Shown: positions 1 through 47,070 of the stretch, piece by piece
Layout of the letters: every line of letters begins with the position of its first letter
Numbering within the stretch: position 1 is the first letter of the stretch
Assembly: GCA_902763865.1 (NCBI GenBank)
Contig: CACWTR010000017.1
Span: 1-47,070 of the forward strand
DNA: 47,070 bases
From: an uncultured Bacteroidales bacterium
GTDB taxonomy: Bacteria > Bacteroidota > Bacteroidia > Bacteroidales > Bacteroidaceae
Reading direction: 5' to 3'
Made by a program: the position numbers and the translations under genes
Notes under the pieces: generated by a model
Database searches by the model: none
Told to the model about the DNA's origin: nothing
What the model saw: only the letters and a program-made list of their open reading frames with translations

Positions 1-142
1 TAAAAATGGATATTGACGGTTCGCTTTTTCTTGTACTACAATTTCTGTCTATGTAAATCTTTCAAAGAACTTGGCTCCACAATGGGAGCGCATCCAAGTG
101 CCGTCCGCCCCGAAAGAGGCGGCGTCCTCTCGTTTGCGGGTG
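1..142 (-). promoter_or_regulatory. Leader of an rRNA operon running off the left edge
   Basis: Read on the minus strand this stretch runs from a strong promoter (143-173) through a small hairpin (arms CCGCC 105-109 and GGCGG 118-122) and a boxA-like GTTCTTTGAAA (about 61-72) to the window edge. A leader with GTTCTTTGAAA followed by sequence ending in 'GTCAATATCCATTTTTA' is what I recall lying just upstream of 16S rRNA in Bacteroidales. There is no open frame. The 16S gene itself is not in the window, so this is an inference from the leader. Confidence 0.6.
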
Positions 143-173
143 CAAAGGTACAACAATTCTACTTAACAGCAAA
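143..173 (-). promoter_or_regulatory. Consensus Bacteroidota promoter (rRNA operon)
   Basis: On the minus strand a -33 TTTG (plus-strand CAAA at 170-173) is separated by exactly 19 bp from a -7 TACCTTTG (plus-strand CAAAGGTA at 143-150). This matches the Bacteroidota sigma-ABfr consensus TTTG-N19/21-TAnnTTTG. The AT-rich tract at 174-240 lies upstream, where an UP-like element would be. The promoter points out of the window. Confidence 0.75.
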
Positions 174-282
174 ACTTTAACCGACTTTTTTAAAAAAGAA
201 ATGAAAAATTAAAGGATATATACATTATATATATTATACGCGCGCGAAAGAAGGGATATGGCTGTGTGTGTTTTGTGTCGTG

Positions 283-864
283 TTATAGACCGAGGATGAT
301 ACCAGCAACGCCGCAGAGTAGAATAATGAGAATTGGGCCGAGGCGATATACCTTCTGGGCGATGAACGTAAAAACAAATAGGAAGATGCTTAGGCAGAAA
401 CGCCAAGGGTTTTCGCTCATTGAACTGAAATTCTCGCTGTTCATTAGGAGAAGGGCGGCAGCAAGAAGGAGGCCGACCACTGCAGGTCTCAAGCCGCCGA
501 ACACATTCTCAACTGACGGATGATTACGGTACTTCAGTAGAAACCTACTTATGAAGAGCATCAGGATGAAGCTCGGAAGAACGACGGCAAAGGTGGCAAG
601 GAAACTTCCGAACACTCCCCAATAAGGTGAAAATCCAGCATTGACCAAAGCCGCGTAGCCAACGTATGTTGCACTGTTAATACCGATAGGCCCTGGTGTA
701 CTTTGACTGATTGCGACGATGTCCGTGAACTGTCCCATCGTCATCCAGTGGTAGTGTTCTACGACTTCACCCTGTATCATTGAAAGCATAGCATACCCTC
801 CCCCGAATCCGAAAAGACCGATAAGGAAAAAGGTCCAGAAAAGTTGAGTCAAGAGCAGAATCAT
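283..864 (-). CDS. chrA: Chromate transporter, half-size ChrA family (second of pair)
   Basis: A 193-residue membrane protein of the short-chain chromate ion transporter family. Each half-size protein carries one copy of the six-helix domain that full ChrA has twice, and paired half-size proteins are thought to work as heterodimers. The N-terminus has the family motif FGFGGGYAM, followed by QSTPGPIGINSATYVGY, which matches the conserved SQxxPGP segment, then hydrophobic helices to the C-terminus. It lies 37 bp after the first chrA half and belongs to the purL-chrA-chrA operon. Chromate export is the family name, but the natural substrate in anaerobes is uncertain. Confidence 0.85.
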   Translation of the reverse strand: MILLLTQLFWTFFLIGLFGFGGGYAMLSMIQGEVVEHYHWMTMGQFTDIVAISQSTPGPIGINSATYVGYAALVNAGFSPYWGVFGSFLATFAVVLPSFILMLFISRFLLKYRNHPSVENVFGGLRPAVVGLLLAAALLLMNSENFSSMSENPWRFCLSIFLFVFTFIAQKVYRLGPILIILLCGVAGIILGL

Positions 865-901
865 GTGTGCGACATATAAATAACCGGATTAATTACTTTG
901 A

Positions 902-1444
902 TTATGAATTTCTGAAGTCTTCCTTAAGATATTTTCCATAGACATATCCAGAGACTCCTGCTGCCAGTACGATAAAGATAGGGCTTACACCAAGCATCCA
1001 TATAAGAAAGGCTGCAACAATAGGAATCCATACATTGTATCTATTTATCTTTGCGCTCTTCGCCATACGGAAAACGGGCAGGAGGATGAGGGCTACGACG
1101 GCAGGTCGGATGCCACGGAAGAAGTGTTCCACCCAGATGTTTTCACGAAACTGCTGGAAAAAGAGAGCAATAGTAAGGATACAGATGAAGGAGGGCAGAC
1201 AAGTGCCAATGGCACTGACGAGAGCACCTCGGTTGCCGAACCTTTTGCTACCAATAAAGATACTGATGTTCACGGCAAAGACACCAGGACAAGACTGTGC
1301 CACAGCTATCAGGTCGAGCAGCTCTTCTTTGCTCACCCACCCTTTCTCGTCCACGACCTTTTGCTCAATGAGCGGTATCATGGCGTAGCCTCCGCCTATG
1401 GTGAAAAGGCCTACCTGGAAGAATGTCTTGAAGAGTTCGAACAT
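902..1444 (-). CDS. chrA: Chromate transporter, half-size ChrA family (first of pair)
   Basis: A 180-residue half-size ChrA protein. It has the signature FTIGGGYAMIPLIEQ near the N-terminus and AQSCPGVFAVNISIFIG around residues 50-65, then repeated hydrophobic segments and a short basic tail. It starts directly after the purL stop (ATG at 1442-1444, purL stop at 1445-1447), so the two are very probably co-transcribed and perhaps translationally coupled. It differs clearly from its neighbour at 283-864, as expected for two subunits of opposite membrane topology. The link with purine synthesis looks positional only. Confidence 0.85.
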   Translation of the reverse strand: MFELFKTFFQVGLFTIGGGYAMIPLIEQKVVDEKGWVSKEELLDLIAVAQSCPGVFAVNISIFIGSKRFGNRGALVSAIGTCLPSFICILTIALFFQQFRENIWVEHFFRGIRPAVVALILLPVFRMAKSAKINRYNVWIPIVAAFLIWMLGVSPIFIVLAAGVSGYVYGKYLKEDFRNS

Positions 1445-4400
1445 TTATCCTATCTTTGTCTCAATCCAATTTCTTGCATTGACGAAGGCTTCGATCCATG
1501 GCGTAACCTGATCTTCGTCGCGGCGTGCGGCGGGATAGTAGCCGCACTGCCAGGGGAAGAAGGCACGCTCGAGGTGAGGCATCATAGCGAGGTGACGTCC
1601 GTCGGTCGAGCAAATACCTGCAGTCTGGAAGTCGCTGCCGTTGGGATTGGCGGGATAGCCGTCGTAGCTGTACTTGAGGACGATGTTGTAGTCCTCCTCC
1701 TTGCCGGGCAAACTGAACTTGCCTTCGCCGTGAGCCACCCAGATACCAAGCTTCGAACCACTCAAGCTACCCATTAGCACGCTCTTGTTAGGTTGAACGG
1801 TAAGACCGACGAAGCCCGACTCGAACTTATGGCTGTCGTTGTGGAGCATCTTGGCTTTCGAATGATCAATGAGGCCGAGCTCCACCATGAGCTGGCACCC
1901 GTTGCAGACGCCGAGGGAGAGTGTGTCGGGACGGCTGTAGAAACGGTCCAGTGCCTCTTTCGCTTTGGGATTGTAGAGGAAAGCGCCGGCCCAGCCTTTT
2001 GCCGAGCCAAGGACATCGCTGTTGGAGAAACCGCCGCAGAAGACGATGAAATTCACTTCGTCGAGCGTTTCGCGGCCCGTGATGAGGTCGGTCATCGTGA
2101 CATCCTTCACGTCGAAACCTGCCAAATAGAGCATATAGGCCATTTCGCGCTCGCCGTTTGTGCCCTTCTCACGAATGATAGCGGCCTTCGGGGATTGACC
2201 ACTGGCCGTTGAACATTGACCATTTTTCCAGCGGTCAGGGTTGAGTCCATACTGGCTGAGCTTGCCGGTGAAGCCAGGCAGGAATTTCCATTCGAGCGGC
2301 TGCTTGCCCAGGTTCTCATAGCGCTCCTTAGCCTTGCCGCCAAAGCTTTGCTTACAGTCGAGCAGGTAAGATGTGCGGAACCAAACGTCGCGAAGCTGGT
2401 CAATGTCAAGCTTGTACTGCGCTTCGCCTTTTTCGATGAGCAGATGACGCTCGCGACAAGGATGACCTATGTTGGCATAACCGACGCCCGCATCCTCGAG
2501 GAACTTCTTGACCTCTGTTCGATGCTCGTCGGCCACCTGTATGACGATGCCCGGATTCTCTGCAAAGAGGAGCTTTATAAGGTCATCCTGCTTCATCTTA
2601 TTGAGGTTGATATCAAGTCCGCCCTCGGTGTTTGCAAAGCACATCTCCAGAAGACAGGTAATGAGACCGCCTGCCGAGATGTCGTGACCTGCGAGAATGA
2701 GACCGCGTTTTATCAGGTCCTGCACGGCGTTGAAGGCATCTCGGAAGTACTCGGCATCGCGCACCGAAGGGACGTCGCTCCCGACCTTACCCATGCTTTG
2801 GGCAAAGGCGGAACCACCTAAACGCAGTTCATCGAATGAGAAATCTATATGATATAATGTAGAGGGACAATTCCTGATGACAGGCGAAACGACCTTCTTC
2901 ACATCGCTTACCAAGCCACCGCTGGAGACGATGACCGTGCCGGGGGCAATTATCTTAGTACCGTCGGGGTACTTTTGTGTCATGGAGAGACTGTCCTTGC
3001 CCGTCGGTACGTTGATGCGGAGGGCGCAGCAGAAGTCGCTCAGAGCTTCGACAGCCTTGTAGAGACGTGCGTCCTCCCCTTCCTGCGAGCGACAGGGCCA
3101 CATCCAGTTGGCACTGAGGCTGACACTGTCAAGGCCTTCTTCGAGCGGTGCCCAGACAATGTTAGTCAGCGACTCGGCCACGGAGAGCACAGAGCCTGCA
3201 GCGGGGTCGGCAAGAGCGGCCTGAGGCGCATGACCGAGGGCCGTGGCGATACCTTTCTCGCCGCGATAGTCGAGGGCCACCACGCCGCAGTCCGAGAGGG
3301 GCAGCTGCAGTTCGCCCTGGCACTGCTGACGCGCCACCTTTCCCGTCACCGAGCGATCTACCTTATTGGTCAGCCAGTCCTTGCAGGCCACGGCCTCAAG
3401 GCTGAGGACTCTTTCTAGATTAGCTAGAAGTTCTAGATTATCTAGATGCTCTAGGTTTTTCTGATATTCGACGGGGGCATAGGTGCGCTCAACGGTCTTG
3501 TCACGCATGATGGTCTTGGGACTGTGACCGAACATCTGCGCCACGTCGAGGTCGAAGGGCCGCTTGCCGTCGCCTTGCTGGAAAGCGAAGTGAGCATCGC
3601 CGGTGGTCTCGCCAACCACATAGAGCGGGGCGCGCTCGCGCTCGGCTATCTTACGAACATGTTCGATGTGCTTCTCGTCGATGAGCAGTCCCATGCGTTC
3701 CTGACTTTCGTTGGCAATGATTTCCTTGGCCGAAAGCGTCGGGTCGCCGATAGGCAGTTTCGTCATGTCAATGAGTCCGCCACAATCTTCCACCAGTTCG
3801 GAGAGGCAGTTGACATGTCCTGCCGAGCCGTGGTCGTGGATGCTGACAACGGGATTCACTTCCTCTTCGCAAAGGGCACGTACCAGGTTATTGGCACGTT
3901 TCTGCATTTCCGGGTTCGCACGCTGTACGGCGTTGAGTTCGATGCCGCTGCTGTAGCGACCAGTGTCAACACTGGAGACGCTTCCTCCGCCCAGGCCGAT
4001 GCGGTAGTTATCGCCGCCCACGACCACTATCTTATTGCCTTTCTGCGGTTCTTTCTTCAGGCAGTCGCGCTTCGTGCCGTAGCCAACGCCTCCGGCCAGC
4101 ATGATGACCTTGTCGTAGGCATACTTCTCGGCGCCTTCCTGATGCTCGAAGGTAAGCACTGAACCCACGATGAGCGGCTGACCGAATTTGTTGCCGAAGT
4201 CCGACGCGCCGTTGCTGGCCTTGATGAGAATCTGCTCGGGAGTCTGATAGAGCCACTTCCTTTCTTCCATTTTATTGGGGCGAGGGTACGAAGTCATATA
4301 CACGGCTGTTCCTGCGATGGGCCATGAGCCGGTGCCGCCACCCATGCGGTCGCGTATCTCGCCGCCTGTGCCTGTGCTGGCTCCGTTGAAGGGTTCGACG

Positions 4401-5161
4401 GTAGTGGGGAAGTTGTGTGTCTCGGCCTTGAGGCTGATGACGCTCTCAATGTCGCGCACCTCGAACCAGTCGCTCGTACTGTGGTCCCGGGGAGCGAACT
4501 GCTCGACGACGGGTCCTTCGCTAAAGGCAACGTTATCCTTATAGGCCGATATGATGTGGTGAGGGTTCTCCTGCGTTGTCCGCTTTATCATCTGGAAAAG
4601 GGAGGACTCTTTCTCTTCGCCGTCGATGATAAATGTGCCGCCGAATATCTTATGGCGGCAGTGCTCGCTGTTTATCTGGGCAAATCCGAATACTTCGCTG
4701 TCGGTGAGTTTGCGTCCGAGCTGTCCTTCCACTTTGTGCAGGTACTCGATTTCCTCAGGCGAGAGGGCGAGACCTTCCTGCTCGTTGTATTCCTCCAAGT
4801 TGTCGATGCTGAGGATAGGCTCCGGCTGATGGTTGACGGTAAAGATGTCCTGCCCCAGGCCGTCGTAGATGCGCTGGAGCATGGGGTCGGGGGAGGGGTC
4901 GGTGGAGGGGGCTGGGAAGTACTCCTCTATTCTCGTAATGCCATCGATGGCCATGTTCTGTGTGATTTCCACTGCATTGGTGCTCCAGGGAGTGATCATC
5001 TCGCGGCGGGGACCAACGAAGCGGCCCGTCAGGTTCTGTTCCGTTACGAGTGTGGCATTGCCGTAGAGCCAGCAGAGTTTGTCGATGTCGGCAGCATTGA
5101 GAGGTGTCTTACTCTCGGTGGCGATTATGCTTTGCTGCGGAGTCTTGAAGAATGTTATCAT
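1445..5161 (-). CDS. purL: Phosphoribosylformylglycinamidine synthase (FGAM synthase)
   Basis: A 1238-residue single-chain PurL of the large type found in Proteobacteria and Bacteroidota. It converts FGAR, glutamine and ATP to FGAM in step 4 of purine synthesis. The synthetase half contains ETHNFPTTVEPFNGASTGTGGE (around residue 250) and LRINVPTGKDSLSM. The C-terminal glutaminase domain begins near residue 990 and has the nucleophile Cys in GVCNGCQLM (about residue 1086). Two stretches look foreign: LxN-type triplet repeats at residues 569-583 (see 3415-3454) and a short insertion in the linker before the glutaminase domain (see 2194-2226). A minus-strand TACCTTTG box lies about 35 bp upstream of the start. 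Two chrA halves follow in the same operon. Confidence 0.97.
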   Translation of the reverse strand: MITFFKTPQQSIIATESKTPLNAADIDKLCWLYGNATLVTEQNLTGRFVGPRREMITPWSTNAVEITQNMAIDGITRIEEYFPAPSTDPSPDPMLQRIYDGLGQDIFTVNHQPEPILSIDNLEEYNEQEGLALSPEEIEYLHKVEGQLGRKLTDSEVFGFAQINSEHCRHKIFGGTFIIDGEEKESSLFQMIKRTTQENPHHIISAYKDNVAFSEGPVVEQFAPRDHSTSDWFEVRDIESVISLKAETHNFPTTVEPFNGASTGTGGEIRDRMGGGTGSWPIAGTAVYMTSYPRPNKMEERKWLYQTPEQILIKASNGASDFGNKFGQPLIVGSVLTFEHQEGAEKYAYDKVIMLAGGVGYGTKRDCLKKEPQKGNKIVVVGGDNYRIGLGGGSVSSVDTGRYSSGIELNAVQRANPEMQKRANNLVRALCEEEVNPVVSIHDHGSAGHVNCLSELVEDCGGLIDMTKLPIGDPTLSAKEIIANESQERMGLLIDEKHIEHVRKIAERERAPLYVVGETTGDAHFAFQQGDGKRPFDLDVAQMFGHSPKTIMRDKTVERTYAPVEYQKNLEHLDNLELLANLERVLSLEAVACKDWLTNKVDRSVTGKVARQQCQGELQLPLSDCGVVALDYRGEKGIATALGHAPQAALADPAAGSVLSVAESLTNIVWAPLEEGLDSVSLSANWMWPCRSQEGEDARLYKAVEALSDFCCALRINVPTGKDSLSMTQKYPDGTKIIAPGTVIVSSGGLVSDVKKVVSPVIRNCPSTLYHIDFSFDELRLGGSAFAQSMGKVGSDVPSVRDAEYFRDAFNAVQDLIKRGLILAGHDISAGGLITCLLEMCFANTEGGLDINLNKMKQDDLIKLLFAENPGIVIQVADEHRTEVKKFLEDAGVGYANIGHPCRERHLLIEKGEAQYKLDIDQLRDVWFRTSYLLDCKQSFGGKAKERYENLGKQPLEWKFLPGFTGKLSQYGLNPDRWKNGQCSTASGQSPKAAIIREKGTNGEREMAYMLYLAGFDVKDVTMTDLITGRETLDEVNFIVFCGGFSNSDVLGSAKGWAGAFLYNPKAKEALDRFYSRPDTLSLGVCNGCQLMVELGLIDHSKAKMLHNDSHKFESGFVGLTVQPNKSVLMGSLSGSKLGIWVAHGEGKFSLPGKEEDYNIVLKYSYDGYPANPNGSDFQTAGICSTDGRHLAMMPHLERAFFPWQCGYYPAARRDEDQVTPWIEAFVNARNWIETKIG
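2194..2226 (-). repeat. In-frame TCAATGGTCAAT-type repeat inside purL
   Basis: The minus strand reads AATGGTCAATGTTCAA followed by a diverged second copy (positions 2226 back to 2194). It encodes roughly NGQCSTASGQS in the linker between the synthetase and glutaminase domains. The 16-mer AATGGTCAATGTTCAA (2209-2224) also occurs exactly inside mutY at 35299-35314, although the two proteins are unrelated. This points to an inserted or slippage-generated element rather than protein homology. Confidence 0.65.
3415..3454. repeat. Five CTAG-headed 9-bp units inside purL
   Basis: CTAG occurs at 3415, 3424, 3433, 3442 and 3451, exactly 9 bp apart. On the coding (minus) strand the units are in frame and encode an L-x-x triplet run: LEH, LDN, LEL, LAN, LER. 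CTAG is generally scarce in bacterial DNA, so five copies in 40 bp stand out. The repeat lies between two PurL domains, where a flexible linker would tolerate it. Confidence 0.8.
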
Positions 5162-5196
5162 GTCGTTTGGGATTTGCCTGTTTGATAATTCGTGTG

Positions 5197-5204
5197 CAAA
5201 GGTA
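5197..5204 (-). promoter_or_regulatory. -7 box upstream of purL
   Basis: Plus-strand CAAAGGTA reads TACCTTTG on the minus strand, a match to the Bacteroidota -7 consensus, about 35 bp before the purL ATG. No good -33 TTTG is seen at the expected distance. An ATTCATA tandem repeat occupies that place (5214-5231). Confidence 0.55.
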
Positions 5205-5213
5205 CAACATTTA

Positions 5214-5231
5214 ATTCATAATTCATAATTC
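5214..5231. repeat. ATTCATA tandem repeat in the purL promoter region
   Basis: Two full copies of ATTCATA and a partial third (ATTC) lie directly upstream of the purL -7 box, exactly where the -33 element and spacer should be. A change in copy number would shift the upstream sequence relative to the -7 box. Confidence 0.6.
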
Positions 5232-5258
5232 GCAAATCAGAATTTTTCGCATAAACGG

Positions 5259-5288
5259 AAAAAGCCTTCCCACGGGAGTGAGAAGGCT
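5259..5288 (-). terminator. Intrinsic terminator after the DUF5723 gene
   Basis: On the minus strand AGCCTTC (plus 5282-5288 reversed) pairs with GAAGGCT (plus 5263-5269 reversed) around a short loop, followed by a run of T (plus-strand A at 5259-5263). It lies about 20 bp after the stop of the gene at 5310-6713 and separates that operon from purL. Confidence 0.75.
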
Positions 5289-5309
5289 CGGTGTAAGGTT
5301 TCAGAATGT

Positions 5310-6713
5310 TCAGAAGGGGAAGTTGAGACCCATGCTGAGCTCTGCGTTGCTCGAGAGGGGAACACCCTGCTTGGAGAGCTTGCCAAGGGTGTGGTCCATG
5401 CCCAAGAAGAGGTTGAAGCCTTTGGGGTGTACGTTCAGTACCCAACCGAAGCTGGGGCCAAACGTTCCGATGCCGAAGTTGACACCAGCGGAGAACCACT
5501 TGGCGGGAGCGACGTTGGCCGAGAGGCGGAAGTTCGTCCAAGTGTATTTGCCGTTGATGCGCGTGGTGTTCAACAGGCCGAAGGTAAGCTTCCTGTAGTA
5601 TGGGAAGACGTATTCGCCGCCGATGTTCATGGTGGCGGCCAATGCCGTTGTCCTGCCGCCGACGTCACCTTGGTCTTCGAGCTGATAGAGGGAAGCGAGG
5701 TCATCGCCCAGCCTGTCCCATTCCTTGCTGAAGGAGTTGCCGGCACTATTACTTACGTTGAAGAGGCGGTCGTCCGTGTTCAGGTATCCGTTCGTAGCAG
5801 CGCGCCTGGTGTTTTTCCAAGCGATGAAGCCGAGGTCGAGTACAGATGCCAGCACCCGCCAGTCGTCGTTGATCTTGTATTCAGCGCCGAGGTCGAAGGC
5901 AACACCGAAGCCGTTAGGTCTGAAACTTTTGAGTTCAAAGCCGTTGAGGTAATCTCCGCGCAGCTCTCTCTTCAGTGAGTTGTCATCCAGAGTGACATAT
6001 TTGTAGTGCTCGCTCGCCTTTGTCTTGAACTCCAAGCCTTTGACGTTGCTGCTTAGTTCCGCATCCACTTGAGCGACGTAGCCGTCCGGACCGAGTGTGA
6101 GGGTGGCATCATTGACGTTTGCATCGATGCGGCCAGCTCCGACGAGGAACTTCACCTTGCCGCCCACGCGCCAATGGTCGTTTATCTTGCGGCTGTGTCC
6201 GAGTGCAACCTCTGCGTAGCCGTCGGCATGTGCACCATAGCCGCCTATGTCGTAGGTCTGGTTGGTCAGTCCGTTCTTAGCCAGTTCAAAGAGGGACTTG
6301 GGTACGGCTACGTTGACATTCGTGCGGATGTTGATGCCTATGGTGTTGTATCCGCCCCAGGCTTTGAAGCCGGCGCCCATGATGTTGATGCGGTTGCTCT
6401 CGTTGATTTTGCTCTTGCCGGGGATGCCGTTCAGGAATTCCTTGGCATCGACCTGCGGATTGGTGAAGAGCATCAGATTACCATTCTTGTGGAACATTAC
6501 GTCGCGTATGCCGAGATTGCCGGACATGCTGAAGTTCAGGTTTCCGAGCAAGAGCATGGAGACGTAGTTCTGGCTGTTCTCGATTGCGGGGTTCATTTCG
6601 TGCCTGTAGAGGTATCCGTCTGCGAAGAAAGCGGATTCCAGGTCTTGGGCCATTGTGTTGACAGATGCCAGCATGAGTGCGAGGGCAGCTATCCTTGAAT
6701 ATATCTTGTTCAT
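5310..6713 (-). CDS. DUF5723-family outer-membrane protein
   Basis: A 467-residue protein with a signal peptide (MNKIYSRIAALALMLASVNT, cleavage near MAQ) and alternating Gly/aromatic beta-strand-like sequence through to a C-terminal LSMGLNFPF, ending in Phe as many outer-membrane beta-barrels do. The pattern of MLLLGNLNFSMSGNLGIRDVMF near residue 55 and the overall layout fit DUF5723, a Bacteroidota family of predicted outer-membrane proteins without a known function. It follows the lipoprotein gene at 6754-8610 by 40 bp and is probably co-transcribed from the promoter at 8649-8679. The family assignment is from memory of sequence style. Confidence 0.75.
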   Translation of the reverse strand: MNKIYSRIAALALMLASVNTMAQDLESAFFADGYLYRHEMNPAIENSQNYVSMLLLGNLNFSMSGNLGIRDVMFHKNGNLMLFTNPQVDAKEFLNGIPGKSKINESNRINIMGAGFKAWGGYNTIGINIRTNVNVAVPKSLFELAKNGLTNQTYDIGGYGAHADGYAEVALGHSRKINDHWRVGGKVKFLVGAGRIDANVNDATLTLGPDGYVAQVDAELSSNVKGLEFKTKASEHYKYVTLDDNSLKRELRGDYLNGFELKSFRPNGFGVAFDLGAEYKINDDWRVLASVLDLGFIAWKNTRRAATNGYLNTDDRLFNVSNSAGNSFSKEWDRLGDDLASLYQLEDQGDVGGRTTALAATMNIGGEYVFPYYRKLTFGLLNTTRINGKYTWTNFRLSANVAPAKWFSAGVNFGIGTFGPSFGWVLNVHPKGFNLFLGMDHTLGKLSKQGVPLSSNAELSMGLNFPF

Positions 6714-6753
6714 AACGATTCTTATATATATAGTAGTTAGCGTCCTTTTTCTT

Positions 6754-8610
6754 TTATAACTCTTTGTCGTAGTATCCGGAGACGGTCAGGCGTAGATTGC
6801 TGATTTCAATCTTGTCGTTGACGTTGAGTTCCTTGCCTTGGCCTTTTAGTTTGACGACAAGCTCTCCTCCCTCAATATGCGAGAGGGGGCCGCCTACCAT
6901 CTCAACCTTAACGGTCTGTTCGTCTCCTGTCAACTTGATGGTTTCTTTATTTACAAGGTAGCCATCCTTGAGGTTGCCTTTTTCATCTTTGACTTTTCCA
7001 TGGAGTCTGAAAGTCATCTCGTCAGCATCCAGAGCAAAGTCCTTCTTCTTTACGTTGAACTCGACTATGGCCTTCTCGATGGTGAGGCCATCCAGGTCTT
7101 CGCTTCCCCAATCTTCCCATACTTTCTTGTACTGTATGCTCGAGCTCTCTGGCAGGGAAAGCTTGGAGTAGAATTCCCAACTGCCCGTGATGGGGGCGAG
7201 GTCCTTACCCAGTTCGAAGTCGGTCACTTCGTCGGACTTCAGCAAGGGCTTCTCTATGCTTATCATCAGCATGTCGGGAATACCATCTTCTCCGCTCAGT
7301 ATCTTGCCCAGACCTTCGAAGCGCTCGTGGGTATAGTCTTTGTAGAGGAGGTCATCGTCTTTGGGCTGATTGGGCGCAAGGATAATTTTGTTCTCCTTAC
7401 CATACTGGAGATTCAGTTTATGCTTGAAGTCGCTGTTGGCAGAGATAATCAGCGTCGAAGTGGGCTGAATGCCATTGTCGAAGAAGGGGTTCGTTATCGT
7501 CAGGTATATCTGCGGGTTGTCCAGTTCGATGTCGGTTAAGTCCTCGATGAACTCTGGCAGGTCGTCAATTTCGAAAGGTTCGATGTCGATGTCCTCTTCA
7601 AGCGCGTAGTCGATGCCTCCGCTGAACTTGTTCACGACGATGTCATTGCTGAAATAGACGTCGCAACTGTATGTCGTTGCATTCTGAGCACTTTTCAGGT
7701 CTGTTACCTTTGCCCTCGGATCCAGGTCCTCTACCTTGACTTTAGCGTGTCCTGTCACTTTACAAGCCTTATTGTATATAAACGTGTGCGCCTGAGCATC
7801 GAACTTGGCTCCATCCTTCTGCATGGTCTCGTAGTTGAATTCATCGACTGTGAGAGTTTCTACCTTCTGTCCGTTGAGGATTGTGAGTTCTGCGTAGTTC
7901 AACTTTCCGTCCTCAGAATTATAGTTCTCATTGTCCGTAGCATTCAGTCCTCTGGGCAGCTCCAGCGAAAGATTGGTTATCGTTACACCCTTCGTTTTAT
8001 CAACAACATTCGTCAATGCGTTTAGCTTTACATCAATATTCAGCGACACGGGGTCAACACCAAGTTTTTTCAGACTGGTGATACGGTTGTCGATGTTCAC
8101 AGCCGACATGCTGATGGTTTTCGTGTCTGTCACATCAAGGTTAATAATGTCGGTTGAGGGGGTTATCCCAATCTGACTCATCAAGCTGGCATCCTGCAGG
8201 ATGTCATAGATTGTTTTGTCGGGAGCATATTGTTCCCATTTGTTAATGATTTCATCGGGAATATCAATAGTGATAGACTCCGAGATTTCGGCAGGCTTCT
8301 GTATCGTAATCTTCTCCACTCTGATGGGGTCCGACTCGAAGCAGTAGTCCTTGTCCGGCAAATTCGTTCCTTTCTTATTAAAATAGAAGTTGCCGGTATT
8401 GATATCGTACCTCAGCACATCGCCTTCATTGTTATCTACGCTGATGATAGCATCCAGCTTGATAGTGTCCAGATTCAAAGGGATGACAAGATCCTTGGCA
8501 GGGAAACGCGAAGTGGTGTCAACGTCGCGGAGGTCGTACTTGTCGTCAATGCACGAAGCTGTCAGCAGCACCGCTGCTACAGGCAAAAGTCTTAGCAGTT
8601 TTCTTTTCAT
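6754..8610 (-). CDS. Large predicted surface lipoprotein, function unknown
   Basis: A 618-residue protein with a lipoprotein signal: MKRKLLRLLPVAAVLLTASC, where LTASC is the lipobox and the Cys would be lipidated. The mature part starts IDDKYDLRDVDTTSRF and is rich in Asp, Lys and Thr, with repeated short beta-type segments that suggest stacked all-beta domains. I do not recognise a named domain. Its co-transcription with a DUF5723 barrel suggests a cell-envelope pair: lipoprotein first, barrel second. A consensus promoter stands immediately upstream. Confidence 0.75.
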   Translation of the reverse strand: MKRKLLRLLPVAAVLLTASCIDDKYDLRDVDTTSRFPAKDLVIPLNLDTIKLDAIISVDNNEGDVLRYDINTGNFYFNKKGTNLPDKDYCFESDPIRVEKITIQKPAEISESITIDIPDEIINKWEQYAPDKTIYDILQDASLMSQIGITPSTDIINLDVTDTKTISMSAVNIDNRITSLKKLGVDPVSLNIDVKLNALTNVVDKTKGVTITNLSLELPRGLNATDNENYNSEDGKLNYAELTILNGQKVETLTVDEFNYETMQKDGAKFDAQAHTFIYNKACKVTGHAKVKVEDLDPRAKVTDLKSAQNATTYSCDVYFSNDIVVNKFSGGIDYALEEDIDIEPFEIDDLPEFIEDLTDIELDNPQIYLTITNPFFDNGIQPTSTLIISANSDFKHKLNLQYGKENKIILAPNQPKDDDLLYKDYTHERFEGLGKILSGEDGIPDMLMISIEKPLLKSDEVTDFELGKDLAPITGSWEFYSKLSLPESSSIQYKKVWEDWGSEDLDGLTIEKAIVEFNVKKKDFALDADEMTFRLHGKVKDEKGNLKDGYLVNKETIKLTGDEQTVKVEMVGGPLSHIEGGELVVKLKGQGKELNVNDKIEISNLRLTVSGYYDKEL

Positions 8611-8648
8611 TGTTTAAGTTTTTTTAATAAATAATAGCATAACCGCAG

Positions 8649-8679
8649 CAAAGATACGTTTTTTTCCCATACGGCCAAA
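8649..8679 (-). promoter_or_regulatory. Consensus promoter of the lipoprotein/DUF5723 operon
   Basis: On the minus strand TTTG (plus CAAA 8676-8679) is followed after 19 bp by TATCTTTG (plus CAAAGATA 8649-8656), a full match to TTTG-N19-TAnnTTTG. It lies about 40 bp before the ATG at 8610. Confidence 0.75.
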
Positions 8680-8851
8680 ATAAAATCAAAGAAATTTACA
8701 CAATCATGTATGTAAAGCATAAAAGAGAAATAATCCCTCAGATTTGACAAATGATACGTCAAACAAGCATACCACTTTCTTTTTGACACTTTCAGGAGCC
8801 TCAAAGAAAGGGTCTCGGAAGGGGTAAGCACGCGAGGCGCCGGAAAAAGGT

Positions 8852-8917
8852 TCACGACGTATCGGCCAACACGTCACGTCGTGTTGGCGGATGCGTCGGG
8901 ACGTTGTGACTGAATCT
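8852..8917. repeat. Degenerate 22-bp-period palindromic array (locus A)
   Basis: The gap 8611-9209 holds no convincing gene. At 8852-8873 and 8874-8895 two 22-bp stretches start TCACGACGT and TCACGTCGT and match at about 15 of 22 positions; a weaker third follows. Inside is a perfect 8-bp hairpin, CCAACACG (8866-8873) with CGTGTTGG (8880-8887). Outer CACGACGT (8853-8860) mirrors ACGTTGTG (8901-8908) with one mismatch. The word CACGTCGTGT (8875-8884) recurs at the borders of the arrays at 23.6 and 37.8 kb. I read this as a decayed member of that set. Confidence 0.5.
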
Positions 8918-8936
8918 CTACAGACAAAAACGCCGA

Positions 8937-9000
8937 AAAACGGGTAAAAACGGGGCTATTTTGCTATCCCGAGTTGGCATTCAAGCGTTTTTCCCGTTTT
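8937..9000. repeat. Long inverted repeat in the 8611-9209 gap
   Basis: AAAACGGGtAAAAACG (8937-8952) pairs with CGTTTTTCCCGTTTT (8986-9000) apart from one bulged base, with a loop of about 33 bp. It could fold in RNA or DNA. It lies about 210 bp past the crp-like stop, so it is not an obvious terminator. The rest of the gap (9001-9209) shows nothing I can name. Confidence 0.5.
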
Positions 9001-9209
9001 AAGAATCTTTGCAACTACCTCATTATCACTATAGTTTCGATTTAAGCGCACAAAAACGTCTGGGGGTAGAAAAGTGCGCCGGAGGACATTTCGAGCGATT
9101 CTGTGAGGTCGGTACAAATTCAGAATGAAAGCAAAACAACGAAAACTGCATCATTTTGTTTCTGCGCATCATGCGGATTCCCTCGGCACCGGATGCGGAC
9201 AAAATGGCG

Positions 9210-9899
9210 TTATCCCATGCGGGAAATCTTCTGCAGGGCCGGTTCGTTAAGGATTTTTATCTTGCGTCCGTCGAGGCTGATGAGGCGTTCCTGAACAAAG
9301 ACGCTGAGCGTGCGGATGGCATTGCTCGTCGTCATGTTGCTCAGGTTGGCCATATCCTCACGGCTCGGACAGATGCAGAGGGTGCAGCCGTCCTCCTCCG
9401 TCCCATAGCTGTCCTTGAGGAAGAGTATTCCCTCTGCCAGGCGTCCGCGAATGTGCTTCTGCGTCAGGTTGACCATGCGGGCGTCGCTCTTGCCGAGGGC
9501 TATAGCCAGCCTCTTGACGAAGAACCAGCCCAGCTGCGGGTTGCGCAGGATGAACTGGCGGATGAGGTCGATGGGGATGCTGGCAATGACGGAAGGCTCG
9601 AAGGCTGCGGCTGCGGTGACGTAGTTCTCGTCGGAAAAGGCGGCGCGATAGCCGAAATACTCCACTGCATTCACCACTCTCACGATCTGCGCTCTGCCGC
9701 CTACGCCGTCCTTGTAGATTTTCACCTTGCCGCTGATAAGGCAGAGCAGGTGCGACGGCCTGTCGCCTTCGCTGTAAATCGGTTCGTTCTTGCGATAAGC
9801 ATGCACCTGCATTCCGTTCAGCACTTGTACGCGTTCTGCAGGTGTCAGTGCACTGTCCAAATCGGGCAAATTCTCGAGTACTTCTTCCTTCTTAAACAT
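9210..9899 (-). CDS. Crp/Fnr-family transcriptional regulator
   Basis: A 229-residue regulator with an N-terminal cyclic-nucleotide-binding-type beta barrel (about residues 20-130; IYSEGDRPSHLLCLISGKVKIYKDG and the phosphate-cassette-like region EYFGYRAAFSDENYV) and a C-terminal winged helix (about 150-225; CPSREDMANLSNMTTSNAIRTLSVFVQERLI). The cassette lacks the Arg and Ser of cAMP receptors, and there is no Cys cluster of the FNR type, so the ligand is unknown. It is transcribed alone from a consensus promoter at 9922-9953 and divergently from relA, which starts 200 bp away. That shared upstream region is a possible site of action. Confidence 0.9.
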   Translation of the reverse strand: MFKKEEVLENLPDLDSALTPAERVQVLNGMQVHAYRKNEPIYSEGDRPSHLLCLISGKVKIYKDGVGGRAQIVRVVNAVEYFGYRAAFSDENYVTAAAAFEPSVIASIPIDLIRQFILRNPQLGWFFVKRLAIALGKSDARMVNLTQKHIRGRLAEGILFLKDSYGTEEDGCTLCICPSREDMANLSNMTTSNAIRTLSVFVQERLISLDGRKIKILNEPALQKISRMG

Positions 9900-9921
9900 C
9901 TTTCAAGCACGATTTTCAATG

Positions 9922-9953
9922 CAAAATTACACATAACTGAGCAAACAGCCAAA
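9922..9953 (-). promoter_or_regulatory. Promoter of the Crp/Fnr-family gene
   Basis: On the minus strand TTTG (plus CAAA 9950-9953), a 20-bp spacer, then TAATTTTG (plus CAAAATTA 9922-9929). This matches the Bacteroidota consensus and lies about 25 bp upstream of the start codon. Confidence 0.65.
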
Positions 9954-10068
9954 TTTTATCCCCGCTTTTTCGGCTGAAGGCACCCTTATACCGCGAATTT
10001 ACACCCCTGTTGTTCGGACGTTAACTTATTTTTAGTCGCATTTATACTGTAATGTGAGCAAAATATCG

Positions 10069-10076
10069 TACCTTTG
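10069..10076 (+). promoter_or_regulatory. -7 box of the relA-S9-mutS2 operon
   Basis: TACCTTTG at 10069-10076 matches the Bacteroidota -7 element. No clear -33 TTTG is seen. Because transcription would begin about 10083, the start codon of relA must be the ATG at 10101 and not the in-frame TTG at 10074, which lies inside the promoter. Confidence 0.65.
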
Positions 10077-10100
10077 CAGTCCATAAAGCATATCGGAACT

Positions 10101-12326
10101 ATGGCACAGGACAACTTCTTCACGCCCGAGGAGCAAGCGCTCGCCGGCGACCTCATGCACCAGCTGGCCCAGCTGGCGGCAGACGTGATACGGCCCGACG
10201 ACAAACAGAAAATCCTCGACTACATAGCACGTGGCATCGAGAGCGGGCTGATGACGCGGGACGCCTTTGGCATCAATCCCATCGTGAAGGATGCCGGGAC
10301 GGCACTCGTCGTGGCACAGGAAATAGGGCTCTCGCGGGGCAGTGTGCTCGGCGTGCTGCTCAATTCGGTGGCAAGGTGCGGCGCTGTCTCGATTGACGAC
10401 ATACGGCGTGACTTCGGCGACGAGGTGGCCCATATCCAGCAAGGACTGATGCGCATCCGCGAACTCTACGCAAAGAGCGCAACGGTGGGAAGCGAGAACT
10501 TCCGCAGCCTGCTCGTCACGTTTGCCGATGACATGCGCGTCATACTCATCATGATAGCCAACCGCGTCTTCGTCATGCGACAGATAAAGGACACGCCCAA
10601 CGTAGAGGCACAGCGCAAGGTGTCGATGGAGGCCGCATACCTCTATGCGCCGTTGGCCCACAAGCTGGGACTCTACAAGCTGAAGAGCGAACTGGAGGAC
10701 CTGAGCCTGAAGTACCTGGAGCACGATGCCTACTACCACATCAAGGAGAAGCTCAACGAGACGAAACGCAGCCGCGATGCCTACATCGAGCGATTCATCA
10801 AGCCCATCGACGAGAAGCTGACGGCTGCCGGACTGCACTACCACATGAAGGGACGCACGAAAAGCATCCACTCCATCTGGCAGAAGATGCAGAAGCAACA
10901 CGTCGGGGTGGATGGCGTCTATGACCTCTTCGCCATCCGCATCATCCTGCAGTCTGCACCGGAGCGCGAAAAGCTGGAGTGCTGGCAGGTGTTCAGCATC
11001 ATTACCGACATGTACCAGAGCAACCCGAAGCGCATGCGCGACTGGCTCTCCGTGCCCAAGAGCAACGGCTACGAGAGCCTGCACATCACAGTGCTTGGAC
11101 CCGAGCAGAAATGGGTGGAGGTGCAGATACGCACCGAGCGAATGGACGACATCGCAGAACACGGACTGGCTGCCCACTGGCGATATAAGGGCATCAAGAG
11201 CGGACAGAGCGGCGTAGAGGAATGGCTGGCTGGTGTGCGCAGCGCACTCGAGACAAACGACGACGCACAGCTCATGGACCAGTTCCGCCTCGACCTGAAG
11301 GAAGACGAGGTGTTCGTCTTCACCCCGAAGGGCGACATCTTCAAGCTCCCGATGGGGGCCACGGTGCTCGACTTCGCCTACCACATACACTCGAAGGTGG
11401 GCAACCAGTGCGTCGGAGCACGGATAGGCGGCAAGAACGCCACCATCAGGCAGAAGCTGCAGAGCGGAGACCAGGTGGAAATCCTGACCAGCACAAGTCA
11501 GACCCCCAAGCAGGACTGGCTGGGCATCGTCACGACGACGAGGGCCCGGGCCAAGGTGCGGCAGAGCCTCAAGGAGATGCAAAGCCGCCAGGCACTGCTG
11601 GCAAAAGAAGAACTGGAGCGCAAGATGAAGAACAAGAAGCTCGACTACGAGGAACCCGTCCTGATGCATACGATGACAAAGCTCGGCTTCCGCATCGTCA
11701 CCGACTTCTACGCTGCCCTGGCCGACGGGAAGCTCGACATGAACGCCGTCCTCGAAGCCTACGCCCAGCAGCAACGCTACGACCACGGCGAAGCAGAGAA
11801 GCAAGTGCCGACACAGAGCGCCGACCAGTTCGTGCTGCCCACGGAACAAACGACTGGAAGCAAAGGACAAGGGGCAAGCTCCGACATCCTCGTCATCGAC
11901 CAGAACCTCAAGGGACTCGACTTCCAGATGGCACGCTGCTGTCAGCCCGTCTATGGCGACGACGTGTTTGGCTTCATCACCAGCGGCGGCGGCATCAAGA
12001 TACACCGCGAAAGCTGCCCCAATGCTCCGCAGCTCAGACAGCGCTTCGGCTACAGAATCGTCAAGGCAAAATGGGCCGGGAAGGGCGGCAGCCAGTATCC
12101 CATCACGCTGCGCGTAGTGGGCAACGACGACATCGGCATCGTCAACAACATCACCAACATCATAAGCAAGGAAGAAAAGATACTGCTCCGCAGCATCAGC
12201 ATCGACACAGGCGAAGGCCTCTTCAACGGCACACTCACCGTCATGCTCGACGACCTCGGACGCCTCACTCAACTCATCAAGAAACTAAAAACCGTAAAAG
12301 GAGTAAAAAATGTATCAAGAAGCTAA
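10101..12326 (+). CDS. relA: RelA/SpoT-family (p)ppGpp synthetase with degenerate hydrolase domain
   Basis: 741 residues from ATG 10101 (MAQDNFFTPEEQ). Long Rel layout: HD-type hydrolase region (about 20-190), synthetase (about 220-370), TGS (about 400-465, EVFVFTPKGDIFKLP), zinc-finger-type region with RCCQPVYGDDVFGFIT (about 611) and a C-terminal ACT domain (about 667-741). The synthetase keeps GRTKSIHSIWQKM, YDLFAIR, KSNGYESLH and EVQIRT, so it should make (p)ppGpp from ATP and GTP/GDP. In the hydrolase region the usual LLHD..ED is VLLNSVARC, and the later D.LHN motif is also lost (IANRVFVM). I infer a synthetase-only enzyme like E. coli RelA. A second Rel with hydrolase activity should exist elsewhere in the genome. 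The last 17 bp overlap the S9 peptidase gene. Confidence 0.93.
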   Translation: MAQDNFFTPEEQALAGDLMHQLAQLAADVIRPDDKQKILDYIARGIESGLMTRDAFGINPIVKDAGTALVVAQEIGLSRGSVLGVLLNSVARCGAVSIDDIRRDFGDEVAHIQQGLMRIRELYAKSATVGSENFRSLLVTFADDMRVILIMIANRVFVMRQIKDTPNVEAQRKVSMEAAYLYAPLAHKLGLYKLKSELEDLSLKYLEHDAYYHIKEKLNETKRSRDAYIERFIKPIDEKLTAAGLHYHMKGRTKSIHSIWQKMQKQHVGVDGVYDLFAIRIILQSAPEREKLECWQVFSIITDMYQSNPKRMRDWLSVPKSNGYESLHITVLGPEQKWVEVQIRTERMDDIAEHGLAAHWRYKGIKSGQSGVEEWLAGVRSALETNDDAQLMDQFRLDLKEDEVFVFTPKGDIFKLPMGATVLDFAYHIHSKVGNQCVGARIGGKNATIRQKLQSGDQVEILTSTSQTPKQDWLGIVTTTRARAKVRQSLKEMQSRQALLAKEELERKMKNKKLDYEEPVLMHTMTKLGFRIVTDFYAALADGKLDMNAVLEAYAQQQRYDHGEAEKQVPTQSADQFVLPTEQTTGSKGQGASSDILVIDQNLKGLDFQMARCCQPVYGDDVFGFITSGGGIKIHRESCPNAPQLRQRFGYRIVKAKWAGKGGSQYPITLRVVGNDDIGIVNNITNIISKEEKILLRSISIDTGEGLFNGTLTVMLDDLGRLTQLIKKLKTVKGVKNVSRS

Positions 12327-14766
12327 AACCCTTTGGGCAGCACTCGCCCTGGTTTCGTTGCCTTTAATGGCAAACGCACAGCCGGACACCGTCAGCCTCC
12401 GCATGGCCGGCCCCTACCCCGTCGTCAAGCCGCTGATGACCGACAGCCTCGATTCGGAAGGCAACCGCATCGATTTGGACAACGTCCTGATGGATGCCTT
12501 CATAAAGACCGATTTATGGAAAGACAAGCCGTCCGCCGAGGAACTCGTGCTTCCTGCTACCGACGGGCAGAAGCTTTACATGACAGGTTTCACCCTGCAG
12601 AACACGGGATTTGCAAAGGGGAAAATCAACGTGAAATGCGAAAGCAAGCACAAGCTTTACATCGACGGCGAAGAAGGGAGCGGTGACTTCGAGCTCGTAC
12701 CGGGCCGCCACGAAGTGAGCATCAAGCTCCTGCACAAAGGCGAAAAAGCAGACACCCTGCGCGTAACCGTCGAGAGCGAGCAGTCCATCGACATCAACCC
12801 CGAAGGCAAACGCTACTGGACCAACTCCGACATGATGCACGGCGAGCGCATCAGCGCGGTGGAACTCTCCAGCACCGGAGCCTACGTCCGCATTCACAAG
12901 AACACGACCTACAAGGGTGGCGAGACTGCCGGAAAGGACATCTTCATCGACCTACAGACGGGAAAAGAGTTCACACTCGACGGATTCCAGAGATGGATGC
13001 CAAAGGGAGACACATACCTGCGCTGCTATCGCGAAACGGAGGGAACATGGTGCTACGAAACGGTTGACCCGAAGACCGGCAAGCGCACACCCGTCGGCAA
13101 GTACAAAGGCAAAGGCAACGCCTGGCTGACCGAAGACATGAAACACTTCATTGTCTCCGTCGAAGAGAAAGTCCCCGAAGAGAAGAACAAAGACGTGCAC
13201 CAAATCCTCCAGCCCGATGACCGCCAACCCGGATGGCGGAACAGGCGCAACTACTCGCTCTACGACATTGAGACAGGCATCACCACGCCCATCACCAAAG
13301 GCTCGAAGAACGTCTATGTCACCCCAAGCCGCGATGCAAGCCGTTTCCTCGTGTCTCTCTACACGGAAGAACTGACTGAACGTCCCTTCACGTTCACGGA
13401 CCTCATCTGGCTTGACCCGGCAACAGGTAAAGCCGACACCCTCGTCCGGCACGACGGCTTCATCAGCACCTATCGCCTCTCGCCCGATGAAAAGTACTTA
13501 GCCATCACCGGAAGCCCGGAGGCCCTTGGCGGCATCGGAAACACCCTGCCCGAAGGCACCATTCCAAGCAGCTATGAATACGAACTGTTCCTCATGAACC
13601 TTGAGACGAAGGAGGTGCGCTGCCTGACACGCGACTTCGACCCTTCCGTCACGTCGTTCCAATGGTCGGAAAAAGACGGCAACATCTATGCTCTCTGCGA
13701 AAACCGAGACCTGAAGACCCTCTATCGCATCAACCCTGAGACGGGCAAGATAGACGAAATGACCCTCTCCGAACCATACATCTACAGCAGCTTCAGCCTC
13801 GCGGAAGAGAAGCCCCTGCTTGCCTACATCGGCGAAAGCAGCATGAGCACGGACCGCTGCTGGCTACGCGACCTCAAGACGGGAAAAGAACGACTGCTCT
13901 GCGACCTCAACCCCACCCGGCTCAAAGACATTCAATTGGGCCAGTGCCACGACTGGAACTTCAAGGCCGAGCGCGGCGACACCATCTACGGATGCTACTT
14001 CTTGCCGCCCTTCTTCGACGAGACGAAGAAGTACCCCATGCTTGTCTATTACTACGGCGGCTGCTCACCCGTAGGACGGCTGCTCGACAGCTACTACAAC
14101 TTCCAGGAATGGGCTGCTATGGGCTATGTAGTCTATCTCATCCAGCCATCGGGCTGCAGCGGCTTCGGCCAGGAGTTCGCGTCGCGGCATGTCAATGCCT
14201 ACGGCGACTATACTGCCGACGACATCATACAGGGAACGAAACAATTCTGCAAGGAGCACCCCTTCGTCAAGGCCGACAAGATAGGCTGCATGGGAGCCAG
14301 CTACGGCGGCTTCATGACGATGTATCTGCAGACCGTCACCGACATCTTTGCTGCCGCCATGAGTCATGCAGGCATCAGTAATCCTGCCAGCTACTGGGGA
14401 TTTGGGTATTGGGGGTACTCCTACAGCACGACCTCTGCGGCACACTCCTATCCCTGGAACAACATGGAACTCTACAGTGGACACGCCCCACTCTTCCGTG
14501 CCGACAAGGTGCACACGCCCATCCTCTTCATGCATGGCGGAGCTGATACCAACGTGCCCATCAATGAAAGCATACAGATGTTCACGGCCCTCAAGCTGCT
14601 GGGACGCGAGTGCGCGTTCATCACCGTGGAAGGCGAAAACCATCACATCCTCAACTATAACAAACGCATCCGCTGGCACGACAGCATCATGGCCTGGTTC
14701 GCCCGTTGGCTACAGGACGACCCGACATGGTGGAACACTATGTATCCGGAAAAGAACCTCAAATGA
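12310..14766 (+). CDS. Secreted S9-family prolyl oligopeptidase (DPP IV-like)
   Basis: An 818-residue serine peptidase with a signal peptide (hydrophobic LWAALALVSLPLMANAQ, cleavage near residue 24), a beta-propeller region (about 180-560) and a C-terminal alpha/beta-hydrolase domain. The catalytic triad is visible: Ser in GASYGG (about 663), Asp in HGGADTNVP (about 745) and His in GENHHI (about 777). S9 enzymes of this type in Bacteroidales cleave dipeptides from peptides in the periplasm. The start ATG lies inside the last codons of relA (17-bp overlap), which fits translational coupling. The stop overlaps the mutS2 start as ATGA. Pairing with relA suggests a nutrient theme, but that is inference. 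Confidence 0.93.
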   Translation: MYQEAKTLWAALALVSLPLMANAQPDTVSLRMAGPYPVVKPLMTDSLDSEGNRIDLDNVLMDAFIKTDLWKDKPSAEELVLPATDGQKLYMTGFTLQNTGFAKGKINVKCESKHKLYIDGEEGSGDFELVPGRHEVSIKLLHKGEKADTLRVTVESEQSIDINPEGKRYWTNSDMMHGERISAVELSSTGAYVRIHKNTTYKGGETAGKDIFIDLQTGKEFTLDGFQRWMPKGDTYLRCYRETEGTWCYETVDPKTGKRTPVGKYKGKGNAWLTEDMKHFIVSVEEKVPEEKNKDVHQILQPDDRQPGWRNRRNYSLYDIETGITTPITKGSKNVYVTPSRDASRFLVSLYTEELTERPFTFTDLIWLDPATGKADTLVRHDGFISTYRLSPDEKYLAITGSPEALGGIGNTLPEGTIPSSYEYELFLMNLETKEVRCLTRDFDPSVTSFQWSEKDGNIYALCENRDLKTLYRINPETGKIDEMTLSEPYIYSSFSLAEEKPLLAYIGESSMSTDRCWLRDLKTGKERLLCDLNPTRLKDIQLGQCHDWNFKAERGDTIYGCYFLPPFFDETKKYPMLVYYYGGCSPVGRLLDSYYNFQEWAAMGYVVYLIQPSGCSGFGQEFASRHVNAYGDYTADDIIQGTKQFCKEHPFVKADKIGCMGASYGGFMTMYLQTVTDIFAAAMSHAGISNPASYWGFGYWGYSYSTTSAAHSYPWNNMELYSGHAPLFRADKVHTPILFMHGGADTNVPINESIQMFTALKLLGRECAFITVEGENHHILNYNKRIRWHDSIMAWFARWLQDDPTWWNTMYPEKNLK

Positions 14767-17333
14767 TGGATTTCGAACAGAAGATAGGATTCAGAGAGAT
14801 TCGCACAATGCTGCACGGCTACTGCCTCAGTCCTCTTGGACATGAGCGCGTGGATGCCATGCAGTTTGCCAGTGACCACATAGGTGTCACCACGCTACAC
14901 CAGCAACTTGCCGAGCTGCAGAGCATCCTGCAGACCTCCACGGACCTGCCCGAGCAAGACTTCTTCGACCTGCGCCCCGACATACATCGCATCCGCATCG
15001 AAGGCACCTACCTCGAAGAGCAAAAGTTGTGGGAACTCTACCGCTCTCTGCAGACACTGCATGGATGGATTAAGATAGTCCGGGACACTAATCCCCTGAC
15101 TCAAGAAGGAGGACAAAGAGACTATCCTGCCCTCGAGAAACTTGCCGAAGGCGTGTTCACCTTCCTTACCGTCACGAAGCGCATCGAGCAGGTACTCGAC
15201 AAGTTCGGACGCGTCAAGGACGAGGCAAGCAGCGAACTCTCGCGCATCCGAAACGAGTTGAAACGCGCCGAGGGAAGCGTCGGACGGACACTGACAAGCA
15301 TCCTCAAGGCTGCCCAGAAAGATGGATTGGTAGAGAAAGATGTCACGCCAACCATGCGCGACGGCAGGCTGGTCATCCCCGTCGCGCCTGCCCTGAAGAG
15401 GCGAATACCGGGCATCGTCCACGACGAAAGTGCCACGGGCAAGACCGTCTTCATCGAACCGTCTGAAGTGGTGGAAGCCAACAACCGCATCCGCGAACTG
15501 GAAGCCGACGAGCAGCGAGAAGTCATCCGCATCCTGCGCGAACTGACCGAACAGCTGCGCCCAAACATAAAGGAACTGCTGCGCGGCTTCGAATTCCTGG
15601 CCGACATAGAGTTCCTCATCGCCAAGCACCACCTGACAGAAGCCATAGGCGGCATCTCACCGGAGATATATTCCACACCGCTCATCGACTGGTTCGACGC
15701 ACGGCATCCCCTCCTGGAAGCAAAGCTCAAGAAACAAAGCGCGACGACCGACGACGGGCAGACTCCCGCGAAGATTGTGCCGCTCAGCATCAAGCTGAAC
15801 CGAAGGCAGCACATCCTCGTCATCAGTGGCCCGAATGCCGGCGGCAAAAGCGTCTGCCTCAAAACGGTAGGACTCCTGCAATACATGTTGCAATGCGGAC
15901 TGCCCATTCCCCTGGCCGACGGATCCAGGGCTGGCATATTCAGTCAGATATTCATAGATATCGGCGATGAACAAAGCATTGAGGATGACCTGAGCACTTA
16001 CAGCAGCCACCTGCTCAACATGAAACGCATGATGGCACAGTGCACACCCTCTACATTATTATTAATAGATGAGTTCGGCGGCGGCACAGAACCGACGATA
16101 GGCGGTGCCATAGCCGAAGCCGTGCTGAAACGCTTCGTCAGCAAAGGTACGTTTGCTGTCATCACGACTCACTACCAGAACCTCAAGCACTTTGCGGAGG
16201 ACACGCAGGGAGTAGTGAACGGAGCCATGCTCTACGACCGACAGAAGATGACTGCACTCTTCCAGTTGCAAATAGGTAATCCGGGCAGTAGCTTTGCCGT
16301 AGAGATTGCACGCAAGATAGGCATACCTGAGGACGTCATTGCCGATGCAACGGAACTCGTCGGAAGGGAATACGTCAATGCCGACAAGTATCTGCTCGAC
16401 ATCACACGCGACAAACGCTACTGGGAAGGCAAGCGACAGACCATTCACTCGCAGGAGAAACAGATGCTGCAAACCATCGAGCAGTACGAGCGAGAGATAG
16501 ACGAGCTGCGAAGCAAACGGAAGGAAATCATTAAGCAGGCAAAGGAAGAAGCCGAGAAAATCATTGCTGCCGCCAATGCTCAAGTTGAAAACACGATAAG
16601 GGAAATCAAAGAAGCACAAGCCGACAAAGAACGTACTCGCTCCGCACGCCAACAGCTTCAGACCTTCCGGGAAGAGGTAGGACAGATGAGCCAGGAAGAG
16701 ATGGATGCTTACGTCGAGAAGAAACGACGTCAAATTGAAGAACGAAGGAAACGTCACAAAGAGAGGCAAGAGGCAAAAAAAGCCCTCTCAAACTCAACCT
16801 TAAAGGGGGCGGAACCAGAACAGAAAGCCTCCTCTTCGAGGGGAGGTTTGCAAGGGTCTTTGGAGGTGGGCGATTCCGTCCGCATCAAAGGACAGACTTC
16901 AGTTGGCACCATCACCGCCATCGAAGGCAAACAAGCCACTGTCACATTCGGCGTAATGCGTACGCTGGTAGATATCAAGAGACTGGAAGCCTCGCCACTT
17001 CCTCCAAAAGGAGAAAGCAACAAGGCAACCCAGACCGTGATAGTGAGCCGACAGACGCAGGACAGCATCCGACAGAAGCACCTTGACTTCCGACAGGAGA
17101 TAGATGTTCGGGGCATGAGAGCTGACGAAGCATTGCAGGCAGTCACCTACTTCATCGACGATGCCCTCTTGGTCAATGCCTCCCGCGTCCGCATCCTTCA
17201 CGGCACAGGCACAGGAGCCCTCCGGCAAGTCATTCGGCAGTATCTGAAGACCGTGTCGGGCGTCATCTCTGCCCACGACGAACACGTACAATTCGGCGGA
17301 GCAGGTATTACTGTGGTCGAGTTCCGAGAATAA
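14763..17333 (+). CDS. mutS2: MutS2-type ATPase/endonuclease with Smr domain
   Basis: 856 residues from the ATG at 14763, which overlaps the preceding stop (ATGA); the next codon is also ATG. The frame is open further upstream, but only inside the S9 gene. Domains: MutS core and clamp (1-330), ATPase with Walker A GPNAGGKS (about 356-363) and Walker B LLIDEFGGGTEP (about 432-443), coiled-coil region (about 530-680) and a C-terminal Smr nuclease domain (about 776-856; DVRGMRADEAL and HGTGTGALR). MutS2 proteins act in suppression of recombination and, in some bacteria, rescue of collided ribosomes. A GC-rich hairpin element is inserted in frame at 16828-16870 between the coiled coil and the Smr domain. 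An intrinsic terminator follows the gene. Confidence 0.95.
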   Translation: MMDFEQKIGFREIRTMLHGYCLSPLGHERVDAMQFASDHIGVTTLHQQLAELQSILQTSTDLPEQDFFDLRPDIHRIRIEGTYLEEQKLWELYRSLQTLHGWIKIVRDTNPLTQEGGQRDYPALEKLAEGVFTFLTVTKRIEQVLDKFGRVKDEASSELSRIRNELKRAEGSVGRTLTSILKAAQKDGLVEKDVTPTMRDGRLVIPVAPALKRRIPGIVHDESATGKTVFIEPSEVVEANNRIRELEADEQREVIRILRELTEQLRPNIKELLRGFEFLADIEFLIAKHHLTEAIGGISPEIYSTPLIDWFDARHPLLEAKLKKQSATTDDGQTPAKIVPLSIKLNRRQHILVISGPNAGGKSVCLKTVGLLQYMLQCGLPIPLADGSRAGIFSQIFIDIGDEQSIEDDLSTYSSHLLNMKRMMAQCTPSTLLLIDEFGGGTEPTIGGAIAEAVLKRFVSKGTFAVITTHYQNLKHFAEDTQGVVNGAMLYDRQKMTALFQLQIGNPGSSFAVEIARKIGIPEDVIADATELVGREYVNADKYLLDITRDKRYWEGKRQTIHSQEKQMLQTIEQYEREIDELRSKRKEIIKQAKEEAEKIIAAANAQVENTIREIKEAQADKERTRSARQQLQTFREEVGQMSQEEMDAYVEKKRRQIEERRKRHKERQEAKKALSNSTLKGAEPEQKASSSRGGLQGSLEVGDSVRIKGQTSVGTITAIEGKQATVTFGVMRTLVDIKRLEASPLPPKGESNKATQTVIVSRQTQDSIRQKHLDFRQEIDVRGMRADEALQAVTYFIDDALLVNASRVRILHGTGTGALRQVIRQYLKTVSGVISAHDEHVQFGGAGITVVEFRE
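16828..16870 (+). repeat. GC-rich hairpin element in frame inside mutS2
   Basis: CCTCCTC-TTC-GAGGGGAGG followed by a run ending GGAGGTGGG forms a short hairpin in coding sequence. It encodes the low-complexity stretch SSSRGGLQGSLEVG. A similar remnant, CTTCCTCCAAAAGGAG (near 17000-17015), encodes LPPKGE. Related C/G-rich palindromes occur in the ThiD/AraC gene (22542-22561, 22960-23046), pdxT (28671-28695) and after secG (43913-43967). Confidence 0.6.
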
Positions 17334-17356
17334 ACAGAAACAATTACACGACATTC

Positions 17357-17401
17357 AAAGCCTTTTCTGCCATTATATGTGCTGCAGAGAAGGCTTTTTT
17401 T
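17357..17401 (+). terminator. Intrinsic terminator after mutS2
   Basis: AAAGCCTTTTCTGC (17357-17370) pairs with GCAGAGAAGGCTTT (17384-17397) with one mismatch, followed by a T run (17395-17401). It ends the relA-S9-mutS2 operon. A perfect 14-bp palindrome, GTGTTATATAACAC (17402-17415), follows immediately. Confidence 0.85.
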
Positions 17402-17544
17402 GTGTTATATAACACCTTTTGCTGCTATATTTTGAACTAAGCAAAGAAAAAAAAGGTAAAATCATCAAGGTTTGAAAGAAAAAGTGTAACTTTACTGCAA
17501 GATTTCTATAAAATAGGCAAATATAAAGCAGAATAACAACTATC

Positions 17545-19488
17545 ATGAGCTATTTACGTTTCGATAAGACGCTGATGACGAACCTGCGGGAGTCACTGCC
17601 AAAGGAGGTGCTCCGCTCGAACCGTTCGGGAGCATACAGCTGCACAACGATCGTTGACTGCAATACCCGCAAGTATCACGGGCTGCTCGTTGTGCCGGTA
17701 CCTGAGCTCGACGACGAGAACCACGTCCTGCTCTCAAGCCTTGATGCAACCGTCATCCAGCATGGTGCCGAGTTCAACTTAGGCCTCCACAAGTACAACG
17801 GAGACAACTTCAGCCCCCGAGGGCATAAGTACATTCGCGAATTCGACTCCCTACAGGTGCCGACAACCATCTATCGCGTGGGCGGCGTCATCCTGAAGCG
17901 CGAACAGATGTTCCAGCACTTCGAGAACCGCATCATAATCAGATACACGCTGGTCGATGCACACAGTGAGACAACACTCCGCCTGCAACCCTTCCTGGCC
18001 TTCCGCAGCGTCCGCGAGTTCACGCACGAGAATGCGGGAGTAAACCGTAACTACGACCTCGTACAGAATGGCATCTCGACCTGTATGTACAAAGGCTACC
18101 CCACCCTTTTCATGCAGATAAACAAGGAGAACGAATTCGTGTTCCGTCCTGACTGGTACAGAGGCTTGGAGTATCCCAAAGAACAGGAGCGCGGCTATGC
18201 AAGCACCGAGGACCTCTATGTGCCAGGCTACTTCGAGTTCAACATCAAGAAGGGCGAGAGCGTAGTCTTTGCCGCAGGTCTGGAGGAAATCAACACCGAC
18301 ACACTTGCTGAGCTGGCCGACTTCGAGGTAAGTGTCCGCACACCTCGCGACAACTTCTACAACACGCTGGTAAACAGTGCCCACCAGTTCATCATTCATC
18401 GCAAGCACGAGGACTACGTACTGGCAGGCTATCCTTGGTTCAAATGCCGCGCCCGCGACATGTTCGTTTCTCTGCCTGGCCTGACACTGACCAACAATGA
18501 GGTTGAAAAGTTCGAGGCTGTCATGAAGACAGCAGAGAAAGCCATCCGCGAGTTCATCAATGGAGAACCACTCACAGTCAGCGTGACCGAGATAGAGCAT
18601 CCCGATGTCCTGCTTTGGGCTGTATGGTGCATCCAGCAGTATGCGAACTTCGTCTCGACAGAGAAGTGCATTGAGAAGTACGGACACCTCCTTTGGGACA
18701 TCATGGAGTGGCTCAGAGCCGGAGGACACCCCAACTTCAAAGTCGAGGAGAACGGACTCGTCAGCTGTGAAGGCCGGGACAAAGCTGTCACATGGATGAA
18801 CAGCACGGCAGGCGGACGCCCCATCGTGCCGAGGACAGGCTTTATTGTTGAGATCAATGCCCTTTGGTACAATGCACTGATGTTCAGTGCCGAAGTCTGC
18901 CGCATCATGAAGGACAAAGCATTCATCAGTCAACTCGAAACGGCAGCCCAGCGCTGTGCCGACAGCTTTGCTCCGATGTTCTTCAATGAATACGGCTACC
19001 TCTGCGACTACTGTGTAGATGGCTACCGCAATTACGATGTCCGTCCGAACATGGTTTTTGCCGTTGCCTTTGACTATTCGCCCCTTGACCACAAGCAGCG
19101 CAAGAGTGTGCTCGACTACTGCACGAAGGAACTCATTACGCCCAAGGGCATGCGTTCCCTCTCTCCGAAAAGCCACGGTTACAACCCCATGTACGTTGGT
19201 CCGCAGGTACAGCGCGACTATGCCTATCACCAGGGTACGGCATGGCCTTGGCTCGCAGCCTTCTACATGGAAGCATGCCTGAAAGTGTTTAAGTTAAGCA
19301 AGCTGAGCTATGTTGACCGTCTGCTGGTCGGCTATGAAGAGGAACTCTTCTACCACTGCATCGGCACGATACCCGAGCTCTTCGACGGCAATCCTCCTTT
19401 CCACGGACGCGGTGCCATCAGTTTTGCAATGAACGTCTCAGGCATCATGCGAATCGTGAAACTGCTTGACAAATATAATAATGAATGA
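17545..19488 (+). CDS. Glycogen debranching enzyme (amylo-alpha-1,6-glucosidase)
   Basis: A 647-residue protein of the bacterial glycogen-debranching type: an N-terminal beta-sandwich domain (about 15-250; ANRSGAYSC-like LRSNRSGAYSCTTIVDCNTRKYHGLLV is the family start) and an (alpha/alpha)6 C-terminal catalytic domain (about 280-640; YPWFKCRARDMFVSLPGL, YHQGTAWPWLAAFY). It removes alpha-1,6 branches from glycogen. It heads a cluster with a GT4/GT5-type glycosyltransferase and a GH57-like protein, a grouping also found in Bacteroides. No glgC or glgP is present nearby. The upstream gap has only a poor promoter match (TAACTTTA near 17487). Confidence 0.93.
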   Translation: MSYLRFDKTLMTNLRESLPKEVLRSNRSGAYSCTTIVDCNTRKYHGLLVVPVPELDDENHVLLSSLDATVIQHGAEFNLGLHKYNGDNFSPRGHKYIREFDSLQVPTTIYRVGGVILKREQMFQHFENRIIIRYTLVDAHSETTLRLQPFLAFRSVREFTHENAGVNRNYDLVQNGISTCMYKGYPTLFMQINKENEFVFRPDWYRGLEYPKEQERGYASTEDLYVPGYFEFNIKKGESVVFAAGLEEINTDTLAELADFEVSVRTPRDNFYNTLVNSAHQFIIHRKHEDYVLAGYPWFKCRARDMFVSLPGLTLTNNEVEKFEAVMKTAEKAIREFINGEPLTVSVTEIEHPDVLLWAVWCIQQYANFVSTEKCIEKYGHLLWDIMEWLRAGGHPNFKVEENGLVSCEGRDKAVTWMNSTAGGRPIVPRTGFIVEINALWYNALMFSAEVCRIMKDKAFISQLETAAQRCADSFAPMFFNEYGYLCDYCVDGYRNYDVRPNMVFAVAFDYSPLDHKQRKSVLDYCTKELITPKGMRSLSPKSHGYNPMYVGPQVQRDYAYHQGTAWPWLAAFYMEACLKVFKLSKLSYVDRLLVGYEEELFYHCIGTIPELFDGNPPFHGRGAISFAMNVSGIMRIVKLLDKYNNE

Positions 19489-19494
19489 AACAAG

Positions 19495-19580
19495 GTTATC
19501 AGGTCATGAGGTTCTGAGGCTTTAAGGTTTAGTCACATCAAGACACGAAAGCACAGCAACCCCGAAACCCCAAAACCTAA
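19495..19580. repeat. Degenerate AGGTT/AACCC repeats between glycogen genes
   Basis: The 100-bp gap between the debranching enzyme and the glycosyltransferase is filled with short imperfect direct repeats of the type AGGTTATCAGG / GAGGTTCTGAGG / TTAAGGTTTA. Near-complementary AACCCC / AAACCCC / AAAACCTAAA follow, so the region can fold back on itself. No gene is visible. Confidence 0.45.
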
Positions 19581-19588
19581 AAAGAGAT

Positions 19589-20896
19589 ATGAAAGTTCTA
19601 ATGTTCGGTTGGGAATTCCCTCCCAAGATATATGGTGGGTTGGCCGTAGCTTCCTACGGCATAACCAAGGGACTGAGCCTGCAGGGGGACATTGAGACAA
19701 CATTCTGTATGCCCAAGCCCACAGGACAAGAGGAAGGCTTCCTCAAGATTATAAACATGAGCCAGGTGCCTGTCGTCTGGCGCGATGTCTGGTACGACAA
19801 CATCAAGGACCGTTTCGTCGGGCATACGGCAGAGGACTATTACCGTTTCCGCGATCACCTTTACGCCGACTTCAACTATCTGCAGGGCCTTGACGACCTG
19901 GGGTGCATCGGCTTTGCCGGAGGCTATCCAGGCAATCTGCATGAAGAAATCAACATCTTCTCCATCATCGCCGGAGTGCTTGCACGCAGTGAACAGTTCG
20001 ACCTGATTCATGCCCATGACTGGCTCACCTACCCCGCAGGTGTTCATGCCAAGATGGTCAGCGGCAAGCCTCTCTGCATCCATGTGCATGCCACAGACTT
20101 CGACCGCTCGCGCGGCAAGGTAAACCCCACCGTCTATAGCATCGAGAAGAATGGTATGGACCATGCGGACTGCATCATGTGCGTCAGCGAGCTCACCCGC
20201 CAGACCGTCATCAACCAATATCATCAGGACCCCCGCAAGTGTGTGGCTATGCACAATGCCGTCTATCCGCTCAGCGAAGACATCCGTAGCATCGTGCCCA
20301 ACAAGAAGAAGGGCGAAAAGGTAGTGACCTACCTGGGGCGCATTACGATGCAGAAAGGTCCGGAGTACTTCCTCGAAGCAGCAAAGCGTGTGCTGGAACG
20401 CAGTCGCAACATCCGTTTCTGCTTTGCCGGAAGCGGCGACATGATGAATGCCATGATAGAGCTGGCAGCCAGCTACGGCATTGCCGACCGTTGCCACTTC
20501 CCCGGCTTCCAGCGCGGACGACAAGTCTATGAGTGCTACAAGAACAGCGATGTCTTCGTCATGCCCAGCGTCAGCGAGCCATTCGGCATTGCGCCTCTCG
20601 AGGCTATGCAGTGTGGCTGTCCGTCCATCATCAGCAAGCAGAGCGGCTGCGGCGAGATTCTGTCCAACGTCATCAAGGTTGACTATTGGGATATCGACGC
20701 GATGGCCGATGCCATCTACAGCATCTGTCAGTATGATGCACTGCACGACTATCTGGCCGAGGAAGGGATGAAGGAGGTGGATCGCATTACATGGGAGAAA
20801 GTAGGACTGCGCATCCGCGAGTGCTACAACCAACTCACCAGTCGCGGCTGGTTCGACAACCAAGAGTACCTGGCTGCGGTCAAGAACATCAGGTAA
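19589..20896 (+). CDS. Glycosyltransferase, probable glycogen/starch synthase
   Basis: A 435-residue GT-B fold glycosyltransferase. The N-terminus MKVLMFGWEFPPKIYGGLAV carries the nucleotide-sugar-synthase type glycine loop (Gly-Gly-Leu). The C-terminal half has LGRITMQKGPEYFLEA, and VMPSVSEPFGIAPLEAMQCG is the E-x7-E donor-binding motif. Its place between a debranching enzyme and a GH57-like protein makes glycogen synthesis the most likely role. It is shorter than classical GlgA (about 475 residues) and looks closer to GT4. The donor (UDP- or ADP-glucose) cannot be read from the sequence. Confidence 0.88.
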   Translation: MKVLMFGWEFPPKIYGGLAVASYGITKGLSLQGDIETTFCMPKPTGQEEGFLKIINMSQVPVVWRDVWYDNIKDRFVGHTAEDYYRFRDHLYADFNYLQGLDDLGCIGFAGGYPGNLHEEINIFSIIAGVLARSEQFDLIHAHDWLTYPAGVHAKMVSGKPLCIHVHATDFDRSRGKVNPTVYSIEKNGMDHADCIMCVSELTRQTVINQYHQDPRKCVAMHNAVYPLSEDIRSIVPNKKKGEKVVTYLGRITMQKGPEYFLEAAKRVLERSRNIRFCFAGSGDMMNAMIELAASYGIADRCHFPGFQRGRQVYECYKNSDVFVMPSVSEPFGIAPLEAMQCGCPSIISKQSGCGEILSNVIKVDYWDIDAMADAIYSICQYDALHDYLAEEGMKEVDRITWEKVGLRIRECYNQLTSRGWFDNQEYLAAVKNIR

Positions 20897-20984
20897 ACCG
20901 CCCGCCGCGTGCAAGGGGACTACACATTATATATAATATATATAGAAAAGCTAAATGGTAAATGATTAAATAGTAAAAGACAAG

Positions 20985-22412
20985 ATGAAAACAATTTGCT
21001 TATACTTCGAGATACACCAGCCGGTTCATCTGAAGCGTTATCGCTTCTTCGACATCGGCACCGATCATTACTACTATGATGACTACGAAAACGAGCGTGC
21101 CATCACGGAACTGGCCGAGAAGAGTTACAAGCCTGCAATGCAGGCGATGCTCGACATGATTGCCGAGAACGGCAAGGCCTTCAAGGTAGCATTCAGCATC
21201 AGCGGTGTCTCGCTTGAACTGATTGAGCAATACGCTCCCGAGGTGCTCGAGCTCCTCGGCCAGCTGGCAGCCACCGGCTGTGTGGAATTCCTGGCTGAAC
21301 CCTACAGTCACGGCCTTTCTTCGTTGGGCAACGCCGAAAACTTCATAGCCGAGACCAAGCGTCAGGCAAAGAAAATCAAACAGATGTTCGGACTGACCCC
21401 CAAGGTCTTCCGCAACAGTTCGCTCATCTACAGCGACGAGATTGGTGCGCTCGTGGCCGACATGGGCTTTAAAGGCGTTATGGTGGAAGGTGCAAAGCAC
21501 ATCCTCGGATGGAAGAGTCCCCACTACATCTATTCCTGTGCCCAGGACTCTCGCCTCTCGCTCATCCTGCGCGACTACAAGCTTAGCGACGACATCGGAC
21601 TCCGCTTCAACGATGCCTCGTGGTCGGAGTATCCGCTCATGGCAGACAAGTGGCTCGGCTGGATTGCAGGCTTGCCGGAAGGTGAGAACGTTGTCGGCAT
21701 CATGATGGAACTTTCCGCCCTCGGCTACTACCAGCCGCTTGAGAGTCACATCCTCGACTTCCTCCGCGCCCTGCCTAGGCTTGCGAAGGACATGGACATC
21801 CAGTTTGCTACGCCCTCCGAAGTCCTTGCCAAGAACAAGCCGGTCAGTCCGTTGGAGGTTACCTATCCCGTCAGCTGGAACGACGAGGAGCGCGACACGA
21901 GCAGTCTGCTCGGCAACGGCATGCAGCGCGAAGCCTTCAACAAGCTCTACGACGAGAACATCGTGGGACGCATCCTCGCCTCGCGCGACCGCCGCATCCA
22001 GCAGGACTGGGACCGTCTGCAAGCTACCGACAACTTCCGCTTCATGACCACCAAGAACAACGGCATGGGCAACTACCGCGGTATCTACGACAGCGAGTAT
22101 GATGCCTTTACCAACTACATGAACATCCTGGGCGACTTCCTGAAGCGCGTCAAAGACATGTTCCCCGAATCGGTCGAGAACGACGAGCTGAACAGCCTCT
22201 ACACTCAGATTGCCAACATGGGCGAGGAACTCAACGTGAAGGACAACGAGATAAGCCGGCTCCGTGCTCGCCTCAAGCAGCTCGGTTCCACAGAAGAAGA
22301 GGAAGCAAACAAGCCGGCGGCCCCGAAGCCTGAGCCAAAGGCCAAACCTGCGCCCAAGAAGCGTACTCCCAAGGAAACGGCAACCAAAAAGCCGACAACA
22401 AAGAAGAAGTGA
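20985..22412 (+). CDS. GH57 alpha-amylase-like protein lacking the catalytic pair
   Basis: A 475-residue protein with a GH57 (beta/alpha)7 barrel in the first 300-400 residues. Region 1 HQP is intact (11-13) and region 2 is GCVEFLAEPYSHGL. In region 3 the expected FRNTEL-type nucleophile Glu is Ser146 (FRNSSL). In region 4 the expected MMDYETFGEH is MMELSALGYY, so the acid/base Asp is Glu242. Amylase-like GH57 proteins with an incomplete catalytic pair have been described, so this is probably a conserved non-hydrolytic protein. The C-terminal 100 residues contain a coiled-coil stretch and then a Lys/Pro/Ala-rich basic tail. The upstream gap has an AAATGGTAAATGATTAAAT repeat (20948-20966). The stop overlaps the next start as GTGA. 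Confidence 0.88.
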   Translation: MKTICLYFEIHQPVHLKRYRFFDIGTDHYYYDDYENERAITELAEKSYKPAMQAMLDMIAENGKAFKVAFSISGVSLELIEQYAPEVLELLGQLAATGCVEFLAEPYSHGLSSLGNAENFIAETKRQAKKIKQMFGLTPKVFRNSSLIYSDEIGALVADMGFKGVMVEGAKHILGWKSPHYIYSCAQDSRLSLILRDYKLSDDIGLRFNDASWSEYPLMADKWLGWIAGLPEGENVVGIMMELSALGYYQPLESHILDFLRALPRLAKDMDIQFATPSEVLAKNKPVSPLEVTYPVSWNDEERDTSSLLGNGMQREAFNKLYDENIVGRILASRDRRIQQDWDRLQATDNFRFMTTKNNGMGNYRGIYDSEYDAFTNYMNILGDFLKRVKDMFPESVENDELNSLYTQIANMGEELNVKDNEISRLRARLKQLGSTEEEEANKPAAPKPEPKAKPAPKKRTPKETATKKPTTKKK

Positions 22413-23548
22413 AAACTCCCATACTGAGCATTAGCGGGTCTGACAGCACAGGTCAGTCTGGCATTCAGGCTGACCTTCGGACCATTACCGCCCTGGGAGC
22501 TTATGCGGTCACGGCTGTCACCTGCATTGCCCCTATTCATGCCTCCCCTCCTGTGGGGAGGTTTTCTTTACCCTCCGGCGTTGTACTCGGGCAGGTCGCT
22601 TCCATTATTGGCACGGTTCATCCGAAAGCCATCAAGGTTGGTCTGGTCAGCGACGTGGAGACCATTCGCTCCTTGCGCAACGAGATTATCGCTTGCAGCC
22701 GGATTGTCATTGCGCCCGGCATTTTTGATGCCGACGGCAAGCAGATGATAGACGATGCTGCCGTTGATGCCATTGCCAGGTTTCTTGTGCCGGAAGCCAC
22801 GCTGCTGATGCTCCGCTGCAAGGATGCAGAAAAGATGCTTGACACCAGAATCCAGACGGACGAAGACATGCTGAAAGCAGCAAGACGGCTGAACGAGATG
22901 GGAGCAGAATGGGTGGTGCTTCGCGGAGGTCGGCACACAAAAGGAAGGGTAACGGCCTTGCTCAGCCCCCTTCCCCGCCCCCTCCCCCGAGGAGGGGAGC
23001 CTCGCGGCTGGAAGCCTTCCACCTCGGGGGAAGGTTCGGAGGGGGGCTGTTTCTTCACCTCCTACAACACCGACGGCTGGCTAAGGCACGGCGTAGCCGG
23101 AGCCCTTTCCGCAGCGATTACAGCACGTCTGGGAATGGGCGACGACGTGCCCACTGCCATTCGCAATGCCCACGACTTCATTCACTCGCAGGTAGTTTAT
23201 GCCAGTGACAGCGGGGAGAAGAACCGGCGTGCCATCGACCTCTACAATGCCTTCGTAAGCCTTGTAGCCGGTCATTATCGTGTGGCCCACGATGTCTCCT
23301 TTTATGCCGAAAAGCTTTGCATCACTACCCGCTACCTGTCGCAAGTAACAGACCGCATTGTAGGCAAACCTCCGAAGCAAATCATTGCCGACTACCTGAT
23401 GAGCGAGGCTAAGAGTTTTCTGGCTACAACCCGCCTGTCGGTTCAGGAGATTGCCGACCGCATGGGATTCTCCTCCCAAGCCCTCTTCTGCAGATTCTTC
23501 AGGAACCAGGCCGGTACTTCGCCAAGCGAGTACCGAAGCCAGTTGTGA
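22409..23548 (+). CDS. ThiD-like kinase domain fused to an AraC-type helix-turn-helix
   Basis: 379 residues starting at GTG 22409, overlapping the previous stop (GTGA). Residues 1-250 resemble hydroxymethylpyrimidine (phosphate) kinase ThiD: ILSISGSDSTGQSGIQADLRTITALGAYAVTAVT, then AAVDAIARFLVPEATLL and WVVLRGGRHTKGRV. Residues about 285-379 are an AraC/XylS DNA-binding domain (YLSQVTDRIVGKPPKQIIADYL, then LSVQEIADRMGFSSQALFCRFFRNQAGTSPSEYR). The ThiD active-site motif HGTGC is HGVAG here (His227, Gly231 in place of Cys) and the TPN segment is lost, so kinase activity is doubtful. I infer a regulator whose kinase fold senses a pyrimidine or B6-type ligand. Two GC-rich hairpin elements interrupt the kinase domain. 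An unverified alternative is that it is bifunctional. Confidence 0.85.
   Translation: MKTPILSISGSDSTGQSGIQADLRTITALGAYAVTAVTCIAPIHASPPVGRFSLPSGVVLGQVASIIGTVHPKAIKVGLVSDVETIRSLRNEIIACSRIVIAPGIFDADGKQMIDDAAVDAIARFLVPEATLLMLRCKDAEKMLDTRIQTDEDMLKAARRLNEMGAEWVVLRGGRHTKGRVTALLSPLPRPLPRGGEPRGWKPSTSGEGSEGGCFFTSYNTDGWLRHGVAGALSAAITARLGMGDDVPTAIRNAHDFIHSQVVYASDSGEKNRRAIDLYNAFVSLVAGHYRVAHDVSFYAEKLCITTRYLSQVTDRIVGKPPKQIIADYLMSEAKSFLATTRLSVQEIADRMGFSSQALFCRFFRNQAGTSPSEYRSQL
22542..22561 (+). repeat. Small CCTCCCC/GGGGAGG hairpin in the ThiD-like domain
   Basis: A perfect 7-bp stem, CCTCCCC (22542-22548) with GGGGAGG (22555-22561), and a 6-nt loop, in frame. It encodes ASPPVGRF in a loop after strand 2 of the kinase fold. 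Confidence 0.6.
22960..23046 (+). repeat. Large GC-rich palindromic insertion in the ThiD-like domain
   Basis: About 87 bp of C-rich then G-rich sequence, from AGCCCCCTTCCCC to GGAGGGGGGCT, with nested inverted repeats: CCCCCTTCCCC against GGGGGAAGG and CCTCCCCCGAGG against CCTCGGGGG. It is in frame and encodes a Pro/Gly/Arg-rich segment (residues 184-213, SPLPRPLPRGGEPRG and on) with no counterpart in ThiD. It resembles an intergenic repeat that has entered a gene without breaking the frame. Confidence 0.7.
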
Positions 23549-23589
23549 CAGTTAACGAATCCCGGAATCTCCCGTTTCCCTACACGTTG

Positions 23590-23721
23590 GAAAACGACTC
23601 GCGACGTGTTGCATTTTACCTCGTGAGGTAAAAGCCTTCGACTCGTGAGGTAAAGGCGTTCGACTCACGAGGTATAAGCCTTCGACTCGTGAGGTGAAAC
23701 CTTACACGTCGTGTAGTGTGT
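23590..23721. repeat. 22-bp-period palindromic array (locus B)
   Basis: Four contiguous 22-bp units at 23612-23633, 23634-23655, 23656-23677 and 23678-23699. Unit 1 holds a perfect hairpin, TTTTACCTC-GT-GAGGTAAAA. Units 2-4 share TTCGACTCGTGAGGT; unit 3 has CACGAG at the centre, the mirror of CGTGAG. Diverged units continue in register on both sides, and these carry the border words CGACGTGT (23602-23609) and ACACGTCGTGT (23704-23714), an 8-bp perfect inverted pair. The array fills the gap between two convergent genes, the ThiD/AraC fusion and the GH2 glycosidase. No open frame fits it. Confidence 0.85.
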
Positions 23722-25589
23722 CACTTCCCCTCCTTTTGAGGCATGCTCTTCTGCTTGTACCAGTCACGCAGGACATAGAAGGCTTTCTTCTTTTCGCCAT
23801 TGTCGCTGAAGAGTCCCTTGCGATTGTAGTAGTCCTGAACACCTGGGAGCACGCGGCGAGGCGAGCGGAAGTCCTTCAGAATCCAAGGGGTCGTACCGGC
23901 CAAGCCATCAATCTTGTCAAGCATGGCGCAGTTCTGGATGTAGAGGTTCTCCTGGAACTCCTCTGTCCAGCGTTGGTTCTTCGGACCATGAAGGCCGTAG
24001 CGTGCACCGCCGCCAAATTCGCTGATGATGACGGGCTTGTTGTAGGGAATCTCCCACTTCATCTTCGGAGCATCGTTCACGTCGCGGTACCAGCCGATGT
24101 ACTGGTTGAAGCTGACCACATCGACGTACTGGTTCATGTTATCGTTGAGGCGGTTCACATAGTTCGATGCACTTGTCACCTCCATAGCCATAGATATCAG
24201 ACGGGTTGAGTCCAGGCTGCGGGCATACTGGGCAAGGCGACCCAGGAAGGCATCGCGTTCAGGCGAGTGAGGAGTCTCGTTGGCTATGCTCCAGATGATG
24301 ACATTGGCACGGTTGTGGTCGCGTGCAATCATGTCGGTCAGCTGTTGCCGTGCATTCTCGAAGGTCGCAGGATTCTTCCATGCTATCGTCCAATAGACAG
24401 GAATCTCGGACCAGACCAGTATGCCCATCCTCTCAGCCTCGCGCACCATTTCCTCATGGTGCGGATAGTGCGCCAGCCTTACGAAGTTGCAGCCCAGCTC
24501 CTTGGCCCACGAGAGCAGCGTCCGCGCATCTTCTATGGTATTGGCACGACCACCGCCGTTGGGTTTCTCGTTGTGAATGCTGATGCCCTTGAGGAAGATA
24601 GGTTGACCGTTGAGCAGAATCTGCTTGTCTTGCGTTGCAATGGTGCGGAAGCCGATAGAATTGGTGACGGTGTTTGTCCCGACAGATACGAGAACCTGAT
24701 AGAGCTTAGGATTCTCGGGCGACCACAATTGCAATTTCTTCGACTGAACATTGAACTCTGAGATTCCGACCTTGCCGTCGGCATCGGTTGAAAACGTCTT
24801 CTCTATCTTCAGTTCAGGGATGGAGACCGTCACCTTGTGCCCGGCCTTTGCCTTGCTGAGTTTTGCCGCGAAGGTGATTGTTCTGTTCTTTGCCTTGGCG
24901 TCCGCCTTTGCAAGCTGCACACTGTAATCTTCGACATAGACTGCCGGGACCTTTATCAGGCGGACATCGCGCGTGATGCCTCCATAGTTCCACCAGTCGA
25001 AGATCTGCGTAGGAACATCTTCGGCGTGACGTTTGTTGTCAACCTTCACTATCAGGGTGTTCTCACCTTCCTTCAACAGGTCCGTGACATCGTAGTTGAA
25101 GGGCGTGAAGCCTCCGACGTGGTGCCCCACGTGCTGCCCGTTCACATATACGTGGGCGTCGTAGTTCACGGCGCCGAAATACAGCAGGGACTTCGCGTTT
25201 CCGTCCTTCCATGATGCATTGCCGATGTTGAAGTGCCGGCAGAACCAGACTGTCCCTTCGTAGAAGAAGAGGCGCTCGTCCTGAGTGTTCCAGTCGGAGG
25301 GAATCTGCATTGTGGGCGACTTGTCGAAGTCATACTCGATGAGGTCTTCAGGCTTTTGCGGCTTTGCATTCTGGAAGAAGCCCCACCGCGTCGGGTTCAT
25401 GCGGTAGTCGTAGTACCCTTCTTCCTGCACATCGACAATGTAGTTCCATGTCCCGTTGAGCGACAGACTCTCGTAGGCCGGAGCGTTCTGGAGCAGCGGA
25501 AGATTCCTGTCCGCAGCACGGGCAGTCGTCAGCAGGCAACACGTTACGTAGAGGGCTGTTAGCAGTCTGGAGGCTATAATCTTTTTCAT
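23721..25589 (-). CDS. Secreted GH2 glycoside hydrolase (beta-glucuronidase/galactosidase type)
   Basis: A 622-residue protein with a signal peptide (MKKIIASRLLTALYVTCCLL, cleavage after ARA), a sugar-binding jelly-roll domain (about 40-210), an immunoglobulin-like domain (about 215-330) and a TIM barrel. The acid/base Glu is in WSIANETPHS (about 439) and the nucleophile in VIISEFGGGARYG (about 524). The short GH2 form without a C-terminal extension fits beta-glucuronidases and small beta-galactosidases; the substrate cannot be set from sequence alone. It is preceded by an SLC13-type transporter 16 bp away in the same operon, so uptake and hydrolysis may be linked. Confidence 0.92.
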   Translation of the reverse strand: MKKIIASRLLTALYVTCCLLTTARAADRNLPLLQNAPAYESLSLNGTWNYIVDVQEEGYYDYRMNPTRWGFFQNAKPQKPEDLIEYDFDKSPTMQIPSDWNTQDERLFFYEGTVWFCRHFNIGNASWKDGNAKSLLYFGAVNYDAHVYVNGQHVGHHVGGFTPFNYDVTDLLKEGENTLIVKVDNKRHAEDVPTQIFDWWNYGGITRDVRLIKVPAVYVEDYSVQLAKADAKAKNRTITFAAKLSKAKAGHKVTVSIPELKIEKTFSTDADGKVGISEFNVQSKKLQLWSPENPKLYQVLVSVGTNTVTNSIGFRTIATQDKQILLNGQPIFLKGISIHNEKPNGGGRANTIEDARTLLSWAKELGCNFVRLAHYPHHEEMVREAERMGILVWSEIPVYWTIAWKNPATFENARQQLTDMIARDHNRANVIIWSIANETPHSPERDAFLGRLAQYARSLDSTRLISMAMEVTSASNYVNRLNDNMNQYVDVVSFNQYIGWYRDVNDAPKMKWEIPYNKPVIISEFGGGARYGLHGPKNQRWTEEFQENLYIQNCAMLDKIDGLAGTTPWILKDFRSPRRVLPGVQDYYNRKGLFSDNGEKKKAFYVLRDWYKQKSMPQKEGK

Positions 25590-25605
25590 AGTTGTTGTTT
25601 GTGTT

Positions 25606-27411
25606 TTAGTATAATGGATAAATAATGTTAATAAGGACTAAGGTGACGGCCAGCAGGACAATGTGCAGGCAGATGCCCAATCGGGCAAAGTCGGTGAAGC
25701 GGAACGTGCCCGGGCCATAGATGAACATGTGGGTGCTGCTGCCAATGGGCGACGAAAAGCTGAAGGTGACGCACAGCATGAGCGACATGACAAACGGCAT
25801 CGGGTTGCATCCCAGCAGTTCAGCCTGCTGATACATAATGGGGAAGAAGATTGCACTGGCTCCGACGTCGCTGACAAACTCGCTGACGAAGGAAGCCAGG
25901 ACGCACATGACGACCAAGACGATGTAGGGGTCGCTGCCGCAGAGTTGCAGCACACCGGTGGCTATGGATTCTGCAATGCCTGTCTTTGAGATGGCAACCG
26001 AGATGACGACTATCGAACCGAGCGTAAGCAGCAGGTCCCATTCGATGTACTTGGTGACTTCCGACATGCGACAGCAGCCGGCCAGCAGCATGAGGCCGGC
26101 GGCCAGCATCGTAGCAGCCATGAGAGGCATGATGTGGAAGGACGAGATGATAAACATCATCACAAGGATAACGGCTGAAGTGACTGTCTTCGCACCAATC
26201 TGCGGAACGAAGTGGCTGTCGAAGAAGGAGAGTGAACGGTGGTTGCACTGTTCCAACTGGTCATCGCTCTTAGGCGGACATTCCAGCAGAAGTGTGTCGC
26301 CGGCCTCAAGGATAACCTCGCGCGGCTGTCCTTCTACACGGTGTCCCTGGCGAGCCACAGCCACGAGCGCCACGTTGTTCTTCTGCTCAAAATCGCACTG
26401 AGTCATAGAGAGCCCGATGAGGTCGCTGCCGAAGATGACGTAGGCTGTACGCATGCGGCGCTTGGTGTCGATGTCGTTGATGCTCCAGACGTGATGGTCG
26501 GCAGCAGCCAGGCCATGTGTGCGCTTCAGCTCCAGTATCTCATTTATTTGGCCTGCATAGATGAGCCTGTCGCCACCAAGAATCCACTCGTCCTCGGGCA
26601 CAGGCATGATAATCTCGCGGTCGAAACGTACAATCTCGACCAGCGAGCCGCCCTTGACATTGTAGAGGCCCGCATTGGCAACAGTCTCTCCGACTGCAGG
26701 GTTGTCGGTAGGCACAAGCAGCTCTACGGTATAGTCGCTGGTCGTCTCGAATGACTGCTCTGCCGTCTCGCGAGAAGGGATGAAGCGCTGCAGCAGAACG
26801 ACCATCGCAACGCCGATGACGGTCAGTATCAGACCGGGCACCAGAGGCTCGAACACATCGAGTGGCTTGCCCGTCTCTTTCAGATAGAGGCCGGCTATAA
26901 CCAAGTTAGAGGAATTACCCAGCAGCGTGCACATACCGCCGAGCGAGGCGGCATAACTCAATGGCATAAGGAGACGAGAAGGAGCTATGTTCAGTTTGAT
27001 AGACCATATCTTCACGGCATCAATCAACAGGAGTACGACGTTGACCGAATTCATCATAGCGGCCATAACAGTGGTAGGCAACATCAGGCGCAACATGGCT
27101 TTCCGGTAGGTCTTTGGGGTGCCAAGCACGTTCTTCGAGAGCCAATATAGCACACCGGTATGCAGGAGGCCGGCAATGATGATGGCATAGGCGCCATGAA
27201 TCACGACCGGTTCGCTGCCGAAGCCGGCCATGCCTTCCTCCTCCGTGACAACACCCGTGACGAGCAATATGGTCAGAGCACCCAGAAATGTCACCTCAAC
27301 GGGGATGCGCGAGCGGGCCATTACAATGAATATACCAACGATTGTCAAAAGGGTTATCCAGGCACTGACGCTTAAGCCCAGCATCGTCTGATCGAGGACA
27401 GAAGTAAACAT
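25606..27411 (-). CDS. SLC13/DASS-family transporter with TrkA-C domains
   Basis: A 601-residue inner-membrane protein. N-terminal membrane helices (1-215) include MLPTTVMAAMMNSVNVVLLLID, then two soluble TrkA-C (RCK_C) domains follow (about 225-400; VELLVPTDNPAVGETV and LECPPKSDDQ). A second block of helices to the C-terminus has VVISVAISKTGIAESIATGVL and the family-type SDVGASAIFFPI and SSPIGSSTHMFIYGPG. The family moves dicarboxylates, sulfate or other anions with Na+ or H+, and forms with TrkA-C inserts are often called SLC13 permeases. It is the first gene of a two-gene operon with a GH2 enzyme. A promoter lies at 27442-27472. Confidence 0.9.
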   Translation of the reverse strand: MFTSVLDQTMLGLSVSAWITLLTIVGIFIVMARSRIPVEVTFLGALTILLVTGVVTEEEGMAGFGSEPVVIHGAYAIIIAGLLHTGVLYWLSKNVLGTPKTYRKAMLRLMLPTTVMAAMMNSVNVVLLLIDAVKIWSIKLNIAPSRLLMPLSYAASLGGMCTLLGNSSNLVIAGLYLKETGKPLDVFEPLVPGLILTVIGVAMVVLLQRFIPSRETAEQSFETTSDYTVELLVPTDNPAVGETVANAGLYNVKGGSLVEIVRFDREIIMPVPEDEWILGGDRLIYAGQINEILELKRTHGLAAADHHVWSINDIDTKRRMRTAYVIFGSDLIGLSMTQCDFEQKNNVALVAVARQGHRVEGQPREVILEAGDTLLLECPPKSDDQLEQCNHRSLSFFDSHFVPQIGAKTVTSAVILVMMFIISSFHIMPLMAATMLAAGLMLLAGCCRMSEVTKYIEWDLLLTLGSIVVISVAISKTGIAESIATGVLQLCGSDPYIVLVVMCVLASFVSEFVSDVGASAIFFPIMYQQAELLGCNPMPFVMSLMLCVTFSFSSPIGSSTHMFIYGPGTFRFTDFARLGICLHIVLLAVTLVLINIIYPLY

Positions 27412-27441
27412 AATTGAAGTCGTATGTGCTTAAATTGGGGC

Positions 27442-27472
27442 CAAAGTTACGAAAAAAAAGAGACACGGCAAA
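27442..27472 (-). promoter_or_regulatory. Promoter of the SLC13-GH2 operon
   Basis: On the minus strand TTTG (plus CAAA 27469-27472), a 19-bp spacer and TAACTTTG (plus CAAAGTTA 27442-27449): a full match to the Bacteroidota consensus, about 31 bp before the ATG. Confidence 0.75.
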
Positions 27473-27560
27473 ATCATTCGGAATAAATCTTCTCGACTCC
27501 TTGCAGAGAACATCAATTTTACTTTCTCGGAATAACGTTTTACCAAACCCGAATGAACGG

Positions 27561-27591
27561 TTGTCCATTCTCTTCCCTTGTCTTAACTTTG
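27561..27591 (+). promoter_or_regulatory. Promoter of pdxST
   Basis: TTG (27561-27563), a 20-bp spacer and TAACTTTG (27584-27591). It fixes the pdxS start at ATG 27677, because the in-frame upstream ATG at 27599 would leave almost no leader. It is divergent from the SLC13 promoter 90 bp away. Confidence 0.7.
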
Positions 27592-27676
27592 CAGCGCGAT
27601 GAATCGAGCGACTATCCGATCATTCCGATTAGGAGGTTTTAACTATGTACTATACATTTTAATAAATTATTCAGAA

Positions 27677-28549
27677 ATGGAAGACAGAACTACATTGAAC
27701 CGCCAGTTGGCTCAGATGCTGAAGGGCGGCGTGATTATGGACGTGACGACTCCCGAGCAGGCACGCATCGCCGAGGCTGCCGGGGCATGTGCTGTTATGG
27801 CACTTGAGCGCATACCGGCAGACATCCGGGCTGCTGGGGGCGTGAGCCGCATGAGCGACCCCAAGATGATTCGAGGCATACAGGAAGCCGTCACGATTCC
27901 GGTGATGGCGAAGTGTCGCATTGGTCATTTCGCAGAGGCACAAATACTTGAAGCCATCGAGATTGACTACATCGATGAAAGCGAGGTGCTCTCTCCTGCC
28001 GATGACATCTACCACATCGACAAGCGCAAGTTCCGTGTGCCTTTCGTCTGCGGAGCTAAGGACTTGGGCGAAGCGTTGCGCCGCATCAACGAAGGTGCCA
28101 CGATGATACGCACGAAAGGTGAACCCGGCACAGGCGACATCATTCAGGCCGTGCGCCACATGCGACTGATGCAGAGCGAGATTCGCAGGCTCGTATCGCT
28201 TGCCGATGACGAACTCTACGAGGCGGCCAAACAACTGCGCGTTCCCTTCGAGCTGGTGCAATACGTACACCGCAACGGCAAGCTGCCCGTCGTGAATTTT
28301 GCAGCCGGTGGCGTGGCGACACCTGCCGACGCTGCCCTCATGATGCAGCTCGGGGCGGAAGGTGTCTTCGTAGGCAGCGGCATCTTCAAGAGCGGCAATC
28401 CCGAGAAGCGGGCACAGGCCATCGTGAAAGCTGTCACCAACTATGACAACCCGGCCATCCTTGCCGAACTCAGCGAGGACCTGGGCGAGGCTATGGTCGG
28501 CATCAACGAGAACGAGATACAACTGCTCATGGCTGAAAGGGGAAAGTAG
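27677..28549 (+). CDS. pdxS: Pyridoxal 5'-phosphate synthase, synthase subunit
   Basis: 290 residues from ATG 27677 ([18 protein letters not shown]); the longer frame from 27599 would add 26 residues absent from the family. PdxS makes PLP from ribose 5-phosphate, glyceraldehyde 3-phosphate and ammonia as a dodecamer. The conserved parts are all present: [42 protein letters not shown] with the first catalytic Lys, [11 protein letters not shown] with the second Lys, and [31 protein letters not shown]. pdxT follows with no gap, the two forming the complete DXP-independent B6 pathway. Confidence 0.97.
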
Positions 28550-29122
28550 ATGAAGATTGCCATACTTGCTCTTCAAGGAGCCTTTGCCGAGCACGAACAG
28601 ATGCTCAAGCATCTTGGAACTGACACGACGTTCATCAGGAACTTAACAGATTGGACCCACTTCATATCTTCCTCCCTTGAGGGGATGAGAGGGGTACTGT
28701 TCCCCGGGGGAGAGAGCACAGCAATGATGCGTATCATGAAGGACGAAGGACTGTTCAATCCAATCTGTGAAGCTATCCTTGGGGACATGCCAGTCCTCGG
28801 CACCTGTGCAGGTCTCATCTTGCTCGACAGGGACCACCTCGACGTGATGGACATTCTGGCTAAGCGCAATGCCTATGGCCGACAGTTAGGAAGCTTCTGT
28901 ACTGAGGAAGAGTTCAAAGGCATTGGCCGCGTGCCCATGACCTTCATCCGCGCTCCCTACATCGAAGAGGCCGGCCCGGAGGTTGAGATTCTTGCCCATG
29001 TTGATGGGAAAGCCGTGGCAGCAAGGCAAAGGAATATGCTCGTCACGGCTTTCCACCCCGAGCTGACCGACGACACGCGCATCCATGAATTGTTCCTCAA
29101 GATGGTAAAGGCGGAAGCGTGA
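28550..29122 (+). CDS. pdxT: Pyridoxal 5'-phosphate synthase, glutaminase subunit
   Basis: A 190-residue class-I glutamine amidotransferase that feeds ammonia to PdxS. The nucleophile Cys is in VLGTCAGLILL, the oxyanion-type loop is FPGGESTAMMR, and the His-x-Glu pair is in TAFHPELTDD. The ATG directly follows the pdxS stop. The stretch SSSLEGMRG before FPGGES is coded by a GC-rich hairpin-type sequence (28671-28695) that looks like a remnant insertion; the protein is otherwise of normal length. Confidence 0.96.
   Translation: MKIAILALQGAFAEHEQMLKHLGTDTTFIRNLTDWTHFISSSLEGMRGVLFPGGESTAMMRIMKDEGLFNPICEAILGDMPVLGTCAGLILLDRDHLDVMDILAKRNAYGRQLGSFCTEEEFKGIGRVPMTFIRAPYIEEAGPEVEILAHVDGKAVAARQRNMLVTAFHPELTDDTRIHELFLKMVKAEA
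28671..28695 (+). repeat. CCTCCCTTGAGGGG hairpin element in pdxT
   Basis: CCTCCCTTGAGGGG followed by ATGAGAGGGG has the form of the C/G-rich hairpin elements seen in mutS2 and the ThiD/AraC gene. It is in frame in a loop before the conserved FPGGES motif. Confidence 0.45.
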
Positions 29123-29198
29123 AGTCTTCGTGTGGATATTTTTACGTATGAAATAACGAAAATACAGTGAACTTATAGGAGAAAACAAATAAAAAACT

Positions 29199-29206
29199 TA
29201 CCTTTG
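29199..29206 (+). promoter_or_regulatory. -7 box of the C10 peptidase operon
   Basis: TACCTTTG at 29199-29206 matches the Bacteroidota -7 element; no clear -33 TTTG is seen. The leader to the ATG at 29236 would be about 23 nt. Confidence 0.55.
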
Positions 29207-29235
29207 CACTCAAGAATTGATTTGCAACAGAAACA

Positions 29236-31980
29236 ATGATAGTTAGTATGAAGAAAAAGAGACTTATATCAAGAGTGGCAATGATACTGACATTCGCTGC
29301 CGTTGGCATGAGCGTCTGGGCCGAAGAAGTGACAGAGGAACAAGCACTGGAACAGGCACAGCAGTTTGTGTCGAGCCACAACAGGAGGAGGTCGGCCCCG
29401 ACCGTGAAGTCAGCCCCGACCGTGGAGTCGGCGGGCCAAGTGAGCGGCCTCTACGTGTTCAACGTGAATGGCAATGGCGGCTTCGTCATCGTCTCAAACG
29501 ATGACCAGACCGTGCCCATCCTCGGCTTTAGCGAGAGTGGCAGCATCAACCCCGATGAGCTGCCCGACAACATGCGTGCGTGGCTACAGGGCTATGCCGA
29601 CCAGATAGCCTGGCTGCAGAACAATAGTAGTGTGGGGAGCAAAGGAAGCAACAGGTCGCGGGCGCCACGTCGAGCTGCCATGACGGCCATCGCGCCGCTC
29701 GTCCAGACGAACTGGAACCAGGGCAGGCCGTACAACGACCAGTGTCCGACGATTGACGACACCCGGACGGTGACGGGCTGTGTGGCCACCACCGTGGCAC
29801 AGTTGATGTACTATCACAAATGGCCTAAGACAGCCTGCGCGCCCCTGAGTGGCTACACCACGACGACGAAGGACAAGAACAAGAACTCCCACGAACTGAC
29901 CGTCAGCAGCCTCGATGCCACAACCTTCGCCTGGGACAAGATGATAGCCAACTATACACCCGTGAACCCCGAAACCGGCAGGCTCTATCTCGCCGGCACA
30001 GAGGAACAGCAACAAGCCGTGGCTACACTGATGCTCTACTGCGGCACGGCACTACAGATGAGCTATGGGCTGGGGGCCAACGGCGGTTCGGCTGCTTACG
30101 GCGAGGCCATCCCCTACGCACTGAAGTCCTGCTTCGGCTACGACGGCGGCATCCAACATTGCTACCGCAAGAACTACAGCTACGAGGCATGGGTGGACCT
30201 CATCTACAGCGAGCTGGAAGCCAGTCGGCCCGTAGCCCTCGGCGGCCAGAGTACCGGCGGCGGACATTCGTTCATCTGCGACGGCTACAAGTACGACGAT
30301 GCCGACTACTTCCACATCAACTGGGGATGGGCCGGCATCAGCGACGGATACTTCCCGCTCTCGGTGCTGAATCCCGACGAGCAGGGCGTAGGCGGCTCGT
30401 CGTCGCTCGACGGTTACAGCTTTGGGCAAGACGCCGTCATTGGCATACAGCGGCCCGTCAGCGGCAATGCCGACTACTGCCTCTCGCTGGAAGGGCTGCA
30501 ATTTGGCTCTCCCGACGAAGCTGCAGCCAGCAGCAAGACTTACGTCCGCGACGGTGAGACGCGCGCCTTCACCGGCATCAGCCTCTACTACGACACATGG
30601 AACTACAACTATGGCAACAACGCATACGACGTAACCGTGCAACTGGTGGACGGCAGCGGCAATACGGTGCAGACGTTTGGCGGCCAAGAGAACCAGACGA
30701 TGGCATGGAACGAACATATCAGCGCCACCCTCACCGACCTCAGCATACCCGGCACGGTGGCCGACGGCACCTATTATATCAAGGTGAAGAGCCGGCCCAC
30801 TGACAGCAGCGATTGGCAGGAATGCTTCGACGGCGATGCCTACAAACTGACAGCCACCATCAGCGGCAACAATCTGACCATCGGCGTTCCCATCCCGGCT
30901 AACGTCACCCCGGCAAACGTCTCATTCGCTGTCACCGGCGAATCCTCTACAGGCTCTGAGCAGACGGTGACCGCCACCGTCACCGGCGGAACGGGTGACT
31001 ATTCGGGCGACCTCGTGCTGCGCGTCAACGGCAGTGCCGTCATGGGGCAGATTGCCCATATCCCAGCGGGCGAGAATGTAAAACTGACCTTCTCCTATAT
31101 TCCCTCGTATGTCGGTGACAACACGCTCACCCTCTGGACGAATCACAGCAGCGGCACACAGATAACGGGCTCTGAAACAGTGAACATAAGCACCCTCATC
31201 ATCGACAACAACGGTTCAAATAACACCAGTCTGATAGGGAAGAACGATGGGAGCACGACGAATGTCAAACTTGCCGGGCGTACACTCTACAAGGACGGCA
31301 AATGGAACACACTGTGTCTGCCTTTCAACTTGACTATAGAGGGTTCTCCCCTCGAGGGAGCCACCGCCATGACAATGGATGTGGAAAGCATGGAGAGCGA
31401 CGGCGTGACCTATAAGACACGCTTCGACAACGACGGCACGCTCTATCTGAATTTCGTCTCGTCCACCACCCTCACTGCCGGCACACCGTATATCATCAAG
31501 TGGGACAAGGCCGATGGCTACGACGAGGACAGCGAGGACACACGCGACATCACCGAGCCTGTGTTCACCGACGTGACACTCAGTAAAGGTTTCAACGACA
31601 TCGGAAGCAACGACGGCAAGGTTTCGTTCCAGGGGCGCTACACTGCCTGGACCTACTCGACAGAGGAGAAGAGCACCCTCCTGATGGGCGCTGACAACAC
31701 TCTATACTATCCGCAACCTGACCTCACCGACCCCGAAAACCCGAAATATCCCAGCATCGGTGCCTGCCGGGCATACTTTGAGCTCAGCAATGTTGCCCCC
31801 GTCCGCGCCTTCGTACTCAACTTCGACGACGAAGAGCCCACCTCCATAAACGAAATAGTAAATGGTAAATCATCAAATGGTAAATCCGCTTGGTACACGC
31901 TTGACGGTCGCCAACTGAGTGGCAAGCCCTCGCAGAGCGGCATATACATCCGCGGAGGCAAGAAAATTGTAATTAAGTAA
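29236..31980 (+). CDS. Secreted C10-family cysteine peptidase (streptopain-like)
   Basis: 914 residues; an ATG at 29248 (MKKKRLISRVAMILTFAAVG) would give a tidier signal peptide and is equally possible. After the signal comes a Spi-type propeptide (about 25-150; NGNGGFVIVSNDDQTVPILGF). The C10 catalytic domain has Cys182 in GCVATTVAQLMYYHKWP and His344 in GGGHSFICDGY, followed by HINWGWAGISDGYF. Then come beta-rich domains of about 500 residues and a C-terminal segment, AWYTLDGRQLSGKPSQSGIY ending GGKKIVIK, like the type IX secretion sorting tails of Prevotella. Two AATGGTAAAT repeats (31860-31885) code the NGKSSNGKS linker just before that tail. A 64-residue peptide gene follows 12 bp later. 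Confidence 0.93.
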   Translation: MIVSMKKKRLISRVAMILTFAAVGMSVWAEEVTEEQALEQAQQFVSSHNRRRSAPTVKSAPTVESAGQVSGLYVFNVNGNGGFVIVSNDDQTVPILGFSESGSINPDELPDNMRAWLQGYADQIAWLQNNSSVGSKGSNRSRAPRRAAMTAIAPLVQTNWNQGRPYNDQCPTIDDTRTVTGCVATTVAQLMYYHKWPKTACAPLSGYTTTTKDKNKNSHELTVSSLDATTFAWDKMIANYTPVNPETGRLYLAGTEEQQQAVATLMLYCGTALQMSYGLGANGGSAAYGEAIPYALKSCFGYDGGIQHCYRKNYSYEAWVDLIYSELEASRPVALGGQSTGGGHSFICDGYKYDDADYFHINWGWAGISDGYFPLSVLNPDEQGVGGSSSLDGYSFGQDAVIGIQRPVSGNADYCLSLEGLQFGSPDEAAASSKTYVRDGETRAFTGISLYYDTWNYNYGNNAYDVTVQLVDGSGNTVQTFGGQENQTMAWNEHISATLTDLSIPGTVADGTYYIKVKSRPTDSSDWQECFDGDAYKLTATISGNNLTIGVPIPANVTPANVSFAVTGESSTGSEQTVTATVTGGTGDYSGDLVLRVNGSAVMGQIAHIPAGENVKLTFSYIPSYVGDNTLTLWTNHSSGTQITGSETVNISTLIIDNNGSNNTSLIGKNDGSTTNVKLAGRTLYKDGKWNTLCLPFNLTIEGSPLEGATAMTMDVESMESDGVTYKTRFDNDGTLYLNFVSSTTLTAGTPYIIKWDKADGYDEDSEDTRDITEPVFTDVTLSKGFNDIGSNDGKVSFQGRYTAWTYSTEEKSTLLMGADNTLYYPQPDLTDPENPKYPSIGACRAYFELSNVAPVRAFVLNFDDEEPTSINEIVNGKSSNGKSAWYTLDGRQLSGKPSQSGIYIRGGKKIVIK

Positions 31981-31992
31981 AATTCCACTGAT

Positions 31993-32187
31993 ATGAACAA
32001 GAGAACTTATCTGCAACCCCAGTTGCACATCGTGATAATCCATCAGGCTCAGATGCTCTGTGGCAGCAGTCAAGTCAGCTCCGTCAACAGCAATCTCACC
32101 GGTGACGATGCCATCAACTACGGCGGTGGCTCCTCCGGCCCGGCCCGTGCCCGCAGCTACGGCGGCACAGACTGGGAAGAATGGTAG
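31993..32187 (+). CDS. Small peptide with conserved-looking head and Gly/Ser/Arg-rich tail
   Basis: A 64-residue protein that begins MNKRTYLQPQLHIVIIHQAQ, then has MLCGSSQVSSVNSNL and ends in a Gly-Gly-Gly-Ser-Ser-Gly / Ala-Arg-Ala-Arg run and an acidic-aromatic WEEW. It has no normal signal peptide. The pattern Y-x-x-P followed by a beta-type stretch, M-L-x-G-S and a variable Gly-rich C-terminus resembles many small unannotated Prevotella proteins that I recall next to C10 peptidases; that is from memory. Its place 12 bp after the peptidase suggests co-expression and perhaps that it is a substrate, inhibitor or precursor peptide. The function is unknown. Confidence 0.75.
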   Translation: MNKRTYLQPQLHIVIIHQAQMLCGSSQVSSVNSNLTGDDAINYGGGSSGPARARSYGGTDWEEW

Positions 32188-32236
32188 CAATGAAAATAGT
32201 GTGACGGGAGAAGATAAAATCCGGAAGAATACGACA

Positions 32237-32334
32237 CAAAAGTTATTTTCATGACGTGAAAATCAATTTTCACGTCATGAAAATAGATTTTCAAACCATG
32301 AAAATTAATTTTCAAAGTTTGAAAATAACTTTTG
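32237..32334. repeat. 21-bp-period palindromic array (locus C)
   Basis: Four contiguous 21-bp units at 32245-32265, 32266-32286, 32287-32307 and 32308-32328, each of the form ATTTTCA-N5-TGAAAAT-NN. The centres are TGACG, CGTCA, AACCA and AAGTT; units 1 and 2 are reverse complements of each other. The whole array is itself palindromic: CAAAAGTTATTTTCA (32237-32251) and TGAAAATAACTTTTG (32320-32334) form a perfect 15-bp pair. It lies in the gap between the small peptide gene and the convergent RNase G gene (32188-32379). No open frame fits. Confidence 0.9.
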
Positions 32335-32379
32335 GATTACGTTGATTAACCCCAAGGACCAAGTTGGGGAAAAGTTTGG

Positions 32380-33960
32380 TCAACGGATTTCGACCTCTTC
32401 CTTCATGTCGATTTCCTGCCCGTCCTTGTCGTAGAACTCATACTGGAGGAAAGCGAGTTTCTGGCTGGGAATGACCTTCACGCCGAGACCATAGCGGAAC
32501 TGCCACTTGAGCCGCAGGCTGACAAGTCCCTGGTTCAAGTAGGCTGCCACGTAGGGATGGACGTGGAGGGTGAACTGCTTCATGCCGAGCCGGTAGTAGA
32601 GGAACTTGATTTTCCCTTCCAGCACTTTGTGGAAGAGGAAGCTGCTCTTGATGCTGCCGGTGCCGTGACACGTGGGACATGCCTCCTCGACGGCTACGTC
32701 CATGACGGGACGCACCCTCTGACGGGTAATTTGCATGAGACAGAACTTGCTGAGGGGAAGAATGTTGTGACGGGCACGGTCGCGCTTCATCAGCTCGCAC
32801 ATGTGTTCGTAGAGCTTCTGGCGATCCTCGGCCAACTTCATGTCGATGAAGTCAACGACGATGATGCCTCCCATGTCGCGGAGGCGAAGCTGGCGGGCGA
32901 GTTCGTCGGCAGCCCCTAAGTTGACCTCCAGGGCATTGGCTTCCTGGCTATCCTTGTTGCGAGTCCGGTTGCCGCTATTGACATCGACCACATGAAGGGC
33001 TTCTGTGTGTTCGATGATAAGGTAGGCTCCATGCTTGTAGGAGACAGTCTTGCCGAAGCCGGACTTTATCTGACGGGTGATGTCGAAGTTGTCGAAGATG
33101 GGCAGACTGCCCTTGTAGAGCTTGACGACACCGACGCGGTCCGGTGCAATGAGGCCGACGTAGTCGTGCACCTCGCGATAGATGTCCTCGTTGTTGACAT
33201 AGATATTCTCGAAGCTCGGGTTGAAGAGGTCGCGCAACATGGCTACGGCTCTGCTCGTCTCCTCATAGACGAGTGCGGGCAGTTCCTTGGCTCCTTGCAC
33301 CTTGCGCAGAATGCTTTCCCATCTCGCCACGAGGACTTTCATCTCGGCATCCAGCTCGCTGGTGCGCTTGCCCTCGGCCACCGTGCGGACGATGATGCCG
33401 CAGTTCTTGGGCTTGATGCTCTCTATGACCTGCTTGAGGCGGGCACGCTCGGCACTGCTCTTGATTTTGGTGGAAACCGAGACTTTGTCGCCGAAGGGGG
33501 TAAAGACGAGGAATCGTCCGGGGAAGGAAAGCTCGCAGGTCAGGCGCGGGCCTTTCGTGCTGATGGGTTCCTTCACAATCTGGACGAGCACCTCCTGCCC
33601 CTGTTGCAGGGTGGTCTGCACGCTGCCGTCCTTCGGCATGTCGGGCAGCACGGAAGCCTTCTCGAAGGGGTAGAGGTTCTTGCGGTCGCTCTGTACCTGC
33701 TTGAGGTACTTGGCGTAGGTGGCGAACTGCGTCCCAAGGTCGAGGTAATGCAGGAAAGCATCGCGCTCGTGGCCGACATTGACGAAGCAGGCATTCAGGC
33801 CGGGCATGAGCTTGTGCACCTTAGCCAGATACACGTTGCCCACAGAGTAGGATACGCTCTGCTGCTCTTCCTGATATTCTGCCAGTCGCTTGTCTTCGGT
33901 CAGCGCAATAGCGATTTTCTTCGGCTGAACGTCGATGTATAGTTCGCTTGTTACTTCCAT
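32380..33960 (-). CDS. rng: Ribonuclease G/E family protein
   Basis: A 526-residue endoribonuclease. An N-terminal S1 domain lies at about 40-130 (VGNVYLAKVHKLMPGLNACFVNVG), then the RNase H-like and DNase I-like core with VDVNSGNRTRNKD (about 325) and MGGIIVVDFIDM (about 365; catalytic Asp), and the zinc-link CPTCHGTGSI (about 425-435). The length matches RNase G and lacks the long C-terminal scaffold of E. coli RNase E. It processes rRNA and decays mRNA. Upstream on the same strand is a 29-residue ribosomal-type gene, with an intrinsic-type hairpin between the two (33976-34009). Expression of rng may therefore depend on read-through. Confidence 0.95.
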   Translation of the reverse strand: MEVTSELYIDVQPKKIAIALTEDKRLAEYQEEQQSVSYSVGNVYLAKVHKLMPGLNACFVNVGHERDAFLHYLDLGTQFATYAKYLKQVQSDRKNLYPFEKASVLPDMPKDGSVQTTLQQGQEVLVQIVKEPISTKGPRLTCELSFPGRFLVFTPFGDKVSVSTKIKSSAERARLKQVIESIKPKNCGIIVRTVAEGKRTSELDAEMKVLVARWESILRKVQGAKELPALVYEETSRAVAMLRDLFNPSFENIYVNNEDIYREVHDYVGLIAPDRVGVVKLYKGSLPIFDNFDITRQIKSGFGKTVSYKHGAYLIIEHTEALHVVDVNSGNRTRNKDSQEANALEVNLGAADELARQLRLRDMGGIIVVDFIDMKLAEDRQKLYEHMCELMKRDRARHNILPLSKFCLMQITRQRVRPVMDVAVEEACPTCHGTGSIKSSFLFHKVLEGKIKFLYYRLGMKQFTLHVHPYVAAYLNQGLVSLRLKWQFRYGLGVKVIPSQKLAFLQYEFYDKDGQEIDMKEEVEIR

Positions 33961-33973
33961 TCCTGTTTTCTAC

Positions 33974-34009
33974 AAAAAAGGTGACAGGATTGGGGTGCTG
34001 TCACCTTTT
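33974..34009 (-). terminator. Intrinsic terminator or attenuator between the 29-residue gene and rng
   Basis: On the minus strand AAAAGGTGACAG (plus 33998-34009 reversed) pairs perfectly over 12 bp with CTGTCACCTTTT (plus 33976-33987 reversed) around a 10-nt loop, and the T run continues (plus-strand A from 33974). It lies about 20 bp after the small ribosomal-type gene and ends about 15 bp before the RNase G ATG, so it sits in the rng leader. Confidence 0.85.
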
Positions 34010-34029
34010 ATGTCTGAGAAAAAGTCTTT

Positions 34030-34119
34030 TTACTTGCTCTTATGCCTGTTCTTTCTCAGTCTCTTCTTACGTTTGTGAGTGGACATCTTGTGTCTCTTAT
34101 GCTTCTTTCCGTTTGGCAT
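34030..34119 (-). CDS. 29-residue basic ribosomal-type protein (AURKAIP1/COX24, mS38-like)
   Basis: A very short frame reading MPNGKKHKRHKMSTHKRKKR then LRKNRHKSK and stop. More than half of the residues are Lys, Arg or His. The repeated H-K-x-K-K-R-x-R-K pattern matches the AURKAIP1/COX24 domain known from mitochondrial ribosomal protein mS38 and from tiny Bacteroidota proteins usually encoded next to RNase G. It is probably a ribosomal protein that is easily missed because of its size. A -7 box TACCTTTG (plus CAAAGGTA 34173-34180) lies about 55 bp upstream of the ATG. Confidence 0.8.
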   Translation of the reverse strand: MPNGKKHKRHKMSTHKRKKRLRKNRHKSK

Positions 34120-34172
34120 AATTTTGTATATTTATGGTTAGTACTATTATGAGTTTACACCTTTTCGGACTG

Positions 34173-34180
34173 CAAAGGTA
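34173..34180 (-). promoter_or_regulatory. -7 box of the small ribosomal-type gene and rng
   Basis: Plus-strand CAAAGGTA gives TACCTTTG on the minus strand. No good -33 element is seen at 19-21 bp. The divergent mutY -7 box is 86 bp away. Confidence 0.55.
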
Positions 34181-34265
34181 CGACTATTTTTTCAAAGCTG
34201 AAAGCTTTCGGCCTATTTTTATTGAAAAAATTTCTTCTCACTGCATTATTAACGTCAAAATTGTG

Positions 34266-34273
34266 TACTTTTG
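34266..34273 (+). promoter_or_regulatory. -7 box of mutY
   Basis: TACTTTTG at 34266-34273 fits TAnnTTTG. It shows that the long frame open from 34134 is not translated from its first codon and supports ATG 34296 as the start of mutY. Confidence 0.55.
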
Positions 34274-34295
34274 CACTCAAAAGAATGCAGAAACG

Positions 34296-35405
34296 ATGTT
34301 CAAATTCAAAATAGAGCAGTGGTACGAAGCCAATGGCCGCGACCTTCCCTGGCGTCACACGAGCGACCCCTACCTCATCATGCTCTCCGAGTTCATCCTT
34401 CAGCAGACGCAGGTTGCACAGGGCATGGACTACTATCTGCGCTTTGCCGAGAGGTTCCCCACCGCAATGCACCTGGCTGAAGCAAGCGAGGAAGAGGTGC
34501 TCAGGCTTTGGCAAGGGTTGGGCTACTACAGCCGAGCCCGTCACCTGCATGCCGCGGCACAGCAGATAGCCCGGACGGGAGGCTTCCCGCGCGACTACAG
34601 CTTCGTCCGTGCATTGCCCGGCATAGGCGACTATACGGCAGCAGCCATCATGAGCCTTGCCTTCGGCGAACCCTACGCGGTACTCGACGGCAACGTGCAG
34701 CGCGTCCTTTCCCGTCACTTTGGCATCAGCGAACCAGTCGATTCCACACAGGGCAAGAAGCTTCTTCGCGCCCTTGCCGACGAATTGCTCGACAAGGAGC
34801 ATCCAGCCCTTTATAACCAAGCCATCATGGACTTCGGAGCTTTGCAATGTAAGCCTACAACGCCACGTTGCGAGACTTGTCCGCTTGCCGAAACATGCGA
34901 GGCTCTGAGGACGCACCAAGTGGATAAGCTGCCCGTCAAGTCAAAGCGAACCGCAGTCCGAGACCGCTACCTTACTTATATATATATGCGCACGAAGGAG
35001 GGACAGACGCTCCTCCACCGACGTGGCAGCGGCGACATCTGGCAGGGGCTCTACGAGTTCCCGCTGATTGAATCCGAAAAGCCGCTCACGACAGAAGAGG
35101 TGGAAAAGTGGCTCTCCCCGAATCTTGAAGCCAACAGCTATGAACTGACACTTGTCGCCCGCGATGTCCGGCACCAGCTCACCCACCAACGCCTGCATGC
35201 CGACCTGTACATCCTCACGCTGCCCCAGGCCGACGGCGAAATGCTGCCAGCCACCGAAGGTTCAATGGTCAATGGTCAGTATTCAATGGTCAATACTCAA
35301 TGGTCAATGTTCAATGGTCAATGGGTCAACGAGTCCGACCTTGACCGTTACGCCATGCCGCGCCTGCTGCTGAAGTTGTTGGAGGCTGTCAGACGCAGGG
35401 ACTGA
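34296..35405 (+). CDS. mutY: A/G-specific adenine glycosylase
   Basis: 369 residues from ATG 34296 (MFKFKIEQWYEANGRDLPWR), the usual MutY start. It removes adenine opposite 8-oxoguanine. Visible features: catalytic Glu in SEFILQQTQV, helix-hairpin-helix LPGIGDYTAAAIMSLAFG, catalytic Asp in VLDGNVQRVL, and the [4Fe-4S] cluster motif C-x6-C-x2-C-x5-C in QCKPTTPRCETCPLAETC. A NUDIX-like C-terminal domain follows. That domain is interrupted near its end by a tandem repeat (35263-35328) coding NGQYSMVNTQWSMFNGQW, just before the conserved DLDRYAMPRLL. The last 17 bp overlap the convergent 5-formyl-THF cyclo-ligase gene tail to tail. Confidence 0.95.
   Translation: MFKFKIEQWYEANGRDLPWRHTSDPYLIMLSEFILQQTQVAQGMDYYLRFAERFPTAMHLAEASEEEVLRLWQGLGYYSRARHLHAAAQQIARTGGFPRDYSFVRALPGIGDYTAAAIMSLAFGEPYAVLDGNVQRVLSRHFGISEPVDSTQGKKLLRALADELLDKEHPALYNQAIMDFGALQCKPTTPRCETCPLAETCEALRTHQVDKLPVKSKRTAVRDRYLTYIYMRTKEGQTLLHRRGSGDIWQGLYEFPLIESEKPLTTEEVEKWLSPNLEANSYELTLVARDVRHQLTHQRLHADLYILTLPQADGEMLPATEGSMVNGQYSMVNTQWSMFNGQWVNESDLDRYAMPRLLLKLLEAVRRRD
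35263..35328 (+). repeat. TCAATGGTCAATG tandem repeat inside mutY
   Basis: About five imperfect copies of TCAATGGTCAAT(G/A) in 66 bp, in frame. It encodes Met/Val/Asn/Gly/Gln/Trp-rich sequence in a loop of the NUDIX-like domain. The sub-sequence AATGGTCAATGTTCAA (35299-35314) is identical to one inside purL (2209-2224, opposite strand). Confidence 0.8.
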
Positions 35406-35943
35406 TGCCGCAGGTCACCTCGTGGACGGGAATGTCGTGGGGTTCGGCGGGAACGCTGTCCAGAAGTTGGAAGGGAAAACAAATGCCTTGCAAGCGGGCA
35501 TGCGCGAGTCGGGGCAGGAGGCGGTCATAGTAGCCTTTGCCGCGTCCCAGGCGGTGTCCGGCCCTGTCGAATGCCATGCCGGGAACAAGGGCAAGCTGGA
35601 CGTCGGGATAGCTGTCACGGGCGAAAAGCTGACCCGTCGGCTCCATGATGCCGAAGGCTCCAGGGGCAAGGGAAGCCTCGCCCTCGTAGAGGCGGAGTTC
35701 CAAATCGTCGCCCTTGCAGACAGGCAGCAAGACGCGCTTGCCTTCCCTGTAGGCTTCCCTGATAAGCGGGCGGACATCCACCTCGTCGGCCAAAGGGTAA
35801 TAAAGCAACAGGATGCCTGCCTCCTGCCACCAGGCAGAGGCACGCACCCTGTTCGTTATTTCTTCAGACATCGCCGCCAACTCAGCGGCAGAGTGCTGTT
35901 TCTTCTGCGCACGGATATAGCTGCGCAGGGACGTCTTTTTCAC
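35389..35943 (-). CDS. 5-formyltetrahydrofolate cyclo-ligase
   Basis: 184 residues starting with GTG at 35943, overlapping the stop of the upstream gene (GTGA). The enzyme converts 5-formyl-THF to 5,10-methenyl-THF using ATP. Family signatures are the basic N-terminus (KKTSLRSYIRAQKK), LYYPLADEVDVRPLI, GAFGIMEPTG, and the C-terminal ATP-loop type sequence DRAGHRLGRGKGYYDRLL. It is the second gene of an operon behind a GH109-like oxidoreductase, with no evident metabolic link. It overlaps mutY by 17 bp at the 3' ends. Confidence 0.93.
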   Translation of the reverse strand: MKKTSLRSYIRAQKKQHSAAELAAMSEEITNRVRASAWWQEAGILLLYYPLADEVDVRPLIREAYREGKRVLLPVCKGDDLELRLYEGEASLAPGAFGIMEPTGQLFARDSYPDVQLALVPGMAFDRAGHRLGRGKGYYDRLLPRLAHARLQGICFPFQLLDSVPAEPHDIPVHEVTCGISPCV

Positions 35944-37520
35944 TTCTTCACCTTTTCAGCTTTTGCTCTTTTCTTGTCGTACTCTTCCCAAAGCTTCTTC
36001 TGGGCACAGAGGTCCTTCTGAGCCTTAGTGCTGGCCTCAGCTGCGGCCTGAGCTGCGGCTTCGTCCTCGGGGCTGGCCCATGCGAACTGGAAGCCCGGCA
36101 TTACGTCCCAATAGCCACGGGTGAAGTCGGGGAAGGCAACGGAACAGCAGTTGTTGTCCATCGAAAGCGCTCCCAGCTCGGCAAGGCAGCACCACTCGGC
36201 AAGGTCGTAAACGTCCATGTCGAGAGGCAGACCGTTCTGCAGGCAATAGACGAGACGCGCGTCCATGAAGAAGTCCATACCGCCGTGACCGCCCACCTTC
36301 TGGGCCATCTCGCCATACTTCTTGATGATGGGGTGCTGATACTTTGCTACAAGGGCGTCCTGCTCTGCCTTTGGCAGGAATCCGTGCGAGCTGAGGTCAT
36401 CGACCTTGGGAGCAACGCCGCTGGCAGAAAGCTGGCTCTTGTCGAGGGCATAGTGCTGTTCGGGGTACTTCGTGGCATAGCCCTTCGTACCGGTCAGTTT
36501 GTAGAGGCGGTTGTAAGGCTGCGGAGTCATGACGTTGTGCTGAATCTCCACCACCTTGCCGTTTGCCGTGCGCATCAGTGTCGTGGTGTGGTCGCCATTG
36601 CGAAACTCAACGCAGGGACGGCCTGTGACCTTCTGCACCAATTCCTTGCCATGCGAGCTCTTGGTGTCCATTGCAACCAACGTTGTGAAGCGGTCTCCAC
36701 GATGGATGTCCATAGCAAGGGCAACGGGACCAAGGCCGTGAGTGGCATAGACATCGCCGCGATTCTCTTTGTTATACTTCAGTCGCCAATGCAGGTTCTG
36801 GATGTCGCTGCCGTCGGGGTTCTTCCAGTAGTAGGCCCAGAAGTCGTCGAGGTTGTGGATGTAGGCTCCCTCGCCACGCAGTACTTCGCCGAAGACGCCG
36901 TGCTGCACCATGTTGAGCGTGTTGAGCTCGTACCAGTCGTAGCAGCAGTTCTCCAGAATCATGCAGTGGAGGCGTGTCTTCTCGCTGAGGTTGATGAGCT
37001 CCCAGCACTGCTCGAGGTTCATGGCGCTTGGCACCTCGATGGCCGTATGCTTGCCATTCTCGAGGGCGCACTTGGCAACGGGGAAGTGGTGGTCCCAGTC
37101 CGTAGCGACATAGACGAGGTCAACGTCGGGGCGCTTGCAGATTTCCTCGTAGCCCTTCGCGCCGCTGTAGATGTCTGCTGGCGGCAGTCCTGCATCGCGC
37201 AGATACTTCTGGCAAGCCTCTGCACGCTTCTCTTCGTAATCGCAAAGAGCCACTATCTGCACGCCCGGTATATAAGTGAAACGGGCCACGGCACCCGGGC
37301 CGCGCATGCCAAGGCCGACGAAGGCCACGCGGACCGTAGCCATCTTGGGGGCGGTCAGGCCGAGCACATGTTGCTGGCCGGCAGGACGGGCAGGTGAATC
37401 AACGATAAGAGTTCCCTTGTCCCAATGCGTTTTGGTGCTGGGACTGAGACTTTGCGCAAACGATGTTACACAGAAAAAAGTTGCCGTCAGAATGGCAACG
37501 GAAAGATGTTTGATGCTCAT
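35940..37520 (-). CDS. Exported Gfo/Idh/MocA protein, GH109-like
   Basis: A 526-residue protein with a signal peptide (MSIKHLSVAILTATFFCVTS, cleavage near FAQS). It has a Rossmann NAD-binding domain (about 60-190) with VAFVGLGMRGPGAVARF and, further on, AIEVPSAMNLEQC. The C-terminal substrate domain has HGLGPVALAMDIHRGDRF and GGHGGMDFFMDARLVYCL. These features match family GH109, which removes alpha-linked N-acetylgalactosamine by an NAD-dependent elimination mechanism, so a role in host glycan breakdown is likely. Other exported Gfo/Idh enzymes are an alternative. The last 50 residues are Lys/Ala-rich. The gene starts a two-gene operon, with a CAAAGATA box (TATCTTTG on the minus strand, 37552-37559) upstream. 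Confidence 0.88.
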   Translation of the reverse strand: MSIKHLSVAILTATFFCVTSFAQSLSPSTKTHWDKGTLIVDSPARPAGQQHVLGLTAPKMATVRVAFVGLGMRGPGAVARFTYIPGVQIVALCDYEEKRAEACQKYLRDAGLPPADIYSGAKGYEEICKRPDVDLVYVATDWDHHFPVAKCALENGKHTAIEVPSAMNLEQCWELINLSEKTRLHCMILENCCYDWYELNTLNMVQHGVFGEVLRGEGAYIHNLDDFWAYYWKNPDGSDIQNLHWRLKYNKENRGDVYATHGLGPVALAMDIHRGDRFTTLVAMDTKSSHGKELVQKVTGRPCVEFRNGDHTTTLMRTANGKVVEIQHNVMTPQPYNRLYKLTGTKGYATKYPEQHYALDKSQLSASGVAPKVDDLSSHGFLPKAEQDALVAKYQHPIIKKYGEMAQKVGGHGGMDFFMDARLVYCLQNGLPLDMDVYDLAEWCCLAELGALSMDNNCCSVAFPDFTRGYWDVMPGFQFAWASPEDEAAAQAAAEASTKAQKDLCAQKKLWEEYDKKRAKAEKVKK

Positions 37521-37551
37521 TGTTATTAGCTTTAGATTAGGTTTCGCAGCG

Positions 37552-37559
37552 CAAAGATA
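37552..37559 (-). promoter_or_regulatory. -7 box of the GH109-like operon
   Basis: Plus-strand CAAAGATA reads TATCTTTG on the minus strand, about 32 bp before the ATG. There is no convincing -33 TTTG at the usual distance. Confidence 0.5.
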
Positions 37560-37748
37560 CTAAAAGATTCCCAAACAATCGCGCTTTTCGACATAAATTT
37601 GTGTGCTAAAGGGCAAAATAAGAGGAAATGAGGGAACGGGAGAGGGAGAACGTCCGGAGAAAAACCTGATTTCGCAGCGTGAGATGCCGCTGCATCAGGC
37701 CGGGGCGGGTTGCACGTCGTCCGGTGGCACTTACGACCCGTCGCAGAA

Positions 37749-37880
37749 ACCGACACGACGCGATGACTTCATTGCTTCATCGCGAACAAGCAATTGCTTC
37801 ATCGCGATGAAGCAATTGCATCTACATGTATGTGCAATCACTCCATCGCGATGAAGCAACGAACACGTCGTGTCGTACTT
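37749..37880. repeat. 22-bp-period palindromic array (locus D)
   Basis: Within the gap 37521-38017, four contiguous 22-bp units lie at 37771-37792, 37793-37814, 37815-37836 and 37837-37858. Unit 2 plus one base is a perfect 22-bp palindrome (37794-37815; left half TTGCTTCATCG). Units 1 and 4 share CCATCGCGATGAAGCA or its mirror half. Unit 3 keeps the ATTGCA...TGTGCA ends around a new centre, ACATGT. Diverged units continue in register on each side and carry the borders CGACACGACG (37751-37760) and CGTCGTGTCG (37866-37875), a perfect 10-bp inverted pair. The right border includes ACACGTCGTGT (37863-37873), the same 11-mer as at locus B. The flanking genes are divergent here. Confidence 0.88.
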
Positions 37881-37990
37881 AGCGTCCGAAGGCGTGGTCA
37901 AAGAATTAACTTTTCGTGCCGTAACATATAAAAGAGCTTAAATAAGGCATTTTTTTCGCGAAGGATGGCTATATTTACATATTAATAATG

Positions 37991-37998
37991 TACCTTTG
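37991..37998 (+). promoter_or_regulatory. -7 box of the rlmN-secG operon
   Basis: TACCTTTG at 37991-37998 lies on top of an in-frame ATG at 37988 and therefore argues for the downstream ATG at 38018 as the rlmN start. Confidence 0.65.
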
Positions 37999-38017
37999 CA
38001 GTGTAAAAAGACACCAA

Positions 38018-39055
38018 ATGGAGAGAAAGAAGCTGCTTGGCATGACGCTTGAGGAACTGAAGGCCGTCGCCACGGAAGTGGGGCTGCCGGCTTTTGCATC
38101 AAAGCAGATGGCTGAATGGATCTACGGCAAGAAGGTGAAGAGCATCGACGAGATGACCAACCTCTCGCTCAAGGGAAGAGCGGCCCTGGCCGAGCGCTAC
38201 ACCATCGGATGCGTATCGCCGTGCGACGCACAGCAGAGCATCGACGGCACAGCCAAGTACCTCTTCCCCACGGAAAGCGGCGAAAAGGTGGAGTGCGTCT
38301 TCATCCCCGACGGCGACAGGGCAACGCTCTGCGTCAGCTCGCAGGTAGGGTGCCGGATGGGATGCCGCTTCTGCATGACAGGCAGGCAGGGCTTCGGGGG
38401 CAACCTCTCTGTCACCGACATACTGAATCAAATCTACTCCGTGCCGGGCAGCGAACAGCTCACCAACATCGTCTTCATGGGGCAAGGCGAACCCTTGGAC
38501 AACCTGGATGCCGTACTGCGGGCCACCAGGCTGCTCACGGACCCCAACGGCTGGGCATGGAGCCCGAAGCGCATCACCGTCTCGACGGTAGGCATCCGGA
38601 AAGGTTTGGAACGGTTCCTCGCCGAGAGCGACTGCCATTTGGCCGTCAGCCTGCACAACGCCTTCCCCGACGAGCGACTCCGGATGATGCCCGCAGAGAA
38701 AGCCTACGGCATCGCCGACTTGCTCGACCTGCTACGGAAGCAGGACTGGAGCCACCAGCGCAGGCTCAGCTTCGAGTACATCGTCTTCGGCGGACTCAAC
38801 GACTCCGAGCGCCACGCACGCGAACTGGTCCGGCTGCTCTCGCCACTGGAGTGCCGCGTCAACCTGATTCGCTTCCACGCCATCCCCGACACGCCATTCC
38901 GCGGAGCACCCGAGGAAAAGATGGAGTGGCTGCGCGACTACCTGACGCACCACGGCGTGACCTGCACCATACGTGCCAGCCGCGGACAAGACATCTTTGC
39001 CGCCTGCGGACTGCTGCACAGCAAAGCGAAAAGTAATGAACTACATAAACTCTGA
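38018..39055 (+). CDS. rlmN: 23S rRNA/tRNA adenine-C2 methyltransferase
   Basis: 345 residues from ATG 38018 (MERKKLLGMTLEELKAVATE). A radical-SAM enzyme that methylates C2 of A2503 in 23S rRNA and of A37 in some tRNAs. The cluster motif C-x3-C-x2-C is CRMGCRFC (Cys112, 116, 119), followed by MTGRQGFGGNLSVTDILNQI and VFMGQGEPLDNLDAVLRA. The C-terminal methyl-carrier Cys lies in TIRASRGQDIFAACGLL. It is the first gene of a co-directional operon that runs to secG with gaps under 25 bp or overlaps. Confidence 0.95.
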   Translation: MERKKLLGMTLEELKAVATEVGLPAFASKQMAEWIYGKKVKSIDEMTNLSLKGRAALAERYTIGCVSPCDAQQSIDGTAKYLFPTESGEKVECVFIPDGDRATLCVSSQVGCRMGCRFCMTGRQGFGGNLSVTDILNQIYSVPGSEQLTNIVFMGQGEPLDNLDAVLRATRLLTDPNGWAWSPKRITVSTVGIRKGLERFLAESDCHLAVSLHNAFPDERLRMMPAEKAYGIADLLDLLRKQDWSHQRRLSFEYIVFGGLNDSERHARELVRLLSPLECRVNLIRFHAIPDTPFRGAPEEKMEWLRDYLTHHGVTCTIRASRGQDIFAACGLLHSKAKSNELHKL

Positions 39056-39060
39056 CTGAC

Positions 39061-40119
39061 ATGAAAAAGATATTTCTCCCCATGATGGGGATTCTCGGAG
39101 CGCTGCTCCCCTGTCTGCTTCTCCTTTCCGGCTGTACGAAGGAGCAAATCTTCCCCCGCGCCAGCGGACGGCCCTACGAAGTGCTCGTCGTGCTCGACGA
39201 CAAGACGTGGAACGCTCCGGCAGGACGCGCGCTCTTCGACATCCTCGACACCGACGTGCCCTGCCTGCCGCAAAGCGAGCGCTCGTTCCACATCACACAA
39301 ATCGAACCAAAGGACCTCAACGCCAACTTCAGCATCTTCCGCAACATCATACAAGTCAACATCGACAAGACACAATACTCGCGCACCGGCATGCGCTTCA
39401 TGCGCAACAAGAATGCAATGGACCAGATTGTGCTCACCATCAACAGTCCCAGCCTGGAGGACTTCCGGCAGTTCTGCGTTGACAACAAGCAGGAAGTCCT
39501 CGACTTCCTGACACGCACCGAGATGAACCGACTCATTGCCGAGCTGGAGAAGAAGTATTCGAAAGTAACCTACGACCTGGCCTGGCAAATCTTCACCTGC
39601 CGGTTCTATGCTCCGAAAGAACTCACCGCATACAAGAAGGGCGAGCAGTTCTTCTGGACAAGCAACAACACTGCCAGCGGACTGGAGAACATCTGCATGT
39701 ACAGCTATCCCTACGAGGGACCCGAGACCTTCAACAAGGAATACATGACCGCCAAGCGCGACTCCGTCATGAAAGCAAACCTGCCCGGAGAAAAGCCCGG
39801 CATGTACATGAAGACGGACTCGCTCTGCACGATGGTAAAGCCCATCGTCGTGCACAAACGCTACGCAATGGAGATGCGCGGACTCTGGTACATGGAGCAC
39901 GACGCAATGGGAGGCCCCTTCGTCAGCCACTCGCGCGTTGACACCGAGACAAACCGCGTCATCGTGGTCGAAGGCTTCGTCTATGCCCCCGAGAAAATGA
40001 AGCGCGGACTCATCCGGCGGCTCGAAGGCTCGCTCTACACACTGCTCCTGCCCGAGGAACAGTATTCACTCATCGACACAGGCATCGAAGAAGACTCAGC
40101 CAAGAAGAAAAAAGAATAA
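39061..40119 (+). CDS. DUF4837-family lipoprotein
   Basis: A 352-residue predicted lipoprotein (signal with lipobox LLSGC at about residues 22-26). The mature part, GRPYEVLVVLDDKTWNAPAG and then LFDILDTDVPCLPQSERSFH, is characteristic of DUF4837, a Bacteroidota-only family without a known function. It starts 5 bp after rlmN and is followed 14 bp later by the PdxA-like gene. A structural or envelope role is possible but not shown. Confidence 0.85.
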   Translation: MKKIFLPMMGILGALLPCLLLLSGCTKEQIFPRASGRPYEVLVVLDDKTWNAPAGRALFDILDTDVPCLPQSERSFHITQIEPKDLNANFSIFRNIIQVNIDKTQYSRTGMRFMRNKNAMDQIVLTINSPSLEDFRQFCVDNKQEVLDFLTRTEMNRLIAELEKKYSKVTYDLAWQIFTCRFYAPKELTAYKKGEQFFWTSNNTASGLENICMYSYPYEGPETFNKEYMTAKRDSVMKANLPGEKPGMYMKTDSLCTMVKPIVVHKRYAMEMRGLWYMEHDAMGGPFVSHSRVDTETNRVIVVEGFVYAPEKMKRGLIRRLEGSLYTLLLPEEQYSLIDTGIEEDSAKKKKE

Positions 40120-40133
40120 AGAACCCTAATGAT

Positions 40134-40946
40134 ATGGAAAAACTAAAGATAGCAGTCGTACAAGCAGGCTCGGAGAGCACAGACAACGAATCGCTTCGCC
40201 GCCTCTGTGAAAACCCCACACTGCTGGAACTCTGCACACCCGTCGCCCGCACGGAATCGGCAGCACTCCGCGACCTTGAAGAAGGAATTGCCGATGCCAT
40301 GCTGCTCGTCCCCACCGCCGGACCCGTACAGTGTCCGATTGATGCCACACAGCTCATCGTGACCGACAAGACAAACTTCTTGCCGCTCAACGCAGAGCCC
40401 ACAGCCGCTGACATCATCCGGTTTCGCGACATACTGGAGCGCGACCTCGACCTCAGCTCACCCCGCATCGCCATCGTCAGCGAAAGCACGATGAAGGAAC
40501 CGGACCTCGCCAATCAGGTAACGGCAGAACAAGGCATCAACACCTACGGCCCGTACACCGTGGAACAAATCCTCAGCGAAGACCTCGCATGCCACTTCGA
40601 CGGCATCGTCACCACCAATGGCGAAAAGACCTGCCAGCGCATCATCTCAGACCTCGCCCTGGAAGCACCTGTCCGCTTCTATGCCGGCGGCACTCACGTC
40701 GTGACCGCTCTCTATTCGCCCGTCACCGTGAACGAAGACGAGGAAAGTCAGGGGCTGGCCGATTTCTCCGCACTCACCCACCCTATCTACACCGCCATCG
40801 ACATCGTACGCAATCGCGCCCACTACGACCAGGCACGGCAGAATCCCTTGCCGAAACTCTACCACGACAAGCGCGATGACCGGCGAAAGGACAACGCACC
40901 ACAAGCAAACAGCAAAGAGAAGGACGACAAAGAGCAGGCATCATGA
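40134..40946 (+). CDS. Degenerate PdxA-like protein
   Basis: 270 residues, shorter than the roughly 330-360 of PdxA (4-hydroxythreonine-4-phosphate dehydrogenase). The fold can still be followed: TAGPVQCPIDATQL where PdxA has AP-x-x-K, then GINTYGPYTVEQILSEDL followed by FDGIVTTNGEKTCQRII in place of FDAVLAMYHDQ, and THPIYTAIDIVRNRAHYDQA in place of the DHGTAYDIAGKG-type segment. The three metal-binding His and the GHTE motif are missing, so dehydrogenase activity is very unlikely. The C-terminus is a charged tail (KRDDRRKDNAPQANSKEKDD). A pdxA gene is, as I recall, found at this place in Bacteroides. The present genome has PdxST (27.7-29.1 kb), which would relieve selection on PdxA. The stop overlaps the next start as ATGA. 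Confidence 0.75.
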   Translation: MEKLKIAVVQAGSESTDNESLRRLCENPTLLELCTPVARTESAALRDLEEGIADAMLLVPTAGPVQCPIDATQLIVTDKTNFLPLNAEPTAADIIRFRDILERDLDLSSPRIAIVSESTMKEPDLANQVTAEQGINTYGPYTVEQILSEDLACHFDGIVTTNGEKTCQRIISDLALEAPVRFYAGGTHVVTALYSPVTVNEDEESQGLADFSALTHPIYTAIDIVRNRAHYDQARQNPLPKLYHDKRDDRRKDNAPQANSKEKDDKEQAS

Positions 40947-42205
40947 GTAACAATTCCGACATGCAAGCCCTGATGAACCGCTACGGCATAGTGGGTCGCA
41001 ACGAAGCACTTCGCGAAGCACTCGCCACTGCCGTCCTCGTGGCACCCACCGACCTTTCTGTACTCATTCAGGGTGAAAGCGGCGTAGGCAAGGAAGTCAT
41101 CCCGCGCATCATCCACGACCACAGCAAGCGAAGAGGCAAGACCTACATTGCCATCAACTGCGGCTCCATTCCGGAAGGAACCATCGACAGCGAACTCTTC
41201 GGGCACGAGAAGGGAGCCTTCACCAGCGCCATCGGAGAGCACGAAGGCTATTTCGGGGCTGCCGACGGCGGAACTCTCTTCCTCGACGAAGTGGGGGAAC
41301 TGCCATTAAGCACACAGGCCAGGCTGCTGCGAGTGCTGGAGACAGGTGAGTACATCAGAGTGGGCAGCAGCACACCACGCAAGACAAACGTCCGCATCGT
41401 CGCAGCAACCAATGTCGATATCCCCAATGCCATCAAGCAGGGACGCTTCCGCGAGGACCTCTACTACCGCCTCTGCACCATCAACATCAAGATACCGCCC
41501 CTGCGCAAACGTCACGGCGACGCTGTGCTACTCTTCATGAAGTTTGCACTGGACACCGCCGAGCGCTATAACATCCCCGAGCCAATCCGACTCACGCCCG
41601 AGGCCGAAGCCGTCGTGAACTCCTATAAATGGCCTGGCAACATACGACAGCTGCGCAACATCACAGAGCAGCTCAGCATCCTTTCCGAAAGCCGCAGCAT
41701 CACACCGGAGGTACTCGCAAAGTACGGCATCACGCCAAACTCCGACACCGATACAGGCATTGCCACCATCGCTGGAAGCAACGGTTCGGGCGGGCAGCAC
41801 GACTACGAACAAGAGATTAAAATCCTGGCCCATGCAGTCTTCGAACTTCGCTCTGAAGTACATGAACTGAAGGACAAGATGCAGGGAAGCGAAGCCTGGC
41901 GGACAGAACCGGCCACGACAACAATGCCGGTGCCCGTCACAGCACAGAAGAACAACACACAGGCGGCAACGCATCCGTACCACGCATTCCCAGCTGGCAG
42001 GCACTCCCAACCACTCGACATGGACATCCCCACTGCAGAAGAAATCGTGGATGACGACACACTCAACATCGGAGACATGGAGAAGCGAAACATCCTGCTC
42101 GCCCTTCAGCGCAACCACTACAAGCGTAAGCTCGCCGCTGAAGAGCTCGGCATCAGCGAAAGAACGCTCTACCGCAAGATAAAAGCCTATGGAATCGACG
42201 AATAG
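40943..42205 (+). CDS. Sigma-54-dependent activator without receiver domain
   Basis: A 420-residue AAA+ enhancer-binding protein. Walker A is GESGVGKE (44-51), Walker B is GGTLFLDEVGELP (about 110-122), followed by the arginine-finger region REDLYYRL. The loop that contacts sigma-54 reads GAFTSA (about 91-96) instead of GAFTGA. There is no N-terminal receiver or sensor domain: the AAA+ module begins near residue 15. A long polar linker (about 270-370) leads to a Fis-type helix-turn-helix (about 378-420; NILLALQRNHYKRKLAAEEL then GISERTLYRKIKAYGI). Activity may be set by its amount or by a partner. It overlaps the PdxA-like gene by 4 bp and lptE by 17 bp. Confidence 0.92.
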   Translation: MSNNSDMQALMNRYGIVGRNEALREALATAVLVAPTDLSVLIQGESGVGKEVIPRIIHDHSKRRGKTYIAINCGSIPEGTIDSELFGHEKGAFTSAIGEHEGYFGAADGGTLFLDEVGELPLSTQARLLRVLETGEYIRVGSSTPRKTNVRIVAATNVDIPNAIKQGRFREDLYYRLCTINIKIPPLRKRHGDAVLLFMKFALDTAERYNIPEPIRLTPEAEAVVNSYKWPGNIRQLRNITEQLSILSESRSITPEVLAKYGITPNSDTDTGIATIAGSNGSGGQHDYEQEIKILAHAVFELRSEVHELKDKMQGSEAWRTEPATTTMPVPVTAQKNNTQAATHPYHAFPAGRHSQPLDMDIPTAEEIVDDDTLNIGDMEKRNILLALQRNHYKRKLAAEELGISERTLYRKIKAYGIDE

Positions 42206-42716
42206 CAGAAAACGACGCCCCACCCTGCTGCTTCTCCTGATGGTCATTTCCCTCACGGCATGCACCATCAGCTATCGCTTCAATGGTGCCAGCATCGACT
42301 ACACCACCACGAAAACCATACAAATAGATAACTTCCCCATTCGCAGCGCATACGTCTGGGCGCCCATGCAGGGTATCTTCCAGAACAGGATTACAGAAAT
42401 CTACACCAATCAGACAAAGCTGCGTCAGGTGACGAAGAACGGCGACCTGCAACTCGCAGGAGAAATCGTAGCCTTCGACCAGTTCAACAAAGGAATCTCC
42501 AGCGACGGATACAGCAGCCAGGTGCAACTCAAGATGACGGTCAACGTCCGCTTCGTCAACAACAAGAAGCATACCGACGACTTCGAGCGGCAGTTCTCGG
42601 CAACATCCGAATATGATGCATCCCAGCAGCTCAACTCTGTCCAGGAGGAACTCGTCACGCAGATGGTCCGGGACATTGCAGAGCAAATCTTCAACGCCAC
42701 GGTTGCCAACTGGTAG
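42189..42716 (+). CDS. lptE: LptE-type LPS-assembly lipoprotein
   Basis: A 175-residue lipoprotein (signal LLLLLMVISLTAC; lipobox LTAC with Cys about residue 25). The mature start TISYRFNGASIDYTTTKTIQ and LQLAGEIVAFDQFNKGIS match the LptE family of Bacteroidota, which plugs the LptD barrel for lipopolysaccharide export. It begins 17 bp before the end of the sigma-54 activator gene, so the two are probably translationally coupled, a gene order kept in other Bacteroidales. Confidence 0.85.
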   Translation: MESTNSRKRRPTLLLLLMVISLTACTISYRFNGASIDYTTTKTIQIDNFPIRSAYVWAPMQGIFQNRITEIYTNQTKLRQVTKNGDLQLAGEIVAFDQFNKGISSDGYSSQVQLKMTVNVRFVNNKKHTDDFERQFSATSEYDASQQLNSVQEELVTQMVRDIAEQIFNATVANW

Positions 42717-42746
42717 GAAACACGTATCAACGCATTGACTAAGACT

Positions 42747-43484
42747 ATGCCACGACAAATCATAGACTACATACGCCGGCCAGAAACCCTCGACAACGAG
42801 GCCATCAGCCAGCTGCAAACTCTCACACAGGAGCATCCCTACTTCCACGTAGCACGCATCCTGCTCCTGCAGGCCCTCCACAAGATGCACTCACCCGCCT
42901 ACGACGAGACGTTGCGCCGCACAGCAATCCTCCTGCCGAGCCGGGAAGCAATCTTCCGCCTCACAGAAGAGCCGCGCTACACTCATGCCGAGGAACGCAA
43001 GCGCTATGACGAAGAGGCCGACTCCTCCGGGTCACGTACCGTTAACCTCATCAACGATTTCCTCGAGGCCCAGACACCCGAATCGCCCGTCAGTCATCCC
43101 ATTGATGCGGCACAGGACTACATCGGCTACCTCCTGCAGCGCGAAAGGGAGCAGGGCGGACAAAAGCAGGACGTGCTGCCCATGAATGGCGGCGGAGTCG
43201 TGGAGGACTTCCTCGAAAGCAAGCCCGGAAGGATTGTCCTCGACGACAGCAACACGAGCGACCGCGAAGAGACACGGACCGACGAGGACATAAAGCCGCA
43301 AAATGACGAAGAGAACGAAATCTTGACCGAAATAATGGCCGGAATTTACATCAAACAAGGCAAATATGAGAATGCAGTGAAAATTATCAGGCAACTTTCC
43401 TTGAAATATCCAAAAAAAAATCGTTACTTTGCAGACCAAATTCGATTTCTTGAGAAACTAATCATAAACAACAAACACAAATAA
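42747..43484 (+). CDS. TPR-like protein upstream of secG
   Basis: 245 residues from ATG 42747 (MPRQIIDYIRRPETL); the frame is open to a TTG at 42735. Two helical regions are visible: an N-terminal one (about 15-75; LQTLTQEHPYFHVARILLLQALHKM) and a C-terminal tetratricopeptide-like hairpin (about 195-240; ILTEIMAGIYIKQGKYENAV then KIIRQLSLKYPKKN). A polar, probably unfolded stretch lies between them. No catalytic motif and no signal peptide are visible. It lies 30 bp after lptE and 4 bp before secG. I infer a cytoplasmic helper protein, but the function is unknown. Confidence 0.8.
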   Translation: MPRQIIDYIRRPETLDNEAISQLQTLTQEHPYFHVARILLLQALHKMHSPAYDETLRRTAILLPSREAIFRLTEEPRYTHAEERKRYDEEADSSGSRTVNLINDFLEAQTPESPVSHPIDAAQDYIGYLLQREREQGGQKQDVLPMNGGGVVEDFLESKPGRIVLDDSNTSDREETRTDEDIKPQNDEENEILTEIMAGIYIKQGKYENAVKIIRQLSLKYPKKNRYFADQIRFLEKLIINNKHK

Positions 43485-43488
43485 ACAC

Positions 43489-43860
43489 ATGTACACATCT
43501 ATCGTAATCCTGATTGTACTGGCATCAGTCCTTATGTGCCTCATCGTGCTGATTCAGGAATCAAAGGGCGGCGGTTTGGCTGCCGACTATTCAAACAACA
43601 ACCAGATTCTTGGCGCTCCCAAGACGACCAACTTCATCGAGAAGGCAACATGGGTGCTTGCCGGCACTATGGTTTTCCTCAGCGTCATCAGCGTTGCATT
43701 CCTGCCCGGAGCAGGCCACCACGACTCCGTCATCATGCAGCAGGCCATTGAGCAGGCAGCCACCAACCCCGGCAATGTTCCCGCTATGGAACAGCCCGCT
43801 GCTACCGATGCTCCGGCAGAGGCACCGGCAGAGACTCCTGCAGAGACTCCTGCACAGTAA
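43489..43860 (+). CDS. secG: Preprotein translocase subunit SecG
   Basis: A 123-residue protein with two membrane helices (1-20 and about 52-75) separated by the conserved loop LIQESKGGGLAADYSNNNQI. It is the small subunit of the SecYEG channel. The C-terminal 45 residues are Ala/Pro/Glu-rich with a short repeat (AEAPAETPAETPAQ), which is typical in Bacteroidota. It ends the rlmN operon; a strong terminator follows at 43913-43967. Confidence 0.95.
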   Translation: MYTSIVILIVLASVLMCLIVLIQESKGGGLAADYSNNNQILGAPKTTNFIEKATWVLAGTMVFLSVISVAFLPGAGHHDSVIMQQAIEQAATNPGNVPAMEQPAATDAPAEAPAETPAETPAQ

Positions 43861-43912
43861 GCGCAACGAATCAGGAATCTTTCCCCTAAGCACCTCCCCG
43901 CAAAGAGGAGAG

Positions 43913-43967
43913 AAAGCCCTCTTCCCGTATCTTCCCCCTCATGGGAAGAGGCCGGAAGAGGGCTTTT
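43913..43967 (+). terminator. Terminator after secG built from a GC-rich palindromic element
   Basis: AAAGCCCTCTTCC (43913-43925) pairs perfectly with GGAAGAGGGCTTT (43954-43966), with a nested hairpin CTTCCC (43931-43936) / GGGAAG (43943-43948), and ends in TTTT. It lies about 50 bp after the secG stop. The CCTCCCC-type sequence just upstream (43892-43898) links it with the elements found inside genes. Confidence 0.85.
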
Positions 43968-43987
43968 CCATTGCTGAATGCACGATG

Positions 43988-44052
43988 GAAAATGATAAAT
44001 GGGTAAATGGTAAACAGAAAATGGATAAATGGTAAATGGGTAAATGGTAAAT
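43988..44052 (+). repeat. AAATGGTAAATGG tandem repeat at the start of the kinase gene
   Basis: Imperfect copies of AAATG(G/A)(G)TAA fill the 56 bp before the kinase gene and run into its first codons. Several ATGs occur in the array; only the one at 44044 opens the long frame, while the one at 44036 stops after four codons. The repeat therefore supplies the start codon, and unit gain or loss would change leader length or start choice. Confidence 0.7.
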
Positions 44053-44904
44053 AGAAGATGGCTTATAGCTGACAGCGGTTCGACAAAGACGGATTGGATT
44101 CTCGTCTCGCCGGACGACGGGAGTCAACTCGAGGTACACACCTGCGGCATCAATCCCGCGCGCGACGCGCGCGATACTATATATAATGTAGTCTTCCACG
44201 ATTTGCTGACCCAGCTTCCTCAGGACTCGGAGGTGCAAAACGTCTGCTTCTACGGAGCAGGATGCATCCAACCGTTCAGTCAGACGGTGTCCGACATCCT
44301 GCACGAAGCCCTGCCCTCCGGCTGCAAGGTCGAGGTGGAGAGCGACCTGCTTGGAGCAGCCCGTGCCCTCTGTGCGGGCAAGCCCGGCATTGCCTGCATC
44401 CTCGGCACAGGCTCCAACAGCTGTCTCTACGACGGCAAAGACATCGTCATGCACACACCGCCACTGGGCTACGTCCTGGGCGACGAAGGAAGCGGTTCCT
44501 ACCTGGGCCGCACGCTCCTGAACGGCCTCTTCAAGGGAATCCTGCCCGCAACGCTCAAAGATGAGTTCTGCGAGAGATACCGGCTGTCGCTGCCTACCGT
44601 CATCGAGCGCGTGTATCGCCAGCCCGCTGCCGCCACGTTCCTCGCATCGCTCGTCCCCTTCATCGCCGACCACCGCCATCTTCCCGCCATCCACGACATG
44701 CTGGTTGCAGCTTTTCGGCGATTCATTTCACAAAACATAGCCATCTACCGCCACCCGGAAATGCCCATTCACTGCGTTGGAGGCATCGCATATCAGTTCG
44801 ACAAGGAATTGCAGGAAGCTGCAACCGCAGAAAAACGTGAAATAGGACAAATCCTCCGCCGTCCTGTCGAAAAGATTATACAATATCACCTAAATTTATG
44901 TTAA
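44044..44904 (+). CDS. BadF/BadG-family kinase (N-acetylglucosamine kinase-like)
   Basis: 286 residues. The ASKHA-fold phosphate-1 motif is WLIADSGSTKTDW near the N-terminus, phosphate-2 is ACILGTGSNSCLYDG (about 120-134), then LGYVLGDEGSGSYLGRTLL, and the adenosine motif region is HCVGGIAYQF. This layout fits the BadF/BadG/BcrA/BcrD ATPase family, whose small Bacteroidota members are annotated as N-acetylglucosamine or N-acetylmuramate-type sugar kinases. The substrate is not certain. It is a single-gene unit after the secG terminator, and its first codons lie in a tandem repeat (43988-44052). Confidence 0.88.
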   Translation: MVNRRWLIADSGSTKTDWILVSPDDGSQLEVHTCGINPARDARDTIYNVVFHDLLTQLPQDSEVQNVCFYGAGCIQPFSQTVSDILHEALPSGCKVEVESDLLGAARALCAGKPGIACILGTGSNSCLYDGKDIVMHTPPLGYVLGDEGSGSYLGRTLLNGLFKGILPATLKDEFCERYRLSLPTVIERVYRQPAAATFLASLVPFIADHRHLPAIHDMLVAAFRRFISQNIAIYRHPEMPIHCVGGIAYQFDKELQEAATAEKREIGQILRRPVEKIIQYHLNLC

Positions 44905-44962
44905 ATCTCATACAAAATCACACAATTTAATAAATTTGTGTTAAAAAACATACAGCAATATC

Positions 44963-44993
44963 TTGCAAAACAAGAAAAAAAACTGTAACTTTG
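44963..44993 (+). promoter_or_regulatory. Promoter of the candidate small RNA
   Basis: TTG (44963-44965), a 20-bp spacer and TAACTTTG (44986-44993), a good match to the Bacteroidota consensus. It lies in a gap where the next gene (cutC) has its own promoter. Confidence 0.65.
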
Positions 44994-44999
44994 CAATCG

Positions 45000-45083
45000 T
45001 TATCCTGAAAACAATCTTTTTACCTTAAACAAAAGCTAATACCAATTGGGAGAGAGTAGCTGTGAAGCCACTCTCTTTTTTTT
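45000..45083 (+). ncRNA. Candidate small RNA of about 80 nt
   Basis: A consensus promoter (44963-44993) is followed after about 80 bp by an intrinsic terminator (45051-45083). There is no ATG-started frame between them. The body is A/U-rich (CTTAAACAAAAGCTAATACC) and the 3' hairpin is AGAGAGT-A-GCT / AGC-C-ACTCTCT. As it has its own start and stop signals, I infer an independent non-coding transcript. A leader of cutC that usually terminates early is an alternative, but cutC has a better promoter of its own. No known RNA family was recognised. Confidence 0.55.
45051..45083 (+). terminator. Intrinsic terminator of the candidate small RNA
   Basis: AGAGAGT (45051-45057) pairs with ACTCTCT (45070-45076), the stem continuing as GCT/AGC after one mismatch, with a GTGA loop and then a run of eight T (45076-45083). 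Confidence 0.85.
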
Positions 45084-45174
45084 GTATATCAGAAAATGTG
45101 TATCACTCATATATACATAGAAGAGAAAGGGTTCGAAGGATTGGGGCTTTTCCTGCAAGTTTCCGGCAAGGAAT

Positions 45175-45205
45175 TTGGCTGGTAACAAAAAATTGCTTAT
45201 TTTTG
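45175..45205 (+). promoter_or_regulatory. Promoter of cutC
   Basis: TTTG (45175-45178), a 19-bp spacer and TATTTTTG (45198-45205): full match to TTTG-N19-TAnnTTTG. The ATG at 45219 follows 14 bp after the -7 box, so the leader is very short. Confidence 0.7.
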
Positions 45206-45218
45206 CACAGGAAATGGA

Positions 45219-45929
45219 ATGGCTATGCATAGACCAACATGTAAACTTGAAGTCTGCTGCGCCGACATGCAGAGCGTGCGTGCAGCCGTAGAAGGCGGAG
45301 CACAGCGTATAGAACTGTGCCAAGCCCTCGGGCTGGACGGTCTGACGCCTTCTGCGGGGATGATTGAGTCCGCCGTAGAGACGGGCATCGCCGTGCAGGT
45401 GCTTATCCGCCCCCGCGAAGGCAACTTCATCTATAGCAAGGACGAAGTGCTCTGCATGCAGAGAGACGTGCGCCGGGTTCGTCAGCTGGGAGCAGGCGGC
45501 ATCGTGATTGGAGCCCTGATGCCCGACGGGAGTATTGACCAGGAGACCACCCGCCGCCTGGTGGATGAGGCAGAGGGCCTGAGCATCACCTTTCACCGTG
45601 CTTTCGATGTCTGCAGCCAGCCTCGGGAGGCGCTGGAACAGATTGTCTCCCTGGGGTGTCACCGTCTGCTCACTTCCGGCCAGGCTGCCACAGCCGAACA
45701 GGGCATGCCGCTCCTGAAGGAGCTGGTCAACCAGGCAGCCGGACGCATCATTATCATGCCCGGTGCAGGCGTCAGCCCAAGGAATGCCGCCCGAATTCTC
45801 TCCGAGACAGGGGCACGGGAGATACACGGTTCCCTGCGTAGCGACGGTCACACCGACCCGCAACTCGTCCGGTCCGTGGTTCAGACGCTGACGGACAGCT
45901 GTTTCGATAATTTTGCAGGCAAATCATGA
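45219..45929 (+). CDS. cutC: CutC-family protein
   Basis: A 236-residue TIM-barrel protein. CutC signatures include LEVCCADMQSVRAAVEGGAQ followed by RIELCQALGLDGLTPSAGMI, the segment VQVLIRPREGNFIYSKDEV, ITFHRAFDVCSQPREALEQI and HRLLTSGQAATAEQG. CutC was named for copper homeostasis, but its biochemical role is not settled. A short leader follows the promoter at 45175-45205. The stop overlaps the next gene as ATGA, so it is co-transcribed with a glycosyltransferase. Confidence 0.92.
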   Translation: MAMHRPTCKLEVCCADMQSVRAAVEGGAQRIELCQALGLDGLTPSAGMIESAVETGIAVQVLIRPREGNFIYSKDEVLCMQRDVRRVRQLGAGGIVIGALMPDGSIDQETTRRLVDEAEGLSITFHRAFDVCSQPREALEQIVSLGCHRLLTSGQAATAEQGMPLLKELVNQAAGRIIIMPGAGVSPRNAARILSETGAREIHGSLRSDGHTDPQLVRSVVQTLTDSCFDNFAGKS

Positions 45930-46813
45930 GACTGTCAATTCTGATTCCGACATACAATTACGACTGCAGCCGGCTGATACGGCAGCTGCACGGGCAGTTG
46001 CCGCCCGACGGCGAGCTGATTGTGGGCGATGACTGTTCGACCGACCAAGATGCGGTCCTGAGGAACAGTCAGGCAGCCCGCTTGCCGGGATGCAGAATCT
46101 TCCGGCCAGCCTGCAACCTGGGGCGTGCTGCCATCCGGAACGCCCTCGCCCGCGAAGCGAAAGGCGAATGGTTGCTCTTCGTCGATGCTGATGCCGAAGT
46201 GCGCAGCGAGTCGTTCATTGCCGACTATCTGTCGCAGGCGGCAGGCAGAGAAGTCGTCTGCGGCGGAACGGGCAACCTGCCCCGCTGCCCTAGCCCTGAA
46301 GCTCGCCTGAGGTACGACTACGAGGTTGCCGCCGAGGGACGTCTGACGCTCGCTCAGCGCCGCCGCTTCCCCTATGCACAGTTCACCACGTTCAACTTCC
46401 TTATCCGGCGGGACACTTTCCTTGCCATTCTTTTCGACGAGAGCCTGCACCAGTACGGACACGAGGACACGCGCTTCGGCCTTGCGCTCAGGCAACGTGG
46501 GATTGAGGTCCACCACATCGAAAACAAGCTGACCCACCTGGGCCTGGAGGATGCCGACGTGTATCTGTCAAAGACGGAGACAGCGCTCCGCTCGCTTGCC
46601 TCGATGGATATCGGGCAGCGTCGGCACGTCCGCGTTTCGTCTCTGGCCCTTCGCCTCCGCCGTCTTCATTTGCTTGGGCTTGTGCGTCTTCTCTTTTCCG
46701 TGTCCAAGCCTCTGCTCCGCGCCAACCTGCTCGGAAAACATCCCAACCAAAAGCTGTTTGCATTCTATAAGCTCGGTTACTACGCCGCAATCCCCTCCGC
46801 CACGCGGTTATAA
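45926..46813 (+). CDS. Glycosyltransferase family 2
   Basis: A 295-residue GT-A glycosyltransferase. The N-terminus MRLSILIPTYNYDCSRLIRQ, then GELIVGDDCSTD and the DxD-type motif LFVDADAEV (about 85-92), are typical of GT2. A later FDESLHQYGHEDTRFGLAL holds the acceptor-side ED motif. The C-terminal 70 residues are basic and hydrophobic and may attach it to the membrane. The acceptor is unknown; cell-surface polysaccharide or glycan synthesis is the general expectation. It overlaps cutC by 4 bp. Confidence 0.9.
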   Translation: MRLSILIPTYNYDCSRLIRQLHGQLPPDGELIVGDDCSTDQDAVLRNSQAARLPGCRIFRPACNLGRAAIRNALAREAKGEWLLFVDADAEVRSESFIADYLSQAAGREVVCGGTGNLPRCPSPEARLRYDYEVAAEGRLTLAQRRRFPYAQFTTFNFLIRRDTFLAILFDESLHQYGHEDTRFGLALRQRGIEVHHIENKLTHLGLEDADVYLSKTETALRSLASMDIGQRRHVRVSSLALRLRRLHLLGLVRLLFSVSKPLLRANLLGKHPNQKLFAFYKLGYYAAIPSATRL

Positions 46814-46917
46814 AGTCGTATCAACACGCAAGCAGCGCAGGCGGAACCGATAGCTGAGTTCTATTATTCGCATTGACGCGTTCTGAGGGATGAAACGCGA
46901 CTAATTTACTTTTAACA

Positions 46918-46943
46918 ACGAATTACACGAATTACACGAATTA
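46918..46943. repeat. ACGAATTAC tandem repeat, period 9
   Basis: Three units of ACGAATTAC (the last ACGAATTAT) at a 9-bp period in the convergent gap 46814-46961. The rest of that gap holds a weak hairpin, GCGTT/AACGC (about 46876-46899), and nothing else recognisable. Confidence 0.7.
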
Positions 46944-46947
46944 TAAA

Positions 46948-46976
46948 GAGGGCGCATCCTGTTACGGGTGCGCCTC
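46948..46976 (-). terminator. Terminator overlapping the stop codon of the right-edge gene
   Basis: GAGGGCGCATCC (46948-46959) and GGGTGCGCCTC (46966-46976) pair with one bulge. On the minus strand the stem is followed by CTTTATAATT. The loop contains the stop codon (plus 46962-46964) of the leftward frame described at 46962-47070. Confidence 0.65.
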
Positions 46977-47070
46977 TGTTCTCTGTGTCTCTGAAATGCT
47001 TGTTGCATTTGTTGCATTTGTTGCATTTTCCTGCTCTCGTGCTTTGAGCAGGAGGTCGTGGATGTAGATT
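46962..47070 (-). CDS. 3' end of a leftward gene cut by the window edge
   Basis: On the minus strand the frame reads IYIHDLLLKAREQ, then ENATNATNATSISETQRTEAHP and a TAA stop. The first part looks like a normal C-terminal helix. The Asn-Ala-Thr triplets come from TTGCATTTG 9-bp repeats (46987-47022). The terminator hairpin at 46948-46976 overlaps the stop, which supports a real gene end. Too little is present to name the product. Confidence 0.5.
   Translation of the reverse strand, partial: IYIHDLLLKAREQENATNATNATSISETQRTEAHP

Follow-up and report, generated by a model that had tools for sequence, protein, structure and literature searches.

Dispersed intergenic arrays of 21–22-bp dyad units in a Bacteroidales genome, a possible platform on which an oligomeric DNA-binding protein assembles

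We analyzed a stretch of 47,070 nucleotides (the window) that represents contig 17 of a 2.91-Mb Bacteroidales genome in 75 contigs. Short tandem arrays in the window belong to a genome-wide intergenic set of three types, A, B and C. The arrays have a period of two helical turns and dyad units, they form genome-wide sets whose unit sequences differ between species, and in types B and C motifs continue in phase into the flanks. As a tentative explanation, and the best that we can offer, these satellite-like dispersed arrays would be an assembly platform for a putative oligomeric DNA-binding protein.

By unit pattern, we found 52 arrays in 847 kb, i.e., 26 of type C, 17 of type B and nine of type A. 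All 52 array midpoints were located outside genes, as called in this sample with a simple in-house gene caller. In the entire genome, the unit of the array at 32.2 kb (type C) had 407 matches and that of the array at 37.8 kb (type B) had 72, and the border motif CACGTCRTG occurred 306 times compared with 81 times for the reversed control. A detector for at least three palindromes in register at periods of 20–24 returned 22 arrays in 447 kb; controls returned 0, 0 and 1. Palindrome pairs in the 847-kb sample, counted as pairs of positions such that a single four-unit array yields several, peaked at lag 21 (95 pairs) and lag 22 (15 pairs), where 0.3 were expected in each case, and numbered 0–2 at each of the remaining lags from 15 to 30 (at most 0.7 expected). 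This peak is as expected from the first-pass annotation of the window, according to which each unit spans two helical turns and all dyads face one side of the DNA. The same annotation would have given up its reading if no further arrays existed in this genome or in relatives; they were found in both. Seven border-like units form one array at C7:7720–7873. Moreover, a palindromic unit GAAACAATTTGTTTC paired at 21–22 bp in the present genome (G000; C8:62825, C2:56105 and C6:85569) is perhaps a minor extra type. Runs of N were seen within type B arrays at L005 and L296.

The type A array of the window, locus B of the annotation, indeed consists of four contiguous 22-bp units (23620–23641, 23642–23663, 23664–23685 and 23686–23707), with 100, 91, 86 and 73% identity to the first unit. 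TRF reported a period of 22 with a score of 119, and lag-22 identity was 50/66, whereas the maximum over 300 Markov shuffles of the window was 36. One common unit centre had been described; CTCGTGAG was present in units 1, 2 and 4, but the third unit carries CTCACGAG. Dyad symmetry at this locus was modest. The units matched at 9, 7, 5 and 6 of 11 positions, respectively, and only the first unit is a good palindrome. The palindrome detector, which demands at least three palindromes in register, missed this imperfect array. Inverted borders in register were located as annotated, CGACGTGT on the left and ACACGTCGTGT on the right (Table 1), and the flanking genes are convergent. The locus motif CTCGYGAGGTA had 19 genome matches compared with 7 for the reversed control. 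A second type A copy at C46:2722–2868 shares 77% identity with window positions 23596–23742. Rfam gave no hit at gathering threshold for the whole window, viral contigs scanned with three patterns gave no match, and neither did plasmids and phages, which were scanned for this array only. CRISPR needs unique spacers between repeats, whereas the units here are contiguous, in agreement with the annotation. The gene on the left of the array combines a phosphomethylpyrimidine-kinase domain and an AraC-type HTH in a single fusion.

Arrays of like design had also been noted at 32.2 and 37.8 kb, where we found four units of 21 bp and four units of 22 bp, respectively, and in decayed form at 8.85 kb, where decayed units are seen in phase. 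The statement that unit sequences differ from locus to locus was correct inside the window but not genome-wide, where types B and C recur.

Table 1 Arrays, borders and neighbouring genes in the window
Feature	Position	Strand	Remark
Decayed array, border-like units CACGACGT / ACACGTCACGTCGTGT / GGGACGTTGTGAC in 22-bp register	8843–8908		
Gene with phosphomethylpyrimidine-kinase domain and AraC-type HTH, convergent neighbour	22409–23548	+	
Left border unit of type A array, CTCGCGACGTGTTGCATTTTAC, 22-bp register	23598–23619		
Type A array, four 22-bp units	23620–23707		
Right border of type A array, ACACGTCGTGT, in register	23704–23714		overlaps unit 4; 5 genome places, reversed control 1
Outer flank of type A array	23715–23742		common to second type A copy (C46:2722–2868)
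Glycosyl hydrolase family 2 (GH2) gene	23721–25589	-	final codons and stop inside array flank
Left flank block of type C array, ACG motif and A-tract	32224–32245		
Type C array, four 21-bp units TTTTC-7-GAAAA	32246–32325		linkers TCAA, TAGA, TTAA
Left border of type B array, ACACGACGCG	37750–37771		
Type B array, four 22-bp units TTGC...GCAA	37772–37859		last unit starts TCAC; one core ACATGT; divergent gap
Right border of type B array, ACACGTCGTGT	37860–37881		

The three types differed in unit number and in how their units are related. Type C units (TTTTC-7-GAAAA with a linker of 4 bp, 21 bp in total) numbered four at 23 of 27 loci. Type B (TTGC...GCAA, 22 bp) had three units at 14 of 18 loci and four at the other 4, with one locus containing N dropped from the count. 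Type A (CTCRYGAG, 22 bp) was found at 15 loci with 2 to 8 units. Type A units were more alike within a locus (0.816) than between loci (0.633; permuted 0.645 ± 0.010, both orientations). Identity of type B units was the same within and between loci (0.761 and 0.758), and type C units inside one array were less alike than random (0.829 versus permuted 0.864 ± 0.008). Moreover, type C cores group into subfamilies common to several loci. We conclude that the four units of type C were copied from locus to locus as a cassette, and that local homogenisation is restricted to type A, the type of locus B. Amplification in place from a local seed, as originally proposed for every array, hence applies to type A and to some flanks in which 22 bp are locally duplicated, but not to types B and C with their units or cassettes common to many loci.

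The outer linker TCAA reads inward in 17 of 24 type C arrays and outward in one. Of 103 type C units, 50 pair CG with TG at their centre, and neighbouring units in opposite orientation showed no clear excess (5 and 5 versus 4.1 and 3.1). Hairpin covariation inside units was mixed, i.e., above chance for type C and below chance for types B and E of the relative G085. The type A-like CCTCGTGAGG borders a type B core at C2:52849; this single case fits newer cores invading older arrays.

Beyond the cores, the flanks showed a phased pattern. Outside type C cores, A-tracts are found near −6, −28, −50 and, weakly, −72 (24 arrays, of which one with five units was cut at four). Information content in these flanks peaks at lag 22 (r 0.84), and decreases per 22-bp block outward from 16.0 to 6.1, 3.6, 1.1, 0.3 and 0.1 bits (null 0.03 ± 0.18). 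Type B flanks gave 14.9, 1.95, 1.16, 0.44, 0.24 and 0.35 bits. The type A signal was weak, with 2.6, 1.6, 0.1, 0.95, 0 and 0.3 bits (null 0.04 ± 0.31). Likewise, flank self-identity at lag 22 was 0.343 for type C and 0.297 for type B, compared with 0.255 for random stretches; type A reached 0.278, which was not above its values at lags 27 and 30. Inverted borders are present, yet flank similarity fades block by block. Flank identity among type C arrays hardly tracks core identity, with 0.348 for 16 pairs whose cores are at least 93% alike and 0.327 for 180 pairs below 85%; we therefore conclude that these flanks keep a motif and not a copy, and that only the cores were copied. In the 20 bp closest to type C cores, flanks were slightly more alike within elements (0.579) than between elements (0.525; p 0.036), which counts against the platform reading proposed below. 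We also considered a long stem between the two flanks and rejected it, because flanks of one element showed no general excess of complementarity over flanks of different elements, which favours separate DNA sites.

Type C had no match in 60 other genomes, 36 of them from the same genus. Arrays of period 21–22 were nevertheless present in 7 of 21 same-genus relatives sampled, mostly with other units. Among stretches of 20 genus relatives (733 kb), those of G002, G008, G012, G028, G031 and G032 yielded nine arrays of period 22 and one of period 21, whose units are unrelated. These account for 10 of 21 detector rows at periods 16–31, with 0, 0, 2 and 0, 0 rows in controls; the other 11 have other periods, and several are 9-bp CTATAG repeats. 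Such 9-bp-unit arrays with a CTATAG core (detector period 18) occur at L124–L126 (G028) and L103 (G010) and are unrelated to the 22-bp arrays. Among 20 genomes that belong to the same order but to other families (262 kb in all, partly in very short stretches), no 21–22 array was detected, with two rows at period 17 and 5 and 2 in controls, and a single palindrome pair was found at lag 22. Eighty named loci, mostly from rumen Prevotella-group MAGs (720 kb), yielded nine rows, five at 22 and one at 21; two controls yielded one row each, one of these at 22.

Judged by the GH2 region, G085 is the closest relative, with 85% DNA identity. Its type B units have the core CATG, not CGCG, with 104 matches, and it holds two further types of its own; in G085 type E, unlike halves are paired more often than expected by chance. 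The type B unit was found in 12 of 139 genomes and is abundant only in the present genome and G085, with 1 or 4 matches in the other ten; the unit of G028 was present in one of 139 genus genomes. The border-unit pattern, with two mismatches allowed, was found in 25 other genomes, mostly as single hits near control level. Taken together, the relatives suggest a shared design with other sequences, in which spacing and symmetry are kept and the letters are not.

Tandem repeats of constant length and variable sequence, 20–23 nt in many bacterial groups, have been described by Subirana and Messeguer (PMC8161180, and a further paper, PMC6749651). In the accessible text of PMC8161180, such repeats are species-specific in sequence, occur as several families per genome, are mostly non-coding and have no known function; their length equals two helix turns, and a polymerising protein or RNA was proposed. 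For a 52-nt class, the same text mentions short signals "and their reverse" often within one repeat. As far as this account goes, our arrays fit the described kind: pairs lie at 21–22 bp and units differ between species, type C with its 407 matches was found in none of 60 other genomes, three main types exist here and three in G085, and all 52 midpoints are intergenic by our gene calls. Families of this kind are further described as shared by close relatives only, and as partly conserved between strains with changes in length; with one genome per species here, the nearest observation is a close-clade locus with three or two units (see below). The search in PMC8161180 was set to at least four repeats, a number reached at locus B and at 23 of the 27 type C loci, whereas most type B loci (14 of 18) have three. 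Compared with the accessible description of this kind (PMC8161180), the present arrays add dyad symmetry, with near-palindromic units whose linker holds a further dyad, a small and nearly constant number of units in types B and C, the copying of whole cassettes between loci, and in-phase motifs that decay into the flanks. The annotation had taken a match to a described repeat family as evidence against itself; a similar kind is on record (PMC8161180). In the literature searched, which left most subscription papers outside, such arrays were unreported for this group. For constant-length, sequence-free bacterial tandem repeats, this genus is a rich case, with 52 arrays in 847 kb and many sequenced relatives that have their own versions. 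The dyads point to a protein and the near-fixed unit number to a fixed stoichiometry. What, then, reads the spacing?

Two-turn phase, dyads, near-fixed unit number and flanks that share only a motif argue for a nucleoprotein platform. We propose that an oligomeric protein binding double-stranded DNA might assemble on the array over about 150–230 bp, with one dimer per dyad and all dimers on one helix face. The sequence could then change freely as long as phase and symmetry stay. A new version would spread in types B and C as cores are copied from one locus to another, and in type A through local duplication of 22 bp, and older units would be left behind as decaying flanks. Candidate roles are nucleoid organisation, insulation or a transposase-like spreader. 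Of the two functions originally suggested, the oligomeric DNA-binding protein is hence the better reading, still putative, and RNA hairpins fit poorly (see below). Lrp/AsnC-type wrapping sites, a candidate lead, resemble our arrays in that several dyads follow one another at about two turns, which suits an octamer; species-specific turnover of units would not be expected of a conserved regulator. Other observations speak against the platform. In the few places comparable, array sites differ from those of the closest relative, which would be unexpected if the sites had long served a role in the cell. Also, the asymmetric unit centres would not be needed by a simple symmetric dimer, and for type A the weak flank signal and imperfect dyads count against it.

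A more far-reaching version, which we consider rather unlikely, assumes a conserved and sequence-flexible machinery within one genus that needs only two-turn phase and dyads. Successive waves of palindromic units would invade the centres of older arrays genome-wide, such that arrays would be built like onions, with fresh core cassettes inside and decaying older units outside. Related species would fix different unit sets, in a bacterial counterpart of eukaryotic satellite turnover.

Alternatively, the arrays might be MITE-like non-autonomous mobile cassettes of an unknown transposase, with the 22-bp palindromes as transposase sites and no host role. We regard this as improbable, albeit to be taken seriously, as type C core subfamilies were copied between loci. 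The DNA homology of the GH2 gene begins at 23743 in the three furthest-reaching relatives, just where the alignment with the C46 copy stops, and a type A element end is thus suggested at 23742. At the protein level, the GH2 match stops at residue 612–615 of 622 in 75 of 80 homologues listed (277 found), and the G085 homologue, where the array is absent, has a different C-terminus; the early end of a local protein match may, however, merely reflect variable C-termini. Among 16 G085 arrays, only one had both flanks mapped adjacently in the sample of the present genome, with an array-free gap of about 97 bp here; for another (C50), a single flank was mapped, and no array adjoins it here. Against such mobility, neither a target-site duplication nor a clean empty site was recovered from the relatives, which are too diverged for placing junctions. 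A search for empty type C landing sites by flank matrix at the highest threshold gave 14 hits away from array starts, compared with 2 in one shuffle, and none was convincing: 11 adjoin type C arrays, C2:34385 borders a single truncated unit, and two are unrelated or belong to another repeat. Moreover, random insertion does not predict the phased motifs beyond the copied core in type B and C flanks. Solitary type B copies had ordinary neighbours at the two loci with ORFs listed and gave no pointer to a partner gene.

REP/BIME elements are dispersed intergenic imperfect palindromes in many copies that are associated with the RAYT transposase. Our arrays are likewise dispersed, intergenic, imperfectly palindromic and in many copies, but are tandem at a 21–22-bp phase. 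We searched 37 genus genomes, G085 left out, for the RAYT domain Y1_Tnp. No match was found in 25 of these (incomplete) genomes, including the array carriers G002, G008, G012, G028 and G032; the carriers G000 (best C4:17736, E 2e-18) and G031 had two matches each. RAYT was rejected as a partner since Y1_Tnp was missing from 5 of 7 array carriers searched. A RAYT-linked REP is therefore disfavoured, in line with the annotation, which had set the arrays apart from classical REP/BIME, and this search provided no linked transposase for a MITE-like cassette. The BrickBuilt MITE of Porphyromonas gingivalis (PMC4596501) is likewise a dispersed Bacteroidales element with short tandem repeats and inverted ends. 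According to the accessible text, its repeats are 23-nt direct repeats and its terminal inverted repeats resemble those of resident IS elements; the main text of PMC4596501, as available, does not mention palindromes, in contrast to the dyad units here.

RNA hairpin arrays at transcript ends, acting as terminators, in mRNA protection or as sRNA, are an unlikely explanation. Single-strand folds were strong, with z of −3.9 for locus B and −8.0 for the 32.2-kb array, but palindromic tandem DNA would fold well anyway. In tandem gaps of both genomes, 26 of 34 arrays lie closer to the 3' end of the upstream gene, and type C favours convergent gaps (9/26, p 0.008, uncorrected, four tests run); promoter avoidance alone would, however, also yield a 3'-end bias. 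In addition, satellites of another bacterium were reported to be transcribed, according to the part of PMC8625621 available. The main objection is that divergent gaps hold 16 of the 52 arrays in 847 kb, with type B even favouring them (9/17, p 0.006, again uncorrected among four tests), and the RNA reading therefore fits poorly. Neither the missing Rfam hit nor the lack of general pairing between flanks supports it, and we consider a general RNA role at 3' ends disfavoured.

Neutral minisatellites, i.e., functionless 22-bp slippage or unequal exchange with palindromes favoured as slippage primers, would account for the variable and locally homogenised type A, for the local 22-bp duplications and for a close-clade locus with two or three units, but they are also unlikely, as slippage should yield many periods and not a cluster at 21–22, and as type C units are near-fixed in number and differ more than random.

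At this close-clade locus, the closely related genomes G003, G071, G032 and G153 carry an array just upstream of one gene, which we take to be CTP synthase (pyrG locus); the array has three units in G003, G032 and G153 but two in G071. Apart from the pyrG array, presence/absence comparison within the close clade G003/G071/G032 revealed only unrelated small indels. Insertion polymorphisms of about 100 bp between close genomes were seen near the pyrG locus (L331 15109–15212 compared with L332 and L333). In the window itself, 7-bp tandem repeats TCAATGG and ATGGTAA at 35262–35329 and 43985–44052 are of a different kind from the arrays, and a C10 (streptopain-type) peptidase with a Spi inhibitor propeptide is encoded at 29236–31980.
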